Assembly: GCA_029256575.1 (NCBI GenBank)
Contig: JAQSXR010000003.1
Location: 248,001 to 312,000 of the forward strand
Direction: 5' to 3'
Source of the DNA: Clostridiales bacterium
GTDB lineage: Bacteria > Bacillota > Clostridia > Lachnospirales > JAQSXR01
Length of the DNA: 64,000 bases
The notes under the pieces were generated by a model. The model made no database searches. It was not told where the DNA came from and was given only the letters and a program-made list of their open reading frames with translations. Shown here in pieces: positions 1 through 64,000 of this stretch (its first letter is position 1; each line of letters starts with the position of its first letter). Both the position numbers and the translations under genes were made by a program.

Positions 1-48
1 TGCTTTATATGCTACGAGCGCTGCGTTTTTTGTATCAATGTTACTCAT
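1..48 (-). CDS. rsfS: Ribosomal silencing factor RsfS, N-terminal fragment (runs off left edge)
   Basis: Minus-strand ATG at 48 reads MSNIDTKNAALVAYKA; sits downstream of yqeK in the usual nadD-yqeK-rsfS order. Confidence 0.55.
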   Translation of the reverse strand, partial: MSNIDTKNAALVAYKA

Positions 49-68
49 TTATTTTTCCTCCATCTAAA

Positions 69-734
69 TTAATTCTCTATTCTATTTATTATATTATAAT
101 AGTAACTATATGTTTCCTTCGATGATTCGTCAATATCAATTTTACATTCTTTTAAATATTCGAGTACTTCTCTCGTACATTTTTCAATTGCTCGATCAAT
201 ATCTACAAAAGCTAATTGCCTTGTTCCGGTAATCTCTTCATGGAATCTTCTCTCTGGCTCGATATAATCTGCTAAATAAATAATTTTTTCTAACATTGTC
301 ATATTAGGTCTACCAGTAGTATGATAACGTATCGCATTTAATACTTCAATATCATTTACACCATACACTTCTTTTGCGAGGTATTCCCCTAATTTAGCAT
401 GTAGTAAGTCTGGTTTTTTGCGTTCAACGGAAGATATTGTGAGTCCAATATTTTCTGCTAATATTAGCTTTTTATCATTGGGCATACATTTTGCACAGTC
501 ATGAAGAATTCCAGCTAATTTTGCTTTTTTCAAATCACAATCGTAACGCATCGCTAGACATTGAGCCGTATAGGCTGTTGAAACTGAATGAATATATCTA
601 ATTTCATCTAGTTCAATAACTAAACGTTTCTTAATATCTGCTGAACACATAGTTTCCATTGAAATACTCCTTACCCATTCTATATTACGAATCCAAGTAA
701 AGTTTATTATCAGCCATATAACAACATACTTCAT
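69..734 (-). CDS. yqeK: HD-domain hydrolase, YqeK family
   Basis: HD motif (GILHDCAKCM), RYHTTGRPNMTMLEKIIYLADYIEP typical of YqeK; next to nadD. True start is probably internal (near MCSADIKKRL). Confidence 0.85.
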   Translation of the reverse strand: MKYVVIWLIINFTWIRNIEWVRSISMETMCSADIKKRLVIELDEIRYIHSVSTAYTAQCLAMRYDCDLKKAKLAGILHDCAKCMPNDKKLILAENIGLTISSVERKKPDLLHAKLGEYLAKEVYGVNDIEVLNAIRYHTTGRPNMTMLEKIIYLADYIEPERRFHEEITGTRQLAFVDIDRAIEKCTREVLEYLKECKIDIDESSKETYSYYYNIINRIEN

Positions 735-1296
735 CCGGCAAAAGATACTTTACGGATCTACCTTCTCTAATTCTATTTCTAATTATTGTCGAGGATATAT
801 CAATAGTTGGCATATCCAGAATATAAACATTTGCCTCATACTGTAGTTTAAAATAATTTGCTTTCTTTTCTAAATCAGAAATATCACAATCATTTCTTGC
901 AGCCACAATAATATTGGTTAATTTAATTAATTTTTCAAAGCGCTCCCACTTTTCTAATTGGTAAAAAGAATCCGCACCAATTATTAAGTATAGGTCATCA
1001 CCAGGATAAAGTCTTTTTAACTCTTCAAAAGAATCTACAGTATATGATTTCCCTTTTCTATCAATTTCTATCGTTGATAATTCAAAATTAGGATTTGTAT
1101 GAATTGCCATTTTAACCATATTAACTCTATAGTCTTTATCAACTAAATCTGAAGTGTCTTTTAGTGCTGGAATATTTGCCGGCATTATAATGACTTTATC
1201 TAATTCAAACCTATCTCGTGCAAATTCGGCAAGTGTTAAATGCGCATTATGAATCGGATTAAATGTTCCACCAAATACTCCTATTTTAATACCCAT
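685..1296 (-). CDS. nadD: Nicotinate-nucleotide adenylyltransferase
   Basis: GVFGGTFNPIHNAHL nucleotidyltransferase motif, SSTIIRNRIREGRSVKYLLP. Confidence 0.92.
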   Translation of the reverse strand: MGIKIGVFGGTFNPIHNAHLTLAEFARDRFELDKVIIMPANIPALKDTSDLVDKDYRVNMVKMAIHTNPNFELSTIEIDRKGKSYTVDSFEELKRLYPGDDLYLIIGADSFYQLEKWERFEKLIKLTNIIVAARNDCDISDLEKKANYFKLQYEANVYILDMPTIDISSTIIRNRIREGRSVKYLLPDEVCCYMADNKLYLDS

Positions 1297-1312
1297 AATC
1301 CCTCCATATAAC

Positions 1313-3013
1313 CTATTTATAGCATACGTATCCAGATATCTTTGAAAATATCATAGCACCATTTTTGTACTCACTGAGTGCTTCCAGCAAATCATCATTT
1401 GAAGCAAATTGCTCTTCATTTCTTAGATAAATTATAGTATCAGCCATTTCTGAAGTAATATATTTATTGAGTGTTAAGAGTTCAGCTTTCGTTGCTGTAT
1501 TAATATTTGTGTATAACGATATCTTCGAACTATCGTATTCTTGGATCTTAAAAGGTAATTCAGAAATATTTCTATATATATCCTTATTGTTTAATACACT
1601 AGTCTTAATATAGCTTGTAAGATTAAACATCTTTACAATATCTTCTTTATCCATAGCATTTATATTTATTATATTATTAGTACGTTGCGTAAAGTAAACA
1701 CAATCTTTAAAATAATTTGTAACATCACCAATTGATTTTGTTAAATCAGTAATATTATTAAATGGTCTATTTTTTATTATTTTATCGGCAAATGCTTCTT
1801 TTGCTGCACTCGTATGATTTGTTCTTCCAAATAAAGAAATTAACTCAATTTTATTAGCTGTATTAATATCCGTATAAACACTTGCATTATCTGCAATTCG
1901 TCTTGCATCCATATCCGTTAAATATACTGGAGTGTTTGCTAATTCTTGAAGATTTCTAAACTTATATTTGTAAAAAACACTTGCATCATAAATACTCTTT
2001 GCATAAACTTCATATAAACCTGAATACTTCTTCATTTCTTCCAAAGAAGCAGTATTTATATTAATTTTTGCAATCGATACAGGATTCTCATAATCTGCTA
2101 CATTTTCAAACGTAATAAATTCTTTTGAACGATCTAATATTGTAGTAGTCATTCCATCAATATTTTTCAAAGTATCAAGTGTTGATATTTCATTAAATAT
2201 TCTATAATTCAAAATATTTTGTACTACTATATCATTATTGGTATAGCTATAATTGATAAGAGAAAGTAACTCTGACTCTTCCGCTAAAGTTATATTGGTA
2301 ACTACCGTTAGATACTTTTTATTCTTTGCATACCACTTAGAATTAAAGCTTTCATCTACATTCTTTATCTCTTCTATTGTATTAAAAGGATTTCCTGTTC
2401 GATATTCTAAGATTCTACTAGCCATCACATAAGTTGTATCCTCAAGAATCCCAATTAAATTATTAATAGAGGATGTATTTAGATTAACTTTTGGACCTTT
2501 TTCAAAATAATTACTTTCATACGAACCATTCCATATACCTTGTGCGGTTACAATCGCTGATTTCTCAGCTGCAAGCAAGGTTTCATAGCTATCGCTTAAA
2601 TAGTAACCTTTATCAACTTTTGCTAAACCATTTTTCAACAAAATTTCATTTAAAGTCTGTGCTGCATCCTTTAAGATATATACGTTTCTCCAACCATTTG
2701 TCTTTGGTAGATTTGTATTGTTTCTTTCAGGCATAACATAAACTGTCTTACCTAAATAGTAGTTTGAAATATATTCAAATGCATCCCGATTTCCTTCTGT
2801 GTTAACACCTATCAGCTTAACTATTTCCATATTACTCTGAGAATAGGTATCTCCATATAAAACCTTTAAAACCTCACCATCAATAACCTCAATTACTCTG
2901 GCAACTTTTAAATTGTTAAAATCCGGATAAAATTTTGTTGCAGCTGATCCTTTTATATTGCATGTAGTTAACAATATAACAGACACTAAAATTAAAGAAA
3001 TATATTTCTTCAA
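1313..3013 (-). CDS. Secreted SNase-like domain fused to tandem ComEA-type helix-hairpin-helix repeats
   Basis: Signal peptide; VIEVIDGEVLKVLYGD...IGVNTEG SNase-like N-terminus; repeated ININTA..EL..L HhH units. Confidence 0.7.
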   Translation of the reverse strand: MKKYISLILVSVILLTTCNIKGSAATKFYPDFNNLKVARVIEVIDGEVLKVLYGDTYSQSNMEIVKLIGVNTEGNRDAFEYISNYYLGKTVYVMPERNNTNLPKTNGWRNVYILKDAAQTLNEILLKNGLAKVDKGYYLSDSYETLLAAEKSAIVTAQGIWNGSYESNYFEKGPKVNLNTSSINNLIGILEDTTYVMASRILEYRTGNPFNTIEEIKNVDESFNSKWYAKNKKYLTVVTNITLAEESELLSLINYSYTNNDIVVQNILNYRIFNEISTLDTLKNIDGMTTTILDRSKEFITFENVADYENPVSIAKININTASLEEMKKYSGLYEVYAKSIYDASVFYKYKFRNLQELANTPVYLTDMDARRIADNASVYTDINTANKIELISLFGRTNHTSAAKEAFADKIIKNRPFNNITDLTKSIGDVTNYFKDCVYFTQRTNNIININAMDKEDIVKMFNLTSYIKTSVLNNKDIYRNISELPFKIQEYDSSKISLYTNINTATKAELLTLNKYITSEMADTIIYLRNEEQFASNDDLLEALSEYKNGAMIFSKISGYVCYK

Positions 3014-3056
3014 ATCTATCCCTCCCTACCCAGTGAAAATGTGCATGCTCTTTAAC

Positions 3057-3359
3057 CTACTTTGGTAATTCAATCTTTCTTTTTTGTGGATCTTTTGCTT
3101 GTTTATATAGTACAATCTTTCTTCCCATAACATGTACAATTTCTGAACGTGTTCTTTGTGCGATTGTTTCTGCTATGGTTGCTGGATCTTCCATACAATT
3201 GCTTAATACACTTAGTTTTACTATTTCTCTCGCATTAATTGCATCCGTAACTGCTGTAACTAGTTCTGGAGTAACTGCTGATTTTCCAATTTGGAAAATA
3301 GGCTCTAGTGTATTCGCAATCGCACGCAAGTGCGCTCTTTGTTTACTATTTTCTATCAT
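3057..3359 (-). CDS. yhbY: CRM-domain RNA-binding protein, YhbY family
   Basis: 100 aa; KQRAHLRAIANTLEPIFQIGKSAVTPELV and RRSEIVHVMGRKIVLYK-like C-terminus. Confidence 0.88.
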   Translation of the reverse strand: MIENSKQRAHLRAIANTLEPIFQIGKSAVTPELVTAVTDAINAREIVKLSVLSNCMEDPATIAETIAQRTRSEIVHVMGRKIVLYKQAKDPQKRKIELPK

Positions 3360-3372
3360 ATTTCAATTTCTC

Positions 3373-4653
3373 CTATTCAAAATACTCGAATTCTAGATAA
3401 TACATGCGGACAATGTCACCCTCTTGTATTCCTAATTCTTTTAGTTCGTCAATGATATTATTTTCTCTCAAGAATTTTTGGAAGAAATCAAAACCTTTTT
3501 CAGATTCAAGATTTGTGTAACCAAGCATTCTTTGTATTCTAGGTCCTTCAACAGCATAAACATTGTCTTCAACTTTTTCTACTGTATAAGGTTCGTTAGA
3601 CACAACAGATTTCTCGTCTTCAAAATATTCTCTTTCAAATATTATCGGTTCAATGTTAAGACTTTTTAATAGATCTTTTACATGAAATAATAATTCTCTT
3701 ACACCTTTGCCAGTTACAGCAGAAATAGGGTATACTTTGATACCTTTTGGTTCAAATTCATCCCTTAAAGCTTGGATATTATCACTGTAATCACCTAAGT
3801 CAATCTTATTCGCTGCTATTACTTGTGGTCTTGATGAAAGTTCGTTATTATAGACTTTTAATTCATTATTAATTATATTAATATCCTCAACTGGATCTCT
3901 ACCTTCTACTCCAGCCACATCTACGATGTGAATATTAACTCTTGTTCTTTCAATATGTCTTAGGAATTCATGTCCTAATCCAATACCTTCTGAAGCTCCT
4001 TCAATTAGTCCAGGAATATCAGCAATTACGAAGCCTTGTCCATCTTCCAAGTCAACTACACCAAGATTCGGATTTAACGTTGTAAAGTGATAATTCGCAA
4101 CTTTAGGTCTAGCATTAGTTACACTTGCTAAGAAAGTTGATTTACCAACATTAGGGAAACCAATTAGTCCTACATCGGCAATTGTCTTTAGTTCAAGTAA
4201 TAAATGAAAATCTCTTGAGTCTTGCCCTGGTTGAGCAAATTTTGGTATTTGCATAGTAGGGGTAGCGTAATGTTGATTTCCTTTTCCGCCTTTTCCACCT
4301 TTAACGATAACAAATCTCATATCAGGATCTGCCATATCAACTATAACTTTTCCAGTCGTTTCTTCTCTAATAACAGTACCTTGTGGTACTTCAATAATAA
4401 CATTTTCACCATCTGCTCCATGTTGACGTCTTCTACCGCCTACGCCACCATCTTCTGCAATGAATTTTCTATGATGTCTAAATTCGGATAAGGTATTCAA
4501 ACCTTTTGCTACAACGAAAACTACGTCGCCACCTTTACCGCCGTCGCCACCATCTGGTCCACCGTTTGCTACATACATTTCTCTTCGAAAACTTACATGT
4601 CCGTCTCCACCTTTACCTGAGCGAACATAAATCTTAGCTCTATCTGTAAACAT
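3373..4653 (-). CDS. obgE: GTPase Obg/CgtA
   Basis: Gly-rich OBG fold (GGDGGKGGDVVF), GFPNVGKST, DIPGLIEGAS, C-terminal OCT domain. Confidence 0.97.
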   Translation of the reverse strand: MFTDRAKIYVRSGKGGDGHVSFRREMYVANGGPDGGDGGKGGDVVFVVAKGLNTLSEFRHHRKFIAEDGGVGGRRRQHGADGENVIIEVPQGTVIREETTGKVIVDMADPDMRFVIVKGGKGGKGNQHYATPTMQIPKFAQPGQDSRDFHLLLELKTIADVGLIGFPNVGKSTFLASVTNARPKVANYHFTTLNPNLGVVDLEDGQGFVIADIPGLIEGASEGIGLGHEFLRHIERTRVNIHIVDVAGVEGRDPVEDINIINNELKVYNNELSSRPQVIAANKIDLGDYSDNIQALRDEFEPKGIKVYPISAVTGKGVRELLFHVKDLLKSLNIEPIIFEREYFEDEKSVVSNEPYTVEKVEDNVYAVEGPRIQRMLGYTNLESEKGFDFFQKFLRENNIIDELKELGIQEGDIVRMYYLEFEYFE

Positions 4654-4806
4654 TTTTACACCTACTTTACTGTAATTTGCATTTTACAATCAAAAATTAA
4701 TGACATCATAACCACAGATTGTATTCTACTATTATATTAACCATTTTTCATATTATAATATATCAAATATTAATTTAATATAGTATGTACTTATTTTGTC
4801 TAAAAA

Positions 4807-4845
4807 AAAAGTTTCAAATCACAAGACTTGAAACTTTTCGTTATT
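4807..4845 (-). terminator. Rho-independent terminator after rpmA
   Basis: AAAAGTTTCAAGTCTTGTGATTTGAAACTTTTTTTTT on minus strand. Confidence 0.8.
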
Positions 4846-5134
4846 ATTCGTTAACTACTATTGGATGTACAGAAGCTTGCTTTTTGTCTCTGCCTTTTCT
4901 TTCAAATCTAAGAACTCCATCAACCAATGCGAATAATGTATCGTCTCCACCACGGCCTACATTAATACCTGGATGAATCTTTGTTCCACGTTGTCTAAAA
5001 AGAATATTTCCAGCTTTTACAAATTGTCCGTCTGCTCTCTTCGCACCTAAGCGCTTAGATTGAGAATCTCTACCATTTTTAGTAGAACCAACGCCCTTTT
5101 TATGAGCGAATAACTGAAGGTTCATCTTTAACAT
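4844..5134 (-). CDS. rpmA: 50S ribosomal protein L27
   Basis: [35 protein letters not shown]-terminal extension typical of Firmicutes. Confidence 0.97.
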
Positions 5135-5137
5135 AAT

Positions 5138-5458
5138 TTACACCTCCTCAAATTTAAGGTTTATATATTTTTTTCCGTAAGTTTCTAAAATCCCTGTAAG
5201 CCCAATTAACATCGATTCCAATAATAATTGGGTCGCGCTATTTGGTTCATCTATAAGCTTACATTTCGCATATCCTTCATCAACTCTATACTCTATCTTA
5301 ACCTCTGTTAAATTCTCAAGAGAATTAATAGTTGTAATAAAAAGTACCGTTGTTGCTGAACATATAATATCTTTTCCGTTTTTTGCGTATCCGGCATGAC
5401 CGTTAGCTTCAAAACCGATTACCAAATCATTATGTTTAAAAATACTAATATTAATCAT
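5138..5458 (-). CDS. prp: Ribosomal-processing cysteine protease Prp (YsxB)
   Basis: Between rplU and rpmA; GHAGYAKNGKDIICSATTVL. Confidence 0.9.
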   Translation of the reverse strand: MINISIFKHNDLVIGFEANGHAGYAKNGKDIICSATTVLFITTINSLENLTEVKIEYRVDEGYAKCKLIDEPNSATQLLLESMLIGLTGILETYGKKYINLKFEEV

Positions 5459-5463
5459 AATAA

Positions 5464-5778
5464 TTAAGCGTTAATCTTTTCAATCTTAACTCTTGTAAAT
5501 GATTGTCTATGACCTTGCTTTTTGTGATATCCTGATTTTCTCTTGTATTTGTAAACGATAATCTTCTTAGATCTGCCTTCTTCTAAAACCGTTGCTGTAA
5601 CTGTTGCATTGCTAACGATTGGATTTCCAACTACTAAAGATCCATCTTCTTTACTTACAAGTAAAATTTGATCAAAATTCACTGTGTCACCTGCTTCAAC
5701 TCCAAGTTTTTCAACTTTTACGAAATCGCCTTCAGTAACTTTGTATTGCTTGCCACCTGTTGCTATAACTGCGTACAT
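5464..5778 (-). CDS. rplU: 50S ribosomal protein L21
   Basis: [14 protein letters not shown]...[17 protein letters not shown]. Confidence 0.97.
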
Positions 5779-5784
5779 TCTAGT

Positions 5785-5905
5785 ACCTCCTTAATCATAA
5801 ACTCGCCAATTTTGGTGGTAGTAAACTACTCTTTTAGACCTAATTGTGCGGCACACTCATGAATACTATCATACAAGCCAATTGCTGTCAAGTAAATTCC
5901 CCAAA
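5785..5905 (-). promoter_or_regulatory. Probable ribosomal protein L21 leader
   Basis: About 120-nt untranslated leader upstream of rplU in the expected position; structure not computed. Confidence 0.45.
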
Positions 5906-5983
5906 ATTTGCAATAAAATGATTTGTTTGTCATATATATAAGCTTATGTCTATATGATATTATTTCTTATCAAATGTCATTAT

Positions 5984-7162
5984 TTATCTTACACTTTTAC
6001 CTAAATACTCCGCGATTGCTTCTACATCCTTATCTCCACGTCCAGATACAGTTACAATTATGATATCCTCTTTATCAAATTCTTTCGCACATTTAATTGC
6101 ATAAGCGAGTGCATGCGAACTTTCTATAGCAGGAATAATACCTTCCGTCTTAGATAAGGTTAATAGTGCATTAACAGCTTCATCATCTGTAATAGCTACA
6201 TATTCTGCTCTTCCTATTTCATTTAAATGTGCATGTTCTGGTCAAACACCTGGATAATCAAGTCCTGGTGAGATTGAATAAACCGGTGCAACCTCTTTGT
6301 TCTCATCCAATACACAAAGTGTTTTCATACCATGTATTACAGTTGTTTCACCAAGGGTTATAGTAGCTGCATGCATTTTGGTATCAAGTCCTTTTCCAGC
6401 TGCTTCTGCTCCGATTAATCGAACATCTTTATCATCTATATATTCTGCAAAAGAACCAATTGCATTACTTCCACCACCAACACAAGCTATTATTGCATTT
6501 GGAAGACGACCTTCTTTTTTCAGAATCTGTGCTTTTGATTCTTGACTAATAATTCTTTGGAACTCTTTTACGATCGTAGGGTATGGATGAGGGCCAACAG
6601 CAGAACCTAATACATAGAAAGTATCTTCTGCATGTTCAATCCAATAAACCAATGCCTCATCAACTGCTTCCTTAAGCGTTTGTGTTCCTGATAAAGCAGC
6701 CACTACCTTTGATCCTAGCATTTCCATTCGAAACACATTTAATGCTTGTCGATGCATATCTTCTTTTCCCATAAAAACAATGCATTCCATATTCAGAAGC
6801 GCTGCGATAGTAGCGGTTGCAACTCCGTGTTGGCCGGCTCCTGTTTCTGCTACTACTTTTTTCTTACCCATTCTCTTTGCTAAAAGCATTTGACCTAATA
6901 CGTTATTAAGCTTATGGGCACCTGTATGATTTAAATCTTCTCTTTTTAGATAAATCTTTGCTCCACCACAATATTCGGTAAAACGTTCAGCCAGATACAA
7001 CGGTGTTTCTCTTCCTGCATATTCCGTTAAATAATACATATACTCTTTTCTAAAATCTTCATCATCTTTGTACGTTACAAACGCATCTTCCAATTCCTTT
7101 AATACCAACGCCAAATTCTCTGGAACATAAGCTCCACCAAAACTACCAAATGTTTGTTTCAT
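5984..7162 (-). pseudogene. trpB: Tryptophan synthase beta chain interrupted by one in-frame TGA (6242-6244)
   Basis: ...[99 protein letters not shown] in the same frame. Confidence 0.88.
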
Positions 7163-7214
7163 GTTTCATTCCTCCTGATATTATTGTTTATATTCTGGCA
7201 TAAATGTGTTTGTA

Positions 7215-7470
7215 AGTATTAAGACAACAAAAAACGCCCATCCTTAGATATAATCTAAGGACAGGCGTATTATATACCTGCGGTACCACCTTAATTGTCG
7301 TAATGACCTCTCTCACAGAATGCCTACACATTCCTGCTCTATAACGTGAGCGTACGTTGCTAAATACTTGGGTTTCCCTGTTCATCAGCACCCTCAAAGG
7401 TCCATTTGTCCATTTCGTTTACTATTAGGTTCCCAGCAGCCCTAACTCTCTGTAAGTTCGTGAATGGTTT
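7215..7470 (-). promoter_or_regulatory. T-box leader, probably Trp-responsive
   Basis: Minus strand AATTAAGGTGGTACCGCAG T-box core followed by CGCCTGTCCTTAGATTATATCTAAGGATGGGCGTTTTTT terminator, upstream of trpB. Confidence 0.85.
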
Positions 7471-7641
7471 TATTTCCTTATCAATGGTTTACTTCTATAT
7501 CTTATTACGAATGGTTTGTATTTGTCAACACTTTTTATTCTTTTTACTCAAAAAAATATTACATCTCTTTTTATATTTAATATGACATGGTATACTAATC
7601 TCAAATATTGATTATTTACCTATGTAAATAATCAAATCAAA

Positions 7642-8187
7642 ATGGAGGATTATAGAATGGATTTCTTAGATTTAGCAAAGAAAAGATTTTCGGTCAGAAA
7701 GTTTATTGACAAACCCATTGAAGAGGATAAAATTCTTAAAATATTGGAAGCCGGAAGAATTGCTCCCACTGCTGTTAATTATCAACCACAACGGATTCTA
7801 GTAGTAAAGGATCCTAGAAATCTTGCAAAATTAGAAGAGGCAAGAAGAATATTTGGTGCAACTCTAGCTCTTGTTGTATGTGCAAATCACGATGAAAGTT
7901 GGAAACGTTCTTTTGACAATAAAGATTTTGCAGATGTAGATGCTTCAATCATTACCGATCATATGATGCTTCAAGCAACGGAACTTGGTTTAGGAAGTGT
8001 TTGGATTAGTTCTTTTGATCCAGCCTTATTAATTGATCTATTTAATATTCCAAATAATTTTGAAGCTATAAATATTCTTGCTATTGGGTATCCTGTAGAA
8101 AGCATACCACTTGCAGCTTCTTCACCAGATAGACATAACGTAGCAAGAAAACCATTATCCGAAACAGTATTTTATGAAACATTTTAA
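7642..8187 (+). CDS. Nitroreductase family protein (likely start MDFLDLAKKRFSVRKF)
   Basis: RFSVRKF..., APTAVNYQPQRILVV, ELGLGSVWI, GYP. Confidence 0.9.
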   Translation: MEDYRMDFLDLAKKRFSVRKFIDKPIEEDKILKILEAGRIAPTAVNYQPQRILVVKDPRNLAKLEEARRIFGATLALVVCANHDESWKRSFDNKDFADVDASIITDHMMLQATELGLGSVWISSFDPALLIDLFNIPNNFEAINILAIGYPVESIPLAASSPDRHNVARKPLSETVFYETF

Positions 8188-8235
8188 ACGATGATCATGC
8201 ATTGATAGATTGTTAAATATCTAATATCCACTTTC

Positions 8236-8290
8236 ACAAAGAGATTAATTAGTTAATTATTTCCTAATTAATCTCTATTATTTTTATTTT
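8236..8290 (+). terminator. Rho-independent terminator
   Basis: AGAGATTAATTAG...CTAATTAATCTCT followed by T-rich tract. Confidence 0.7.
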
Positions 8291-8410
8291 CTTATATATT
8301 TATTAATTTTATATTGATATTTTCTTTGTACACATTTACAATATATAACTAAGAGAATAAAAAGATTCTATTAACTAAGACTTATTACATAAAACACTTA
8401 GGAGGCCACA

Positions 8411-9022
8411 ATGCAAGATGTTATAATAATTGGTGTTGCTGGAGGTTCTGCATCAGGTAAAACCACAGTTGCAAATAGATTAAAGGATGAATTTAAGGAA
8501 AGTGTTGAGTTAATGTGCCACGATTATTACTATCGTGCACACTATGATTTACCATTTGAGGAAAGGTCACAGTTAAATTACGACCACCCTTATGCGTTTG
8601 ATACGGACTTATTAATTAGTGATATTAAGAAGCTAAAACAGTGTATTCCGATTGACCGACCTGTTTACTCTTATACGGATCACAATAGGACCAATGAAAC
8701 GGTAAGAGTAAATCCTGCCAAAGTAATTATCATTGAAGGTTTTATGATTTTTGAAAACAAAGAATTACTTGACCTAATGGATATTAAGATCTATGTCGAT
8801 ACCGATGCAGATGTTCGATTAATTAGACGTATATTAAGAGATGTAAAAGAACGTGGAAGAAGCCTTGACTCCGTTATCACTCAATATTCCACTACTGTTA
8901 AACCAATGCATGAACAGTTCGTTGAACCTTCTAAAAAGCATGCAGACATCATTATTCCAAATGGTGGTCTAAATGAAGTTGCAATTTCGATGCTTATTAA
9001 CAAAATCAAATCAATTGTATAA
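8411..9022 (+). CDS. udk: Uridine kinase family protein
   Basis: GVAGGSASGKTTVANRL P-loop; HDYYYR; DLLISDIKKL; EGFMIFENKELLDLMDIKIYVDTDADVRLIRRI. Confidence 0.88.
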   Translation: MQDVIIIGVAGGSASGKTTVANRLKDEFKESVELMCHDYYYRAHYDLPFEERSQLNYDHPYAFDTDLLISDIKKLKQCIPIDRPVYSYTDHNRTNETVRVNPAKVIIIEGFMIFENKELLDLMDIKIYVDTDADVRLIRRILRDVKERGRSLDSVITQYSTTVKPMHEQFVEPSKKHADIIIPNGGLNEVAISMLINKIKSIV

Positions 9023-9037
9023 ACTATTTTAATTAAT

Positions 9038-9080
9038 CTTAAGGGGATAGCTCAATGTTTATCGAGCCATCCCCTATTAT
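9038..9080. terminator. Bidirectional terminator hairpin
   Basis: GGGGATaGCTC-N10-GAGCcATCCCC between convergent genes. Confidence 0.75.
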
Positions 9081-10154
9081 TATTTCTTTTTGCTTTGATA
9101 TTCTGCTAATAATAAATCTACCACTCGACCATAACTTCTGGTCCCATCTGTTTGTGCATTTGCTTTTAAATATGTATTATTTATAACTTCTGTCGCATCT
9201 GCCACTGGTCCTCGAAATTGTTTCCAGTATGTTATACTACTCGTCCAATCTCGAATAATTTGCTCCGGCAATGTATCATATAAAGCCCAATATTCTTCTT
9301 TTCCACCCGCATCGTACAACGCATTCATGCTATAAGTAATGGCAGATACGATTCCACTATATTGAAAAGCTGGACTATCTGATGCCATACAAGCAAGATA
9401 TGCTATAAAATTTGCTTCATCTTCTCTCATAAAACCTTTTAGATGAGATAATTCATGACAAACAGTTGATGGAATATCATAAGCTGGGACATCATTATCA
9501 TAGTTTGCCTCAACGGTAAACGGTGAATAAACACCAACTATTTGAGTATATGACATAAGCCTTGATGCAATAATTGGCTTAACATTTGGATAGTAGCCAG
9601 ATAGATCATTATATTCGGTGCCAATGTTTTTCATTGCTTTTCTTGCAGTACTAGAAATATCTACATCAATAACAGTTAATCCATTTTTATCTACTTTTAC
9701 TTCTTCACTAATTGAAGTTGCGCGTCTAATTAAGTCTTCACATAGCTCATACAGCAAATGTATAGCGGTGATAATTTATGCCTGTTGTAAGGGTAAATGT
9801 TAAAGCAATCGAGCAAATGATACATATTACTTTTAGAATTCTTTTCTTGATATTTTTTGTATCTTTATGCCTCTTAGTAAATAAGTTCTTAATAAAAATA
9901 ATAATCTTATAAATAACACCAATTATTATCAAATATATTAATATCTCAACAACAGAGAACGGAAATATTGATGTAATCCTGCTCATAATATTAACTATAA
10001 TTGGATAAATGGTAGTTGCATACCACTCAGCAAACGGAGAATATAAGCGCGCAGTGACATTAAGAACTACTAATAATAAAAAGCTAACTGCAATAAAAAC
10101 AATATATTTTTTATAACTTTCCTTCGTATGTAAATATCCAAGTCTACTGTTCAT
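9080..10154 (-). pseudogene. DUF3810 membrane metallopeptidase-like gene, split into two overlapping ORFs (9747-10154 and 9080-9757)
   Basis: Upstream ORF has TM segments and ends TTGINYHRYTFAV*; downstream ORF begins in another frame with LYELCEDLI and carries STVCHELSHLKGF. Confidence 0.6.
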
Positions 10155-10226
10155 ATGCCCTCCCTTAATTAAGCAAAAAATAATAAAGTCTCATAAAATT
10201 CTTACTCTTATATAAAAATGACAAAA

Positions 10227-11144
10227 TTATAGCTCACTACTTTTTTGGTACCAACTAGGTATATATGTATTGAAATCATCATACATCTCGAGAAATATAT
10301 TATGATTTCTTATCATTGTATTTACTTCTTTCTCACCAAAGGGGATTGCCCAAGGAATTGAACATAAATCGTTTGAGGCCATATATAGAACAAGTAATTT
10401 GAAAAAATCATCAGGTACATTATTACCAAAATAACCGTGTAGTTGTCCACTTGCGAATAATGGGCTAACTTGAGCTGACCATATTATCCGATTAAATTCT
10501 TCATATGGATCACCGTAATCAAACCGATTAAAATCTATTATGCCTATATTAGCGTATTCATCCACCACCATGTTGCCGATGTGATAATCACCATGTTGTA
10601 GGCATTGTGGTCTATTATTTAATAAATATCTGTTATTATTTATATATTCTATTACTTTATCATAAGATTTAACTGTGATCCCACAGTTAAGATACAACTT
10701 AATATTACGATCAATCTTAGCATTAAATCTTTCGTCCCATGGCTGTTGATTGATTGGGGCTGGTATGGAATGTATTTGCTTTAGATATTTTCCTGTTGTT
10801 ACTCCTAATTTATATTGCGTTTCAGTATCTAATTTTCCTATTTCTTGCTCGGCATCAAAACCCTCAACCCAAGTGAATATCGTATATACAAGTTCATTAT
10901 TTGAACACATTCCAAAATCTAAAGGTACTGATATAATAATATCAAGATTCGATACTATATTCAATAGTTCAAATTCTTCCTTTTTCCTATTGTATTGAGA
11001 TATATCACTTGTTCTTAGTAGAATTTTTTGATTATGCGTGGTTTCAATATAGTATTTCTTATCACTTGACCAACCCTTATTAATTTCTTCTATTAATTGC
11101 CACTCGTTGTATTTAGGAATCTCACTAAATATAGTAGTATCCAT
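10227..11144 (-). CDS. Aminoglycoside phosphotransferase (APH) family kinase
   Basis: CLQHGDYHIGNMVV (HGD.H..N) and IGIIDFNRFDYGDP. Confidence 0.85.
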   Translation of the reverse strand: MDTTIFSEIPKYNEWQLIEEINKGWSSDKKYYIETTHNQKILLRTSDISQYNRKKEEFELLNIVSNLDIIISVPLDFGMCSNNELVYTIFTWVEGFDAEQEIGKLDTETQYKLGVTTGKYLKQIHSIPAPINQQPWDERFNAKIDRNIKLYLNCGITVKSYDKVIEYINNNRYLLNNRPQCLQHGDYHIGNMVVDEYANIGIIDFNRFDYGDPYEEFNRIIWSAQVSPLFASGQLHGYFGNNVPDDFFKLLVLYMASNDLCSIPWAIPFGEKEVNTMIRNHNIFLEMYDDFNTYIPSWYQKSSEL

Positions 11145-11161
11145 AAGTACCCTCCCCTTTA

Positions 11162-12373
11162 TTACTTCATATCTTGTCCGCAGTATGGGCAGATAGCTCC
11201 AAGCTGTTCGTAGATCGGCGGTCTCATTTTCTTTCTTGTAATTTCTACAATATTAAGTCGACTCATACCAATAACAGAGGTTTTTAAAGGATCCTTAGAA
11301 ACTTCTTTTTGCAATACTTTTAGTAAATATTCTTTATTTTCTTCTGATTCCATATCGATAAAATCAACTAAAATTATACCTGATAAATTTCTTAGTCTAA
11401 TTTGTTTTGCAATTTCAATAGCCGCTTCTACATTTATCTTTAAGAATGTATCTTCGATTGATTTCTTGCCTGTGAACTTACCTGTATTTACGTCAATTAC
11501 ATGAAATGCTTCTGTTGGTTGAATCACCAAATAAGCTCCTGAGTTTAACCAAACTTTGGGTTTTAGTGCTTTTTCTAATTTTGCTTCCACACTAAACTTT
11601 TTGTCTAGTGGTAATAGCTTATCAGTATAAAGTTTTAACTTTTCAATATCTTCTTTTTGATTTTGAGAGATAAAGTTATGAATATCATCATATAGGCCCT
11701 TGTCGTCTACCAGTATCTCATCTAACTTCGTCAAATTACAATTTCTAATATTCATTAAGAAATTATTAGGTGCTTTTTCAACTATCTGATAGCAATTCCT
11801 ATATTGACTCGTTTCTTTTATCACTTTGAATCGGTTTACTAATTGATTAATTTCTTCTCTTATAATATATTCATCCGCATATTGTGCATTTGTTCTTATA
11901 ATAAATCCATATTCATGTGTTATATACTCCATCGCAATATCCCTGTATTTTGCTCTTAGCATATCATTTTGGATTTTACTAGAAACACCAATAAATGCTT
12001 TACCATAGGTTAAGACACAGTATTTTCCTTGAATATTAATATTGGATGATAGCGCTGGCCCTTTTGTTTTCGTAGCTTCTTTTGTTACTTGAACTACTAT
12101 TTCATCACCTATACATAATTTATTACCATTCTTAGATGTGGCATAGATAGGATTTTTATTATCTTTCAAAGAATAATAGCACATTACATCAATTCCAATA
12201 TCTATAAAAGCAGAAGCTATATTATCTAGAATATTCTGGACTTTTCCAATATAAATATTAGATATAATAGATTCTTCCTGTTCTTCACAGCTCACTTCTA
12301 TCAGTTCACTATCTTCAAATAATGCAGTGACTATTTTTTCTTTTTCTTTCGTTATTACTAATTTTCCTGTCAT
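11162..12373 (-). CDS. Ribonuclease E/G family protein
   Basis: IYIGKVQNIL...AFIDIG S1-like N-terminus; FHVIDVNTGKFTGKKS...IILVDFIDM; C-terminal CPYCGQ. Confidence 0.9.
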   Translation of the reverse strand: MTGKLVITKEKEKIVTALFEDSELIEVSCEEQEESIISNIYIGKVQNILDNIASAFIDIGIDVMCYYSLKDNKNPIYATSKNGNKLCIGDEIVVQVTKEATKTKGPALSSNINIQGKYCVLTYGKAFIGVSSKIQNDMLRAKYRDIAMEYITHEYGFIIRTNAQYADEYIIREEINQLVNRFKVIKETSQYRNCYQIVEKAPNNFLMNIRNCNLTKLDEILVDDKGLYDDIHNFISQNQKEDIEKLKLYTDKLLPLDKKFSVEAKLEKALKPKVWLNSGAYLVIQPTEAFHVIDVNTGKFTGKKSIEDTFLKINVEAAIEIAKQIRLRNLSGIILVDFIDMESEENKEYLLKVLQKEVSKDPLKTSVIGMSRLNIVEITRKKMRPPIYEQLGAICPYCGQDMK

Positions 12374-12445
12374 CCGAAATCCTCATTTCTAAACGTTATC
12401 ATAAAATTTCGAAACACAGATTTATAACTTGATGTACATCTCTTG

Positions 12446-13144
12446 TTATAAATTAGTGTCGTATAAAGATACTAATTTGTCATTATCATTTACATAAATA
12501 TCGATTCTATGAATTGCATAGGTATTTTCTTTGTATTCAATGTCTAAATACTTACTGATTGCTTCCATAACAAGTTCTGGTTTAAGGTTTAAAACACTTC
12601 CAGTCGCAAGCACAAGTTCTAGTGAATTTTCTGATAAAACTTTTATTTCAAAAATACTAGATTTAATATCCGTTACTTTTTCACTACTTTTTGTTTTTTT
12701 CATTATTAGTATTTCATCTTGACTAATAAAATTATGAACTGTTTCAAACAAATCTTTGTTGAGACCAAAACTTTCTCTTAAAGTAACTACATATCTAGCT
12801 GCATGAACGATAGACATTGCATTTTTGCTATTATCCTCTAATGTTTTCCAACCTGTTATTTGAATACCATCCGCCATGTTTGCATTTAAGCGAGCGATAC
12901 CTTCTTCTTCACTTAGTTCGTCTTCAAGACCAATGTCTACATATTCTGCTTCACTCGTATACCCAATTGCCAAAGGAGCTGCAAAAGACATCGCTTGATG
13001 TGGATTAAATCCTTTTGAATATAGCATTTGAAATCCTGATCTACGAAACGCTTTTTGGAAATATCTTAACAAATCTAAATGACCTACAAACTTCATTGCT
13101 CCAGTCTTATTAAATCTAATTCTTATCTTCATAACAAACGCCAC
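12446..13144 (-). CDS. TIGR03936-family protein (partner of radical SAM gene)
   Basis: IRIRFNKTGAMKFVGHLDLLRYFQKAFRRSGFQMLYSKGFNPHQAMSFAAPLAIG. Confidence 0.88.
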   Translation of the reverse strand: MAFVMKIRIRFNKTGAMKFVGHLDLLRYFQKAFRRSGFQMLYSKGFNPHQAMSFAAPLAIGYTSEAEYVDIGLEDELSEEEGIARLNANMADGIQITGWKTLEDNSKNAMSIVHAARYVVTLRESFGLNKDLFETVHNFISQDEILIMKKTKSSEKVTDIKSSIFEIKVLSENSLELVLATGSVLNLKPELVMEAISKYLDIEYKENTYAIHRIDIYVNDNDKLVSLYDTNL

Positions 13145-15017
13145 CTCCTAAGCCAATTAATCCGCATGCAGAGCAAGCCTGTCTACAATTTGGTGTAACA
13201 GTACCTTCTATTGCTCTGTTATATTCACGAATGAGGAATTCTTTTGTAACACCTGCATCAATAAAATCCCAAGGGAATAATTCATCTAAATCTCTATCAC
13301 GGTTATTATAGAAAGCAGGATCAATTCCACATTTTTTAAATGCATCAATCCAAACATCATATTTTAACTGTTCTGTCCAAGAGTCAAATAAACATCCATT
13401 TTTATATGCCTCTAAAATAGCAGCACCAACTCTTCTATCTCCCCTAGCCATAACGCCTTCTAGTAAAGTAGTCTCAACATCGTGCCAACTATATTTAATT
13501 GCTCTTTTGTTCATTTTATTATTTACAACTCTTTGTTTATCTAAGAATTCTTCACTCGTACATTGTTTAAACCATTGGAATGGTGTAAATGGTTTTGGAA
13601 TAAAGAATGATGTACTCGTAACTACATCTAATCTTCCATGTCTGTCTTGTTTTGGAAGATTGTAGTACTCATTTACAATTTCTTGCGAAAGGGTCGCAAT
13701 ACCTTCATTATCTTCAACTGTTTCAGTTGGAAGTCCTAGCATGAAATAAAGTTTTACTCTACTCCAACCAGATTTAAATGCCAAATTAGCACCATTTATG
13801 ATATCTTCTTTTGAAAGACCTTTATTTATAACATCTCTCATTCTTTGTGAACCAGCTTCTGGTGCAAATGTTATACTACTTTTTCTAACATCTTGTACTT
13901 TCTGCATAACATCTATTGCAAATGCGTCTATTCTAAGGGATGGCAAAGAAATATTAACATCTTTATCCCCTAACTCATCGATTAGATAATAGGTTAGTTC
14001 TCTCAGTGTTGTATAATCACTTGAGCTTAGAGAAATCAAAGAAATCTCCTCATGTCCAGTGTTTTTAAGTAGCGTCTTCGCTTGCTCTTTTAGGGTTTCA
14101 ACATCTTTTTCTCTAACTGGTCTATAAATCATACCTGCTTGGCAGAAACGACATCCTCGAATACAACCTCGAAATAACTCTAATACAACTCTATCGTGTA
14201 CCGTTTGCAAAAAAGGAACAATTGGTTTATCTGGGTAAATTGCACTCGTAAAATCCATAATTACTTGCTTCTTAATACTTGGCTTCGCACATGGTTTGTT
14301 TGGTGTAAAGCTCTTAAGTGTTCCATCTTCCTTATATTCTACATCATAAAATTGTGGAATATATACGCCTTCGATCTCGGCCATTATCTCTAAGAATGCT
14401 CGTCTAGACTTACCTTGTCTTTTATGTTCTTTATATGCATCTATAATTGCATCCAGGTTTGTTTCCGCTTCTCCTATATAGAAAGCGTCAATAAAGTCTG
14501 CTATTGGTTCTGTATTATAGACACAAGGTCCTCCACCCATAACGATTGGGTCGTCATCTGTTCTATCTTTTGATAGAAGTGGAATACCACTCAAATCAAG
14601 TATGTCTAAAATATTTGTGTAGCACATTTCATATTGTATGGTAAAGCCTAAGAAATCAAAGTTCTTAATTGGTTCTTGTGATTCAAGAGCAAATAAAGGT
14701 ATCTTCTTTTCTCGCATGATTTTTGACATATCAATCCATGGTGAATAAACTCTTTCAGCCCATGTATCTTCTCGCAAATTCAGCAAATTATATAGAATTG
14801 GTAAACCAACATGTGACATTCCAATTTCATATATATCTGGGAAACATAAAGCGTATCGAACCTCTACACTATCTTTATCCTTCATAATACTATTAATTTC
14901 ATTTCCTATATATCTTGATGGTTTTTCTACATTTAGTAGAATCTCATCTGATAAACATAATTTACTCATTATGACATTTGTTGCTATAACGTAACATAGC
15001 AACGCTCCTTCCTGCAT
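13116..15017 (-). CDS. TIGR03960-family B12-binding/radical SAM protein
   Basis: LFRGCIRGCRFCQAGMIYRPVREK CxxxCxxC cluster motif; overlaps the TIGR03936 gene. Confidence 0.92.
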   Translation of the reverse strand: MQEGALLCYVIATNVIMSKLCLSDEILLNVEKPSRYIGNEINSIMKDKDSVEVRYALCFPDIYEIGMSHVGLPILYNLLNLREDTWAERVYSPWIDMSKIMREKKIPLFALESQEPIKNFDFLGFTIQYEMCYTNILDILDLSGIPLLSKDRTDDDPIVMGGGPCVYNTEPIADFIDAFYIGEAETNLDAIIDAYKEHKRQGKSRRAFLEIMAEIEGVYIPQFYDVEYKEDGTLKSFTPNKPCAKPSIKKQVIMDFTSAIYPDKPIVPFLQTVHDRVVLELFRGCIRGCRFCQAGMIYRPVREKDVETLKEQAKTLLKNTGHEEISLISLSSSDYTTLRELTYYLIDELGDKDVNISLPSLRIDAFAIDVMQKVQDVRKSSITFAPEAGSQRMRDVINKGLSKEDIINGANLAFKSGWSRVKLYFMLGLPTETVEDNEGIATLSQEIVNEYYNLPKQDRHGRLDVVTSTSFFIPKPFTPFQWFKQCTSEEFLDKQRVVNNKMNKRAIKYSWHDVETTLLEGVMARGDRRVGAAILEAYKNGCLFDSWTEQLKYDVWIDAFKKCGIDPAFYNNRDRDLDELFPWDFIDAGVTKEFLIREYNRAIEGTVTPNCRQACSACGLIGLGGGVCYEDKN

Positions 15018-15035
15018 ATCTTATCCCATTATACA

Positions 15036-15081
15036 CAAAAAAAACGAATAATAAAAGGTCTTTTTTATTATTCGCCTTGTT
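15036..15081 (-). terminator. Rho-independent terminator
   Basis: CGAATAATAAAA/TTTTATTATTCG followed by T8 on minus strand. Confidence 0.65.
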
Positions 15082-15433
15082 CGTTCCACACTTCAATGAT
15101 CTTATCGTAATTAATTTGTTCAAAGGTTTCCTTAAGTGTATCCCAAGTGTAATTGTAATGGATTACTTCTCTTACCTTTTCTACATCCGTTTTTGCTATC
15201 TTTACTTTAGACATATCCCATACTTGAACACACAGTAAGATGGCTACCGCTATTAATGTCCTTCTTAGTATGCTCTTTAGATACCTATCTAAAAACTCTT
15301 TTGTAAATAGTTTACCATTTAAGATATTATGTATACTAATTTTTGTTGCATTGCTACTTTGGTTCTCTATTCTTCTCGAAATTCCTCTTCGGTTTCTGCT
15401 CTTTACAAATTGATTTCTATCTAACTTATCCAT
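15068..15433 (-). CDS. Hypothetical protein with one TM segment
   Basis: 121 aa ORF with RBS context; TM around TLIAVAILLCVQVWDM. Confidence 0.5.
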   Translation of the reverse strand: MDKLDRNQFVKSRNRRGISRRIENQSSNATKISIHNILNGKLFTKEFLDRYLKSILRRTLIAVAILLCVQVWDMSKVKIAKTDVEKVREVIHYNYTWDTLKETFEQINYDKIIEVWNEQGE

Positions 15434-15544
15434 TTAAATCACCCAATACATTATATTATGGTTTGGAATAATTTATGTAAAGATTAACGATATATTTTGG
15501 TTTACAAACATTCCCTATTATGTTATTATAATTCTAATTAAATT

Positions 15545-15765
15545 CAGTTGTAATGATTAAGTCTAGTAGTGATATGTAGTTCTTACAGAGAAGGGTTGGT
15601 TGGTGAAAAACCTCAAGTTATGCATAAAGCGAATTACACCTTATGAACAATTGACGTGTTGTTTACGAATCGACTATAAGAGGCTGATGACTAATTAATA
15701 TCAGCGAATTAAGGTGGTACCACGAAGCTTTCGTCCTTATTATGGATGTAGGGCTTTTTTTATTT
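15545..15765 (+). promoter_or_regulatory. T-box leader upstream of tyrS
   Basis: GAATTAAGGTGGTACCACGAAG T-box core and terminator-like tail directly upstream of tyrS. Confidence 0.92.
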
Positions 15766-15805
15766 TCACAATTTATTATATTACACATTCAAGGAGGAAT
15801 TAAAT

Positions 15806-17035
15806 ATGTCAAATATATATGACATTTTAGCTGAAAGAGGTTTTATCGAACAAACGACACATGAACAAGAAATAAAAGATCTTCTAGCAAAAGAAAAAGT
15901 AACCTTCTATATTGGTTTCGATGCTACTGCAGATAGCTTAACAGCTGGACACTTCTTAACCGTTATGGCTATGACACATATGCAACGCGCTGGTCACAAA
16001 CCAATCGTTCTAATTGGTGGTGGAACTACTATGATTGGTGACCCAACTGGTAAATCTGATATGCGTAAAATGATGACTATCGAAACGATTGAATATAATG
16101 CTCAATGTTTCAAGAATCAATTATCTAAATTCATTGACTTTGAAGATGGCAAAGCCATTATGGCGAATAACGCGGACTGGCTACTTGATCTTAACTATGT
16201 TGAATTTATCAGAGATATTGGTGTTCACTTCTCAGTAAACAAAATGCTTACAGCTGATTGCTATAAATCACGTATGGAAAAAGGTCTTACTTTCTTAGAA
16301 TTCAACTATATGTTAATGCAATCCTACGACTTCTTAAAATTAAACAAAGATTATGGTTGCGTTCTACAGATGGGCGGAAATGATCAATGGTCTAATATAT
16401 TAGGTGGGGTTGATTTAATTAGAAGAAAAGAACAAAAACCTGCATACGGATTAACTTTCACACTTTTAACTACAAGTGAAGGAAAGAAAATGGGTAAAAC
16501 GGAAAAAGGAGCTGTTTGGCTAGATCCTGCAAAGACATCTCCATATGAATTCTTCCAGTACTGGAGAAACGTTGAGGACTCAAAAGTTGGTGAATGTCTT
16601 GGTCTACTAACATTCTTGCCTATGGATGAAGTAAATCGTCTTAGAGCTTTGGAAGGTGCAGACATTAATAAAGCAAAAGAAGTTCTTGCTTTCGAAATCA
16701 CGAAGATAGTTCACGGTGAAGATGAAGCCAACAAAGCTATGGAAGCAGCTCGTGCATTATTTGCTGGTGCTGGAATGGGTGGTTCAATTCCAACTTCTGA
16801 ATTCGAAAAATCTAGATTAGACGAAGGTATTGATATCGTAACATTAATGGTTGAGACAAAACTTGCTCCTACTCGTTCAGAGGGAAGACGTTTGGTACAA
16901 CAAGGTGGGGTTACTGTAAATGATGTAAAAGTTGAATCGCCAGATCAAAAATATACAACTTCTGATTTAAACGATGAAGGCGCATTAATGATTAAAAAAG
17001 GCAAAAAAGGCTTCCATCAAATAAAAGCTATATAA
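15806..17035 (+). CDS. tyrS: Tyrosyl-tRNA synthetase
   Basis: [35 protein letters not shown]-terminal S4 domain. Confidence 0.97.
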
Positions 17036-17085
17036 ATACAATATAATTACAAATAATAAGATAACAAAGAATAAATTTAACAAAC

Positions 17086-17131
17086 AAAAAAAGTCAAAGT
17101 AGCTTAGATATTATCTACTTTGACTTTTTAT
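17086..17131 (+). terminator. Rho-independent terminator after tyrS
   Basis: AAAAAGTCAAAGTAG-N12-CTACTTTGACTTTTT. Confidence 0.9.
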
Positions 17132-17143
17132 TTGTAACATCTT

Positions 17144-17245
17144 CTAGAGATACGCTTCCTCATCATTCGAAATCTTACTAACTATTGACCGTCCAATTAT
17201 TATTAATGCCACTAATATTATTACCCCGATTATAATTTTTTTCAT
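17144..17245 (-). CDS. Small single-TM protein (33 aa)
   Basis: MKKIIIGVIILVALIIIGRSIVSKISNDEEAYL with AAGGAG spaced 7 nt from ATG; absent from the supplied ORF track because of length. Confidence 0.6.
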   Translation of the reverse strand: MKKIIIGVIILVALIIIGRSIVSKISNDEEAYL

Positions 17246-17512
17246 ATTAGCATCTCCTTAATTTTTATTAGACATATTATACCATTAAATTACATCTTAT
17301 GCCATATTTCTATATTACATCTATATTACAATTGTTATAGATTAATCACCCAAAACCAGTGACCCTTCACACATATTTGAATCATATACTATGTAATTAT
17401 TTGGGTAGCCCAAAGCGGTTATCCGTTTTTCTTGTCGTGATTAAAACATAACACAGATAATCTACTTTGGATTTTTTATTTCGTTCAATTTCATTTTACA
17501 CCAGGTAATCTT

Positions 17513-17566
17513 TTTATTTTTAATCTTTTAATTTTTAATCTTTTAATTTTTAATCTTTTGTCTTTT
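17513..17566. repeat. AT-rich tandem repeat, about 15-nt unit
   Basis: Successive TTTTTAATCTTTTAA units. Confidence 0.8.
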
Positions 17567-17673
17567 TCTATAATTTTCTTTTTTAATCTTTTTGTTAATA
17601 TATCTTTTTATTAATCTTTTAATAATCTTTTTAATCCGCTTTAAGATGAAAATCCCTCTCAATACCCTTCGAT

Positions 17674-17851
17674 AAAATACGAGTGTATAAATATAAAATT
17701 TTGCGTGACCGTCTGAAAGCAGTGTTTATGTTACGTTAAGACACAGTGAAAAATCGAACAAAGTGAGATCTTTTCATAATCTTGTGGCTTATAAGTAACA
17801 TACTGCTTGAAGGTAAGGCAGCAAAATTTAATATTTATACACTCGTATTTT
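17674..17851. repeat. 178-nt foldback (MITE-like) element with 31-nt inverted repeats
   Basis: aaaatacgagtgtataaatataaaattttgc versus reverse complement of gcaaaatttaatatttatacactcgtatttt match 30/31. Confidence 0.85.
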
Positions 17852-17878
17852 CATAACCCTATTATTAAATCTTTAAGG

Positions 17879-17930
17879 ACCGTCCCCATTGTATCAAAGT
17901 GATACAAAAAGAACCGTCCCCATTGTATCA
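17879..17930. repeat. REP-like pair of direct repeats (ACCGTCCCCATTGTATCA x2)
   Basis: ggaccgtccccattgtatcaaagtgatacaaaaagaaccgtccccattgtatca. Confidence 0.8.
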
Positions 17931-17932
17931 TT

Positions 17933-19399
17933 TTATAAAGTTGCTAGTATTGCAACTATAAGTTTATAGGTTCTTTCGGTTGAAGATATCGATAAGTGTT
18001 CTTTTGGTGTGTGTACATCGAATATGTTTGGTCCAAATGATATAATATCTAGACCTTCCATTTTCTCAGCAAATACACCAGATTCAAGCCCACAATGAAG
18101 TGCTTTTACAATTGCTTCTTGACCAAATAATTTATTATATTCATCCACACAAATATCTCTTAACTTGGAGTCTGGTTTGTACTCCCATTCTGGATATTCT
18201 CCCACGAATGAAGTTGTAGCACCTATTATGTTAGCAATAACTTCAAGTTTTTCATGCATAAGGTTTTTTAATGATTTAACACTACTTCTCAATGCGAAAA
18301 CAAATTCAACAGAATTTTCATGGTTGATTAATACTCCAAAATTTAATGAACTCTCAGGAAGATCTTTAATATCAGCACTCATTGTTTGTATTCCATTTGG
18401 GAATAACATAAATGAGTCTAAAATCTTTTTCATTGTTTCATCATCAAATGCATCTTCCGTAACTGTACCAAGTGATTTGATTTCTATTGTAATTCCTTTG
18501 TCAGATGTTTTATACTCATTTTTTATTATTTCTTCATACTTAGTTAATCCATCTTTAATCGCTTGACTATCATTTGTTATTAATTCAACTACAGATTCCC
18601 TTGGAATCGCATTATCTTTTAATCCACCAAATATTTTAGTGATTGAATAATCTGCTGATTTCTTTAGATCATTCGTTAATCTACCCATTAATACATTGGC
18701 ATTTGCACGACATTTGTCAATTTCCATTCCAGAGTGACCACCTAATAAGCCTTTTATTATTATCTGGAATTTTTCTCCTGTCTTACTAACCTTTGTAATT
18801 GGAAGTACAATATGAGTCTTTTTACCACCTGCACAGCTGACTACAAATTCACCCTCTTCTTCTGAATCAAGGTTAATCATGTACTTACCATTTAGGTCCG
18901 AAGTATCTAAAGCAATCGCACCTTCAAGGCCGATTTCTTCACCTGTGGTAAAGATTGCTTCTATCTCTGGATGTGTTAGTGAATCATCAGCAAGAATTGC
19001 AAGTGAAATCGCTACTGCAATACCGTTATCACCACCTAATGTAGTACCTTTTGCATATATATAGTCGCCATCGATATATAGCTTTAATGGCTCAGTTGTA
19101 AAGTCATGTTCAACATCAAGATTTTTCTCACATACCATATCTAAATGTCCCTGTAAGATAACTGGTGTATGGTCTTCTTTACCTGGTGTTGCTGGTTTTT
19201 TAATTATTACATTAAATTTTTCGTCCATTGTACACCATAAACCATGCTTATGAGCAAAATCCATACAATACTCAGCAACTGCTTTTTCATCGAATGAAGC
19301 ACGTGGGATATTGGATATATCTTCAAAATACATAAAAACATCTTCTGGTTGTAAATTTCCTAATACCTTTTCCATAATAATCCTCCTCTTATTAACCAC
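17933..19399 (-). CDS. pepD: Aminoacyl-histidine dipeptidase (PepD, M20 family)
   Basis: QGHLDMVCEKN, GGDNGIAVA, TTGEEIGLEGA, HCGLESGVFAEKM. Confidence 0.93.
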   Translation of the reverse strand: MVNKRRIIMEKVLGNLQPEDVFMYFEDISNIPRASFDEKAVAEYCMDFAHKHGLWCTMDEKFNVIIKKPATPGKEDHTPVILQGHLDMVCEKNLDVEHDFTTEPLKLYIDGDYIYAKGTTLGGDNGIAVAISLAILADDSLTHPEIEAIFTTGEEIGLEGAIALDTSDLNGKYMINLDSEEEGEFVVSCAGGKKTHIVLPITKVSKTGEKFQIIIKGLLGGHSGMEIDKCRANANVLMGRLTNDLKKSADYSITKIFGGLKDNAIPRESVVELITNDSQAIKDGLTKYEEIIKNEYKTSDKGITIEIKSLGTVTEDAFDDETMKKILDSFMLFPNGIQTMSADIKDLPESSLNFGVLINHENSVEFVFALRSSVKSLKNLMHEKLEVIANIIGATTSFVGEYPEWEYKPDSKLRDICVDEYNKLFGQEAIVKALHCGLESGVFAEKMEGLDIISFGPNIFDVHTPKEHLSISSTERTYKLIVAILATL

Positions 19400-19461
19400 T
19401 TTATAATATTCACTATTTTATTAAATGTGTAATAAACTAAGTATGCACATTTGTTTACTTT

Positions 19462-20883
19462 TTAGTTTTTGAAGCTATGAATCGGAGCTGGTATTCTTCC
19501 ACCACGATTTATAAAATCATCACAAGAAAATTCATTTACTTTCATAAGAGGAGCATATCCAAGTAAACCACCAAATTGTGCTACATCTCCTACCGTTTTA
19601 CCTACTACTGGAATAAGTCTTACTGCCGTTGTTTTTTGGTTTATCATACCAATTGCCATTTCGTCAGCGATGATTCCTGATATCGTAGTTGCTTTAGTAT
19701 CTCCAGGAATTGCAATCATATCAAGACCAACAGAGCATACACAAGTCATCGCTTCTAATTTTTCTAGTGTTAAAGCTCCTGCTATAACAGCATCAATCAT
19801 ACCTTGGTCTTCACTAACTGGTATAAAGGCACCACTTAATCCACCAACATAAGAGGAAGCCATTACTCCACCTTTCTTTACTTGGTCATTTAATAAAGCT
19901 AATGCAGCAGTTGTTCCTGGTGCTCCAACTCTTTCAAGTCCCATTTCTTCAAGAATCTCAGCTATACTATCACCAATTGCTGGTGTAGGTGCTAATGATA
20001 AATCAATTATACCAAATGGAATATTTAATGCTTTTGAAGCTTCTTGCGCTACTAATTGACCAACTCTCGTTATCTTAAATGCAGTCTTCTTAATTATTTC
20101 GCAAAGTTCTCCAAAGTCTTTTCCTCTTGCAGTTTCAATCGCTTTTTTAACAACTCCAGGTCCACTTACACCAACATTTATAATTGCATCCGCTTCTGTT
20201 ACACCATGGAAAGCTCCTGCCATAAAAGGATTATCATCTGGTGCATTACAGAATATTACTAGCTTTGCACATCCAAGAGAATCAATCTCTTTAGTTTTTT
20301 CTGCTGTTTCTTTTACGATTTCGCCCATTAACTTAACAGCATCCATGTTAATTCCTGTTTTAGTAGATCCTAAGTTTACGGAACTACATACTCGATCTGT
20401 TATTGATAGTGCTTCCGGAATTGATAATATTAAATTTTTATCGCCTACTGTCATTCCTTTACTTACAAGTGCTGAATAACCACCAATAAAATTAACGCCG
20501 ACTTCTTTCGCTGCGGCATCAAGTGTCTTAGCAATCGTTACATAGTCCTCCGGACTTTTACAAGCGGATTCACCAATTATTGCGATTGGTGTTATTGATA
20601 TTCGTTTATTTACAATTGGAATACCATATTGTTTTTCAATATCCATACCTGTTTTTACTAGGTCTTTTGCTACTCTCGTAATCTTATCAAATATATTCTT
20701 ATTTAAATTATCAAGATTTGCATCACAGCAATCTAACAAGCTTATACCTAATGTTATAGTTCTTACGTCAAGATTTTCTTGCTCAATCATCTTATTCGTT
20801 TCTACAACTTCCATTATATTAATCATATTTTTAGTCCTTTCAGGTATGTTAGATTCTATGCATTTTGTTAAAAATATCTTCAT
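19462..20883 (-). CDS. PFL family protein, DUF711/UPF0210
   Basis: [13 protein letters not shown]...[12 protein letters not shown]...[16 protein letters not shown]; paired with ACT-domain gene. Confidence 0.9.
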
Positions 20884-21121
20884 GCTGCATCTTAATATTT
20901 ACGCCAATCTCTTTACCAATTTGTTGTAATTCATCCGAAAGTGTATCAAATGGTTTTGAAGATCCATTAATATCAGCTATCATCATCATATTAAAAAATT
21001 CTTGAACAATAGTTTGTGAAATATCGAGAATATTTATGTGATTATTTGATAAATACGTACACACCTTTGCTATAATACCTACGCTATCTTTCCCTACAAC
21101 TGTGATAATTGTTCTTTGCAT
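20849..21121 (-). CDS. ACT domain protein, UPF0237
   Basis: 90 aa; [43 protein letters not shown]. Confidence 0.92.
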
Positions 21122-21185
21122 AAAAAACTCCTCCTAATGTTGTTTTCTTCTATTTTATATTAATGACTCATAGCTAATAATAAAA

Positions 21186-22040
21186 TTAAATTGCAATAAA
21201 CTGTGAGTTTTGATCTCTGTTTGCAACAAATATATTAAAATCTTTTGCTTCGTAATTCGTTTTGCTATTTATTTCGTATTGAATCGCTTCAAACGCCAAA
21301 CTCTCATAATTATTCTCTTTACTAAGATGTCCCAAAACAATATGCTTTAAACTATCATGAATTATTTCGCAGAGCAATTGTCCCGATCGTTCATTTGATA
21401 AATGCCCATGATCACTTAAAATTCTTTGTTTCAAAAAATAAGGATAAGGCCCTACTTGAAGCATTCTTATATCATGATTTGCTTCCAAAAAAATAATATT
21501 AGAGTCTCTTAAATTATTTACTATATATTCATTATAATTACCCAAGTCTGTTGCAAAGCCTATTTTCTTATTATCACTCTTAAATGTATAGCCTACCGGT
21601 TCAACAGAATCATGTAGGGAATTAAAAGCTCTAATTGTAATATCGTTAATATTAAAGTCAGTATCCGCTGTTACTGTCTTAAATAAACTTCTGGATACTT
21701 TATCTTCTCCAATTATTTTAATCATTTCATTTTTAGTTTTTTCAGTTGCAAATATAGGAATTTCATATTTCTTACATAGTACAGCTATACCCTTTATATG
21801 GTCAGAATGTTCATGTGTAATTAATATTCCATCTAATTCCCCAGGTTTAATGCCTATATCTGTTAAACCTAGCACAATTCTTTTACAAGTTATGCCTGCA
21901 TCTAATAATAAATGTGTGTTTTCTGTTCCAATATATGTACAGTTTCCTGAACTGCCACTCGCAATACTACATAAATTCATTTTCATCATCCTTTGCCTTT
22001 TGCAAACCACATTATAGCACAATATCAAGATTCGTTCCAT
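21186..22040 (-). CDS. MBL-fold hydrolase, YycJ/WalJ-like
   Basis: CSIASGSSGNCTYI...ILITHEHSDHIKGI; LSNERSGQLL. Confidence 0.88.
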   Translation of the reverse strand: MERILILCYNVVCKRQRMMKMNLCSIASGSSGNCTYIGTENTHLLLDAGITCKRIVLGLTDIGIKPGELDGILITHEHSDHIKGIAVLCKKYEIPIFATEKTKNEMIKIIGEDKVSRSLFKTVTADTDFNINDITIRAFNSLHDSVEPVGYTFKSDNKKIGFATDLGNYNEYIVNNLRDSNIIFLEANHDIRMLQVGPYPYFLKQRILSDHGHLSNERSGQLLCEIIHDSLKHIVLGHLSKENNYESLAFEAIQYEINSKTNYEAKDFNIFVANRDQNSQFIAI

Positions 22041-22069
22041 ACTTTTAATAAAATTACAAATTATATTTA

Positions 22070-22114
22070 TAGCCCTTACAAAGAATATTGAGTAATCATA
22101 TTCTTTGCAAGGGC
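22070..22114 (-). terminator. Rho-independent-like hairpin
   Basis: AGCCCTTgCAAAGAATAT/ATATTCTTTGtAAGGGCT. Confidence 0.75.
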
Positions 22115-22169
22115 TAATATCTTATATTGAAACTATGTTTCTAATAGTTATTCGCTAACCTACTCATCT

Positions 22170-23861
22170 TTACATGTTTATTTCTTTTCGAATTGAATCA
22201 TTATCAATCGTTATTTTACCCCTACCATTTTGTTTGGAGTAATAGCAAGACCAGTCAGCCCTATTTAATAAATCACTAGGGTTTTTGCATGTATCTGGAT
22301 AGCAAGTTAATCCAATACTTACGTTTATATGAACTTCTTCTTCGCCAAAATACAACGCCTTTTTCTTAATACCTTCATGCATTTCTTGCACAATTTCATA
22401 AGCTTTTTGAACACCAGTACCTGGAAGGATAACTACAAATTCTTCTCCACCAAATCGCCCAACCATTCCATTATTATGTTCCGCAAATTCTTCCGCAATA
22501 TGAGCAACTACCTTAATCGCCTCATCACCAAACATGTGTCCATACGTATCATTTACCTTCTTAAATTTGTCGATATCAAATAAAGCTAAAGATATCGGTA
22601 CATTTGACTGCACTGCATTCGATACTAACTCGTTAAATTTCTTAGTTAAGTAAGCACGGTTATATACTTGAGTAAGCCCATCTCTACTTGCCATATTCTC
22701 CATTTTTGAATATAAATTAGCATTTGATACTGCAATGTTTATTTGATTTGCAATACTATTAAAGAACGAAACATTATCCGTAAACATATCCTTTTGTTTT
22801 TGTCCAGCAATCAAAATTCCATAACCTATATTGTTTTTCATTAAAGGCATAAGAAGTAAAGAACCTATTTGCTGCGTCATAAACGGATATTTATTAGAAT
22901 CAACATTGTTATCAACTAAAACCTGTCCTTTTTCATAATACTCCGTTAATTTACCCTCTAAAGCATAGTTTTTTAATGCTTGTTCCACCACTTTTCCTGA
23001 AGTTGATTTAATATTCGTTAATGTTTTACCTGTTACTGGATCTGTAATAATAAGTGCACATGTATCAACACCTATCGCTCCTATAATTGAATCTGTAACA
23101 ACTTCCATCAACTCATATATTTCTAGTGCTGAACTAATGTAACTTAGTAGTTCATTTTGAATATAGATTTCTGAATTCGCTCGATTAATCTTTGCATATG
23201 CTTGTTCTAAATCTAATTTTTGACGTCCTAATAATTCATTTGCTTGCTTAAATTTTTGTTGTGTTACTAATAATGTTTCATTAGCTTGTTTTGCATCATT
23301 ATATAACTTTGACTGAACCAATATCTTATCTTCAAGATCTACCACATGAGTGGAAACTACGTGAATAATAAAATAAAACATGCACACTACAAATGCAAAA
23401 AATATCATTACATCTATGTTGAATTTTTCTAAAGTGTCCGTAAAAAGAAGAACAAATATATTTGCAACTAGTATTGGCAATGTAGCTGTTACTGTATTAA
23501 TTACCTGTGAACCCATTGAGTTTTGTTTTGATGTAATTTGCATTTCAAGAATAATGAAAAAATAACAAGAAATAGCAATCATACATTTAAATGGATTCGC
23601 AATATTTAAAAGTGTAATAAACGCGATAATTACCAAATAAATAGATCTTGATACATAGAACAAAAAAATACTATTTGAATACTTAATCGCATTCAATAAA
23701 AGATTAATGATGTAAGCAATTGCGATTGGTATTATTGTTTCTAATTTTACTTCTTGTGGTCGACCACCAAAAAATAATGCCATGTAGTAAATAAGCAATA
23801 TTAATATTATGTTCGTATGTACTACAGTAAAAATCTTATCATACTTTAATATTTTATCCAT
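22170..23861 (-). CDS. Membrane-anchored GAF-GGDEF diguanylate cyclase
   Basis: N-terminal TM helices, coiled coil, GAF region, GRFGGEEFVVILPG. Confidence 0.9.
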   Translation of the reverse strand: MDKILKYDKIFTVVHTNIILILLIYYMALFFGGRPQEVKLETIIPIAIAYIINLLLNAIKYSNSIFLFYVSRSIYLVIIAFITLLNIANPFKCMIAISCYFFIILEMQITSKQNSMGSQVINTVTATLPILVANIFVLLFTDTLEKFNIDVMIFFAFVVCMFYFIIHVVSTHVVDLEDKILVQSKLYNDAKQANETLLVTQQKFKQANELLGRQKLDLEQAYAKINRANSEIYIQNELLSYISSALEIYELMEVVTDSIIGAIGVDTCALIITDPVTGKTLTNIKSTSGKVVEQALKNYALEGKLTEYYEKGQVLVDNNVDSNKYPFMTQQIGSLLLMPLMKNNIGYGILIAGQKQKDMFTDNVSFFNSIANQINIAVSNANLYSKMENMASRDGLTQVYNRAYLTKKFNELVSNAVQSNVPISLALFDIDKFKKVNDTYGHMFGDEAIKVVAHIAEEFAEHNNGMVGRFGGEEFVVILPGTGVQKAYEIVQEMHEGIKKKALYFGEEEVHINVSIGLTCYPDTCKNPSDLLNRADWSCYYSKQNGRGKITIDNDSIRKEINM

Positions 23862-26052
23862 TGATATTATTATCCTCCCAATATACTTCTATATTATCAC
23901 CAAACTTTAACACGTCCGTATAATTAGCCTTGTTAGAATTAATTTTACATATTAAATTCCCTCTTACCCTAGTTCTGTCAAATTCAATATAATCAAAAAT
24001 ATCCACAAAAATATATTCTCTTTTTTCAGACATAGTGATAACTTGTCCATTAACCGTGACCATAAAATTAAAAGTTACGTTTACGTCTTTCGTAAAATCA
24101 CTTTTCGCCAAATTATTTTCCTTAGCAGCCTCTTTAAGAGATTCTGTAGTAGACACTATTGCCGTTTCTGGTACCGTTTTTATATTAGTGACTATTGCAG
24201 GCTCTCTATCCGGCACTATAGTAGTGTCACTATCCGTTTTCGTTGCAGGCTCACCATCAGTCTCTTTATAACTTTCTTGAATAATTTGAGTGAGATTGAC
24301 GTTTACATTTAACGTCTCCACCTCCCAGTGAATTCTATCTCCGGATGATATTACTGTATCCATCAATAGTTCATTATTATTTACAAAGGCTCTTGATTTT
24401 GTTGGTATTTCGAGCATGTCCATAATCTCTTTATATGTATATGTTTCTAAAATTTGAATTATGTCATTTTCACTAATGCGATAGGAATCCAATTCAAGTT
24501 TACCATTTACCACAATAATCTGGGGTAAATTAATTTTGTTACCATTTACATCTATCTCAATATTCCCTTTATAATGTCTCGTATCTTTTATCATTAATTC
24601 AACTTGTTCACCAATAGTGGATTCAATCAGTGTTATTTTATCTTTATTCTTAACAGGCGAATTTATGCTTGCTGGTTCACCATTTATCATTATCTTCGCA
24701 GGTTCCCCTAATTTGCCTCTAACCGTTATTAATTCACCATTTAATGTGTAATTTAGGTCAGGGCCTCTTTTAGCAAAAAGGCTGTTATTCGTAAAGTTAA
24801 TAATAGCGGCAACATCAATTACAGTTAAATTACCATTATCATATAGTTTTACGTCATCACCATTAAGTGTAACATATATAAAGTTAGCATTTTTATTATA
24901 ATAACTTAAACAAATCCCAATCGGAGTTACAAGCATTGGATCTTTCTTTAATGTTTTAGGTCCATTAACAAATTTCAAGACCTCTTGCCCTCTTAATGCA
25001 ACACGATCTTCTGGTAGCCCTAACTTTGTTGCTAATATATTAGTGAAAAACGGAATTTGCCCGCCGCCTCCTACTATAAATACAGCATTGGGTGCTTTTC
25101 CACCATTTAACTCTATGATTTTATCTGAAATATTATTTGCAAGCATTTCAATTGTTGGCTTTATATTCTCTAATATTTCAGCTCCTGTTATTTTGTAGGA
25201 AGTTCCCATTATGTCTTTAAAGCTTATTATTTTATCCCTATATTTATCTATCTTAAGTTTTATTTGTTCAGCAGTCTTAAATTCTAATAAATATTTGTCC
25301 ATTATACTTTCCGTAATTTCATCTCCAGCAATTGGTAACATACCATAAGCTACTACACTTCCAGCTTTAGTTAACGAAATATCAGAAGTTCCTGCACCAA
25401 TATCCACTAAACCAATATTCAACAATCTATATTGTTCCGGTATTGCTACATTAATTGCTGCAATCGGTTCTAAAGTTAATCCAGCCAACTGTAAGTTCGC
25501 TTTCTCTACAACAGAACACAAACTATCAACTACCTCTTGTGGTAAGAAAGTTGCTAATACATTCGCTGATATTTTATGTGCTTTTTGTCCTACTAAATTA
25601 GAGATTTCATAATCATTCAAATAATATTTAACAACCGAATAGCCAACACAGTGTAATTTTATATCTTTATATGCTTCATCTATAATTTCGTTATGCGCTT
25701 TCTCAACACCAAGTATCTCTAAAGATGACACATGGTCTGGTGAAATTTCCACATTCGAAGAAAAGCTATGTTCCACTATTACACTAGTTGTCACTAATAC
25801 TCTACCAGCCGCAGCGATACATACCTCTTTTAATTGTTTTCCTATAATTTTTTCAAGATTTTCTTTTACTTTAATTGTTACTTCTGCAACCTTTTCAATG
25901 TCATGTATTTGCCCATCAATCATTGCTCTCGTATCATGCAATACAAAATCATGAGCTACAACATTAAAAGAATTACCTTCTTTGTATCCAACTATTCCCG
26001 TAACACTTCTTGTGCCGATGTCAAGACCAAATATTAACTGTTTTTCACTCAT
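23854..26052 (-). CDS. FtsA/PilM-like actin-fold ATPase with long C-terminal extension
   Basis: FGLDIGTRSVTGIVG, LLNIGLVDIGAGTSDISL, VFIVGGGGQIPFFT. Confidence 0.85.
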   Translation of the reverse strand: MSEKQLIFGLDIGTRSVTGIVGYKEGNSFNVVAHDFVLHDTRAMIDGQIHDIEKVAEVTIKVKENLEKIIGKQLKEVCIAAAGRVLVTTSVIVEHSFSSNVEISPDHVSSLEILGVEKAHNEIIDEAYKDIKLHCVGYSVVKYYLNDYEISNLVGQKAHKISANVLATFLPQEVVDSLCSVVEKANLQLAGLTLEPIAAINVAIPEQYRLLNIGLVDIGAGTSDISLTKAGSVVAYGMLPIAGDEITESIMDKYLLEFKTAEQIKLKIDKYRDKIISFKDIMGTSYKITGAEILENIKPTIEMLANNISDKIIELNGGKAPNAVFIVGGGGQIPFFTNILATKLGLPEDRVALRGQEVLKFVNGPKTLKKDPMLVTPIGICLSYYNKNANFIYVTLNGDDVKLYDNGNLTVIDVAAIINFTNNSLFAKRGPDLNYTLNGELITVRGKLGEPAKIMINGEPASINSPVKNKDKITLIESTIGEQVELMIKDTRHYKGNIEIDVNGNKINLPQIIVVNGKLELDSYRISENDIIQILETYTYKEIMDMLEIPTKSRAFVNNNELLMDTVISSGDRIHWEVETLNVNVNLTQIIQESYKETDGEPATKTDSDTTIVPDREPAIVTNIKTVPETAIVSTTESLKEAAKENNLAKSDFTKDVNVTFNFMVTVNGQVITMSEKREYIFVDIFDYIEFDRTRVRGNLICKINSNKANYTDVLKFGDNIEVYWEDNNING

Positions 26053-26129
26053 AGTGTATCCCCCAAAAAGTGTCCCAGAATTAATAAACTAAATTTAACT
26101 ATTACTTTATCCTACCATAAATCTACAAA

Positions 26130-26164
26130 AACCACAAGCCCTAGACATTAATGTACAGGGCTTA
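26130..26164 (-). terminator. Rho-independent terminator
   Basis: AAGCCCT-N13-AGGGCTT after the SBP gene. Confidence 0.6.
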
Positions 26165-26168
26165 TTCT

Positions 26169-27779
26169 TTATTTAACTATTTGTTCGAAACCATTATATA
26201 AATTATAAGTTGATGGAAACATATCTCCAGATACATTCTTTCCAAGGACAACAGCTGAATTTCTAAAATACAAACTAAAATATGGAACTTCTTCTTGAAT
26301 ATATTCATGTAAATTTGTGTAGTTTTTTAGTACTTCATCATCTTTTACGGATTGATATGCTGCTAATAAAAGCGAATCCATTTTCGGATCATTGTAGGAT
26401 AAATAATTTGTTGTAACTATATTCTGTGAATGAAACATAAATCCAAAATCAGGTGTTGGTACAAGTAACCATCCCCCTAAGAATATATCAAATTCCTTTG
26501 CTTCTAGTTTAGTCTTATAGGTCGCATAGTCCACACTATTAACAGTTATCTCAATTCCAGCTTCTTTTAGCTGTAATTTAATAAGTTCAGCCGCTTGCAC
26601 TCTAGTAGTATCATTACTATTTACTAATAGTTCAAATTTAAGTGCTACTCCATCTTTTTCAAGTATTTTATCATCATTTGTATCCGTTAAGGCTGCTTGT
26701 GTCTTGAATTTATCAACTAAAGCTTTATCTTGCTTATATATTACATTAAAGTTCTTTGAAAACCAAGCATCTGGATGAAATGGTGAATCAACTACTGTGT
26801 TATGTTCAATATATATGTCTTTATTGATTTGTTCACGATTTATAGTATTGGCAATTGCTTTTCTAATATCTTTATTTGCTAATAAAACATTATTGAAGTT
26901 GAATCCGATAAAATCATAGTAGTTAGAAGTGTATTCGATTGGTTTTATAGTATCAACCGATGAAAAATCACTCCAATTAAATACTGCAGGGTTCGAAATA
27001 TCAATTACACCTGCATGAAATGAGTTGATATCTGTTTCATCATTTTTTGTGATAAGACATTTAACTTTTTCAATTTTTGCTGGTGTCTTAAACCATTCAT
27101 CATTTCGGATCAAATTTACTTGTTTCATATTTGAATAATCAACAAATTGAAATCTACCTGAACCCATAGGCTTCAAACTAGTTTCACTCGTAATTTCCAT
27201 ATTATTTGAGTAATATGCTCTTGGAATGATAGGAAATGTAAGAGTGTATAAGTTTGTGTTCGATGGTTGATTAAAGTAAATAGTAAAATTCTGATTATCA
27301 ATCTTTGATGTTCTCAAAATATTTGCTACATAATTTTTGTATAATACATCTGCAGGTGCACTCTTTAATTGTTCAATTGTAAATATTACGTCATCTGCGG
27401 TAACTTGAGTACCATCATGCCAAGTTGCATCACCACTTAATGTTACAGTTATGAAACTTCCAGAAGGATCTAACGTATAGCTTTCAGCAAGATTTCCAAC
27501 TGGTCTTTGTTCTGCATCTAAAGTAAACAAAGTATCGAATACTAATAAAAGCATATTATTTACTGATTTATCTTTTACTAAAATAGGATTAAGGGTTTCA
27601 GGATTTCGAATACCAATTGTAATTTCGCCAGTTGGAACATATGGGCTTTCTTCTGTAGTTGCTGTTACAGTTTGAGTTTCTGTTTTCTTACTTGGATCTT
27701 CATCAAGGTTTTTCACCCCACACGCCGTAAATGTTGTTGCTGTAACTATTATCATAATTAAACTTATTAATTTCTTCAT
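26169..27779 (-). CDS. ABC transporter substrate-binding lipoprotein (peptide/SBP family 5)
   Basis: MKKLISLIMIIVTATTFTACG lipobox; RNPETLNPIL, TWHDGTQVTADDVIFTIEQL. ORF track starts at 27800; internal Met preferred. Confidence 0.9.
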   Translation of the reverse strand: MKKLISLIMIIVTATTFTACGVKNLDEDPSKKTETQTVTATTEESPYVPTGEITIGIRNPETLNPILVKDKSVNNMLLLVFDTLFTLDAEQRPVGNLAESYTLDPSGSFITVTLSGDATWHDGTQVTADDVIFTIEQLKSAPADVLYKNYVANILRTSKIDNQNFTIYFNQPSNTNLYTLTFPIIPRAYYSNNMEITSETSLKPMGSGRFQFVDYSNMKQVNLIRNDEWFKTPAKIEKVKCLITKNDETDINSFHAGVIDISNPAVFNWSDFSSVDTIKPIEYTSNYYDFIGFNFNNVLLANKDIRKAIANTINREQINKDIYIEHNTVVDSPFHPDAWFSKNFNVIYKQDKALVDKFKTQAALTDTNDDKILEKDGVALKFELLVNSNDTTRVQAAELIKLQLKEAGIEITVNSVDYATYKTKLEAKEFDIFLGGWLLVPTPDFGFMFHSQNIVTTNYLSYNDPKMDSLLLAAYQSVKDDEVLKNYTNLHEYIQEEVPYFSLYFRNSAVVLGKNVSGDMFPSTYNLYNGFEQIVK

Positions 27780-28375
27780 TGTTTCCCTCCAAAACTCCAC
27801 CTATTATTTATTTGCTTTTTTATATTATCTACTGTACTATCATTAACGATTTGAAAACAAGAATTCATTTTGTAATATTCTTCATTACTCTGATTATTGA
27901 TTATAGAATCTATTTTTTCTACTGTAAAGCCCCTATTTTCAATCAGTCTTCTTTTTCTAATCTCGATTGGAGCATACACTGACCAAACTTCATCTAAAAA
28001 ATATGTCATGTTCGCTTCAACCAAGCCCTCTGCATCTACCACTATGACTTTATTCTCATCCATTTCTTTTTGTTCACGGATTATACGGAGTATTTCTTCA
28101 CCAATGTATGGTCTTGTCATTGTGTTAAGTGCAGCTCTATTACTTTCACTGCTAAACGCTTTTTTCCCAAGAATGGTCCTATCTATCTCCCTATCATAAC
28201 CAATGATATCATCTCCAAAAAACTCAACTAATCTTTCATAGCTCTTAGTACCCCTTTTGATTACATCATGTCCTATTTTATCAGCTGTAATTATATAGGC
28301 TCCAAAGTCTTCTTTCAAAACATTAGCTACTTCTGATTTACCTGATCCACTTCCACCAATAAGCCCAATTACCAC
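27776..28375 (-). CDS. coaE: Dephospho-CoA kinase
   Basis: IGLIGGSGSGKSEVANVL; D-A-D-K-IGHDV. Confidence 0.92.
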   Translation of the reverse strand: MVIGLIGGSGSGKSEVANVLKEDFGAYIITADKIGHDVIKRGTKSYERLVEFFGDDIIGYDREIDRTILGKKAFSSESNRAALNTMTRPYIGEEILRIIREQKEMDENKVIVVDAEGLVEANMTYFLDEVWSVYAPIEIRKRRLIENRGFTVEKIDSIINNQSNEEYYKMNSCFQIVNDSTVDNIKKQINNRWSFGGKQ

Positions 28376-28387
28376 ATTGTCACCCCA

Positions 28388-31081
28388 CTATTTTGTTTCG
28401 TACCAAGTATTCCCGACACTAATATCAATATCTAAAGGCACTTTTAATTGCACTGCATTTTTCATTTCTTCTTCTAAAATTGTTTTAATAATTTCAATTT
28501 CATCCTTATGTGTTTCAATTAGTAGTTCGTCATGAACTTGAAGTATTAATTTTGATTTAAGATTTTCTTTTTCGATTCTTTTTTTGACCTTAATCATAGC
28601 AATCTTCATAATATCAGCAGCTGCTCCTTGTATTGGTGAGTTCATAGCTATTCGTTCACCAAATGAACGTTGCATAAAATTACTAGACTTGAGTTCATTT
28701 ATTGGTCTTCTTCTTCCAAAAAGGGTGATTGAATATCCTGTTTCCTTTGCTAATTCAACCGCTTCATCTAAGAATGCTTTGATCATAGGATAGGTCTTAA
28801 AATATTGATTAATATATTTTTCAGCTTCTTTTCTAGTAATGCTTAGATCTTGGCTTAATGAGAATGCTCCAATTCCATATACAATTCCAAAGTTAACAGC
28901 TTTCGCATCTCTTCTTTGTTGAGAGGTTACCTCTTCAAGTGGAGTATTAAATACTTGAGAAGCAGTAAGTCTATGAATATCATCTTCATGTCTATAAGCT
29001 TCAATTAAGGTTTCATCACTAGAAATATGTGCCAACACTCTCAATTCAATTTGTGAATAATCAGCATCTACGAAAATATAATCATTTTCCGGAACAAATA
29101 CCTTACGAATCAAACGTCCCAGTTCTAATCGTATCGGAATATTTTGCAAATTAGGCTCTGTACTACTAATTCTACCCGTCGCTGCTATCGTTTGATTAAA
29201 AGTTCCGTGAATTCTACTGTCTTCAGGATTAATATAATTTGCAAGTCCATCTGCATAAGTAGATTTGAGTTTTGTAAGTTGTCTATATTCCATAATATTA
29301 GGGATTATTATATGTTTATCAAATAGTTTCTCTAATACTTCTTGGTTAGTTGAGAATCCAGTTTTCGTTTTCTTACCTGATTGTAATTGAAGTTTTTCGA
29401 ATAAAATATCCCCTAGTTGTTTTGGAGAGTTAATATTAAACTTCTCTCCGGCTAGTTCATAGATAATCTTTTCTAATTCAAGAATTCTTTCATTCAAACT
29501 ATTCGAGTACTCTTTGAGTGCTCCTGCATCTACCTTTATTCCTTGTTTCTCCATATAGTCCAATACAAATACTAATGGCATTTCAATATCCTGAAAGAGA
29601 TCAAGCATTTTTGATTCTTCAAGTCTATTATGAAGTACAAAATATGTTTTATAGATTACATCAATCACATTTGCATAGTAGTCTTCACTAACACTAATAT
29701 CCATCAATGATTCAAGTGGAGTTTTGCCTAATAACTCCTCTTTTGATTGAATGATTAAGTCTAAATAATCTCTGGCTAATTCATCATATTTATAAGCATC
29801 CTTATTTGGATTAATTAAATATGCAGCAATATTCGAGTCAAATATACTATCTCTATCTTTTACATCAACAAATTTCATTTGATTCTTAAGCTCAAGAGTA
29901 ACTATATTCTTCGCCAAATTATAAATTTCTTCACTCGCAGTTTTGATATTATTTTTAGATATAACATCATTTTTAATCACTACATAAGCTTCATTCTCTT
30001 TTATGCAAACTGCTACCGCATCTATTTCATAATTTGTAAATACTTTGATTGCAACAACTGGTGCTAATTTAGCTTTCGTTATCATAAGATCTAAATCCTG
30101 TAAATTAGTAATAGATATAACCTTAAATGATACTTCTTCTTTCGGTTTAGCAACTGCTACATTAACTCTTTTTAATAAATTCTTTAATTCTAATCGCTTA
30201 AATATATCATATACATTCTCATCAAATTCGTCCGAATAACTTGTCTCAGATAAAGTTCCTGGTATTTCACAATCCAATTTAATCGTGGCTAATTCTTTAC
30301 TAAGAAGTGCTATATCATACTCTGCTTTAAGTTTTTCAGCAGCTTTTTTTGGCATTAATTCTTCAATATTTTTATATGCATTTTCAATTGATTCATATTG
30401 GCTAATAATCTTAGCTGCTGTTTTCTCTCCAATACCCGATACCCCTGGAATATTGTCTGAAGGATCACCCATTAAACCTTTTAAGTCTATAAACTGTATT
30501 GGAGTTACTCCATATTTATCGAATACATCTTTTGCATAATAATCTTCTACCTCAGTACCTGTACTTTTCGTTTTTGGAATTCTAATCTTTATAATATCGG
30601 TAGCAAGTTGTAATAAGTCTTTATCTCCTGATATTACTGATACATCGAAACCTTCCTTCTCAGCTTGCTTTGCTAGAGTTCCTAAAATATCATCAGCTTC
30701 ATACCCTTCAATTCCATACATCTTAATCTTCATAGCTTGTAATACTTCTTTGATTATTGGAACCTGTTCTCTAAGTTCGTCAGGCATTGATTTACGAGTA
30801 CCTTTGTATTCTTTGAACTTAAGATGTCTAAAAGTTGGTGCCTTTAAATCAAATGCTATTGCTAGATTTGTAGGTTTTTCTTCATCTAATATCTTAAATA
30901 GTATATTTAAAAAGCCATATACAGCATTTGTATGAAGTCCTTCTGAATTTGACAATAAAGGAAGTCCATAAAAAGCTCTGTTTAATATGCTATTTCCATC
31001 TACTAAAACGATTTTATTTTTCATTTGGTTGCCCCTTGTATCCTTATTTTGACAATAAAATAGGAATTGATATGAAATCAA
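28388..31081 (-). CDS. polA: DNA polymerase I
   Basis: 5-prime nuclease domain plus polymerase motifs DYSQIELRVLAH, RRDAKAVNFGIVYG, QVHDELLIE. Likely start MKNKIVLVDGNS. Confidence 0.96.
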   Translation of the reverse strand: MISYQFLFYCQNKDTRGNQMKNKIVLVDGNSILNRAFYGLPLLSNSEGLHTNAVYGFLNILFKILDEEKPTNLAIAFDLKAPTFRHLKFKEYKGTRKSMPDELREQVPIIKEVLQAMKIKMYGIEGYEADDILGTLAKQAEKEGFDVSVISGDKDLLQLATDIIKIRIPKTKSTGTEVEDYYAKDVFDKYGVTPIQFIDLKGLMGDPSDNIPGVSGIGEKTAAKIISQYESIENAYKNIEELMPKKAAEKLKAEYDIALLSKELATIKLDCEIPGTLSETSYSDEFDENVYDIFKRLELKNLLKRVNVAVAKPKEEVSFKVISITNLQDLDLMITKAKLAPVVAIKVFTNYEIDAVAVCIKENEAYVVIKNDVISKNNIKTASEEIYNLAKNIVTLELKNQMKFVDVKDRDSIFDSNIAAYLINPNKDAYKYDELARDYLDLIIQSKEELLGKTPLESLMDISVSEDYYANVIDVIYKTYFVLHNRLEESKMLDLFQDIEMPLVFVLDYMEKQGIKVDAGALKEYSNSLNERILELEKIIYELAGEKFNINSPKQLGDILFEKLQLQSGKKTKTGFSTNQEVLEKLFDKHIIIPNIMEYRQLTKLKSTYADGLANYINPEDSRIHGTFNQTIAATGRISSTEPNLQNIPIRLELGRLIRKVFVPENDYIFVDADYSQIELRVLAHISSDETLIEAYRHEDDIHRLTASQVFNTPLEEVTSQQRRDAKAVNFGIVYGIGAFSLSQDLSITRKEAEKYINQYFKTYPMIKAFLDEAVELAKETGYSITLFGRRRPINELKSSNFMQRSFGERIAMNSPIQGAAADIMKIAMIKVKKRIEKENLKSKLILQVHDELLIETHKDEIEIIKTILEEEMKNAVQLKVPLDIDISVGNTWYETK

Positions 31082-31122
31082 CTCCTATTTAATATATCAT
31101 ATTATAGAAATATTATCAATTT

Positions 31123-31938
31123 TTAATGTCTAATCCTGTTAAAGAAAACCGCTGCTAAAATACAAGACAGTAAAATCATAGATACTCCAACAAATACTCC
31201 ATAAGAGTTCTTAGAATTATTATCCTTATCTGTACTTTCTAATAATATTTCGGCTTTTTCATCAGAATCATTTATTTCATTCTGCTCTATTTCACTTCCC
31301 TCTTTTGATTCAGTGGTAGTTCTCGTATCTGCAGTATTAGTACCATCTTCTGAATCTGTATTTTCTGCAGTAGCATCAATTCCTTCCACAGTTTCCTCTG
31401 AGGTAAATTCCACGATTGGAGATGCAGCTATCCCATCTGATTTCGTGTCGGTATTATCCATGTCTTTACTAGCTAAACTCATTTCGGGTGCAGTTTCCTT
31501 CTGAGTATCTAAAGTTGTATCTTCACTCTGAACTTCGTCCGTCGCAACTCCAGAAATACTTTTCTGGAAATCTGATTTTGTGTCAGGATCACTATTTCCA
31601 AAATTCGTATATACTTCTAATGCTATAAAGCACATTAGTATTGCAACCGCAGCTGATAAATATCTCTTTATTACTACTATTTTATTGTGCTTATTTATAG
31701 ATTTTTCGCTTGTTCGAATTTTCTCCATTAATGTTTGATGAAAATTTTCTGGTACATCTAAGTTTGATTCTAATTGCTTACATCCATTAAGTAGAGAATA
31801 ATATATTTCTAATTCTTCTTTACATTGCTGACATTCGTTTATGTGCTTTAAGAAGTCTTCTAATTCTTTATCTTTTAAATCGTTATCAATAAATTGAAGA
31901 ATCTTATCTTGTTTATCTTGTATTTCTTTGCAAGACAT
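31123..31938 (-). CDS. Anti-sigma factor with N-terminal zinc-finger domain and one TM
   Basis: HINECQQCKEEL zinc-finger; TM; downstream of ECF sigma gene. Confidence 0.8.
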   Translation of the reverse strand: MSCKEIQDKQDKILQFIDNDLKDKELEDFLKHINECQQCKEELEIYYSLLNGCKQLESNLDVPENFHQTLMEKIRTSEKSINKHNKIVVIKRYLSAAVAILMCFIALEVYTNFGNSDPDTKSDFQKSISGVATDEVQSEDTTLDTQKETAPEMSLASKDMDNTDTKSDGIAASPIVEFTSEETVEGIDATAENTDSEDGTNTADTRTTTESKEGSEIEQNEINDSDEKAEILLESTDKDNNSKNSYGVFVGVSMILLSCILAAVFFNRIRH

Positions 31939-32020
31939 AATGTTTGCCTCCTTCTATATAAATACAAAATAAATACGATACTTATTTGTATTCATAACCT
32001 TTATCACTTCATTAGACGGT

Positions 32021-32623
32021 TTATGTTTTATTTTGTTCCACTTTTTCTAAATATATTTCTTTTAAATTCGACCTTGCTCTTGAAATCCTTGATTTAACTG
32101 TTCCTAGTGAACAATCCAATATATCTGCGATTTCATCATAAGAGTAACCCTTAATATCCCGCAAAGTTAATACAATCCGATGTTCTTCCTTTAATTTCTT
32201 AATCGAATCGATTAAATCTTGATTTCGCTCTTTTATTAATACTTGATCCTCTGGTGTCGGTGAAGTATCTTCAAATTGCTTCTGAACTTCTCCATCTCCA
32301 ACACTTACCATTTGATCAATATATTCAGTTTCTTTATTTTTTCGTTTTCTAATTTCGTCAATTGTTGTATTTACCGTAATTCTATGTATCCAAGTCGAAA
32401 ATTTAGCAGTGAAATTAAAAGTTGAAATTGATTGATATACTTTAATGAATACCTCTTGTGCAATATCATAGGCATCCTGTTCATTTCTTAGCATAGAAAA
32501 CGCGAGGTTAAAAACTAATTTTTCGTATTTGTATACTAATTTTTCAAAGGCATCCACATTTCCCTTTTGTGCTTTCTTAATTAAGTTATCTTCCAAATCT
32601 ATCACACCGTCAACTCCTTTCAC
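32021..32623 (-). CDS. ECF (SigW/RpoE-like) RNA polymerase sigma factor
   Basis: YDIAQEVFIKVYQSISTF region 2; YSYDEIADILDCSLGTVKSRISRARSNLKE region 4. Confidence 0.93.
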   Translation of the reverse strand: MKGVDGVIDLEDNLIKKAQKGNVDAFEKLVYKYEKLVFNLAFSMLRNEQDAYDIAQEVFIKVYQSISTFNFTAKFSTWIHRITVNTTIDEIRKRKNKETEYIDQMVSVGDGEVQKQFEDTSPTPEDQVLIKERNQDLIDSIKKLKEEHRIVLTLRDIKGYSYDEIADILDCSLGTVKSRISRARSNLKEIYLEKVEQNKT

Positions 32624-32734
32624 AGCATTTCCACTGTATTATATCAGTATAAGTACACTTTATCAAGCATTAATAAAATGGTGGAAAATTAGCTATTGAC
32701 AAATCTAGCTACCATATTATATAATCATTCTTGC

Positions 32735-32817
32735 GCAGGTGTGGCGGAATGGCAGACGCATCAGACTCAAAATCTGACGAGTTCACGCTCGTGTGGGTTC
32801 GAGTCCCACCACCTGCA
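32735..32817 (+). tRNA. tRNA-Leu (anticodon CAA)
   Basis: GCAGGTG/CACCTGC acceptor, TCAGA-CTCAAAA-TCTGA anticodon arm, long variable arm, GGTTCGAGTCC T arm. Confidence 0.93.
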
Positions 32818-32901
32818 TTAGTGTTTACAAGGGTTTCAGAATTTGTCGAGGATTCTGGGATTCTTATTTTTTTGTCATCTAAAAAATATCTAAAAAATGA
32901 A

Positions 32902-34044
32902 TTAATTCGCATTAACCTCTAATACACCTCCCATTCTATCAGCCATATTAACTTTTGCTTCATATTGCAAATGTGAATATATATTTGAAGTTGTACTAAT
33001 ATCGGAATGGCCAAGCCATTCTTGAATCTCTTTAAGTGAAAATCCTAGGTTGAGCAATATACTTGCTGATGAATGACGCAAATCATGAAATCGTATATGT
33101 GGCATATTATTAGCTTCTAGTATCGTCTTAAATGAATGAGATATATAATCAGGCTTGAAAGGTTTTCCATTCTCCCATTTACATACATAATCATTATCGA
33201 TATAGCTATTTCCATAGAATAACTTATTTTCACATTGTTCTTTTTTTAGTTTTTTTAGATAAATTTTCATTGAATTATCTAGCGGTAATGTTCTATAACT
33301 AGAACTTGTTTTAGTAGTCTCGTCCTCAAAACTTTTACCACCTACAGAAACAACTGTATTATTAATAACAATTTTATTTTCTTTAAAACAAATAGCACTC
33401 CATTTTAGTCCTAAAACCTCTGATCTCCTTAATCCATAATAACCTGATAATCTAATCACAGCTTTAATCGGATGTCCCTTTGATATATCAAACAGTTTAT
33501 TTAGTTGGCTCATATCAAAGTATTTAGCAATATACTTTTGCTTTTTAGGTAGAATGACATAATCAGACGGATTTTTATTAATTAACCCGCACATTACAGC
33601 GTAATCTAAAGCTTTGTGTATATTTGCATGTCGTTTAGATATTGTGTTGCCAGACATACCTTTTTCATTAAATAAGTGATTATAATATTCTTGTATTTGC
33701 ATATTATTAAGATCAAACAGTTTAATCCTTTTAGCCTTAAAATAAGGTACAATATCTCTCTCTATTACAACTGCATATGAATTATAAGTATTTTCTTTTA
33801 CAGATGGCTTCATAGATTTTAACCACGATATTATGAATTCTGAAAACAACATATCGTTTGTACCTAGCATATCTTTATCATCATACTTCTGCAAATATTC
33901 CTTTAATACCTCTGAAGCTTTCTTCTTGTTTCCCTTAACTTCAAGCCCAGTTGAAATCCACTTTGTTTTCCATTTACCATTTTCATCTTTAAAACTTAAA
34001 ACAATTGAATACTTCCCATTCTTTTCATGTAGACTTCCTGTCAT
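32902..34044 (-). CDS. Tyrosine-type phage integrase
   Basis: GYYGLRRSEVLGLKW, IRFHDLRHSSASILL, LGHSDISTTSNIYSH. Confidence 0.96.
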   Translation of the reverse strand: MTGSLHEKNGKYSIVLSFKDENGKWKTKWISTGLEVKGNKKKASEVLKEYLQKYDDKDMLGTNDMLFSEFIISWLKSMKPSVKENTYNSYAVVIERDIVPYFKAKRIKLFDLNNMQIQEYYNHLFNEKGMSGNTISKRHANIHKALDYAVMCGLINKNPSDYVILPKKQKYIAKYFDMSQLNKLFDISKGHPIKAVIRLSGYYGLRRSEVLGLKWSAICFKENKIVINNTVVSVGGKSFEDETTKTSSSYRTLPLDNSMKIYLKKLKKEQCENKLFYGNSYIDNDYVCKWENGKPFKPDYISHSFKTILEANNMPHIRFHDLRHSSASILLNLGFSLKEIQEWLGHSDISTTSNIYSHLQYEAKVNMADRMGGVLEVNAN

Positions 34045-34103
34045 ATTTACTCCCTTCTTGAGTCTACCGTCAAAATCTTACACCAATTATATCATAGGTA
34101 TAA

Positions 34104-34292
34104 CTATTCTGACAGGTACTCGATAACATATTTCTTCGGAATTCTATATTCTCTTCCTACCTTTATATTTTTAATATCTTGGTTTTTAAGTAATCTATAA
34201 ATCAATTTTATACTAACCCCTAACATCTTATGTAATTGATTAACATCTACTACATCTGGATATTCATTAAACATCTTTTCTATAACTCTCAC
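34104..34292 (-). CDS. Excisionase-like HTH protein
   Basis: VDVNQLHKMLGVSIKLIYRLLKNQDIKNIKVGREYRIPKKYVIEYL. Confidence 0.75.
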   Translation of the reverse strand: MRVIEKMFNEYPDVVDVNQLHKMLGVSIKLIYRLLKNQDIKNIKVGREYRIPKKYVIEYLSE

Positions 34293-34345
34293 CCTTGCCC
34301 TTCTATAATTAATAGTTTATAGTTCCCCTTGCAATCTTTATTGCA

Positions 34346-34384
34346 ATAAAAAAAGTAGAGCAACTTATCACCCTACTTTTCGCA
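34346..34384 (-). terminator. Rho-independent terminator
   Basis: Minus strand AAAAGTAG...CTACTTTTTTT. Confidence 0.6.
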
Positions 34385-34713
34385 ACTTTGTATTAATGTA
34401 ATTCCTTTGTGTATCAGTTTCTTCTATATAATAGTACCAATTTCCCATTTATCTTTTTTACAGTTTAATATATTATGATTAAATCGGAGGTGATCTTATC
34501 AGACTCAAACTAATCAAATACGTTTGTAAATATAAACAGTTTTACATTGGTCAAGATGAACGACTGAAAAATGTAACTTATCGTGATATTTTTCGACTCA
34601 GAAAATATGAATTAAAAGAAGTAATCCATGAAATTATGATTCATAATAATTACCCTAATTAATTTAATACGTTTCAATATTTTTATGTAGTTCTTTAATC
34701 TGTTACTTAGGTT

Positions 34714-35121
34714 TTATTCACCATTATCATCATTATTAATTTGAATTAGAATATCTCTTAGTTTTTTAGGAACTTTGAGACCTAGATTTATAGCATTTTC
34801 TAGTATACTTATACCTTCATTTGAACAATAAAATAATATAGTTGCTGTTCTTACTGCACTACCAGTACCTAAAATATTTACATCAATTATATTCGCTATT
34901 GCAACTAAGATAAATATGAATACTTTTTTGCTAATTCCAATGAATCCTATTTCGCTCGATAATTCTTTACGAGCTATTGCAACTAAAACACCTGTAACAT
35001 AATCTAAAATTACAAATGCTAGTAATGCCCACAATAATCCATCAAAACCACCTAAAATATATCCTAACGCTCCACCTATTGCTACTGCTCCACCTTGTAG
35101 TAGCTTAATTATTTTATCCAT
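34714..35121 (-). CDS. Phage holin family protein
   Basis: ALGYILGGFDGLLWALLAFVILDYVTGVLVAI...SSEIGFIGISKKVFI. Confidence 0.9.
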   Translation of the reverse strand: MDKIIKLLQGGAVAIGGALGYILGGFDGLLWALLAFVILDYVTGVLVAIARKELSSEIGFIGISKKVFIFILVAIANIIDVNILGTGSAVRTATILFYCSNEGISILENAINLGLKVPKKLRDILIQINNDDNGE

Positions 35122-35140
35122 TTTTACCCTTCTTTCTTAA

Positions 35141-35167
35141 TCAAAAAAGGACACCATTTAGATGTCC
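35141..35167 (-). terminator. Rho-independent terminator
   Basis: Minus strand AAGGACA-N9-TGTCCTTTTTT. Confidence 0.75.
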
Positions 35168-35350
35168 TTGATTTTATTTACTCCATTATTAAATTTTTCT
35201 TTATTATACAGCCTTATATAAGCCATTAATATTTTTTACCCTACACATAATACCTAAAGCACATAAAAACACCTCTGACGGTTTGCTACAAGGCGTATAA
35301 ACTGCGTTAATCACTCAAAATTCCACTTCACATGAAACACAGATTTGATG

Positions 35351-35488
35351 TTATAATATAGCTTCTTCTTGTGATGCTAGATATTCTGCAACAGGAATAA
35401 TATATTGTTCAGGTAGGCTTTCTAGTGTTCTTTTTTCATTCTTAACTAATACTGCATATACTTTAATCATATAAGCTTTAACTTCCAT
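35351..35488 (-). CDS. Small XkdX/CD1375-like phage protein (45 aa)
   Basis: MEVKAYMIKVYAVLVKNEKRTLESLPEQYIVPVAEYLASQEEAIL; too short for ORF track. Confidence 0.65.
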   Translation of the reverse strand: MEVKAYMIKVYAVLVKNEKRTLESLPEQYIIPVAEYLASQEEAIL

Positions 35489-35491
35489 ATT

Positions 35492-35758
35492 CTATACACC
35501 TCCCTCTGATATACTTGCAATAGCTTCTAATGCCACAGTTACCATTTCTTCATTCGCTATCATTTGCTCTCTTAATATTTCAATCTCAGTTTTTGGGATT
35601 GGTGCAAAGAGAGGAGTGTTTGATGTTAAGTCAACTCCATTAAATTGTTGTCCTATTGGTATTTCAAACTCGATTGTTTTTAACTCACCAACTGGAACTT
35701 GTACATCTCCAGTAGCTTGAAAAAATATCTTTCCTTCTGAATCGTAAATCACTATCAT
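35492..35758 (-). CDS. Phage hypothetical protein
   Basis: 88 aa ORF in the prophage operon. Confidence 0.6.
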   Translation of the reverse strand: MIVIYDSEGKIFFQATGDVQVPVGELKTIEFEIPIGQQFNGVDLTSNTPLFAPIPKTEIEILREQMIANEEMVTVALEAIASISEGGV

Positions 35759-35793
35759 AATTTATCTCCTCCTAATATATTTTTATGGTGGTA

Positions 35794-38700
35794 TTACTCA
35801 AATGCAGTCCAAGTATATTGTATAAAGTCTGTGTTTACAGGAATTATAAACGAATTATTAAACATACCTATTATACCTTGATTTTGATTATATTCAATCT
35901 TAATTGGACGGTTTACACCAGTGTTATCATTAAATGCAAAAGATACATAAGTACTATATGTGTCTGCTACACAAAAGTTGTAATCTGTACCACCTGCAAC
36001 GTATACGTGTACTGCACTTGGAGTAAAGCTTAGTCCAGTTACGGTTAATATCCCAACTTCATAGAGATCTGTCGAATCTGCAACACTAAGATAGGTTAAG
36101 CCTCCTGACGTAGTTGTACCACTTGCTGACATTTTTCCCGTTATAGGGATTTCTCCTATCTTTGTTGCTAACGTTGCAAACGTATCGGAACTTGATGCTG
36201 TTACTCCCTTGGCAGTAATGGCATTTGCAACATTCGTTTTTCCATTACTGGCATATTGAAAAGTTTCGGTAAGGGCTGATACTAAATCTGTTTTATTTGT
36301 TGTAGGCAACAATGTGAGTGAACCAATTGAAGCACCAATTTCAACTAAATTATCCGTTGTAAACTCATTTAGCCTATTTACTTCATCATCTAAAACATTG
36401 ATTGCTTTTGTGTTTCCATTTACTACTGCACGTAAATTTTGAGGATAACTTATATTTGTTACTGGTGTTAAATCTGTTGATTCAACTATGATAGTTCCAT
36501 TTGGCTCTGATACTAGGTTATAACCATTGTGTTGTGTGATTATTGGATTTGCTAGTTGATACCATATTTTAGTACCTGTTAGAGCAGTTTGAGCAGCTGC
36601 TAAAGTTGCGTAAGTTCCTTTAGCGAATATTAAATACAGTACACTACTACTTGTTGACCAAGTACCAATTCTTGAACTAACATCACCGGTATCTCCGGAT
36701 TGAGATGGAAATTTAGGTATATAAAGTGTACCAAGAGTTGTATACCCCCAAGGACTAGCATCGGCAAATTTGTTAATTGTTACATAGTCGAAATTAGCAA
36801 GTGCCGAATTTAATGATACTATTTCACTTGCTTGCAATGCGTACTCTTTAATATTTTGTGTTTTAATACCACTCGAATTATCAAATGTATCTTTTATTCC
36901 ATTAGGTAGGCTGTTTCCAATTGGTGGGGTAGTGGCTACTGTTTCTGTGTAAGGTTCATAGACTGTTGCTACTGTTCCAAGTTCAAACTGTGTAGTGGCT
37001 AATGTAGCACCAATTGTTTTATGAACATTTAATCTAATATATTTACAGTTATTTGGGGTATTTAGTTGGTATACACCATTTGTTGATACAGATATACAGT
37101 TTTTATTTTTATCATAAAAGCACACATAATGATAATTATTTTTATAATAATTAGTGTTTGGTTTTACCTCTATAAATTGGCTAACATCAAAAGAATTATC
37201 TGTACTAACTAATTCTTCTCCAATTGACGATACATAATATCCTAGTTTTGCTGTATTTCTATCAAACAAGTTCTTCCCTATACTCTTTACCGTAGTTGCT
37301 CCTACTGATTTAGTACCATCAAACCAATTCTCATATATTTTATCGCATTGTTCAAGGGTAGGTTCTTTTCCTGCTCCATAGGTTGCTGTGAGGTCTATAA
37401 CGCTTACATAATCTAAATAAAACTTAGTCCATGCAGAACTACGATTATCTTGTACTTTTATCAATAGATTTGTAGCATTTACATCTATTGTCCTAATTGC
37501 ACTCAATCTTTCAAAATTACTTGAACCAGAATGTGGTGCAACGGTTTGGTTAATACCATCATTTAGATATATGGCTACATATGGACTATCAGCTTTAAGT
37601 AAACCACAAAAGTATAACTTATGAGTCTTATAGTTTGAATAATTAGGGATGTTTTTTCCAATTGTCCCATATTGCACAGTTGAAGTTTTTTCAGCTATAC
37701 CATTGACTATAGCATTAACACCATCCCATCCAGTAGTACCATTAGCAAAGTTACCATTCGTCACAAGGTTATTATCTGTTCTTCCCTTTAGTAATACCTC
37801 CATATTACCCTCATTAGCTGTATTAGGTAGTGAAATCACACTGCCTTGATAATCGGTAGGGATTGACATATTTTCAACATCAATACGATTACTAATTGCA
37901 TCCGCATAAGCGAATACATCTTGTGCTTTGTTCTGTGGATCGTAGACATTTTTAAACATATCTCCACCAGCACCGTCTGAACCCTTTAAAGCAATTAAAG
38001 CCCAGAAAGAACTATTAGTAGGCAAATTCCCTGTGCTATTAACTGCACATTGATATGTACTTCCCAAATAAGAAACTTTATTTCCTGCTACATATGCTTT
38101 AGTATTGTTATATGCCTCCATTACTTTATAAGCATTATAATAATTCTGTCGAGTTGTTTCTTGGCTAGTTCTAGTATTTTCCTGTGTGTTTCTTGTGCCT
38201 TCGTTTGTAGCTCTAGCCTGTTCTGCGGTTATACGATTAGTCTCGGCGGTACCACGATTGGTTTCATTTGTATTACGAGTATTTTCATTTGTATTTCTTG
38301 TATTTTCGGCAGTAACTCTTGCCGTTTCAGCATTTACTCGCCCTGTTTCGTTAGTTTTTCGAGTGTTTTCTTGTGTATTTCTCGTATTTTCGGCAGTAAC
38401 TCTTAGTGCTTCGGCATTATTTGAAGCTGTGGTTGCCGTATTTGCATTATTTGCAGCAATATTCGCACTATTAGTTGCATCATTTGCATCGGCAATAGCA
38501 TCACCAGCACTAGCAATTAAACTTGTCAATATATTAACTTCATCTGTACTCATAATTGTTTCATCAAGTAAAGCTGATTTATCAATTTGCATCCTAAATT
38601 TAGGGGAAGAAATCGCTTTTGTTTCAGTAGCAGACTTTGCTAATCTAAATTCTGCATCAAAATTACCTGCGACAATAGTAGTTTGTAATGTGATTTTATA

Positions 38701-38961
38701 AACTATTTTATTATCAATAATTTGACAAGCGTTATCTATACCTCTTCCGTCAGGTTTTGTACAGGCAAAAGTTGCAACATATCCCTCAGGTATAATAAAT
38801 TCTTGACCGTCTTTAAAAACCGTTCCCACAATCCAACGAACATTTTCGTCATATTGCTTAGAATAGACTGTGGAAAATTGTTTCAGACCATGAAAGTCTA
38901 TATCTATGTAGTGAGGATCATCTTCTAAATCCCAAACTATTTTATTATTAACTATTTGCAT
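35794..38961 (-). CDS. BppU-like phage baseplate/receptor-binding protein with coiled-coil repeat
   Basis: N-terminal HYIDIDFHGLKQFSTVYSKQYDENVRWIVGTVFKDGQEFIIPEG; heptad-like repeats; C-terminal binding-type domains. Confidence 0.75.
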   Translation of the reverse strand: MQIVNNKIVWDLEDDPHYIDIDFHGLKQFSTVYSKQYDENVRWIVGTVFKDGQEFIIPEGYVATFACTKPDGRGIDNACQIIDNKIVYKITLQTTIVAGNFDAEFRLAKSATETKAISSPKFRMQIDKSALLDETIMSTDEVNILTSLIASAGDAIADANDATNSANIAANNANTATTASNNAEALRVTAENTRNTQENTRKTNETGRVNAETARVTAENTRNTNENTRNTNETNRGTAETNRITAEQARATNEGTRNTQENTRTSQETTRQNYYNAYKVMEAYNNTKAYVAGNKVSYLGSTYQCAVNSTGNLPTNSSFWALIALKGSDGAGGDMFKNVYDPQNKAQDVFAYADAISNRIDVENMSIPTDYQGSVISLPNTANEGNMEVLLKGRTDNNLVTNGNFANGTTGWDGVNAIVNGIAEKTSTVQYGTIGKNIPNYSNYKTHKLYFCGLLKADSPYVAIYLNDGINQTVAPHSGSSNFERLSAIRTIDVNATNLLIKVQDNRSSAWTKFYLDYVSVIDLTATYGAGKEPTLEQCDKIYENWFDGTKSVGATTVKSIGKNLFDRNTAKLGYYVSSIGEELVSTDNSFDVSQFIEVKPNTNYYKNNYHYVCFYDKNKNCISVSTNGVYQLNTPNNCKYIRLNVHKTIGATLATTQFELGTVATVYEPYTETVATTPPIGNSLPNGIKDTFDNSSGIKTQNIKEYALQASEIVSLNSALANFDYVTINKFADASPWGYTTLGTLYIPKFPSQSGDTGDVSSRIGTWSTSSSVLYLIFAKGTYATLAAAQTALTGTKIWYQLANPIITQHNGYNLVSEPNGTIIVESTDLTPVTNISYPQNLRAVVNGNTKAINVLDDEVNRLNEFTTDNLVEIGASIGSLTLLPTTNKTDLVSALTETFQYASNGKTNVANAITAKGVTASSSDTFATLATKIGEIPITGKMSASGTTTSGGLTYLSVADSTDLYEVGILTVTGLSFTPSAVHVYVAGGTDYNFCVADTYSTYVSFAFNDNTGVNRPIKIEYNQNQGIIGMFNNSFIIPVNTDFIQYTWTAFE
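38150..38412 (-). repeat. 21-bp periodic coding repeat (7-aa ENTRNT-like units) in the baseplate gene
   Basis: RVTAENTRNTQENTRKTNETGRVNAETARVTAENTRNTNENTRNTNETNRGTAETNR... Confidence 0.85.
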
Positions 38962-39033
38962 ATTTTGTCACTTCCTTTCTTAAAATATCAAAAAAGCACC
39001 CAATTATTTCCAATTTAGGCACTTCGCATCAAA

Positions 39034-39279
39034 TTACTCTTTTATGTTATTTTTAGGCTCTTTAGAGGTTGATTTATCAACGTTTGCAGCCACTAATTTT
39101 TCAAATTCTTGATTTTCTTGCTGCAATACTTGTAATTTAAGATTATTGGCTTGCATTGTCAATTCTTGCAATATAAATGCGATTGTAGTAGCTGGAAGTT
39201 TTGCCTCATTAATTAGTGTCGCTAATTTTATCTTTAATTCCTCAACTTGAGTATTAAATCCTTTTTGTATTTCTGCCAT
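39034..39279 (-). CDS. Phage hypothetical coiled-coil protein
   Basis: 81 aa ORF with RBS context. Confidence 0.6.
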   Translation of the reverse strand: MAEIQKGFNTQVEELKIKLATLINEAKLPATTIAFILQELTMQANNLKLQVLQQENQEFEKLVAANVDKSTSKEPKNNIKE

Positions 39280-39302
39280 ATGTAATATCTCTCCTTGTAT
39301 TC

Positions 39303-40619
39303 TTATTTTATGAATTGGATTATGTTTGATTGTTTTGTGTATATGTTTTTCTTAAACTTCTCAGTATTTATTGAACCAATTGAGCCACCGTCCATCATAA
39401 CAGCATTAACTAAACCTAATGATTTACATAGTTTATTTACTTCTGAAGCAGATTTATTATCAACATAGATTCCATGCACTAATCCATCTTTATCAACTCC
39501 AATTACAGCGTGAGATGTTTTTCTCAATACATCTGAAAAATCATATGGCTTGCCTTGAAACACGATGCCACTCTTAAATCCTTCAGCACTTGGATTGTAT
39601 TTATCAAGCAAGCTTACTCCACCAATTGCAAATATGTAAGGTTTTTTAATCTCATTTAAACCTTTAATTCTAAGAGTATCAAAAGTTCCATCTTTGTAAG
39701 CAACTAATACACCCTCTGGAAAACCGCACCATTGATGGCAAGCCCATTCATTTATCTTTCTTAACTTACCATAACTCTCAATTGCCATTATACTTGCAAC
39801 TTTACCTGTAGCACGATTAAAAAATGTACCATTGAGACAATTAATAAACCATCCTGTAGATTTTTCACATTTCAAATCAGCCATAACTATATGCTCACTA
39901 ATCATTACACAATCACCATTGCCTAACTCTTTTATGATTGGATATTCAACTACCGTTTCAACAGGCTTAACAGGTTTAGGATTTGGAACAGTAGGAGCAA
40001 TAGCAGAAGCAATATTAGGTATCTTTATTTTCTGTCCTACGCTAATTGAGGAAGGTGATTTGATATTATTATATTGTGCTAATTTTATGTATGTAGTTTT
40101 ATATTTTGCAGCTATTTTAGAAAGTGTATCACCTCTAACAACTGTATAAGTTATTTCTGCCATATTTGTTTCCTCCGATTTTTCTTCGCTTATTACATAA
40201 TCATATATTCCACGTAAATTTGGGATTTGTTTTAAAATATTAGTAGGATCTAAACTTGTACCTTTTGTGTTACGAATTTCAAAATGAGTATGTTTTCCTG
40301 TGCTTAATCCAGTTGAGCCAGAAATTCCGAGTATATCACCAGTTTTTATTTTTTGTCCTACTTGTACTTTTCTGCTTGCCATGTGACAATAGTAATATTT
40401 CAATCCATCAGAACCGTCGACTCTAACATAATTTCCCCATTGCCAAGTGTTATTCCCTGAAGATTTTGGAATGATAGTAGAAACACCAACCGTTCCATCC
40501 GTAAAACTAATTACATTGTCATTATCTTGATAGACTATATCTATTCCTTTATGAAATTGATTTTCTCCAAAGATAAATCTATTCCCATATGGAGAAGATA
40601 TTTTATATTTAAAAGTCAT
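39303..40619 (-). CDS. Endolysin: M23 peptidase + LysM + phosphodiester glycosidase (NAGPA)-like domain
   Basis: FHKGIDI...YYYCHMASRKVQVGQKIKTGDILGISGSTGLSTGKHTHFEI; YTVVRGDTLSKIAAKYKTTY; LNGTFFNRATG...HAVIGVDKDG...VNAVMMDGGSIGSI. Confidence 0.85.
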   Translation of the reverse strand: MTFKYKISSPYGNRFIFGENQFHKGIDIVYQDNDNVISFTDGTVGVSTIIPKSSGNNTWQWGNYVRVDGSDGLKYYYCHMASRKVQVGQKIKTGDILGISGSTGLSTGKHTHFEIRNTKGTSLDPTNILKQIPNLRGIYDYVISEEKSEETNMAEITYTVVRGDTLSKIAAKYKTTYIKLAQYNNIKSPSSISVGQKIKIPNIASAIAPTVPNPKPVKPVETVVEYPIIKELGNGDCVMISEHIVMADLKCEKSTGWFINCLNGTFFNRATGKVASIMAIESYGKLRKINEWACHQWCGFPEGVLVAYKDGTFDTLRIKGLNEIKKPYIFAIGGVSLLDKYNPSAEGFKSGIVFQGKPYDFSDVLRKTSHAVIGVDKDGLVHGIYVDNKSASEVNKLCKSLGLVNAVMMDGGSIGSINTEKFKKNIYTKQSNIIQFIK

Positions 40620-40644
40620 ATGTAACCGTCCTTTCTATGTAATA

Positions 40645-41286
40645 TTATGTTACATTATTTAATGCTGTTGCTAGGTTGGTAAAATACCAAGCCTTAATAT
40701 CATCATCTGTTTGAACATTTCTACAGTCACTCGATACACCTAATGTGCTTGATATTTCATATATTGCGTTAGCACATTGGCGAAATATGAAAGCATAAAA
40801 ATCCATACCAGTATAAACAGATGTAAAACCATAAGCTGCTAAACCTTTGTATATCCTAAATTCATTTATTTTATCTTGAAAATAAGTCCACTCAATAGCA
40901 GACACATTAAAATCTTCACCACTAACCTTTGCAAAATACCAGTTAAAACTAGATGGTCTTTGAGTAGGATCAACGTGAGTTATCGTGTAACTGCCTGCTG
41001 TATAGTAATAGTAGTTGGTTGCTCTTGTAAAACCATAAAACGTATATGTACCATTTGCGGTTATAGTAAAAGTTCCACTTACAGATGTTGATGTGCCTGT
41101 GGAAGTAGCAGAAGTTGAGCTTGTTTTTGAACCTGTTAAATTAGCAGTATTGTTAGAGAATGACGCATCTGTTATACCTGCTTCTAAATAGTTGGTTGTT
41201 TTAAATGGCAAACTTAATCCTGATATTGTCCATTGATATGTATTGCCACTTATTAAACTAATTGATAAACTTGCCATGTTAATCAC
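40645..41286 (-). CDS. Phage hypothetical (tail/baseplate region)
   Basis: 213 aa ORF in the tail module. Confidence 0.55.
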   Translation of the reverse strand: MINMASLSISLISGNTYQWTISGLSLPFKTTNYLEAGITDASFSNNTANLTGSKTSSTSATSTGTSTSVSGTFTITANGTYTFYGFTRATNYYYYTAGSYTITHVDPTQRPSSFNWYFAKVSGEDFNVSAIEWTYFQDKINEFRIYKGLAAYGFTSVYTGMDFYAFIFRQCANAIYEISSTLGVSSDCRNVQTDDDIKAWYFTNLATALNNVT

Positions 41287-41304
41287 CTACCTTTATTTTT
41301 GGGC

Positions 41305-41340
41305 ATTAAAAAAGCACCCTTGAATAGAAGAGTGCTTGGT
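41305..41340 (-). terminator. Rho-independent terminator
   Basis: Minus strand AGCACTC-N9-AAGGGTGCTTTTTT. Confidence 0.85.
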
Positions 41341-41393
41341 TGTTGTTTTATATTGAGTTGTTAGTATTAAAAAAGTATTTGAATATAGAACAA

Positions 41394-41475
41394 TAGCACC
41401 CCCTATTACTAGGAATGCTACGTTCTCCGTATGGCACAACACAAACCTTAACGTGCTAGTTTGTGAGACCAAGAT
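41394..41475 (-). ncRNA. Candidate structured RNA C downstream of DUF3800
   Basis: CACAAAC/GTTTGTG stem; loop ACGTT pairs with downstream AACGT; then 11-bp hairpin TAGCATTCCTA-GTAA-TAGGGGGTGCTA with GNRA loop. Confidence 0.6.
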
Positions 41476-41579
41476 AAATATAATGAGTCTTTTTTTGAAA
41501 CATATTGTTTCGTTAGATACACTATATCATAATGAGGGGTTATTATAGTAAGTGCTATAAAGATATGTATATTTACATA

Positions 41580-41612
41580 ACAAAAGCCCACATATTAAGT
41601 GAGCTAATTTTT
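41580..41612 (-). terminator. Rho-independent terminator after candidate RNA A
   Basis: Minus strand AGCTCAC-TTAATAT-GTGGGCTTTTGTT. Confidence 0.75.
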
Positions 41613-41652
41613 GTATAGTTTTAATATAATTCAAAAATTAATATAATTAATT

Positions 41653-41722
41653 GCCCAAGCACGATGACAATACATGTCACTTACCTAGATAATGGCGTGT
41701 AATCAGGACTTACTGTTAACTT
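41653..41722 (-). ncRNA. Candidate structured RNA A
   Basis: Sequence-related to B (TCCTgATtA...ATTaTCTaGGTAAG...ATGT.TT..GTCATcGT); CACG loop / CGTG pseudoknot; TGACA/TGTCA hairpin. Confidence 0.6.
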
Positions 41723-41728
41723 AAATTA

Positions 41729-41757
41729 AGTATACAACTGTTTTGTAGCATTGTCAA
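41729..41757 (-). promoter_or_regulatory. Sigma70-type promoter for candidate RNA A
   Basis: TTGACA-N17-TATACT on minus strand. Confidence 0.75.
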
Positions 41758-41789
41758 CTTTTTTATTTGTAAAAATTATATTTATATAA

Positions 41790-41866
41790 CACCGATTACC
41801 TTAACTATGACACTAACACATAGTGCTTACCAAGACAATAGCATACATAAGGATTTATTGTCGGTG
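41790..41866 (-). ncRNA. Candidate structured RNA B
   Basis: Outer CACCGA/TCGGTG; GACAATA/TATTGTC stem; loop CCTTA pairs with downstream TAAGG. Confidence 0.6.
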
Positions 41867-41897
41867 CTATAATATAATATACGAAATTATAAATATT

Positions 41898-42605
41898 CTA
41901 TGCATATATTGGAGGATATTTAAACACCTTTATTAAATATCCATTATCTATCATATACTGAATTTCAGATTCATATACCCCATCTGTCATAATATTAGAA
42001 TAAAATAGATTTGAAAATACATCGGATAACTGAATAATTTTATTATTACTCGAATCAAAATATTGTATTTGGATATTATCTGCAATATTTCTCCCTGTAA
42101 TAAATTCAGTCATAAAAAGTTCCTCAAGGTTATATCTTGCATCTGTTTTAACATTTCGTTCATCGACTTGAATATACCATACTCTATCGGTTAATACAGA
42201 AATATTATTTAAATGTTCAAAAGCTAATTTTAAAACATAATTAAATGCCCTTGCTTTATTTTTATAAAAATTATTTTCTGCTTTTTCATTATCAATATTT
42301 ATATAAAGTAACTTAAACCAATCATTTTTGCAAAAATAATCAACAAATTTACGTTTCATTTCTGATGTAAAACAACATCCCTTTAATTCTACGAAATCAT
42401 TATCTTTAAACATTTTAGAATCTATATCAATAGATTTTAATTCGATTAAATATTTAGCAACAAACCTCTTATAAATCTTTTTTAATTTATCAGGATTATC
42501 TGTTAGCAATAAGCAAATAATGAATGACTTATTTCTTTTTAATGTTGTCTCATGTGTCATACTCCCTGATTCATCTATATAAATATACATGCTATCCCTC
42601 CCCAT
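41898..42605 (-). CDS. DUF3800 domain protein
   Basis: MYIYIDESGSMT...KSFIICLLL; C-terminal IQIQYFDSSNNKIIQLSDVFSNLFYS. Confidence 0.88.
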   Translation of the reverse strand: MGRDSMYIYIDESGSMTHETTLKRNKSFIICLLLTDNPDKLKKIYKRFVAKYLIELKSIDIDSKMFKDNDFVELKGCCFTSEMKRKFVDYFCKNDWFKLLYINIDNEKAENNFYKNKARAFNYVLKLAFEHLNNISVLTDRVWYIQVDERNVKTDARYNLEELFMTEFITGRNIADNIQIQYFDSSNNKIIQLSDVFSNLFYSNIMTDGVYESEIQYMIDNGYLIKVFKYPPIYA

Positions 42606-42623
42606 TATTAATACTCTTGTAGT

Positions 42624-42634
42624 ATTATACCATA
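42624..42634 (-). promoter_or_regulatory. Extended -10 promoter element for DUF3800
   Basis: TATGGTATAAT on minus strand just upstream of the start. Confidence 0.6.
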
Positions 42635-42716
42635 TAATGGAATATTAGGAAGAAATAAATCATATAAAGTTTAAGGCAAAGTACAACATTAAACAAGAGG
42701 AGAGGATTATGTTATG

Positions 42717-42950
42717 TTAATAATAAATCTGTATGTAACCATCGTTGAAACTTATTGTTATTAGATCTTCACTATCTTGAAATCCTACATATATTACACT
42801 ATCTACAAGGAAAGCATTGAGGACTAGGCTAGTATCTTCTAATAATTCTTCTTCTGGTAATTCATCGTCTGAATGGTAGCTAGAGAAAACCATTCCATCT
42901 TCACATTCCATTGTTAGGTTGGTAAGCTTGTATTTATCCAAATACTGCAA
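42717..42950 (-). CDS. Phage hypothetical protein
   Basis: 77 aa ORF overlapping the 3-prime end of the tail-tip gene. Confidence 0.5.
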   Translation of the reverse strand: MQYLDKYKLTNLTMECEDGMVFSSYHSDDELPEEELLEDTSLVLNAFLVDSVIYVGFQDSEDLITISFNDGYIQIYY

Positions 42951-44646
42951 CCGGTTTATTGTTACCCCATTCTATATTCTGTGCATCCGATAAATCAACA
43001 TAACCATAAAGAGACGTGGTACCATTTGTTATCCCTAAATTAACGTGGTTGCAATTTAGATCAGCCCTAAGTGCTGACATATAAATCGAATCGTATATAC
43101 TATATATGCTCGCTGTATCTGAAAAGGATATCACTTTTCTATCTGTGTCATTTAAAGCTCCTAATCTTAACTCTTTTGCAACTTGCGCTATATTTGTACT
43201 AATACGTTCAGCATCTATCGTCCCAGTTTTGATGCAATCACCATTAATAAGAGTCGTCCCCCCTGATAGACCAACTAGTGTCACAAGTCCATCTAATACT
43301 AACCTACTAGCAGCTATTCTTATTTCTTCTGCTGATTGATTTATACTTGAAATTACTCCATCTTTGGAAACTTTCAAAGCAATCTCTTCTGCTGTTTGTG
43401 TTATACTTGAACTTAATTGATTTTCTTTTGCTGTTGCTCTTGAAACTTCAGTTAATATTTGTTCAGCTGTTTGCGTTATATTGGACTTATTAGTTTGAAT
43501 TAACTCATTCAGACCACCATTACCATCTATACCGTATAAATCCTTTGTAAACGTACTTCTTAATTCTAATAAATCTTGAGTAAATTCCGATGTGTATAAA
43601 GCAATCGTGTTTAGGGTTTCTTGCGCAGTTCCTTGTAAGTCATTTATTTGTTTCGTAAAATTTTGAACCAACTTTTTAAGTGTCTTTCTAAAATTTCCAA
43701 ATTGAATAAATCCAAACTTTTTGGCTAGGCAATCATATTTTACTGAAATGACTTCTGTATATAGGTCTATTCCCATTTGCGGATAATTAACTTTTATCGT
43801 ATCACCAATATCAACTATGCCATTGAGATGTGCTTTTAACTCATAGTTTACTCTTGGATATTTATTAACTTCTAGGTATTCTTGTGCTTGAACTCGCAAA
43901 TCATAAAGAACCTCATTAGTATCTTCTATATCTATATTTTCGCTAGGATTGAATTGAATTGATTTCACATATGGGATGTTATATTGAACATCTGATATTA
44001 AAAATTGTTCAGGTAATGTTACTCCGTTATAACCAACTGGTAAAATTTTAGTAACAACATCATCCCAGTTCTCAAACGCCTTTAATCCTTCAATATTTTT
44101 TCCATACATTAAAGTAACTCCTCTATCAACTCCTATTTGATTATTTATTCCAAATTCAAAGTTATTTCGATATAAATGTCCACCATATAAATTCAAATGG
44201 CTTAAAATTGTTTCTAAGAGTGACTTCCTAATATACCTTGAAGATTTTTGTTCAATAATATCTGAAGTGGTTGTAAAATTATTCCCTGGTACTGTTCTTT
44301 GTAATATCCAGTTTAGACTGTCATTGCAATTTAAATCTTGTGGATAAACATCTATAAGAAGATAACGTTCGCTATCATAGAACAAATGTTTTGCTTTAAA
44401 GGTTAGTAAATCTCTAGTAATTTCAGGATTATTAAGTCTAAAACCTTGTTCGCCCCATGGCGTATTTACTCTCACTATATTGTTTTGTTGTAGCCATTCG
44501 ATATATTTTGTACTAGCTTCCAATTCTAAATAATATTCACCATTATCTTCCTTGAAAACTTGTGCTCGTTCTGGTTTAATTATCTTAATTCCATTGTTTA
44601 AAAATTGTGTTTCCGTAGCTTCATATACTTTTATCATTATATCCAC
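42934..44646 (-). CDS. Phage tail-tip / prophage endopeptidase tail (Tal-like) protein
   Basis: IIKPERAQVFKEDNGEYYLELE..., GDTIKVNYPQMGIDLYTEVISVKYDCLAKKFGFIQFGNFRKTL. Confidence 0.8.
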   Translation of the reverse strand: MDIMIKVYEATETQFLNNGIKIIKPERAQVFKEDNGEYYLELEASTKYIEWLQQNNIVRVNTPWGEQGFRLNNPEITRDLLTFKAKHLFYDSERYLLIDVYPQDLNCNDSLNWILQRTVPGNNFTTTSDIIEQKSSRYIRKSLLETILSHLNLYGGHLYRNNFEFGINNQIGVDRGVTLMYGKNIEGLKAFENWDDVVTKILPVGYNGVTLPEQFLISDVQYNIPYVKSIQFNPSENIDIEDTNEVLYDLRVQAQEYLEVNKYPRVNYELKAHLNGIVDIGDTIKVNYPQMGIDLYTEVISVKYDCLAKKFGFIQFGNFRKTLKKLVQNFTKQINDLQGTAQETLNTIALYTSEFTQDLLELRSTFTKDLYGIDGNGGLNELIQTNKSNITQTAEQILTEVSRATAKENQLSSSITQTAEEIALKVSKDGVISSINQSAEEIRIAASRLVLDGLVTLVGLSGGTTLINGDCIKTGTIDAERISTNIAQVAKELRLGALNDTDRKVISFSDTASIYSIYDSIYMSALRADLNCNHVNLGITNGTTSLYGYVDLSDAQNIEWGNNKPVAVFG

Positions 44647-45314
44647 CTACTTCTTACTAAAGTTTCTACCTTGGTTACATTCCCCGTAAATGATATTGTG
44701 TTAACATTTGGTTTAAAAACAGGAAACTCCCCTGTCATATTTCTATTAACAAGTTCATTTCCTCTAGTTGCTTCTAATTCTTCGGAATCTAGTGTTATGT
44801 AATCCGTTATGTTTAATGTACATACTGATAATCCATTAATATATAATGTAACTAATCCGTTACCGTATATAGTCATTTTAGGCTTACAATCAATATAACC
44901 TTGATTTAACACGGTAAGTCCATTTGTTATTTTTTCACTAGCTAAATATTTGAACGGTTGCACTAAAAAATGTATATCTGCTTTTCTAAACCTTAAAGCT
45001 TTTTCAAAATCTAATTGATCTAAGATTTCTGCATTATAAAATTTATTAGGCTCATTACTCATTATCAGCTTTCCTTTGCCATCTAACCAATTTGCTAACT
45101 CATCTAAATAGAAGTTGTTACTCTCGGTCAATCCTATTTTAATAACTTTTTCATACGATCCATAGCCTAAAATATCAGTTATTGTACCATCTTTACCGTC
45201 AATATTTGTCGTATTATACCTTTTGGGTGCACGAGTAATACTCGGAAGTGATTCAACTATGACATCCTTGTACATACTATTTATTGATTTAAACTCAAAC
45301 CATTCCTTTTCCAT
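44637..45314 (-). CDS. Distal tail protein (Dit-like)
   Basis: Position; SLPSITRAPKRYNTTNIDGKDGTITDILGYGSYEK. Confidence 0.8.
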   Translation of the reverse strand: MEKEWFEFKSINSMYKDVIVESLPSITRAPKRYNTTNIDGKDGTITDILGYGSYEKVIKIGLTESNNFYLDELANWLDGKGKLIMSNEPNKFYNAEILDQLDFEKALRFRKADIHFLVQPFKYLASEKITNGLTVLNQGYIDCKPKMTIYGNGLVTLYINGLSVCTLNITDYITLDSEELEATRGNELVNRNMTGEFPVFKPNVNTISFTGNVTKVETLVRSRWI

Positions 45315-48311
45315 TTATGAATACACTTCCTTCCTTATAGTATCGCTTATAACTTCCCCCATTATTTCTCTGTTCATTTCAACTTTTAGTCCTGCTCTTG
45401 CTATTCCATTAACAACCGCATTTGCAAGTAGAGCATAATCAATAGTAGGTGATGTAATATTATTACTTTTGCTTGTATTTAAACTATAGTTACCACTCAT
45501 TTCAAGATTTCTTGGTATACTTTTGTTTATTTCTTGTGTAACTGCCTTCATTTCGTCCGTAAAACCGATTCCAAAACCCTCTGCGGTATATGAGCCAATT
45601 TCTGCAAATACTCTCGATGGAGATTTTATTTGTAGCACATTTTCTGTCATAGATTTTAAACCGCCAATACTATCACCAACCCTTGACCTTACTTTAGCAA
45701 ATTCATCTTGAAACCCAGTTCCAAAACCTTTAGCTAAGTTAGCTCCTATTGCCTGCCACTCACCTATTATTCTATCACCGCCAGTTTGCATCTTTCGTAA
45801 CTCACGTTGATATCCTGTTCCTGCTTCGGCTACTTCTTTTGACACTATATCGGCTACGACAAACTTTTCTGTCCATAAACTATTTAATTCTTGAACTTGT
45901 GTATCCGTCATTGTTACGAGAGCAGATACATATTGAGCCGATTCAGGCCCCATATCTCGTAATTCTTTTAGTAACCCCTCGTCAATACCTTTTTTAGCTA
46001 ATTCAGCAAGATTACTAGACCAATTTTGAACACCAGTAATTTGACTTTCTAAATTCGCAAGTATTTCATCATTAGAATATTTTACTTCATCATTGAATTT
46101 ATCAAATAATTTAATCTGACTTTCAATGCTTTCTTTTGCTGTTTTAGCTTGATCTTCGAATGATTTTTTAAGTGTATCAAGTGCTTTTATAGCCTCGTCA
46201 CTTGCTTTTGTTGTCGCTTCACCAAATCCTTTTACGTTGTTTCCAGATTCATTGGTGCTTTCCTCTATGATTGTTTTTGCGAACAGAACTTCTTCATCTA
46301 GTAGTCCAATTGATTTATTAACAGTATTTATTTGTTTGTCAACCTCATCTATTTTATCTAAATATTTATTCATATCATCAAGATTTATATTTTCATCCCA
46401 TTGATCTTCTGGTTTTCTATTTTCAACTTCTTCTAGTTTGACCATTAAATCCATTCTTGCTTGGGTTAATTCTGCAAGTGTTTTCTCTGATTCATACTTT
46501 TCTTTGTATATCTTTGTCATATCTTCTTGTGCAGCAACAACTTTATAATATTCTTCTTGTGCGCTTATTAAGCTATGAATTTCGTCTGCTTGTAAATTAA
46601 GATAACCCGTTCCTTCATCAATACTTAAATTCATTTCAGGTATAGATTTATTTAATTCATCAATAAGAGACTTCATTATTGCTTTTTGACCATTTGTTTT
46701 TTCTTCAACTTCATTTAATGCTAACAATTCGTCTGCCAAATTTTTATATGCACCAAACTCATTCTCTATATCTTCTTTGTTTTCTTTTCTATTGTCTATA
46801 CCGTCTTTAATCGTGGTATTTAGTTCCTGTGATTTTACTATCATTGCATCAACTTTTTCTAAGTATAAATCAGTTTCGCTTTTCGTTTCTTCAGTCGCAT
46901 TCTTGATTAGTAAAATAGCTGCTGTTATTGTTCCTACAGCGATTGCTGCCATTGCAACTGGATTTCCTGTTAAGGCGGTTGTTAAACCACCAAATAAACT
47001 TTTTGAGCCGTCTGACTCGGTACCAATTGACTTTATTGAATCAACAACACCTTTTATACCAGTCCCAACTTTTAAAGTTGCTACACCTGCGCCAATACCT
47101 CCAACAACTGTTGCAATAGTATCACCGTTATCCATTATCCAGTCTAATCCATCAACTAAAATTGGTAATGCATTTTTAGCTAGATCACCTACTCCAGTCG
47201 CAAGTGCACCCATTGCCCTATTCATTAGTGGAGCGGTCGTTCTTGCGATATCTGACATCTTTTCTCTTAATTCAAATTGTGCATCCGAATTTTTTATTAG
47301 TTCTTCATTATTTTTACGATAACCATCATTAACTTTAGATAATCCTGTTTTTGCTAATACATCAAGAGCATATTTTTGACGGTCTGCTTCAGTGGTACAG
47401 TTTGCCAACCCCTTGTTAAAGTCATCTAAGTTGTACCCTAGTCGTTCTAATAATTCTGAAAATGGGCCAATTGCCTTTCCTGTTGCGAGTGTTTCTTGTA
47501 AACCATCTGACAATCCTTCTATTTTCATAGTATCAGGGAATTGAATAACCGCACCACTTAGGTTCTCAACTGCTGTTTGCAAATTTGATCCAGTAAAACC
47601 TGCCTTCATTAAATTTGATAAAGCCTCGATATTTGAATCAGTCTCACCTGTAATTGCATCAAGATTTTTTAATTCACCACTTACATCATTGATGTTCGCT
47701 CCTGCTGTTTTTGCATTTTGTTCTAATTTAGCGAAGTCATTACGATATTCTTTTGTTTTTTCAGATACTGCTACAATTCCGCTTATTACTCCAACAAAAG
47801 CTCCACCTACTATTTTAGCAAAGTCTTTTGTACCCTCTTTTACTTTTGCTATTTCTTCATTAAACCCCTCGACTTTACCTTTACTTGTTTTAGCTTCTTT
47901 GCCAAATTCATCAATAGATTTTGCCATTCCGTCAGTGGATTTTACTGCTTCATTAAGGTACTTCGAGTTATTTCTTAACTCTTTTTCCATCTTATTCAAT
48001 TCGGCAGATGCATTGTTTACAGACTGTTGCCATGATTGAGTTACCTTGTCATTTTCACCATACTTTTTAGTAGACTCTTCAAGTCCTTTTGTTAATTCAG
48101 TTAATTTCTTTTTTTGCTCATCTGTCTGTTTATTTAGAACATCATTTTTTCTTTTTAGTGCTTCTACTGAATTTGCTTGTCCATCGAATTCACTTGTGAC
48201 TAACTTCATTTCAGAGCCAAGTGTTTTCATTGTAGAATTTATATTTCTTATACTCTGCCTATATTCTGCTTCGCCCTCAATCCCAATCTTTGCCCCTATA
48301 TCATATGCCAT
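45315..48311 (-). CDS. Tail tape measure protein
   Basis: 998 aa, extended coiled coil, hydrophobic segments, position after tail chaperones. Confidence 0.92.
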   Translation of the reverse strand: MAYDIGAKIGIEGEAEYRQSIRNINSTMKTLGSEMKLVTSEFDGQANSVEALKRKNDVLNKQTDEQKKKLTELTKGLEESTKKYGENDKVTQSWQQSVNNASAELNKMEKELRNNSKYLNEAVKSTDGMAKSIDEFGKEAKTSKGKVEGFNEEIAKVKEGTKDFAKIVGGAFVGVISGIVAVSEKTKEYRNDFAKLEQNAKTAGANINDVSGELKNLDAITGETDSNIEALSNLMKAGFTGSNLQTAVENLSGAVIQFPDTMKIEGLSDGLQETLATGKAIGPFSELLERLGYNLDDFNKGLANCTTEADRQKYALDVLAKTGLSKVNDGYRKNNEELIKNSDAQFELREKMSDIARTTAPLMNRAMGALATGVGDLAKNALPILVDGLDWIMDNGDTIATVVGGIGAGVATLKVGTGIKGVVDSIKSIGTESDGSKSLFGGLTTALTGNPVAMAAIAVGTITAAILLIKNATEETKSETDLYLEKVDAMIVKSQELNTTIKDGIDNRKENKEDIENEFGAYKNLADELLALNEVEEKTNGQKAIMKSLIDELNKSIPEMNLSIDEGTGYLNLQADEIHSLISAQEEYYKVVAAQEDMTKIYKEKYESEKTLAELTQARMDLMVKLEEVENRKPEDQWDENINLDDMNKYLDKIDEVDKQINTVNKSIGLLDEEVLFAKTIIEESTNESGNNVKGFGEATTKASDEAIKALDTLKKSFEDQAKTAKESIESQIKLFDKFNDEVKYSNDEILANLESQITGVQNWSSNLAELAKKGIDEGLLKELRDMGPESAQYVSALVTMTDTQVQELNSLWTEKFVVADIVSKEVAEAGTGYQRELRKMQTGGDRIIGEWQAIGANLAKGFGTGFQDEFAKVRSRVGDSIGGLKSMTENVLQIKSPSRVFAEIGSYTAEGFGIGFTDEMKAVTQEINKSIPRNLEMSGNYSLNTSKSNNITSPTIDYALLANAVVNGIARAGLKVEMNREIMGEVISDTIRKEVYS

Positions 48312-48331
48312 TATCTCACCAGCTTTCTAAT

Positions 48332-48894
48332 TTAAAATGGTATTACATCATCTATTGTCGTTTCTTTATTTTCAATTCCTTTATATTTACGGTGTTCTCT
48401 AATCAATAAAAGAATCTTCTTTATTGTCATTCTCCACACTTCTTTTTCGTTATAACCTAACACAACTTTTCCTAAATAAAGCAAGCAAGTAATTTCGATC
48501 TTTACTGCTTGCTGTTCTCGTTTGGGAACTCTTCTTCCTCTGTTTCCATCAATGAACTTGAAAAAGCTTCTAATACCATTGTTACTACAAAGCCTGTATT
48601 ACACTTAGCCAAAATTCTTCCAACATATCTTTCAGATACCTTTTCCCATTTGTCACTATTTTCATCATTATGTATATCAACATCTTCATTAATTAAAACC
48701 ATCATAATATATTTAAGTATGTTATAAGATTTCTTTTTTTCTTCTTCTGTTTCTCCAAACATCTTCATTAAAACTTCATTTATTGCTAAGTTGTAATGTT
48801 CCTGTAAATCGTCTATGACGTTAAGTGTAAACAATAATTTTCTTGGTTTATTATCAAGATTTATTTCAATTCCTTTTGGTTTTAAACTTCTCAT
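48332..48894 (-). CDS. Tail assembly chaperone: gpG (48502-48894) and -1 frameshift product gpGT (48332-48894)
   Basis: C CCA AAC heptamer at 48520-48526 in zero frame; -1 frame continues REQQAVKIEITCLLYLGKVVLGYNEKEVWRMTIKKILLLIREHRKYKGIENKETTIDDVIPF*. Confidence 0.88.
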
Positions 48895-48948
48895 TTTATC
48901 CCTCCATTTTTATAAAAAAGAGGATGGAATTATCCACCCTCGGTCATT

Positions 48949-49485
48949 TTATACTTCAGGTGTAATACCTGCCTTAGTATTTAAGTATGTAATTGCTTCA
49001 GCTTCCGTTGCAAATGTTTGTTCTGATTTCCAATTCCCGTTATCTAAAGTCATTATTGTACCTTCAAGCGTTGGTGTATTAAACGTTACATTTTCACCTC
49101 TTGTTGTATTTGTATCATTTGGTTCTGCAAACTGTACCTTATTTAAAAATATAGCACGAAACTTTTTAACATTATTAACTAGTTTAGTTGCATAAAAACC
49201 GATACCAACGTATGGAGCAATATCTGCACGGTTTGCTACTATTTCACCTGTTACAGCGTCTACTGTATGTCCCAACATATCAGCTTGTATAACGTCTGAA
49301 AGATCATCAATCCCTATTGTAATACTACCACTTTGAAACGATTTATCAGATTCAGCTATTGCATCCTCAGCGAATAACGTAACGTTATTTGATGTAATTG
49401 AAATATCTGCTTGTATAGCTTTACCAATTATTCCTTGTGTAGTTTTCCCACGGTAACACATCATCTTTAATCCTATTTTAGCCAT
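48949..49485 (-). CDS. Major tail tube protein
   Basis: Position; ITSNNVTLFAEDAIAESDKSFQSGSITIGIDDLSDVIQADMLGH. Confidence 0.85.
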   Translation of the reverse strand: MAKIGLKMMCYRGKTTQGIIGKAIQADISITSNNVTLFAEDAIAESDKSFQSGSITIGIDDLSDVIQADMLGHTVDAVTGEIVANRADIAPYVGIGFYATKLVNNVKKFRAIFLNKVQFAEPNDTNTTRGENVTFNTPTLEGTIMTLDNGNWKSEQTFATEAEAITYLNTKAGITPEV

Positions 49486-49496
49486 TATTTAAATCC

Positions 49497-49922
49497 TCAC
49501 TTTCTATTCATAATTTTACTTATTTTTTCATCAAGTTTATCTTCCATCGCCTTTATTGCTATTTTTTTTGTAGCATTCACAGCAGGTCGAATAAACGGTT
49601 TCTTTTTATGTGTAATACTTCCACTTTCCATAACTCTTGCTTTTAATTGGTTAGGTGTTCCTTTTTCGTCATATCCATCAAAACCAACTTTTGTATTAAC
49701 ATTGCCTTGCATATCAACATCAGGTGGAGCAATTCCAAGTGAATCCAATAAATCACCAGTTGATTCTTCTGAGTCTTCTAAATTAGCTTTTAGCCTTTTT
49801 CGAATTTCGTTAGCTACTGGTTGTGCTCCTGCATATACAACATCCTTAGTTATTTCTAAATCTGCAAGCTTTGATAATTTCAATTCAAATTCAGAAGTAC
49901 CTCTTATTGTCATTTTAGCCAT
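49497..49922 (-). CDS. HK97 gp10-like tail-component protein
   Basis: FELKLSKLADLEITKDVVYAGAQPVANEIRKRLKANL; basic C-terminus. Confidence 0.8.
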   Translation of the reverse strand: MAKMTIRGTSEFELKLSKLADLEITKDVVYAGAQPVANEIRKRLKANLEDSEESTGDLLDSLGIAPPDVDMQGNVNTKVGFDGYDEKGTPNQLKARVMESGSITHKKKPFIRPAVNATKKIAIKAMEDKLDEKISKIMNRK

Positions 49923-50248
49923 TAGTTGCCTCCATCAACTTCAAATACCCATTCATAGTGTATATATCCTGTTTCTTCCTCATGCTGTATAGAGTTGAGA
50001 GAATAAGCTACTTGAGCATTGTTTAGTGTTTCTTGTATTACATCAAAGGTAGGGTCAAACTCTATTGTGGTAAAATAATCAATGGTACCTTGAATAACTT
50101 GCATTTGCATTTTATTTTCTGAATAAAGCGTGTCGCCTTGCCCGTCCTCTGCCCATACAATGTAATTACCTGTTTGCTTAGAAGCTTTAAAATGGTGAAC
50201 ATTAGGCGTCACAGTCAACAATATATCTCTTATATCACTCAATTTCAT
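49922..50248 (-). CDS. Phage tail terminator/minor tail protein
   Basis: Position and size; 108 aa. Confidence 0.6.
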   Translation of the reverse strand: MKLSDIRDILLTVTPNVHHFKASKQTGNYIVWAEDGQGDTLYSENKMQMQVIQGTIDYFTTIEFDPTFDVIQETLNNAQVAYSLNSIQHEEETGYIHYEWVFEVDGGN

Positions 50249-50588
50249 ATATAGTCTCCAACCTTTCTAAAGATAAATCCATACATTCAGGTTTAACATT
50301 TGGTGGGTATTGGACTTGTTTTATTTCATACTGTGTTCCATCGTGTAATATAGCAACATCTTGTGTTGATACTTTATTAATTCTTGGCACTCTAATAAGT
50401 TGACTAATTTTAATTTTTTCTTGTAGTGCACTATAAAATCTGCTCATTCCAACTGTTCTTTCTTCATAACGTAAAGAACCCTCTTTTAAAGCAAGTCCCA
50501 CTTTGGGCATTTCACCCTTATTCGCTATGTTTTCAGCTTCATAAATATTAACTATTCCATCATTAAATTGTTGAGTTTGTTGCTGCAT
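50235..50588 (-). CDS. Phage head closure protein
   Basis: FNDGIVNIYEAENIANKGEMPKVGLALKEGSLRYEERTVGMSRFYSAL; position. Confidence 0.65.
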   Translation of the reverse strand: MQQQTQQFNDGIVNIYEAENIANKGEMPKVGLALKEGSLRYEERTVGMSRFYSALQEKIKISQLIRVPRINKVSTQDVAILHDGTQYEIKQVQYPPNVKPECMDLSLERLETIYEIE

Positions 50589-50862
50589 AAATAGCCACCT
50601 CCTGTTTCATTTGGAGAGTTAGTAATTCATGCAAGTAGTTTTTTTGAAACTCATTTAAAGCATTAGAACGTGCATATCGACAATAATCAAATAATAATTC
50701 TCTAGGCTTGTCTTCAATTGAGTAGTCAGCTTCAATGCCAATAATTCCATCTAAATATTTGATTCCTCGCTCAATAATACCTGTTAGTTTTGTATCTGTT
50801 GACTCATCTATCCAAGTAATATCAAGATAATTTTTAACTGCATTTAATAACTCTATTGACAT
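50563..50862 (-). CDS. Head-tail connector (gp6-like)
   Basis: LLNAVKNYLDITWIDESTDTKLTGIIERGIKYLDGIIG. Confidence 0.8.
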   Translation of the reverse strand: MSIELLNAVKNYLDITWIDESTDTKLTGIIERGIKYLDGIIGIEADYSIEDKPRELLFDYCRYARSNALNEFQKNYLHELLTLQMKQEVAIYAATNSTI

Positions 50863-50870
50863 TTAATCAC

Positions 50871-51065
50871 CTACTTTTTAGTTGCTTTTTTACTTGCTAC
50901 TTTTTTAACTATTGGTTTCTCGTCTTTTATTTCCTCCACAAAAACACCAAAAGAGGTTGAGTTAATTTCCTCAAACCTCTTATCAGTGATTGTTAATATT
51001 TCATTAATTTTGTGAAGGTCATTTGTATGCTTATCTTTATAAGTCTTAATTACTTTAACCTTCAT
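50871..51065 (-). CDS. Phage hypothetical protein
   Basis: 64 aa ORF between capsid and connector. Confidence 0.55.
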   Translation of the reverse strand: MKVKVIKTYKDKHTNDLHKINEILTITDKRFEEINSTSFGVFVEEIKDEKPIVKKVASKKATKK

Positions 51066-51075
51066 AGTTTACCCC

Positions 51076-52275
51076 CTATACAGAAGCGACTGGAAAATCA
51101 GCTGCATTTGATACGAATACTTCTTGAATAGTTGGAACTAATCCTGAAATATCGACATATGTAAATGAGTTGTTATCCTTTGCTTCTCCGTGACCATATA
51201 ATTTAACTAAATATGTTCTTTCATCTTCTAAAAATTTGTAGCTATCGTCATATTCAATTTTTCCAGATTTAGCTGTACCAATGCCCATAAAGTATTTTTT
51301 AGCGATTCCAAATATTGCTTTTCCAACTGGTAATTGTACTGATTGAATAACTTTTGTTGGAAATGGGAATACATTGTTTACATATGTACCGTTAGCATTT
51401 CTAACTGTTGTTGCAGGCATAATCTTAGTAAGATAATCAGTTGGATTAACTAACATAATAACTTCATCAATTACTCTTGCGTTTCCATTAGGATCAACTG
51501 CCATTCCACCGATTAGCGCACCATATGTAATTGGATCAAGTTTTGTTACTGGAACTGTTGTTTTTAATGGATAAACACCATCGGTAACAACTACTCCTGT
51601 ACCAACTTGTCTATTCATACCAATTGGCATATCTTTACCTGTACCATTTACAATTGCTTCTTCCAAACCAAATGCTAATGCTTCTGCTAAGATTGTTCTA
51701 ACATATCTATCTAACCAAACTGCGCCAAGATCCAACATTGACTTTGCTACTGGTAAAAATGCTGATAATTTATTTAATCCCATGTTGATCTTCTTAAATC
51801 CACTAGTTAATTCTTTCACGATTGTATCAGTTAATTTACCCCATGACGCAAGTTGTTTACCATTTGTATTTACTACAAATTCAATCAAGCCACTTGTGTT
51901 TTGAAAATCAATTACTTCAAGTAATGGATGTGAAGTAGTTAAATCTTCAAATACTGAATCAATAGTTGTAATTGGCATAACTACATCCAATTCTGTAAGA
52001 CTTTGTTTTGGATTAGATGATCTCATTGCTTCAATAACTTTTTGATAGTAGTTGTTTTCTTCAGAAGTTAATTGTCTAACCCCTCTACCAACTAGAACGT
52101 TTGAATCGGATGATTGTATTAATCCTTTTGCTTCACTCATTACTGCCTCTTGGATATTTTCAGTAAACTCTGTAAAAGCTTGTGCAAATTGTTCTTCGTT
52201 ACCTTCTTTGATTGCCACATTGATTTTCGCTAATATTTCTGATTTCTTTTGGTTTAAAGCGTCTAAATTTTTCAT
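51076..52275 (-). CDS. Major capsid protein (HK97 fold)
   Basis: Position; PLLEVIDFQNTSGLIEFVVNTNGKQLASWGKL; LAEALAFGLEEAIVNGTGKDMPIGM. Confidence 0.9.
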   Translation of the reverse strand: MKNLDALNQKKSEILAKINVAIKEGNEEQFAQAFTEFTENIQEAVMSEAKGLIQSSDSNVLVGRGVRQLTSEENNYYQKVIEAMRSSNPKQSLTELDVVMPITTIDSVFEDLTTSHPLLEVIDFQNTSGLIEFVVNTNGKQLASWGKLTDTIVKELTSGFKKINMGLNKLSAFLPVAKSMLDLGAVWLDRYVRTILAEALAFGLEEAIVNGTGKDMPIGMNRQVGTGVVVTDGVYPLKTTVPVTKLDPITYGALIGGMAVDPNGNARVIDEVIMLVNPTDYLTKIMPATTVRNANGTYVNNVFPFPTKVIQSVQLPVGKAIFGIAKKYFMGIGTAKSGKIEYDDSYKFLEDERTYLVKLYGHGEAKDNNSFTYVDISGLVPTIQEVFVSNAADFPVASV

Positions 52276-53123
52276 TAATTATTTCCTCTTTCTTTCTCTC
52301 GGAACAATGCCGATAATAGTTGTTTTGGTTTATTTTCCTTATTTTGAACAATAGGTTCCTCATCTTTTATTGATTCTTCTACTGGTGATACTTCTAAAGG
52401 TATTTCCTTTATTTGAGTTGGTTCAATTATTTCAACCAATTCCTTAAGTTGTGCTGTTATCGCTTTGTTATAATTCAAATGTTGCTCAAGTGTTTTATTC
52501 ATCTTTTGTAACATTTGTTGAGCTTCAGTAAGGTCTTTGTCTTGTCCTAATATTTCATCACAAAAGCCATAATCAAGACATTGTTGAGCAGTTAACCACG
52601 TTTCATTTTCTAACAATTCAATCAGTTTTTCCTCGCTAATTTTACCGTTTGATTTTTGCAAATAAGCTTGTCTGTTTCCATCCATAATAGTATCTAAATC
52701 ATCTGCCGCTTTTCTTAACTCTTTAGAGTTTCCACATACACAATTCAATGCATTATGAATCATCATCATCGTATTTCTTGGCATAATAATTTTGTCTCCT
52801 GCCATTGCAATAACGGAAGCTACACTACAAGCAAAGCCATCAACATAAACTGTCTTTTGAGCTGTATGTCGTTTTAATTGGGAATAAATAGCTGTTCCTT
52901 CAAATACGCTACCCCCATACGAATTAATGTAAACATTAATTTGCATTACGTTTGGATATTTTGCTAACTCTTCTCTAAAATGACTTGCCGATGTTTCACT
53001 TGTGATTTTTTCATCTGTCCACCAATCATATCCGTCACCTTTTACATCACCATAAATATACATATCAAGTACATTAGGTTCTGCTGCTTGTTTCAATTCC
53101 CATATTTTTTTCAACTGTATCAC
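52275..53123 (-). CDS. ClpP-like head maturation protease
   Basis: INVYINSYGGSVFEGTAIYSQLKRH; VYVDGFACSVASVIAMAGDKIIMPRNTMMMIHNAL; DxIMDGN. Confidence 0.93.
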   Translation of the reverse strand: MIQLKKIWELKQAAEPNVLDMYIYGDVKGDGYDWWTDEKITSETSASHFREELAKYPNVMQINVYINSYGGSVFEGTAIYSQLKRHTAQKTVYVDGFACSVASVIAMAGDKIIMPRNTMMMIHNALNCVCGNSKELRKAADDLDTIMDGNRQAYLQKSNGKISEEKLIELLENETWLTAQQCLDYGFCDEILGQDKDLTEAQQMLQKMNKTLEQHLNYNKAITAQLKELVEIIEPTQIKEIPLEVSPVEESIKDEEPIVQNKENKPKQLLSALFREKERGNN

Positions 53124-54270
53124 CCCTCTCTACTTCATTTAATAACTCTTCTACCGTTGCATAATTCTTTGTCATAAAGTTTTGGTTTGCCCAAGGTTCG
53201 TTTATTGGTTCTTCGCCCACCGTTTTTCTTATGTCATTTATAGTAAAACATCCACTTGATATTAATTTATCTACAGATGTTGCAACGCCTAATAAATCAA
53301 TATGTTTAATAGTTTTTGTATCGATTTTGACCATTGTTCCTTGTACAAAATCCGCATACCCACATCTTTTACGAATAATCTCTTCTTGCAACATGTCGCA
53401 TAAAGGATCAACGCAAAACGTTAGCATATTGTCAACCGCATCTTTATTACTTGCAATATCACCCCTTAATAAAACAGGCGGAATATTTAACGCTCTTCCT
53501 GTAAGGTCATACACATCATCAATTAATGCTTTTATATCTCGACTACCCTCGTTTGAATATGTTTTAGCATCACTCTTCGTGTATGCATATCCTTCAAACA
53601 AAGGTAGTACTGCATTTTCTGCTAGAAAATAATTTTTAAATCTTTCATTCATTAACTTTTCAAATGTAGTGAGGAAATCAGGTTTACCTTGTGCCATTGA
53701 ACTTATATTTAAAATACCCTTTTCGCCTCGTGATTTGTTATAAGATGATTGTGCATAAGCAATTAATTTTCCATAACTTTCATACATACCATTTATTAAA
53801 GTTCTTATATCCCTGTTGTTTAGTTGAAAATACATAACTTCTGACATTGTAAAGCTTTTATTAAATTCAAACTTATCTACTGTTACGCCTGTGAATTGGT
53901 AATCAAAAAGCGCATACTCTTTTTTATAAAAAGTATCCGCCACCAGTAGTTGACCATTTGATTCAATTATGAGACATTCATTATTTTCATACAGCTTACT
54001 TATCCATTTATGAATAAAAGCACTTGAGTTTTGATTTTTATTCGGTTCAATATTGAACAGATAATATTCTCGCTCTTTGACTTCTTTTCCCTTAAAATAT
54101 GTTTTAAATTCGCATTTACTAACTGAATTAGCAATCAAGTTTATTGCCGATTGGAAAGCTAAATTTCTTACATAATATTCTGCTGCTAATCCAAAAAATT
54201 CTGTTGAATCAATCTCGACTTCTTGCGTACTACCACCAAGTCTATCTATTAACCATGTTCTTATACTCAA
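53074..54270 (-). CDS. HK97-family portal protein
   Basis: YVRNLAFQSAINLIANSVSKCEFKTY; GRALNIPPVLLRGDIASNKDAVDNMLTFCVDPLCDMLQEEI. Confidence 0.92.
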   Translation of the reverse strand: MSIRTWLIDRLGGSTQEVEIDSTEFFGLAAEYYVRNLAFQSAINLIANSVSKCEFKTYFKGKEVKEREYYLFNIEPNKNQNSSAFIHKWISKLYENNECLIIESNGQLLVADTFYKKEYALFDYQFTGVTVDKFEFNKSFTMSEVMYFQLNNRDIRTLINGMYESYGKLIAYAQSSYNKSRGEKGILNISSMAQGKPDFLTTFEKLMNERFKNYFLAENAVLPLFEGYAYTKSDAKTYSNEGSRDIKALIDDVYDLTGRALNIPPVLLRGDIASNKDAVDNMLTFCVDPLCDMLQEEIIRKRCGYADFVQGTMVKIDTKTIKHIDLLGVATSVDKLISSGCFTINDIRKTVGEEPINEPWANQNFMTKNYATVEELLNEVERGDTVEKNMGIETSSRT

Positions 54271-54287
54271 TTCTTTTCACCCCCTCT

Positions 54288-55973
54288 CTAATAGGTATAT
54301 ACTCCGACATCAGGAGTTGTTAAAGCACTCCCGTCACCAAGTTCACTTTCAATGACCATACATGCTACAAGTGCCATAAACGGATCTGTTTTTCGGCTCT
54401 TACCCTCAATTTTTGCATAGTAATAATTTCCTGTATCAGTCCCTTGTTTCTTACCAGATGCAACTAGTTTTGTATTATATGTTGCCCACCATAACGGTGG
54501 GTTATATCCCCAAGTAAAATAGTTGTTTACGAAACAACTTTCAATAAGAGGTACTACTTGCATTATGTCAGATGGTCTAATTAACTTTACATTTTTATAT
54601 TCAGTCGCATCAAATCCAACTTTTCTTAAAGAGTTTGCCATCAAAGCATATCTATAATTGTCTAGAGATAATTTTAGTAGGTTATATTTTTGTGCTTGTT
54701 CTGCAATATATTCAGCTAGTAAGTCCGGATTAATTTCAACATCATCTACAAGCGTCAAATACCCTTCGTCTGACCATTCTTGCCATGGTATGTTTAGTCT
54801 ACTTATATCGGCTGATTTCAAACACAACCAAGAGTGAGATATATCGTATCTAGTATTACCTTCTCTAAAATGAATACAGACACTAGCGAAATCTGTTACC
54901 TTTGCATAGTCAATCCCTACTATTGCATTTCTACCTTGTAAGTCTGGTAATGCTTTATTTGATGCAATAATATTTTCCCACTCTGCAACTTGTAAGTCTT
55001 TATTACCTTTGGGGATATTCAACCTTTTAGTGAAAAATTCTTGTTCTAAACTTGGCTGATATTTCATCTGAATAAATTCTTTTTCCATCTCAATTCTGAG
55101 TTCATTAAAAAATCTCAATGAAGGATTAGCTTTGTGCCACATTTCAGGATCAGTAGCCTCTTCATCTGAATCTAATTTATAAATTAAAGGTAACATCCCT
55201 AAATCTTTGATAATTCTATTTAATACATCACTAGCAATAGCAAGTTTATCATCTAGTACGCCACCTCTTATATTTCCATTTGTGGTAATATAAAAAGCTC
55301 TGGAAAATTTCTTTTTTCCAAAGCCTGAGGTGAATACTTTTATATTGTCGTATGTTTCATAAGAATGACACTCATCAAAAATTAATGCTGCTGATCGTTT
55401 ACCATCTTTAGTCTTAGCATTACTTGTATTATATTTAATATACGAATTCGTTTTAAGATTAGTAATAACTTCTTTAGTTTTATAGAAAAACTTTTTAAGT
55501 ATACTCCATTTTTTTTCTAGAACTTGATATATATCTTCAAAAGATGTTTTAGCTTGATCCTCAGAGTTAGCTATAATATCAACATTATAACTTTTAACAC
55601 CATGATAATGTGTAGTTAAATACCATGCAATAGGGGAGATAAATCCGTTTTTACCGTTTCCTCTTCCCATCATTATAAATATTTCATCAAATACAACCGT
55701 ATCACTTGATTTATAAAAGCAATGAATACATGCAGTAACTAATAATTCCCAATCGAGTAACTTAATTTCAAAGTATTTTTCCATCAATTCGACTGCTTTA
55801 TTAATCTTTTCTGTATCAATAAAAACGTCAGGATTACTTAGTTTTTCTTCTATTAAATCCATAGCTAGCTTGATTTCTTTACTTGTAGGAAATACTTCAT
55901 TTCTAACATCATCTATATAATTATCTATATAAGGATGATAATCTTTTAATCTACATTTCTTCATCATCATCAT
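54288..55973 (-). CDS. Terminase large subunit
   Basis: EIFIMMGRGNGKNGFISPIAWYLTT; ALIFDECHSYE; AIVGIDYAKVTDFASVC. Confidence 0.94.
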   Translation of the reverse strand: MMMMKKCRLKDYHPYIDNYIDDVRNEVFPTSKEIKLAMDLIEEKLSNPDVFIDTEKINKAVELMEKYFEIKLLDWELLVTACIHCFYKSSDTVVFDEIFIMMGRGNGKNGFISPIAWYLTTHYHGVKSYNVDIIANSEDQAKTSFEDIYQVLEKKWSILKKFFYKTKEVITNLKTNSYIKYNTSNAKTKDGKRSAALIFDECHSYETYDNIKVFTSGFGKKKFSRAFYITTNGNIRGGVLDDKLAIASDVLNRIIKDLGMLPLIYKLDSDEEATDPEMWHKANPSLRFFNELRIEMEKEFIQMKYQPSLEQEFFTKRLNIPKGNKDLQVAEWENIIASNKALPDLQGRNAIVGIDYAKVTDFASVCIHFREGNTRYDISHSWLCLKSADISRLNIPWQEWSDEGYLTLVDDVEINPDLLAEYIAEQAQKYNLLKLSLDNYRYALMANSLRKVGFDATEYKNVKLIRPSDIMQVVPLIESCFVNNYFTWGYNPPLWWATYNTKLVASGKKQGTDTGNYYYAKIEGKSRKTDPFMALVACMVIESELGDGSALTTPDVGVYTY

Positions 55974-56298
55974 TCAACTCACCACCTTGGGATGGTTTTA
56001 TTCCTAGTGCACTTAACAACTTTATCATTTGTTGATTAACCTTTAGCAACTGATCTACGCTATCATTCTTTTTATAACCCCATTGTGTTTCACTATTTTG
56101 ATATTTACATGTTACACCACGCTCATTAATGTCATTAATGAGTAGATTTTTCGTTGTCCAGAAATCCATATAATCATTTATTAGATCTATGTAATACTTA
56201 CCCATTGTGCTATTTCTTTCAATTTGTTCTAATAAATCTTTTTTAATTTCTATTTGTTCTTTATTTTTTTCTTTTGCCATTTCACCACCACCTATCAT
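55951..56298 (-). CDS. P27-family terminase small subunit
   Basis: YYIDLINDYMDFWTTKNLLINDINERGV...LLKVNQQMIKLLSALGIKPSQGG. Confidence 0.82.
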   Translation of the reverse strand: MIGGGEMAKEKNKEQIEIKKDLLEQIERNSTMGKYYIDLINDYMDFWTTKNLLINDINERGVTCKYQNSETQWGYKKNDSVDQLLKVNQQMIKLLSALGIKPSQGGELNDDDEEM

Positions 56299-56384
56299 GT
56301 GAGATTTTTAAAATATTTCTACTGTCTAGACCCCTACGAGTAACACCCATAATTCTTAATATGCGTTTGTTTTTGATGGGGGTA

Positions 56385-56738
56385 TCATTCCCATCTTTCT
56401 TCCGTTATAGGTTCTACTACTTTATGTTTTAATCGTTCTGGATGACATACATTTTCATGACAATCCTTACATACTGCTATAAGATTGACATACTCTTTAC
56501 CCTGAAATATATATGTCTTGCTTAATGCTAATCTTGGATGCTTACGAACATACTGTATATGATGCACGTGATTAGCTTTAGTATAAAATCCTTTTGCCTT
56601 GCAAACTTGACACTCATCCTTGCAATCTGACAAAACTGCTTTGCGTAAATGCCTCCACTCTTTTGATACATAAAACTCATGTAACTTATCTATTGCTATT
56701 AATTCATTTATCCATTTAGCAACTTGTTCTTCATTCAT
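56385..56738 (-). CDS. HNH endonuclease
   Basis: CQVCKAKGFYTKANHVHHIQYVRKHPRLAL...LIAVCKDCHENVCHPERL. Confidence 0.92.
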   Translation of the reverse strand: MNEEQVAKWINELIAIDKLHEFYVSKEWRHLRKAVLSDCKDECQVCKAKGFYTKANHVHHIQYVRKHPRLALSKTYIFQGKEYVNLIAVCKDCHENVCHPERLKHKVVEPITEERWE

Positions 56739-56972
56739 TGTTTCAATCTATTCTTTTTTATTAATTTATCTATTAACTCATCCTTAACATACATAATCAA
56801 TACTTGAACTATAAATATATAAAACAAACCTTCTAGTAATCCCATATGTATAACCATCCTTTCATAACTTTCTATTATTCTACACAACAAATTCAAACTA
56901 TTCCCTTTTTCTGCATTAAAAATGCACCTCCAAAGAGATGCATTATCTGTTAGAATAAAAATTAAATTTCGT

Positions 56973-57851
56973 TTATAACTCCATAATTTTATAATAAACA
57001 CGCACAAATTCTTTTATATTCTCACGTTTTGCAATATATGGATACAACAAATTTAGGAATATTATTACATTTTCCATTTCATGCAGACACTCGATATAAA
57101 TACAAATTTTTTCATCATTCTTATACTCATCATAAAAAGGAACTTTTATCTTTTTTACATGATAATATGCTATGTATTGAACAAAAAAGTAAATAATTCG
57201 TCTTACTTTGGTGTATTTATCAATCTTATACTCATTAGTAATATAATCTATTAAATTCTCTTTAGTACTTTCTATTCTATTGACATCAGCAATTGTTAAT
57301 ATTTTATCATAGGCGCATTTTTCCGCAAAATATTCACCAAATAATGATTGCCCTATTTCAGAAATAGCATCAAAATCATTTGTTGGAATATTTCTTCTTT
57401 CTGCCCTGCATACTCTCTGCTGACCATCAATTGCATGACCAAATTCATGTAAAAAAATAATAGCATTTGAATTAATTTTTTTCAATATATCATTATCGAA
57501 ATTATATCCATGACATTTATGTAAAATGAAGTATAAAAATCCCCTTAAAATACATTCTTTAATAATTATTGCTTGTTGTAAAATACCTATTTCACTTAAA
57601 CCAGTAATGCACTTTCCAACTACTTCAATATTTTTATCTTTAATATCCAATTTTTCTTCATTAAGCATTTCACAATACTCATTAACTGTATTGATGAATT
57701 TTAATGTATCATCAATGGTTATTACTAAATATAATATTGGTTCTAATTTATATCCAAATAAATTATTTAGAATTGACTTAAATTCATCCAATCCCAAAGT
57801 GCTTTCAATTTCATTTTTTATCCTACAATCTTGTTCAAATATAAGTCTCAT
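56973..57851 (-). CDS. Hypothetical protein with zincin-type HEFGH motif
   Basis: NAIIFLHEFGHAIDGQQR; downstream acidic helix EYFAEKCAYDKI. Confidence 0.6.
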   Translation of the reverse strand: MRLIFEQDCRIKNEIESTLGLDEFKSILNNLFGYKLEPILYLVITIDDTLKFINTVNEYCEMLNEEKLDIKDKNIEVVGKCITGLSEIGILQQAIIIKECILRGFLYFILHKCHGYNFDNDILKKINSNAIIFLHEFGHAIDGQQRVCRAERRNIPTNDFDAISEIGQSLFGEYFAEKCAYDKILTIADVNRIESTKENLIDYITNEYKIDKYTKVRRIIYFFVQYIAYYHVKKIKVPFYDEYKNDEKICIYIECLHEMENVIIFLNLLYPYIAKRENIKEFVRVYYKIMEL

Positions 57852-58018
57852 GTTTTCCCCCTCATTCGTACATAATTAATATTATATACCAAAAAATTAC
57901 AAAAGGAAATACTCGTTCTGCATTGTAAAGAGAAGAGCATCAATCAATTTGATACTCTCCGTCAATGTTTATGTATTAATCAATTTTAGAACTCCATTTA
58001 TACCCATTAATATTTAAA

Positions 58019-58936
58019 TCATTCCTTATTATTTTGTAAAAGCTTAGTTTCTTCTACAGATATTTTTTGTACTTCATTCTGTGTAATGAATAAATCTTTA
58101 ACTTCAACTGTTTCTATAGCCGAATGAATCTCTAATCCCTTTTCAAATAACCACGCTAACTTTTCTAAACTCTTTTCGGCTCTACCTCTTTCATCACCAT
58201 CTTTTAAAGGATGTATGCTTTGTTCTAATTCTAGTACACAGTTATCAATATAACTCTTGTTCGCTTTCTTGTAGCCTTCTATAACAGTTTCTATAACATC
58301 GTTTTTTAACTTCATAGCTCTTAATTGCTCTTCTTGTTGCTCTACATTGGTTATATGAGATTTAATTTTAATTGTATAATCTATTATTTTAGCTAAATTT
58401 GACAGTATTACTGTTGTTCCTACTGCAGCGATCATAAAACTAATCCATGTGGAACCAACATCTATACAATTCAATTTTATTTCTTCATCTTTATTTTTTA
58501 AAAATGGACATTGATTAATGACAAAATTTATTTCTTTAATATATGTAGCAAACTCATCTAATGTTTTAAATGATGGTAATTTTACATCAAAACCACTACC
58601 CTTATTATCATTACCTAACAATTCATACAAATCAATTATTGTATTCACTTTATCTTCTAAAGACTTTATTTTTTTCAGTAATATTGCATGGATTTGCACA
58701 GAAATATCTAATTTAGACTTATTTTTTGAAAATGTAGGAATACAATCATACAAATCACTAACTGCTTCTAATAAACAAGGAACTTGGCTTAGTACCTCTA
58801 ATGTCTTAACAAAGTCATTCCAATTTTTAATTAAATAATACTGATTACTTCCACCTTGGTTTTCTACAGTAATTTCCAGCTTTTTTATATCACCTATTTT
58901 ATTTTTACAAATATAATACATATTATATAACCTCAT
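58019..58936 (-). CDS. Hypothetical membrane-associated coiled-coil protein
   Basis: STWISFMIAAVGTTVILSNLAKII hydrophobic segment plus charged coiled coil. Confidence 0.55.
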   Translation of the reverse strand: MRLYNMYYICKNKIGDIKKLEITVENQGGSNQYYLIKNWNDFVKTLEVLSQVPCLLEAVSDLYDCIPTFSKNKSKLDISVQIHAILLKKIKSLEDKVNTIIDLYELLGNDNKGSGFDVKLPSFKTLDEFATYIKEINFVINQCPFLKNKDEEIKLNCIDVGSTWISFMIAAVGTTVILSNLAKIIDYTIKIKSHITNVEQQEEQLRAMKLKNDVIETVIEGYKKANKSYIDNCVLELEQSIHPLKDGDERGRAEKSLEKLAWLFEKGLEIHSAIETVEVKDLFITQNEVQKISVEETKLLQNNKE

Positions 58937-59017
58937 CTTTACCTCCCATATATGTTTATGGGAATATTATACTACATATTATTTATATTTCAAACATAAA
59001 ACACTATTTTCTTACAT

Positions 59018-59037
59018 AATAAACTATATAGTTTATT
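59018..59037. promoter_or_regulatory. Perfect 20-bp palindrome, candidate operator
   Basis: AATAAACTATATAGTTTATT. Confidence 0.45.
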
Positions 59038-59074
59038 TCCACTATAAAGCCACTCTATAACAAAGTGGTGCAAA

Positions 59075-59716
59075 TTAAGCACCCTTATACCAATCAGGTT
59101 TTATACTTTCTAAATGACACCATTTAAAAACCCCAAGTTGGCTTATGTACCCCGTATTAACATCAATATCTTGTTGCAATAACAACTCTATAATTTGTTT
59201 AGGTTTTAATCCTTGTTCCTTTAAATATAATATATTTGCAATTATTGTTTCATCGTATTTTACGTTAGGATTTAATGAACCTAAATTGATATCATGCCTT
59301 AACGAAGAAGTTGTATCGTCTTTTTTATTTGAACTATGCTTACTTACCTTAAAATGTGAATTACAAACCGTAAGTCGATTAAGATTAATATTTACTTCCT
59401 CGATTAATGATAGTGCAATCTGCAATGATTCTTTCTCTTCAGTTGTCATATCTTTGACATCATTAGTTGAGGCTGATACAAAAATCACTCGCATGCAAAG
59501 GTCATCTCTGTCCCAAGCTTCTTGGATAGGTCTCTTGTTATTTTCCATATAAAGACCTCTTCTTAGGTTATATAAATGACGTGATAGACAAGAATTTCCT
59601 ATGTCTATTGCCGAACCTACATATAAAACTTTACCTTCAAGTTTTGTCTCGAATTGGTAAACTCCTGCATTATAAATACTGTTTTCTCCTACGATTTCCA
59701 TGTACTTTTTTTTCAT
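59075..59716 (-). CDS. GIY-YIG nuclease-like protein with C-terminal helical/HTH-like region
   Basis: NAGVYQFETKLEGKVLYVGSAIDIGNSCLSRHLYNLRRG. Confidence 0.7.
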   Translation of the reverse strand: MKKKYMEIVGENSIYNAGVYQFETKLEGKVLYVGSAIDIGNSCLSRHLYNLRRGLYMENNKRPIQEAWDRDDLCMRVIFVSASTNDVKDMTTEEKESLQIALSLIEEVNINLNRLTVCNSHFKVSKHSSNKKDDTTSSLRHDINLGSLNPNVKYDETIIANILYLKEQGLKPKQIIELLLQQDIDVNTGYISQLGVFKWCHLESIKPDWYKGA

Positions 59717-59780
59717 AATATGTATTTCCTTTCTAATGGGCTAGTTTATATCGTTTACTAGCAACTTTTTAAAATAATGG

Positions 59781-59809
59781 TTGACGGGTACCTTCAAACA
59801 TGGTAAACT
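59781..59809 (+). promoter_or_regulatory. Plus-strand sigma70-type promoter, divergent from the GIY-YIG gene
   Basis: TTGACG-N17-TAAACT with TGG extended -10. Confidence 0.5.
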
Positions 59810-59977
59810 TTAATTACGCCATATTTGGTTTTATTTTTGTATAAATATATATGTTTAAAAAAATATATTAACAGACCAACCTATCACCAAGGAGGTAGCG
59901 ACAAGTCAGTCTGTAAATAACTAATATAAATATAACAAAAAGCACCTAACTCAATAGATGCCTTCCACTATAAATTT

Positions 59978-60172
59978 TTACGCGTTGTGTTGTGTTAAAT
60001 ATTCGGAGATAAGCATTAAGTGGTTATCCCATAAATCACGAGATCCAGTCTTCCATCTTGATAATACATCAAGTGGAATTTTTTCTTCTAATCTGCTTGC
60101 AATAAACTTTTGTGACGTACCTGTTGATTCTAAATAGTTAACAAATCGTGTTCTTACTTCTTCTTGTAACAT
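59978..60172 (-). CDS. Small HTH (XRE-like) protein
   Basis: RFVNYLESTGTSQKFIASRLEEKIPLDVLSRWKTGSRDLWDNHLMLISEYL. Confidence 0.65.
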   Translation of the reverse strand: MLQEEVRTRFVNYLESTGTSQKFIASRLEEKIPLDVLSRWKTGSRDLWDNHLMLISEYLTQHNA

Positions 60173-60329
60173 AATAATTTTTAATCTTTCCTTTCTTTTT
60201 TATCAATAATTAATGCAGTATTTATATTTTATTTTTCAGTTTTCTATTTACATTTTAAATAGAGTATGATAAAATTCATCTAGGACGATATTAATATTTA
60301 ATACTCTATCCATATAACACCACAAATAC

Positions 60330-60376
60330 AAATGACTGTAATCCATATATATCAAAGGATACAGTCATTTTTTTAT
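60330..60376 (+). terminator. Hairpin with plus-strand T-tract (possibly bidirectional)
   Basis: AAATGACTGTAatCC-N12-GGatACAGTCATTTTTTT. Confidence 0.7.
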
Positions 60377-60392
60377 TATACAAGCGTGCAAC

Positions 60393-63300
60393 TTATGCTC
60401 CTATTGTTAAAGCGTTCCACTCGACATCAATTGCATTCATTTCAACTATATTGCTATTATCATAAACCTTTCTTCTTATCTTAATATATTTTTTTCCAAG
60501 AATTTCTATAATATTATTAGCATCATCTCCAACCTCATATTCTTTTAAGGTTTCTATAGTTCCATCCCCTGTACTGACAAAACATTCTAATGTTAATTCA
60601 CTATAGGCAGTATATAACAAGTCCATCATTACGTTTCTCATACTATAAAAATCTTCATCAAAAATTTTATTATTTTCTATATCATCTTTATCAGTAAAGC
60701 ATTTGGCTATAATAAATTGTAATGTTAAAATTTTAGGTCTCTTAATTGTGCTTTTTAGTGTGGTAGCAAAATGATTCATGATTTCATCCCTAGTCATCGA
60801 AGTAGTCTTTTCTTCTTTTGATAGAAACTTTAATGATTTGATTCTGGCATTACATTCAGCTCCAAAAGACTTTATTTTTTGTATATGTTTTCTATCAGCA
60901 GATTCCCAAACTTCATCCTTAACATTAAGAATTTCAGCCACTGAAGTATAATTTTTCCCTCTAGGATAAGTGCCAAATTCTTCATCTAAAATTGTTTCCA
61001 AAAAATCCATTGAACATTTCATAGAGGTGTAGTTGTAATTTTCAGATTTTTGAGTTGTATATTTAAAAAATGACGGTCTACTAATTGCATCAATTGTTTG
61101 TGATACAATTTCATAAATTTCAGTATTTAATTTATCAATGTCTTTTTGTTTTGTTGCTTTCTCTAATTTAAGTTGTAATGATGTTAATTGGTCATATTTT
61201 TTTGTATTAAAAGACTTTTTAAGTACATTCTTTTTATTTCGTTCAATATACGCTTTCTTTAAAATCTTCATTAATTCATTTGCACTATCTACGCTTAATT
61301 CTTTCTTGGCTTTATCAATCTCTACATTAGACATATTATTACAAGCAGCAATATCTAACATGATTTCTTCAAGTTGTTGCTTTTTCAAATCATAAACTTC
61401 TCTAAACTGTGAATACTTTCTCTTCCTTAATTTTATATTTTCTATATTTTTTATTTTACCAAATATACCTCTACATTTTTCTAAAGAATAATAGGTATCC
61501 TGCCAAATTGAATTTAAAATCTGACTGCAATTTATTACTTGTCCAATATAGTTTTCACTAATCTTTGTATCAACATCCGATATATCATCCAAAGTATAAA
61601 ATTGCTTCTTTTTCTTATCTTCATCAGTTTGAGTAATCATATTGCATGGAATTAAAAAATTTTCATGACAAAATTTTGCTTGTTGGACTAATACGTCATG
61701 ACCACTAATAAGAATGCTATCGCTGTCCATGTCCAAACCTGAGTTCTTTGTATAAAAATTGTTTTTTACACCTGTGATTATTGCAATATTATTGGTCAGA
61801 TTGAACCACTTGTATTCATCATAATATTTATTTTTTACATATCCAATGTTACCACTACATACAACTGGATTTCTAGTCTCAAAAAGCATTTGCTCATTGT
61901 CAAATCTATTACAATATATTTCATATCCACTAGATACAAATAAATCCTGATTAATTGCTTTATATAACATTGTTACAGGATCCGAAACAACAATTGCATA
62001 ATCAGTATCTTTTACAAGTATTTTACCCTTTCTCATTTTTTCTCTGTAATAGCTTAAAGAATCATTTTTCTTATCCCTATAAATTGGAGTATTATTAGCT
62101 ACATCACATACTGCACAAAGATTATCAATCATTTCATTGCTAGATTTATATTGCAAATCTTTTTTGAAATAATTAAACACTACATTATCTGTTCTGATTG
62201 CCTTATAAAATTCAAAATGTTCTTTTACAACTTCTCGAAGCTGCTTTACACTTAACACTAAAGCTTGAATTATTTGATAACTAACTTGATTAAATTTTCC
62301 AAACGGACTTGATTGCTCTGTTTTACAAACACCAAATTTATTTTTAGTTTCATTTAAATCTTTTAACCAAGTACTATAAACTTCTAATTTCTGCTCTTTT
62401 TCTGTATTACCCTTAAATTTTTTATAAAACTTAAAGAATTTAAAAGATGAAGGTGACACTATCCAACGAATATCTGATACTTTTATATCTCTATTAAGCA
62501 AATCTTTTGTATAGACAGTTTGATAATCATCCCCATATTTTTCTTTCAAAAAATCAATAATTCTAGTATTAAATGCACAAGATTTCACAAGCTTTTGACG
62601 CAGTAATACGCATCCAAAATCTCCGTATTCATTTTCTTGAAAAATACTCTCATCCAGTAAACTTTGTCCATCTGTTATTTGTACATTTTCTTTTATCTTT
62701 TCTTTTTTTGTTACTAATTCATTTCCCACTAATCTACTTACAAGCATTTCATTAGATGGCGCCATTACATTAATATCATCAATTAATAAAATTTGGTTTG
62801 GTTTAATATATATATTATTAGGTAAATTATGAGATAAATCCAGAGATTCATAAGCAAGTATCCCAGCTAAAGCAATTTTATTATCAATTTCTTCTCCTGC
62901 TTCAAATTTAATTCCTAATCTACTCCAACACTCAAATAATTCCTTGCACTCTTTTTTAATATAAAGGACAGAACCACAACGAGACTTTGATCCAGATCGT
63001 TTGTAATAAACATATTCACACCCATTTAAGATAAATCCATTATTAGTAATGAACTTTCTCAATTTTTTCTTTGACATAACGGTTTTTTGCTTATCAACTG
63101 TAGTATTAAATACGTTACCTTTACTGTCTTTTTTATAATTAACTTTTGTTATTACTTCATTATTCTTATTAATGCTTAGTTCCTTATATGGCTCTTTGCA
63201 AGTTACATTCACAATAATATCTGTGTATTGATGTCCAAATGAATCTACTGCAAATTCATTAGGATATTTTTCATATATGTAATCTAAGCAAAGCGAATAA

Positions 63301-63596
63301 GGTATTTTACAACTAAACTTTTTATCCAATAAATATCGTGCTTTACTTACTTTTAATATTGGTGCTTTCTCATATCTTTTCTTTTCTTTCTGTTCCTGTT
63401 TAATTACATGAGTCCTTTTATATCCTTTGTAATCATTAAAATTATATCCTGAATATCCCCATCTATATATATATTCCATATCTAATGACGCTACACTTAC
63501 ATCCTTATAAATATCAAATTCACTCTTTATAGTTGTTTCATTTGCCTTAATATGATCAATTTTTATACTTCTTGCGTTAACATTATTTTCTTTCAT
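60393..63596 (-). CDS. Candidate prophage two-double-psi-barrel RNA polymerase (RdRP/QDE-1/YonO-like superfamily)
   Basis: LFETRNPVVCSGNIGYVKN ... NNFYTKNSGLDMDSDSILIS resembles RNPCLHPGD ... SGGDLDGDLYFV of cellular RdRPs; 1067 aa; strong RBS AAAGGGGG. Confidence 0.68.
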   Translation of the reverse strand: MKENNVNARSIKIDHIKANETTIKSEFDIYKDVSVASLDMEYIYRWGYSGYNFNDYKGYKRTHVIKQEQKEKKRYEKAPILKVSKARYLLDKKFSCKIPYSLCLDYIYEKYPNEFAVDSFGHQYTDIIVNVTCKEPYKELSINKNNEVITKVNYKKDSKGNVFNTTVDKQKTVMSKKKLRKFITNNGFILNGCEYVYYKRSGSKSRCGSVLYIKKECKELFECWSRLGIKFEAGEEIDNKIALAGILAYESLDLSHNLPNNIYIKPNQILLIDDINVMAPSNEMLVSRLVGNELVTKKEKIKENVQITDGQSLLDESIFQENEYGDFGCVLLRQKLVKSCAFNTRIIDFLKEKYGDDYQTVYTKDLLNRDIKVSDIRWIVSPSSFKFFKFYKKFKGNTEKEQKLEVYSTWLKDLNETKNKFGVCKTEQSSPFGKFNQVSYQIIQALVLSVKQLREVVKEHFEFYKAIRTDNVVFNYFKKDLQYKSSNEMIDNLCAVCDVANNTPIYRDKKNDSLSYYREKMRKGKILVKDTDYAIVVSDPVTMLYKAINQDLFVSSGYEIYCNRFDNEQMLFETRNPVVCSGNIGYVKNKYYDEYKWFNLTNNIAIITGVKNNFYTKNSGLDMDSDSILISGHDVLVQQAKFCHENFLIPCNMITQTDEDKKKKQFYTLDDISDVDTKISENYIGQVINCSQILNSIWQDTYYSLEKCRGIFGKIKNIENIKLRKRKYSQFREVYDLKKQQLEEIMLDIAACNNMSNVEIDKAKKELSVDSANELMKILKKAYIERNKKNVLKKSFNTKKYDQLTSLQLKLEKATKQKDIDKLNTEIYEIVSQTIDAISRPSFFKYTTQKSENYNYTSMKCSMDFLETILDEEFGTYPRGKNYTSVAEILNVKDEVWESADRKHIQKIKSFGAECNARIKSLKFLSKEEKTTSMTRDEIMNHFATTLKSTIKRPKILTLQFIIAKCFTDKDDIENNKIFDEDFYSMRNVMMDLLYTAYSELTLECFVSTGDGTIETLKEYEVGDDANNIIEILGKKYIKIRRKVYDNSNIVEMNAIDVEWNALTIGA

Positions 63597-63638
63597 ATGT
63601 GTCCCCCTTTTTGGATATTACATAGTTAATAGTTAAAA

Positions 63639-64000
63639 TTATGAGATCAATCTATCAAATTCATCTTCGTCTTGTTTAGTAATCCTTACAACCTTATATT
63701 TATCAAACACCGTCAAATCTAAACACTCTTTATAAGTAAATCCATTTTCTTTATCCTCAATAGGTTTATACTCAAGAGATTTATTATACTTAATGCAATC
63801 ATCATATAACTCATTAATCAATTGTTGATTATCCTTATATTTTTTACCACCACCAACAAAAGCATTAAATCTAAGTCTTATAGATCTCCTATCTAATTTT
63901 GATGTGATATCTTCGCACTCAACACCTTCAATATAAATATTAGCTGCAATTATTACTTTATCTTTATCTTTAAATCGACCATATGAATTAATAATATTGT
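63639..64000 (-). CDS. Partial prophage ORF running off the window edge; function unknown
   Basis: Open frame continues upstream of the listed start: NIINSYGRFKDKDKVIIAANIYIEGVECEDITSKLDRRSIRLRFNAFVGGGKKYKDNQQLINELYDD... Confidence 0.6.
   Translation of the reverse strand, partial: NIINSYGRFKDKDKVIIAANIYIEGVECEDITSKLDRRSIRLRFNAFVGGGKKYKDNQQLINELYDDCIKYNKSLEYKPIEDKENGFTYKECLDLTVFDKYKVVRITKQDEDEFDRLIS

Follow-up and report, generated by a model that had tools for sequence, protein, structure and literature searches.

Why should a prophage carry, among its tail and lysis genes, a DUF3800 gene followed by structured RNAs, and what do these RNAs do for the protein beside them? RNAs next to DUF3800 genes have been catalogued for years with no function attached, and Weinberg and colleagues reportedly described the Rfam motifs DUF3800-II to -XI as structured RNAs beside DUF3800 genes, function unknown. 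The locus considered here lies in a window of 64,000 nucleotides, the whole stretch of Clostridiales DNA that was analysed, for which an earlier note had proposed a protein-RNA module carried as phage cargo. The case adds more than 100 RNA copies, a structure backed by covariation, a core in common with a family already in Rfam, predicted promoters and terminators, a high-confidence protein model and natural examples where a broken or lost protein has left its RNA behind. This material reduces "function unknown" to a simple question, namely whether the RNA inhibits or activates a nuclease.

The DUF3800 gene of the window (41898..42605, minus strand) is a 235-aa open reading frame for a nuclease-like protein that matches Pfam PF12686 with an E-value of 9.4e-10, its 39.8 bits standing above the Pfam gathering cut-off of 21. 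Translation more probably starts at the second ATG (42590, downstream of GGGGAGGG), as the 230-aa product would then begin MYIYIDESG, in agreement with the MNIYIDESG start of homologs. An extended -10 element, TATGGTATAAT (42634-42624, minus strand), is read in the sequence ahead of the gene and is its putative promoter. The cassette lies on the minus strand of the prophage tail/lysis region, with a Prophage_tail protein (42934-44646) on one side and an M23/LysM/NAGPA protein (39303-40619, minus strand) on the other. The latter combines Peptidase_M23, LysM and NAGPA phosphodiester glycosidase in one prophage protein, an unusual set, and elsewhere in the window there is a T-box leader RNA (RF00230, 102.8 bits; 7254-7493, minus strand). 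Beyond the 3' end of the DUF3800 gene about 600 nt hold no credible gene and contain three terminator-like hairpins, against 0.3 expected. The hairpin scan placed these, all on the minus strand, at 41605-41585, a candidate intrinsic terminator of the second RNA described below with a weak T tract, at 41421-41393, and at 41337-41312, intrinsic terminator-like and ahead of the next tail-region gene. The earlier note's description of a gene with its own extended -10 element that interrupts the tail region and is followed by non-coding DNA with terminators thus holds. A public viral contig (L001) carries the identical stretch, and a whole-region nucleotide search of phage records gave no match.

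Two RNAs of 81 nt with a three-way junction follow the gene, alpha at 41868-41788 and beta at 41723-41643, both on the minus strand. The covariance model R1, whose training set includes both copies, scores them at 82.3 bits (E 1.5e-20) and 90.7 bits (E 5.4e-23), respectively. Alpha starts 29 nt past the DUF3800 stop codon; no promoter stands at the usual distance ahead of it, the best score being only 8/12 and 26 nt off, and it is probably part of the 3' UTR of the DUF3800 mRNA. Beta is preceded by a predicted sigma-70 promoter, TTGACA-17-TATACT (41757-41729, minus strand), where the -10 box ends 5 nt ahead of the closing helix P1, and both the position and the 17-nt spacing of this promoter recur across homologs. 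Folding of the single sequences gives z-scores of -1.9 for alpha and -0.4 for beta, which are not convincing alone, the evidence being comparative; the minimum free energy fold of alpha equals the fold supported by covariation except for the short helix P3.

Three RNA elements, each with a pseudoknot, had been proposed in the earlier note, and only part of this picture survives. Alpha and beta are two of the three; the third, element C (~41560-41390, minus strand, enclosing the hairpin at 41421-41393), is unsupported as a member of their family. The R1 model has no match in it, no homolog was found and two of its stretches fold at z -1.7 and -0.6, which is chance level or marginal; on the absent match and the weak folding it was rejected as a third copy. 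The helix proposed between a loop (TCCTTA) and a downstream strand (TAAGG) persists as the covarying helix P2, and the pseudoknot stem GACAATA/TATTGTC falls away, with 56% of cells paired and zero compensatory change across 16 distinct copies, where the nested structure on the same alignment has 98.6% of cells paired and 21 of 26 pairs compensated. As for the Rfam DUF3800 motifs against which the earlier note had proposed a check, none is found at threshold in the window; the Rfam scan gave no family in the region at gathering and, at E<=10, only chance-level unrelated matches.

The structure rests on comparison across genomes. Relatives of the protein that are 42-65% identical to it, in other genomes of the class, have conserved sequence immediately 3' of the gene, including the strand AACAGTAAGTC...GCC.TT.TC..GGTAAG. 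A first alignment of eight copies over 82 columns was made with MAFFT without any structure model, and on it a hand-written nested structure has 98.1% of cells paired and compensatory changes in 17 of 26 pairs. All five measures but the number of pair types beat every one of 500 shuffles, and shifting the partner by 1-3 columns lowers pairing to 47% or less. RNAalifold independently gave the same helices minus one pair, and the P3 pairs that it added were adopted in the model. The fold is closed by P1 (8 bp) and continues with P2, of 5 bp and one G-C pair across a bulge, and P2b (4 bp), with a three-way junction that has a short P3, an unpaired UAA and a hairpin P4 whose 5-nt loop is often UGUGU. 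In a larger set of 89 distinct copies 95.6% of cells are paired and 23 of 26 pairs are compensated, 629 cells having changed on both sides against 182 +/- 19 in shuffles (0/500), with 72 further pair types against 62.6 +/- 2.3, although this alignment was fitted to the covariance model and so favours the structure. The earlier note had made its proposal depend on covariation in homologous loci, and covariation is strong. G-U is the commonest pair at one position of P4 (69/89) and is frequent at others. Alpha and beta are shown by these comparisons to be homologs, with a conserved three-way junction and a tie to DUF3800 genes. The two types stand side by side in six loci, with identities of about 70-92% within a type and about 55-67% between types, and look like old paralogs kept together.

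How close is the tie between RNA and gene? A protein-alignment scan of 85,462 species genomes yielded 80 DUF3800 loci, in which a second covariance model, R2, trained on 17 copies from 11 loci, gave 97 matches at E<=1 in 862 kb, every one adjoining DUF3800; some of the 80 loci are training genomes, such that most but not all of these hits are independent. Ninety copies lie downstream and six upstream on the strand of the gene, and one lies downstream on the opposite strand; those on the same strand are mostly 20-100 nt past the stop codon. The gap is about 1.1 kb in L109 (6723-7863) and about 0.5 kb in L116 (6723-7226), possibly through later insertions. At least one RNA copy is present in 77 of the 80 loci, and no locus has more than two, which are diverged. 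Among the three loci scored negative, the sequence ends within the gene in L073, and L112 and L119 have an intact DUF3800 gene with no detectable RNA. The earlier note had held that homologs lacking any associated RNA would tell against its proposal; association is instead the rule. A scan of 40 whole genomes gave 46 matches, all at DUF3800 loci. When R2 was run with filters off on seven distant loci on which it had not been trained (Listeria phage PSA, Javan304, Javan529, Javan555, a Fusobacterium record, L010 and L049), the best match adjoined DUF3800 in all seven, with scores from 41.8 down to 19.9 bits, the weakest of which rest partly on position. The DUF3800 protein of the phage and Fusobacterium records shows only ~25-31% identity. 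Javan304, Javan529 and Javan555 (L035, L036 and L037) are streptococcal satellite phages that carry DUF3800 and the RNA, and an integrase adjoins in L035 and L037. Two RNAs, L010:2275-2192 (minus) and L121:6868-6788 (minus), are opposite in strand to the DUF3800 gene and convergent with it, which excludes a pure 3'-UTR role at both. Many bacteria from the gut and the environment carry the cassette, as do their phages. Given the adjacent RNA in 77 of 80 loci and the covariation, a protein-RNA module of the DUF3800 kind is strongly supported, and at the window locus it is carried as prophage cargo, as had been proposed.

Signals for transcription are distributed unevenly over the copies. For 63% of the 105 distinct upstream regions the top-scoring sigma-70 match is at least 10/12, against 3.4% in shuffles. 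In 69 of the 88 regions scoring at least 9, the distance from the end of the -10 box to P1 is 3 nt (48 cases) or 5 nt (21 cases), and in 76 the promoter spacing is 17 nt. A terminator follows the RNA within 110 nt in 61 of 93 copies, the rate in shuffles being 2.2%. The first copies of two-copy loci mostly have neither promoter nor terminator signals. With the signals so distributed, a beta or single copy has the look of an sRNA gene whose start is P1, and alpha is probably carried on the DUF3800 mRNA.

For the protein itself, a high-confidence model points to an RNase H/RNase HII-like fold. The AlphaFold model, built from 56 sequences, has a pLDDT of 93.1 and a pTM of 0.91, and its best match among solved structures in Foldseek is RNase HII (1eke, E 3.5e-5), a remote one with a TM-score of ~0.48, followed by RNase H3 (4py5, E 2.9e-3). 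The acidic residues D6, E7, E68, D143 and D190, numbered from the 42590 start, are invariant in the 56 proteins, and the N-terminal YIDESG is taken to resemble the GIDEAGRG motif of RNase HII. A sequence search of the PDB with the protein gave only chance-level matches (Cullin-2, STING) and no related solved structure, and neither the PADLOC defence families nor NCBIfam returned any family for it.

The cassette has recognisable limits. Where related cassettes lie in unrelated surroundings, the sequence that they have in common starts ~35-90 nt ahead of the gene and ends with the terminator's T-run, which in the best-defined groups is 30-40 nt past the last RNA; they are alike from promoter to terminator, with flanks that are unlike. 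Phage portal and Clp protease genes are among the neighbours, as are UvrC, FTHFS, FeoB, P-type ATPase and peptidase genes, and since some of these are non-phage housekeeping genes the cassette is not solely a phage gene. The description as phage cargo consequently applies to this prophage, to Listeria phages and to satellites and does not extend to the many copies between housekeeping genes (FeoB, UvrC, FTHFS). In L028, the relative closest to the window protein, a gene for a Card1-like CARF endonuclease (7205-8362, minus strand; PF09002, PF23400) stands directly downstream of the cassette, Card1 belonging to CRISPR type III signalling. In L096 a SocA/Panacea antitoxin-domain gene (4179-5213, minus strand) lies near the cassette.

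The RNA is also found without the protein. A search that started from the RNA, in two families and 14 genomes, found eight with an intact DUF3800 gene, three with a broken or truncated one that keep a full-length RNA beside it, and three with none nearby; starting from the protein, the RNA is missing in only two loci with usable flank, L112 and L119. That the RNA persists without the protein more than the protein without the RNA is only suggestive, because the RNA-first and protein-first surveys were sampled differently, and ordinary decay can also remove a protein gene and leave a short RNA. The orphans in L027 and L174 retain promoter, beta and terminator downstream of FeoB, which is the site of full cassettes in L082-L084 and L090, and their RNA is 90-98% identical to beta. 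In L027 an open reading frame (3587-4165, minus strand) that overlaps the orphan RNA is similar, by eye only, to the SocA/Panacea gene of L096. L174 has two orphan beta RNAs 3 kb apart (6700-7060 and 9650-10020) that share ~420 nt at 91% identity, and ahead of the first lies an 83-aa hydrophobic open reading frame (6481-6732) that by eye is like a small membrane toxin and has no Pfam match.

What arrangement would account for all of this? The best explanation, to which a probability of about 0.45 is given, is a self-contained mobile cassette, made up of promoter, DUF3800 gene, alpha, a separate promoter, beta and terminator, which would encode an RNA-restrained nuclease and serve as an addiction or abortive-defence device. 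DUF3800 would be a nuclease that binds the alpha and beta RNAs, and strongly transcribed beta would bind it up in a complex that is inactive or limited in specificity, as type III RNA antitoxins do. Alpha, being on the mRNA, may allow the protein to sense or limit its own message. Were the RNA supply disturbed, for instance when a phage takes over or the cassette is lost, the nuclease would be freed to cut nucleic acid, and in the prophage tail/lysis region the cassette would be a moron of this kind. That the RNA restrains its DUF3800 nuclease in an antitoxin-like manner is favoured because it fits the almost constant pairing, the strong promoter that beta has to itself, the predicted nuclease fold and the RNA outliving the protein, with the step from association to inhibition one that we infer. 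A defence, exclusion or toxin-antitoxin-like role, which the earlier note had suggested, is a fair guess with only indirect support, from the predicted RNase HII-like fold and the RNA kept after loss of the protein. Overall, what that note observed is partly confirmed and what it made of it partly supported.

The main rival to RNA restraint, though an unlikely one, is that the DUF3800 nuclease is RNA-directed and cuts foreign nucleic acid, with the RNA as a cofactor or guide that it cannot do without and not as an inhibitor. The RNase H-like fold, the position of the RNA beside the nuclease gene near the right end of the cassette and the near-universal co-occurrence would suit such an effector. 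A CRISPR survey found DUF3800 alongside Cas12a2, and in the published AlphaFold analysis DUF3800 is an RNase H fold that shows a catalytic rearrangement (PMC10910872); the occurrence of DUF3800 proteins as CRISPR accessories at Cas12a2 and VI-F loci (PMC10910872, PMC12669027) hints at an effector role instead of a restrained toxin. Against this, no variable guide segment was seen in the RNAs, those of L085, L091, L092, L093 and L095 all scoring 97.8 bits, the homologous block stops at the terminator T-run, and orphan RNAs are kept without the protein.

Considerably less probable again is that the elements act as folded single-stranded DNA, as end-recognition sites of a transposable element with DUF3800 as its transposase. 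Cassettes with unrelated flanks do have defined common edges, the right edges recurring at GGCTTTTTT or GTATTTTTT, and there are solitary insertions among housekeeping genes. However, promoters that match the consensus at a constant distance, together with terminators, speak of transcription, the frequent G-U pairs (69/89 at the P4 position above) favour RNA, and the copies at the FeoB site are common to several species, i.e. vertically inherited. Neither a second end structure nor a target-site duplication was seen at the cassette edges read, and the left-edge motif AATGTTT, considered as a transposon end, is upstream in 19 of 80 loci, which is above background and not general. That the RNAs only regulate the DUF3800 mRNA in cis or stabilise it, as 3'-UTR autoregulation, is a reading that draws on the 96 of 97 copies that are on the same strand, mostly 20-100 nt past the stop, and on the alpha copies without a fixed promoter, but is improbable in the face of beta and single copies with their own promoters and often terminators, opposite-strand copies (L010, L121), copies upstream of the gene and orphan beta RNAs.

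The restrained-nuclease cassette can finally be set beside known systems, the nearest of which is DUF3800-I (RF02969). R1 and R2, built without any DUF3800-I sequence, match four DUF3800-I RNAs (L047, L048, L178 and L179) at their exact positions; two of the four come from weak R1 matches, in G215 and G519, that are not chance, as they were shown to be DUF3800-I RNAs, and R2 matched those of two further genomes. Both families adjoin a DUF3800 open reading frame (for DUF3800-I in the one locus checked, L179) and have the same order of core elements, a long stem, a second stem, P3, an unpaired UAAG and P4 with a 5-nt loop, corresponding to P2, P2b, P3, UAAG and P4. They differ in that the DUF3800-I model carries a hairpin at the 5' end and a terminator hairpin at the 3' end, whereas the window RNAs have the covarying 8-bp closing P1 and the 5'-side strand ACAGUAAGUC, and in that the RNA precedes the gene in L179 and follows it in the window. 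Because the blind weak matches were DUF3800-I RNAs and the core is the same, the window RNA family is, as judged from the sequences, a sister of DUF3800-I in one superfamily, below Rfam detection: the Rfam DUF3800-I model has no match in the window even at E<=10 and none in the homologous loci scanned, and DUF3800-II to -XI matched in no scanned locus of the family.

TnpB and IscB are RNase H-fold nucleases with an adjacent omega-RNA, and the cassette resembles them in the predicted fold of its protein and in the structured RNA adjoining at its right end, but no guide segment was seen in its RNA and there is no detectable sequence relation. The accessory proteins of Cas12a2 and VI-F loci share the DUF3800 domain with its RNase H fold (PMC10910872, PMC12669027), though those linked to Cas12a2 are TPR fusions beside Cas effectors. 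With the type III toxin-antitoxin systems ToxIN, CptIN and TenpIN (PMC5086642) the cassette has in common a nuclease, here a predicted one, a structured small RNA, carriage on mobile elements and an RNA that can outlast the protein. The type III antitoxin RNA, however, lies upstream as tandem repeats co-transcribed with the toxin through a terminator (PMC5086642) and forms a pseudoknot, whereas the cassette RNAs are mostly downstream (91/97), number at most two diverged copies, have a promoter of their own and adopt a nested fold, and the cassette protein is RNase HII-like and not ToxN-like. An RNase HII-like nuclease checked by a promoter-driven three-way-junction RNA, with a second paralog on the nuclease mRNA, might form an unrecognised class of RNA antitoxin, and the core shared with DUF3800-I would make it part of a DUF3800 ribonucleoprotein superfamily that spans Firmicutes, Fusobacterium, phages and phage satellites, a wider proposal held slightly more tentatively than the cassette model itself. 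If the RNA does inhibit the nuclease, phages and their satellites bear a new type of RNA antitoxin.
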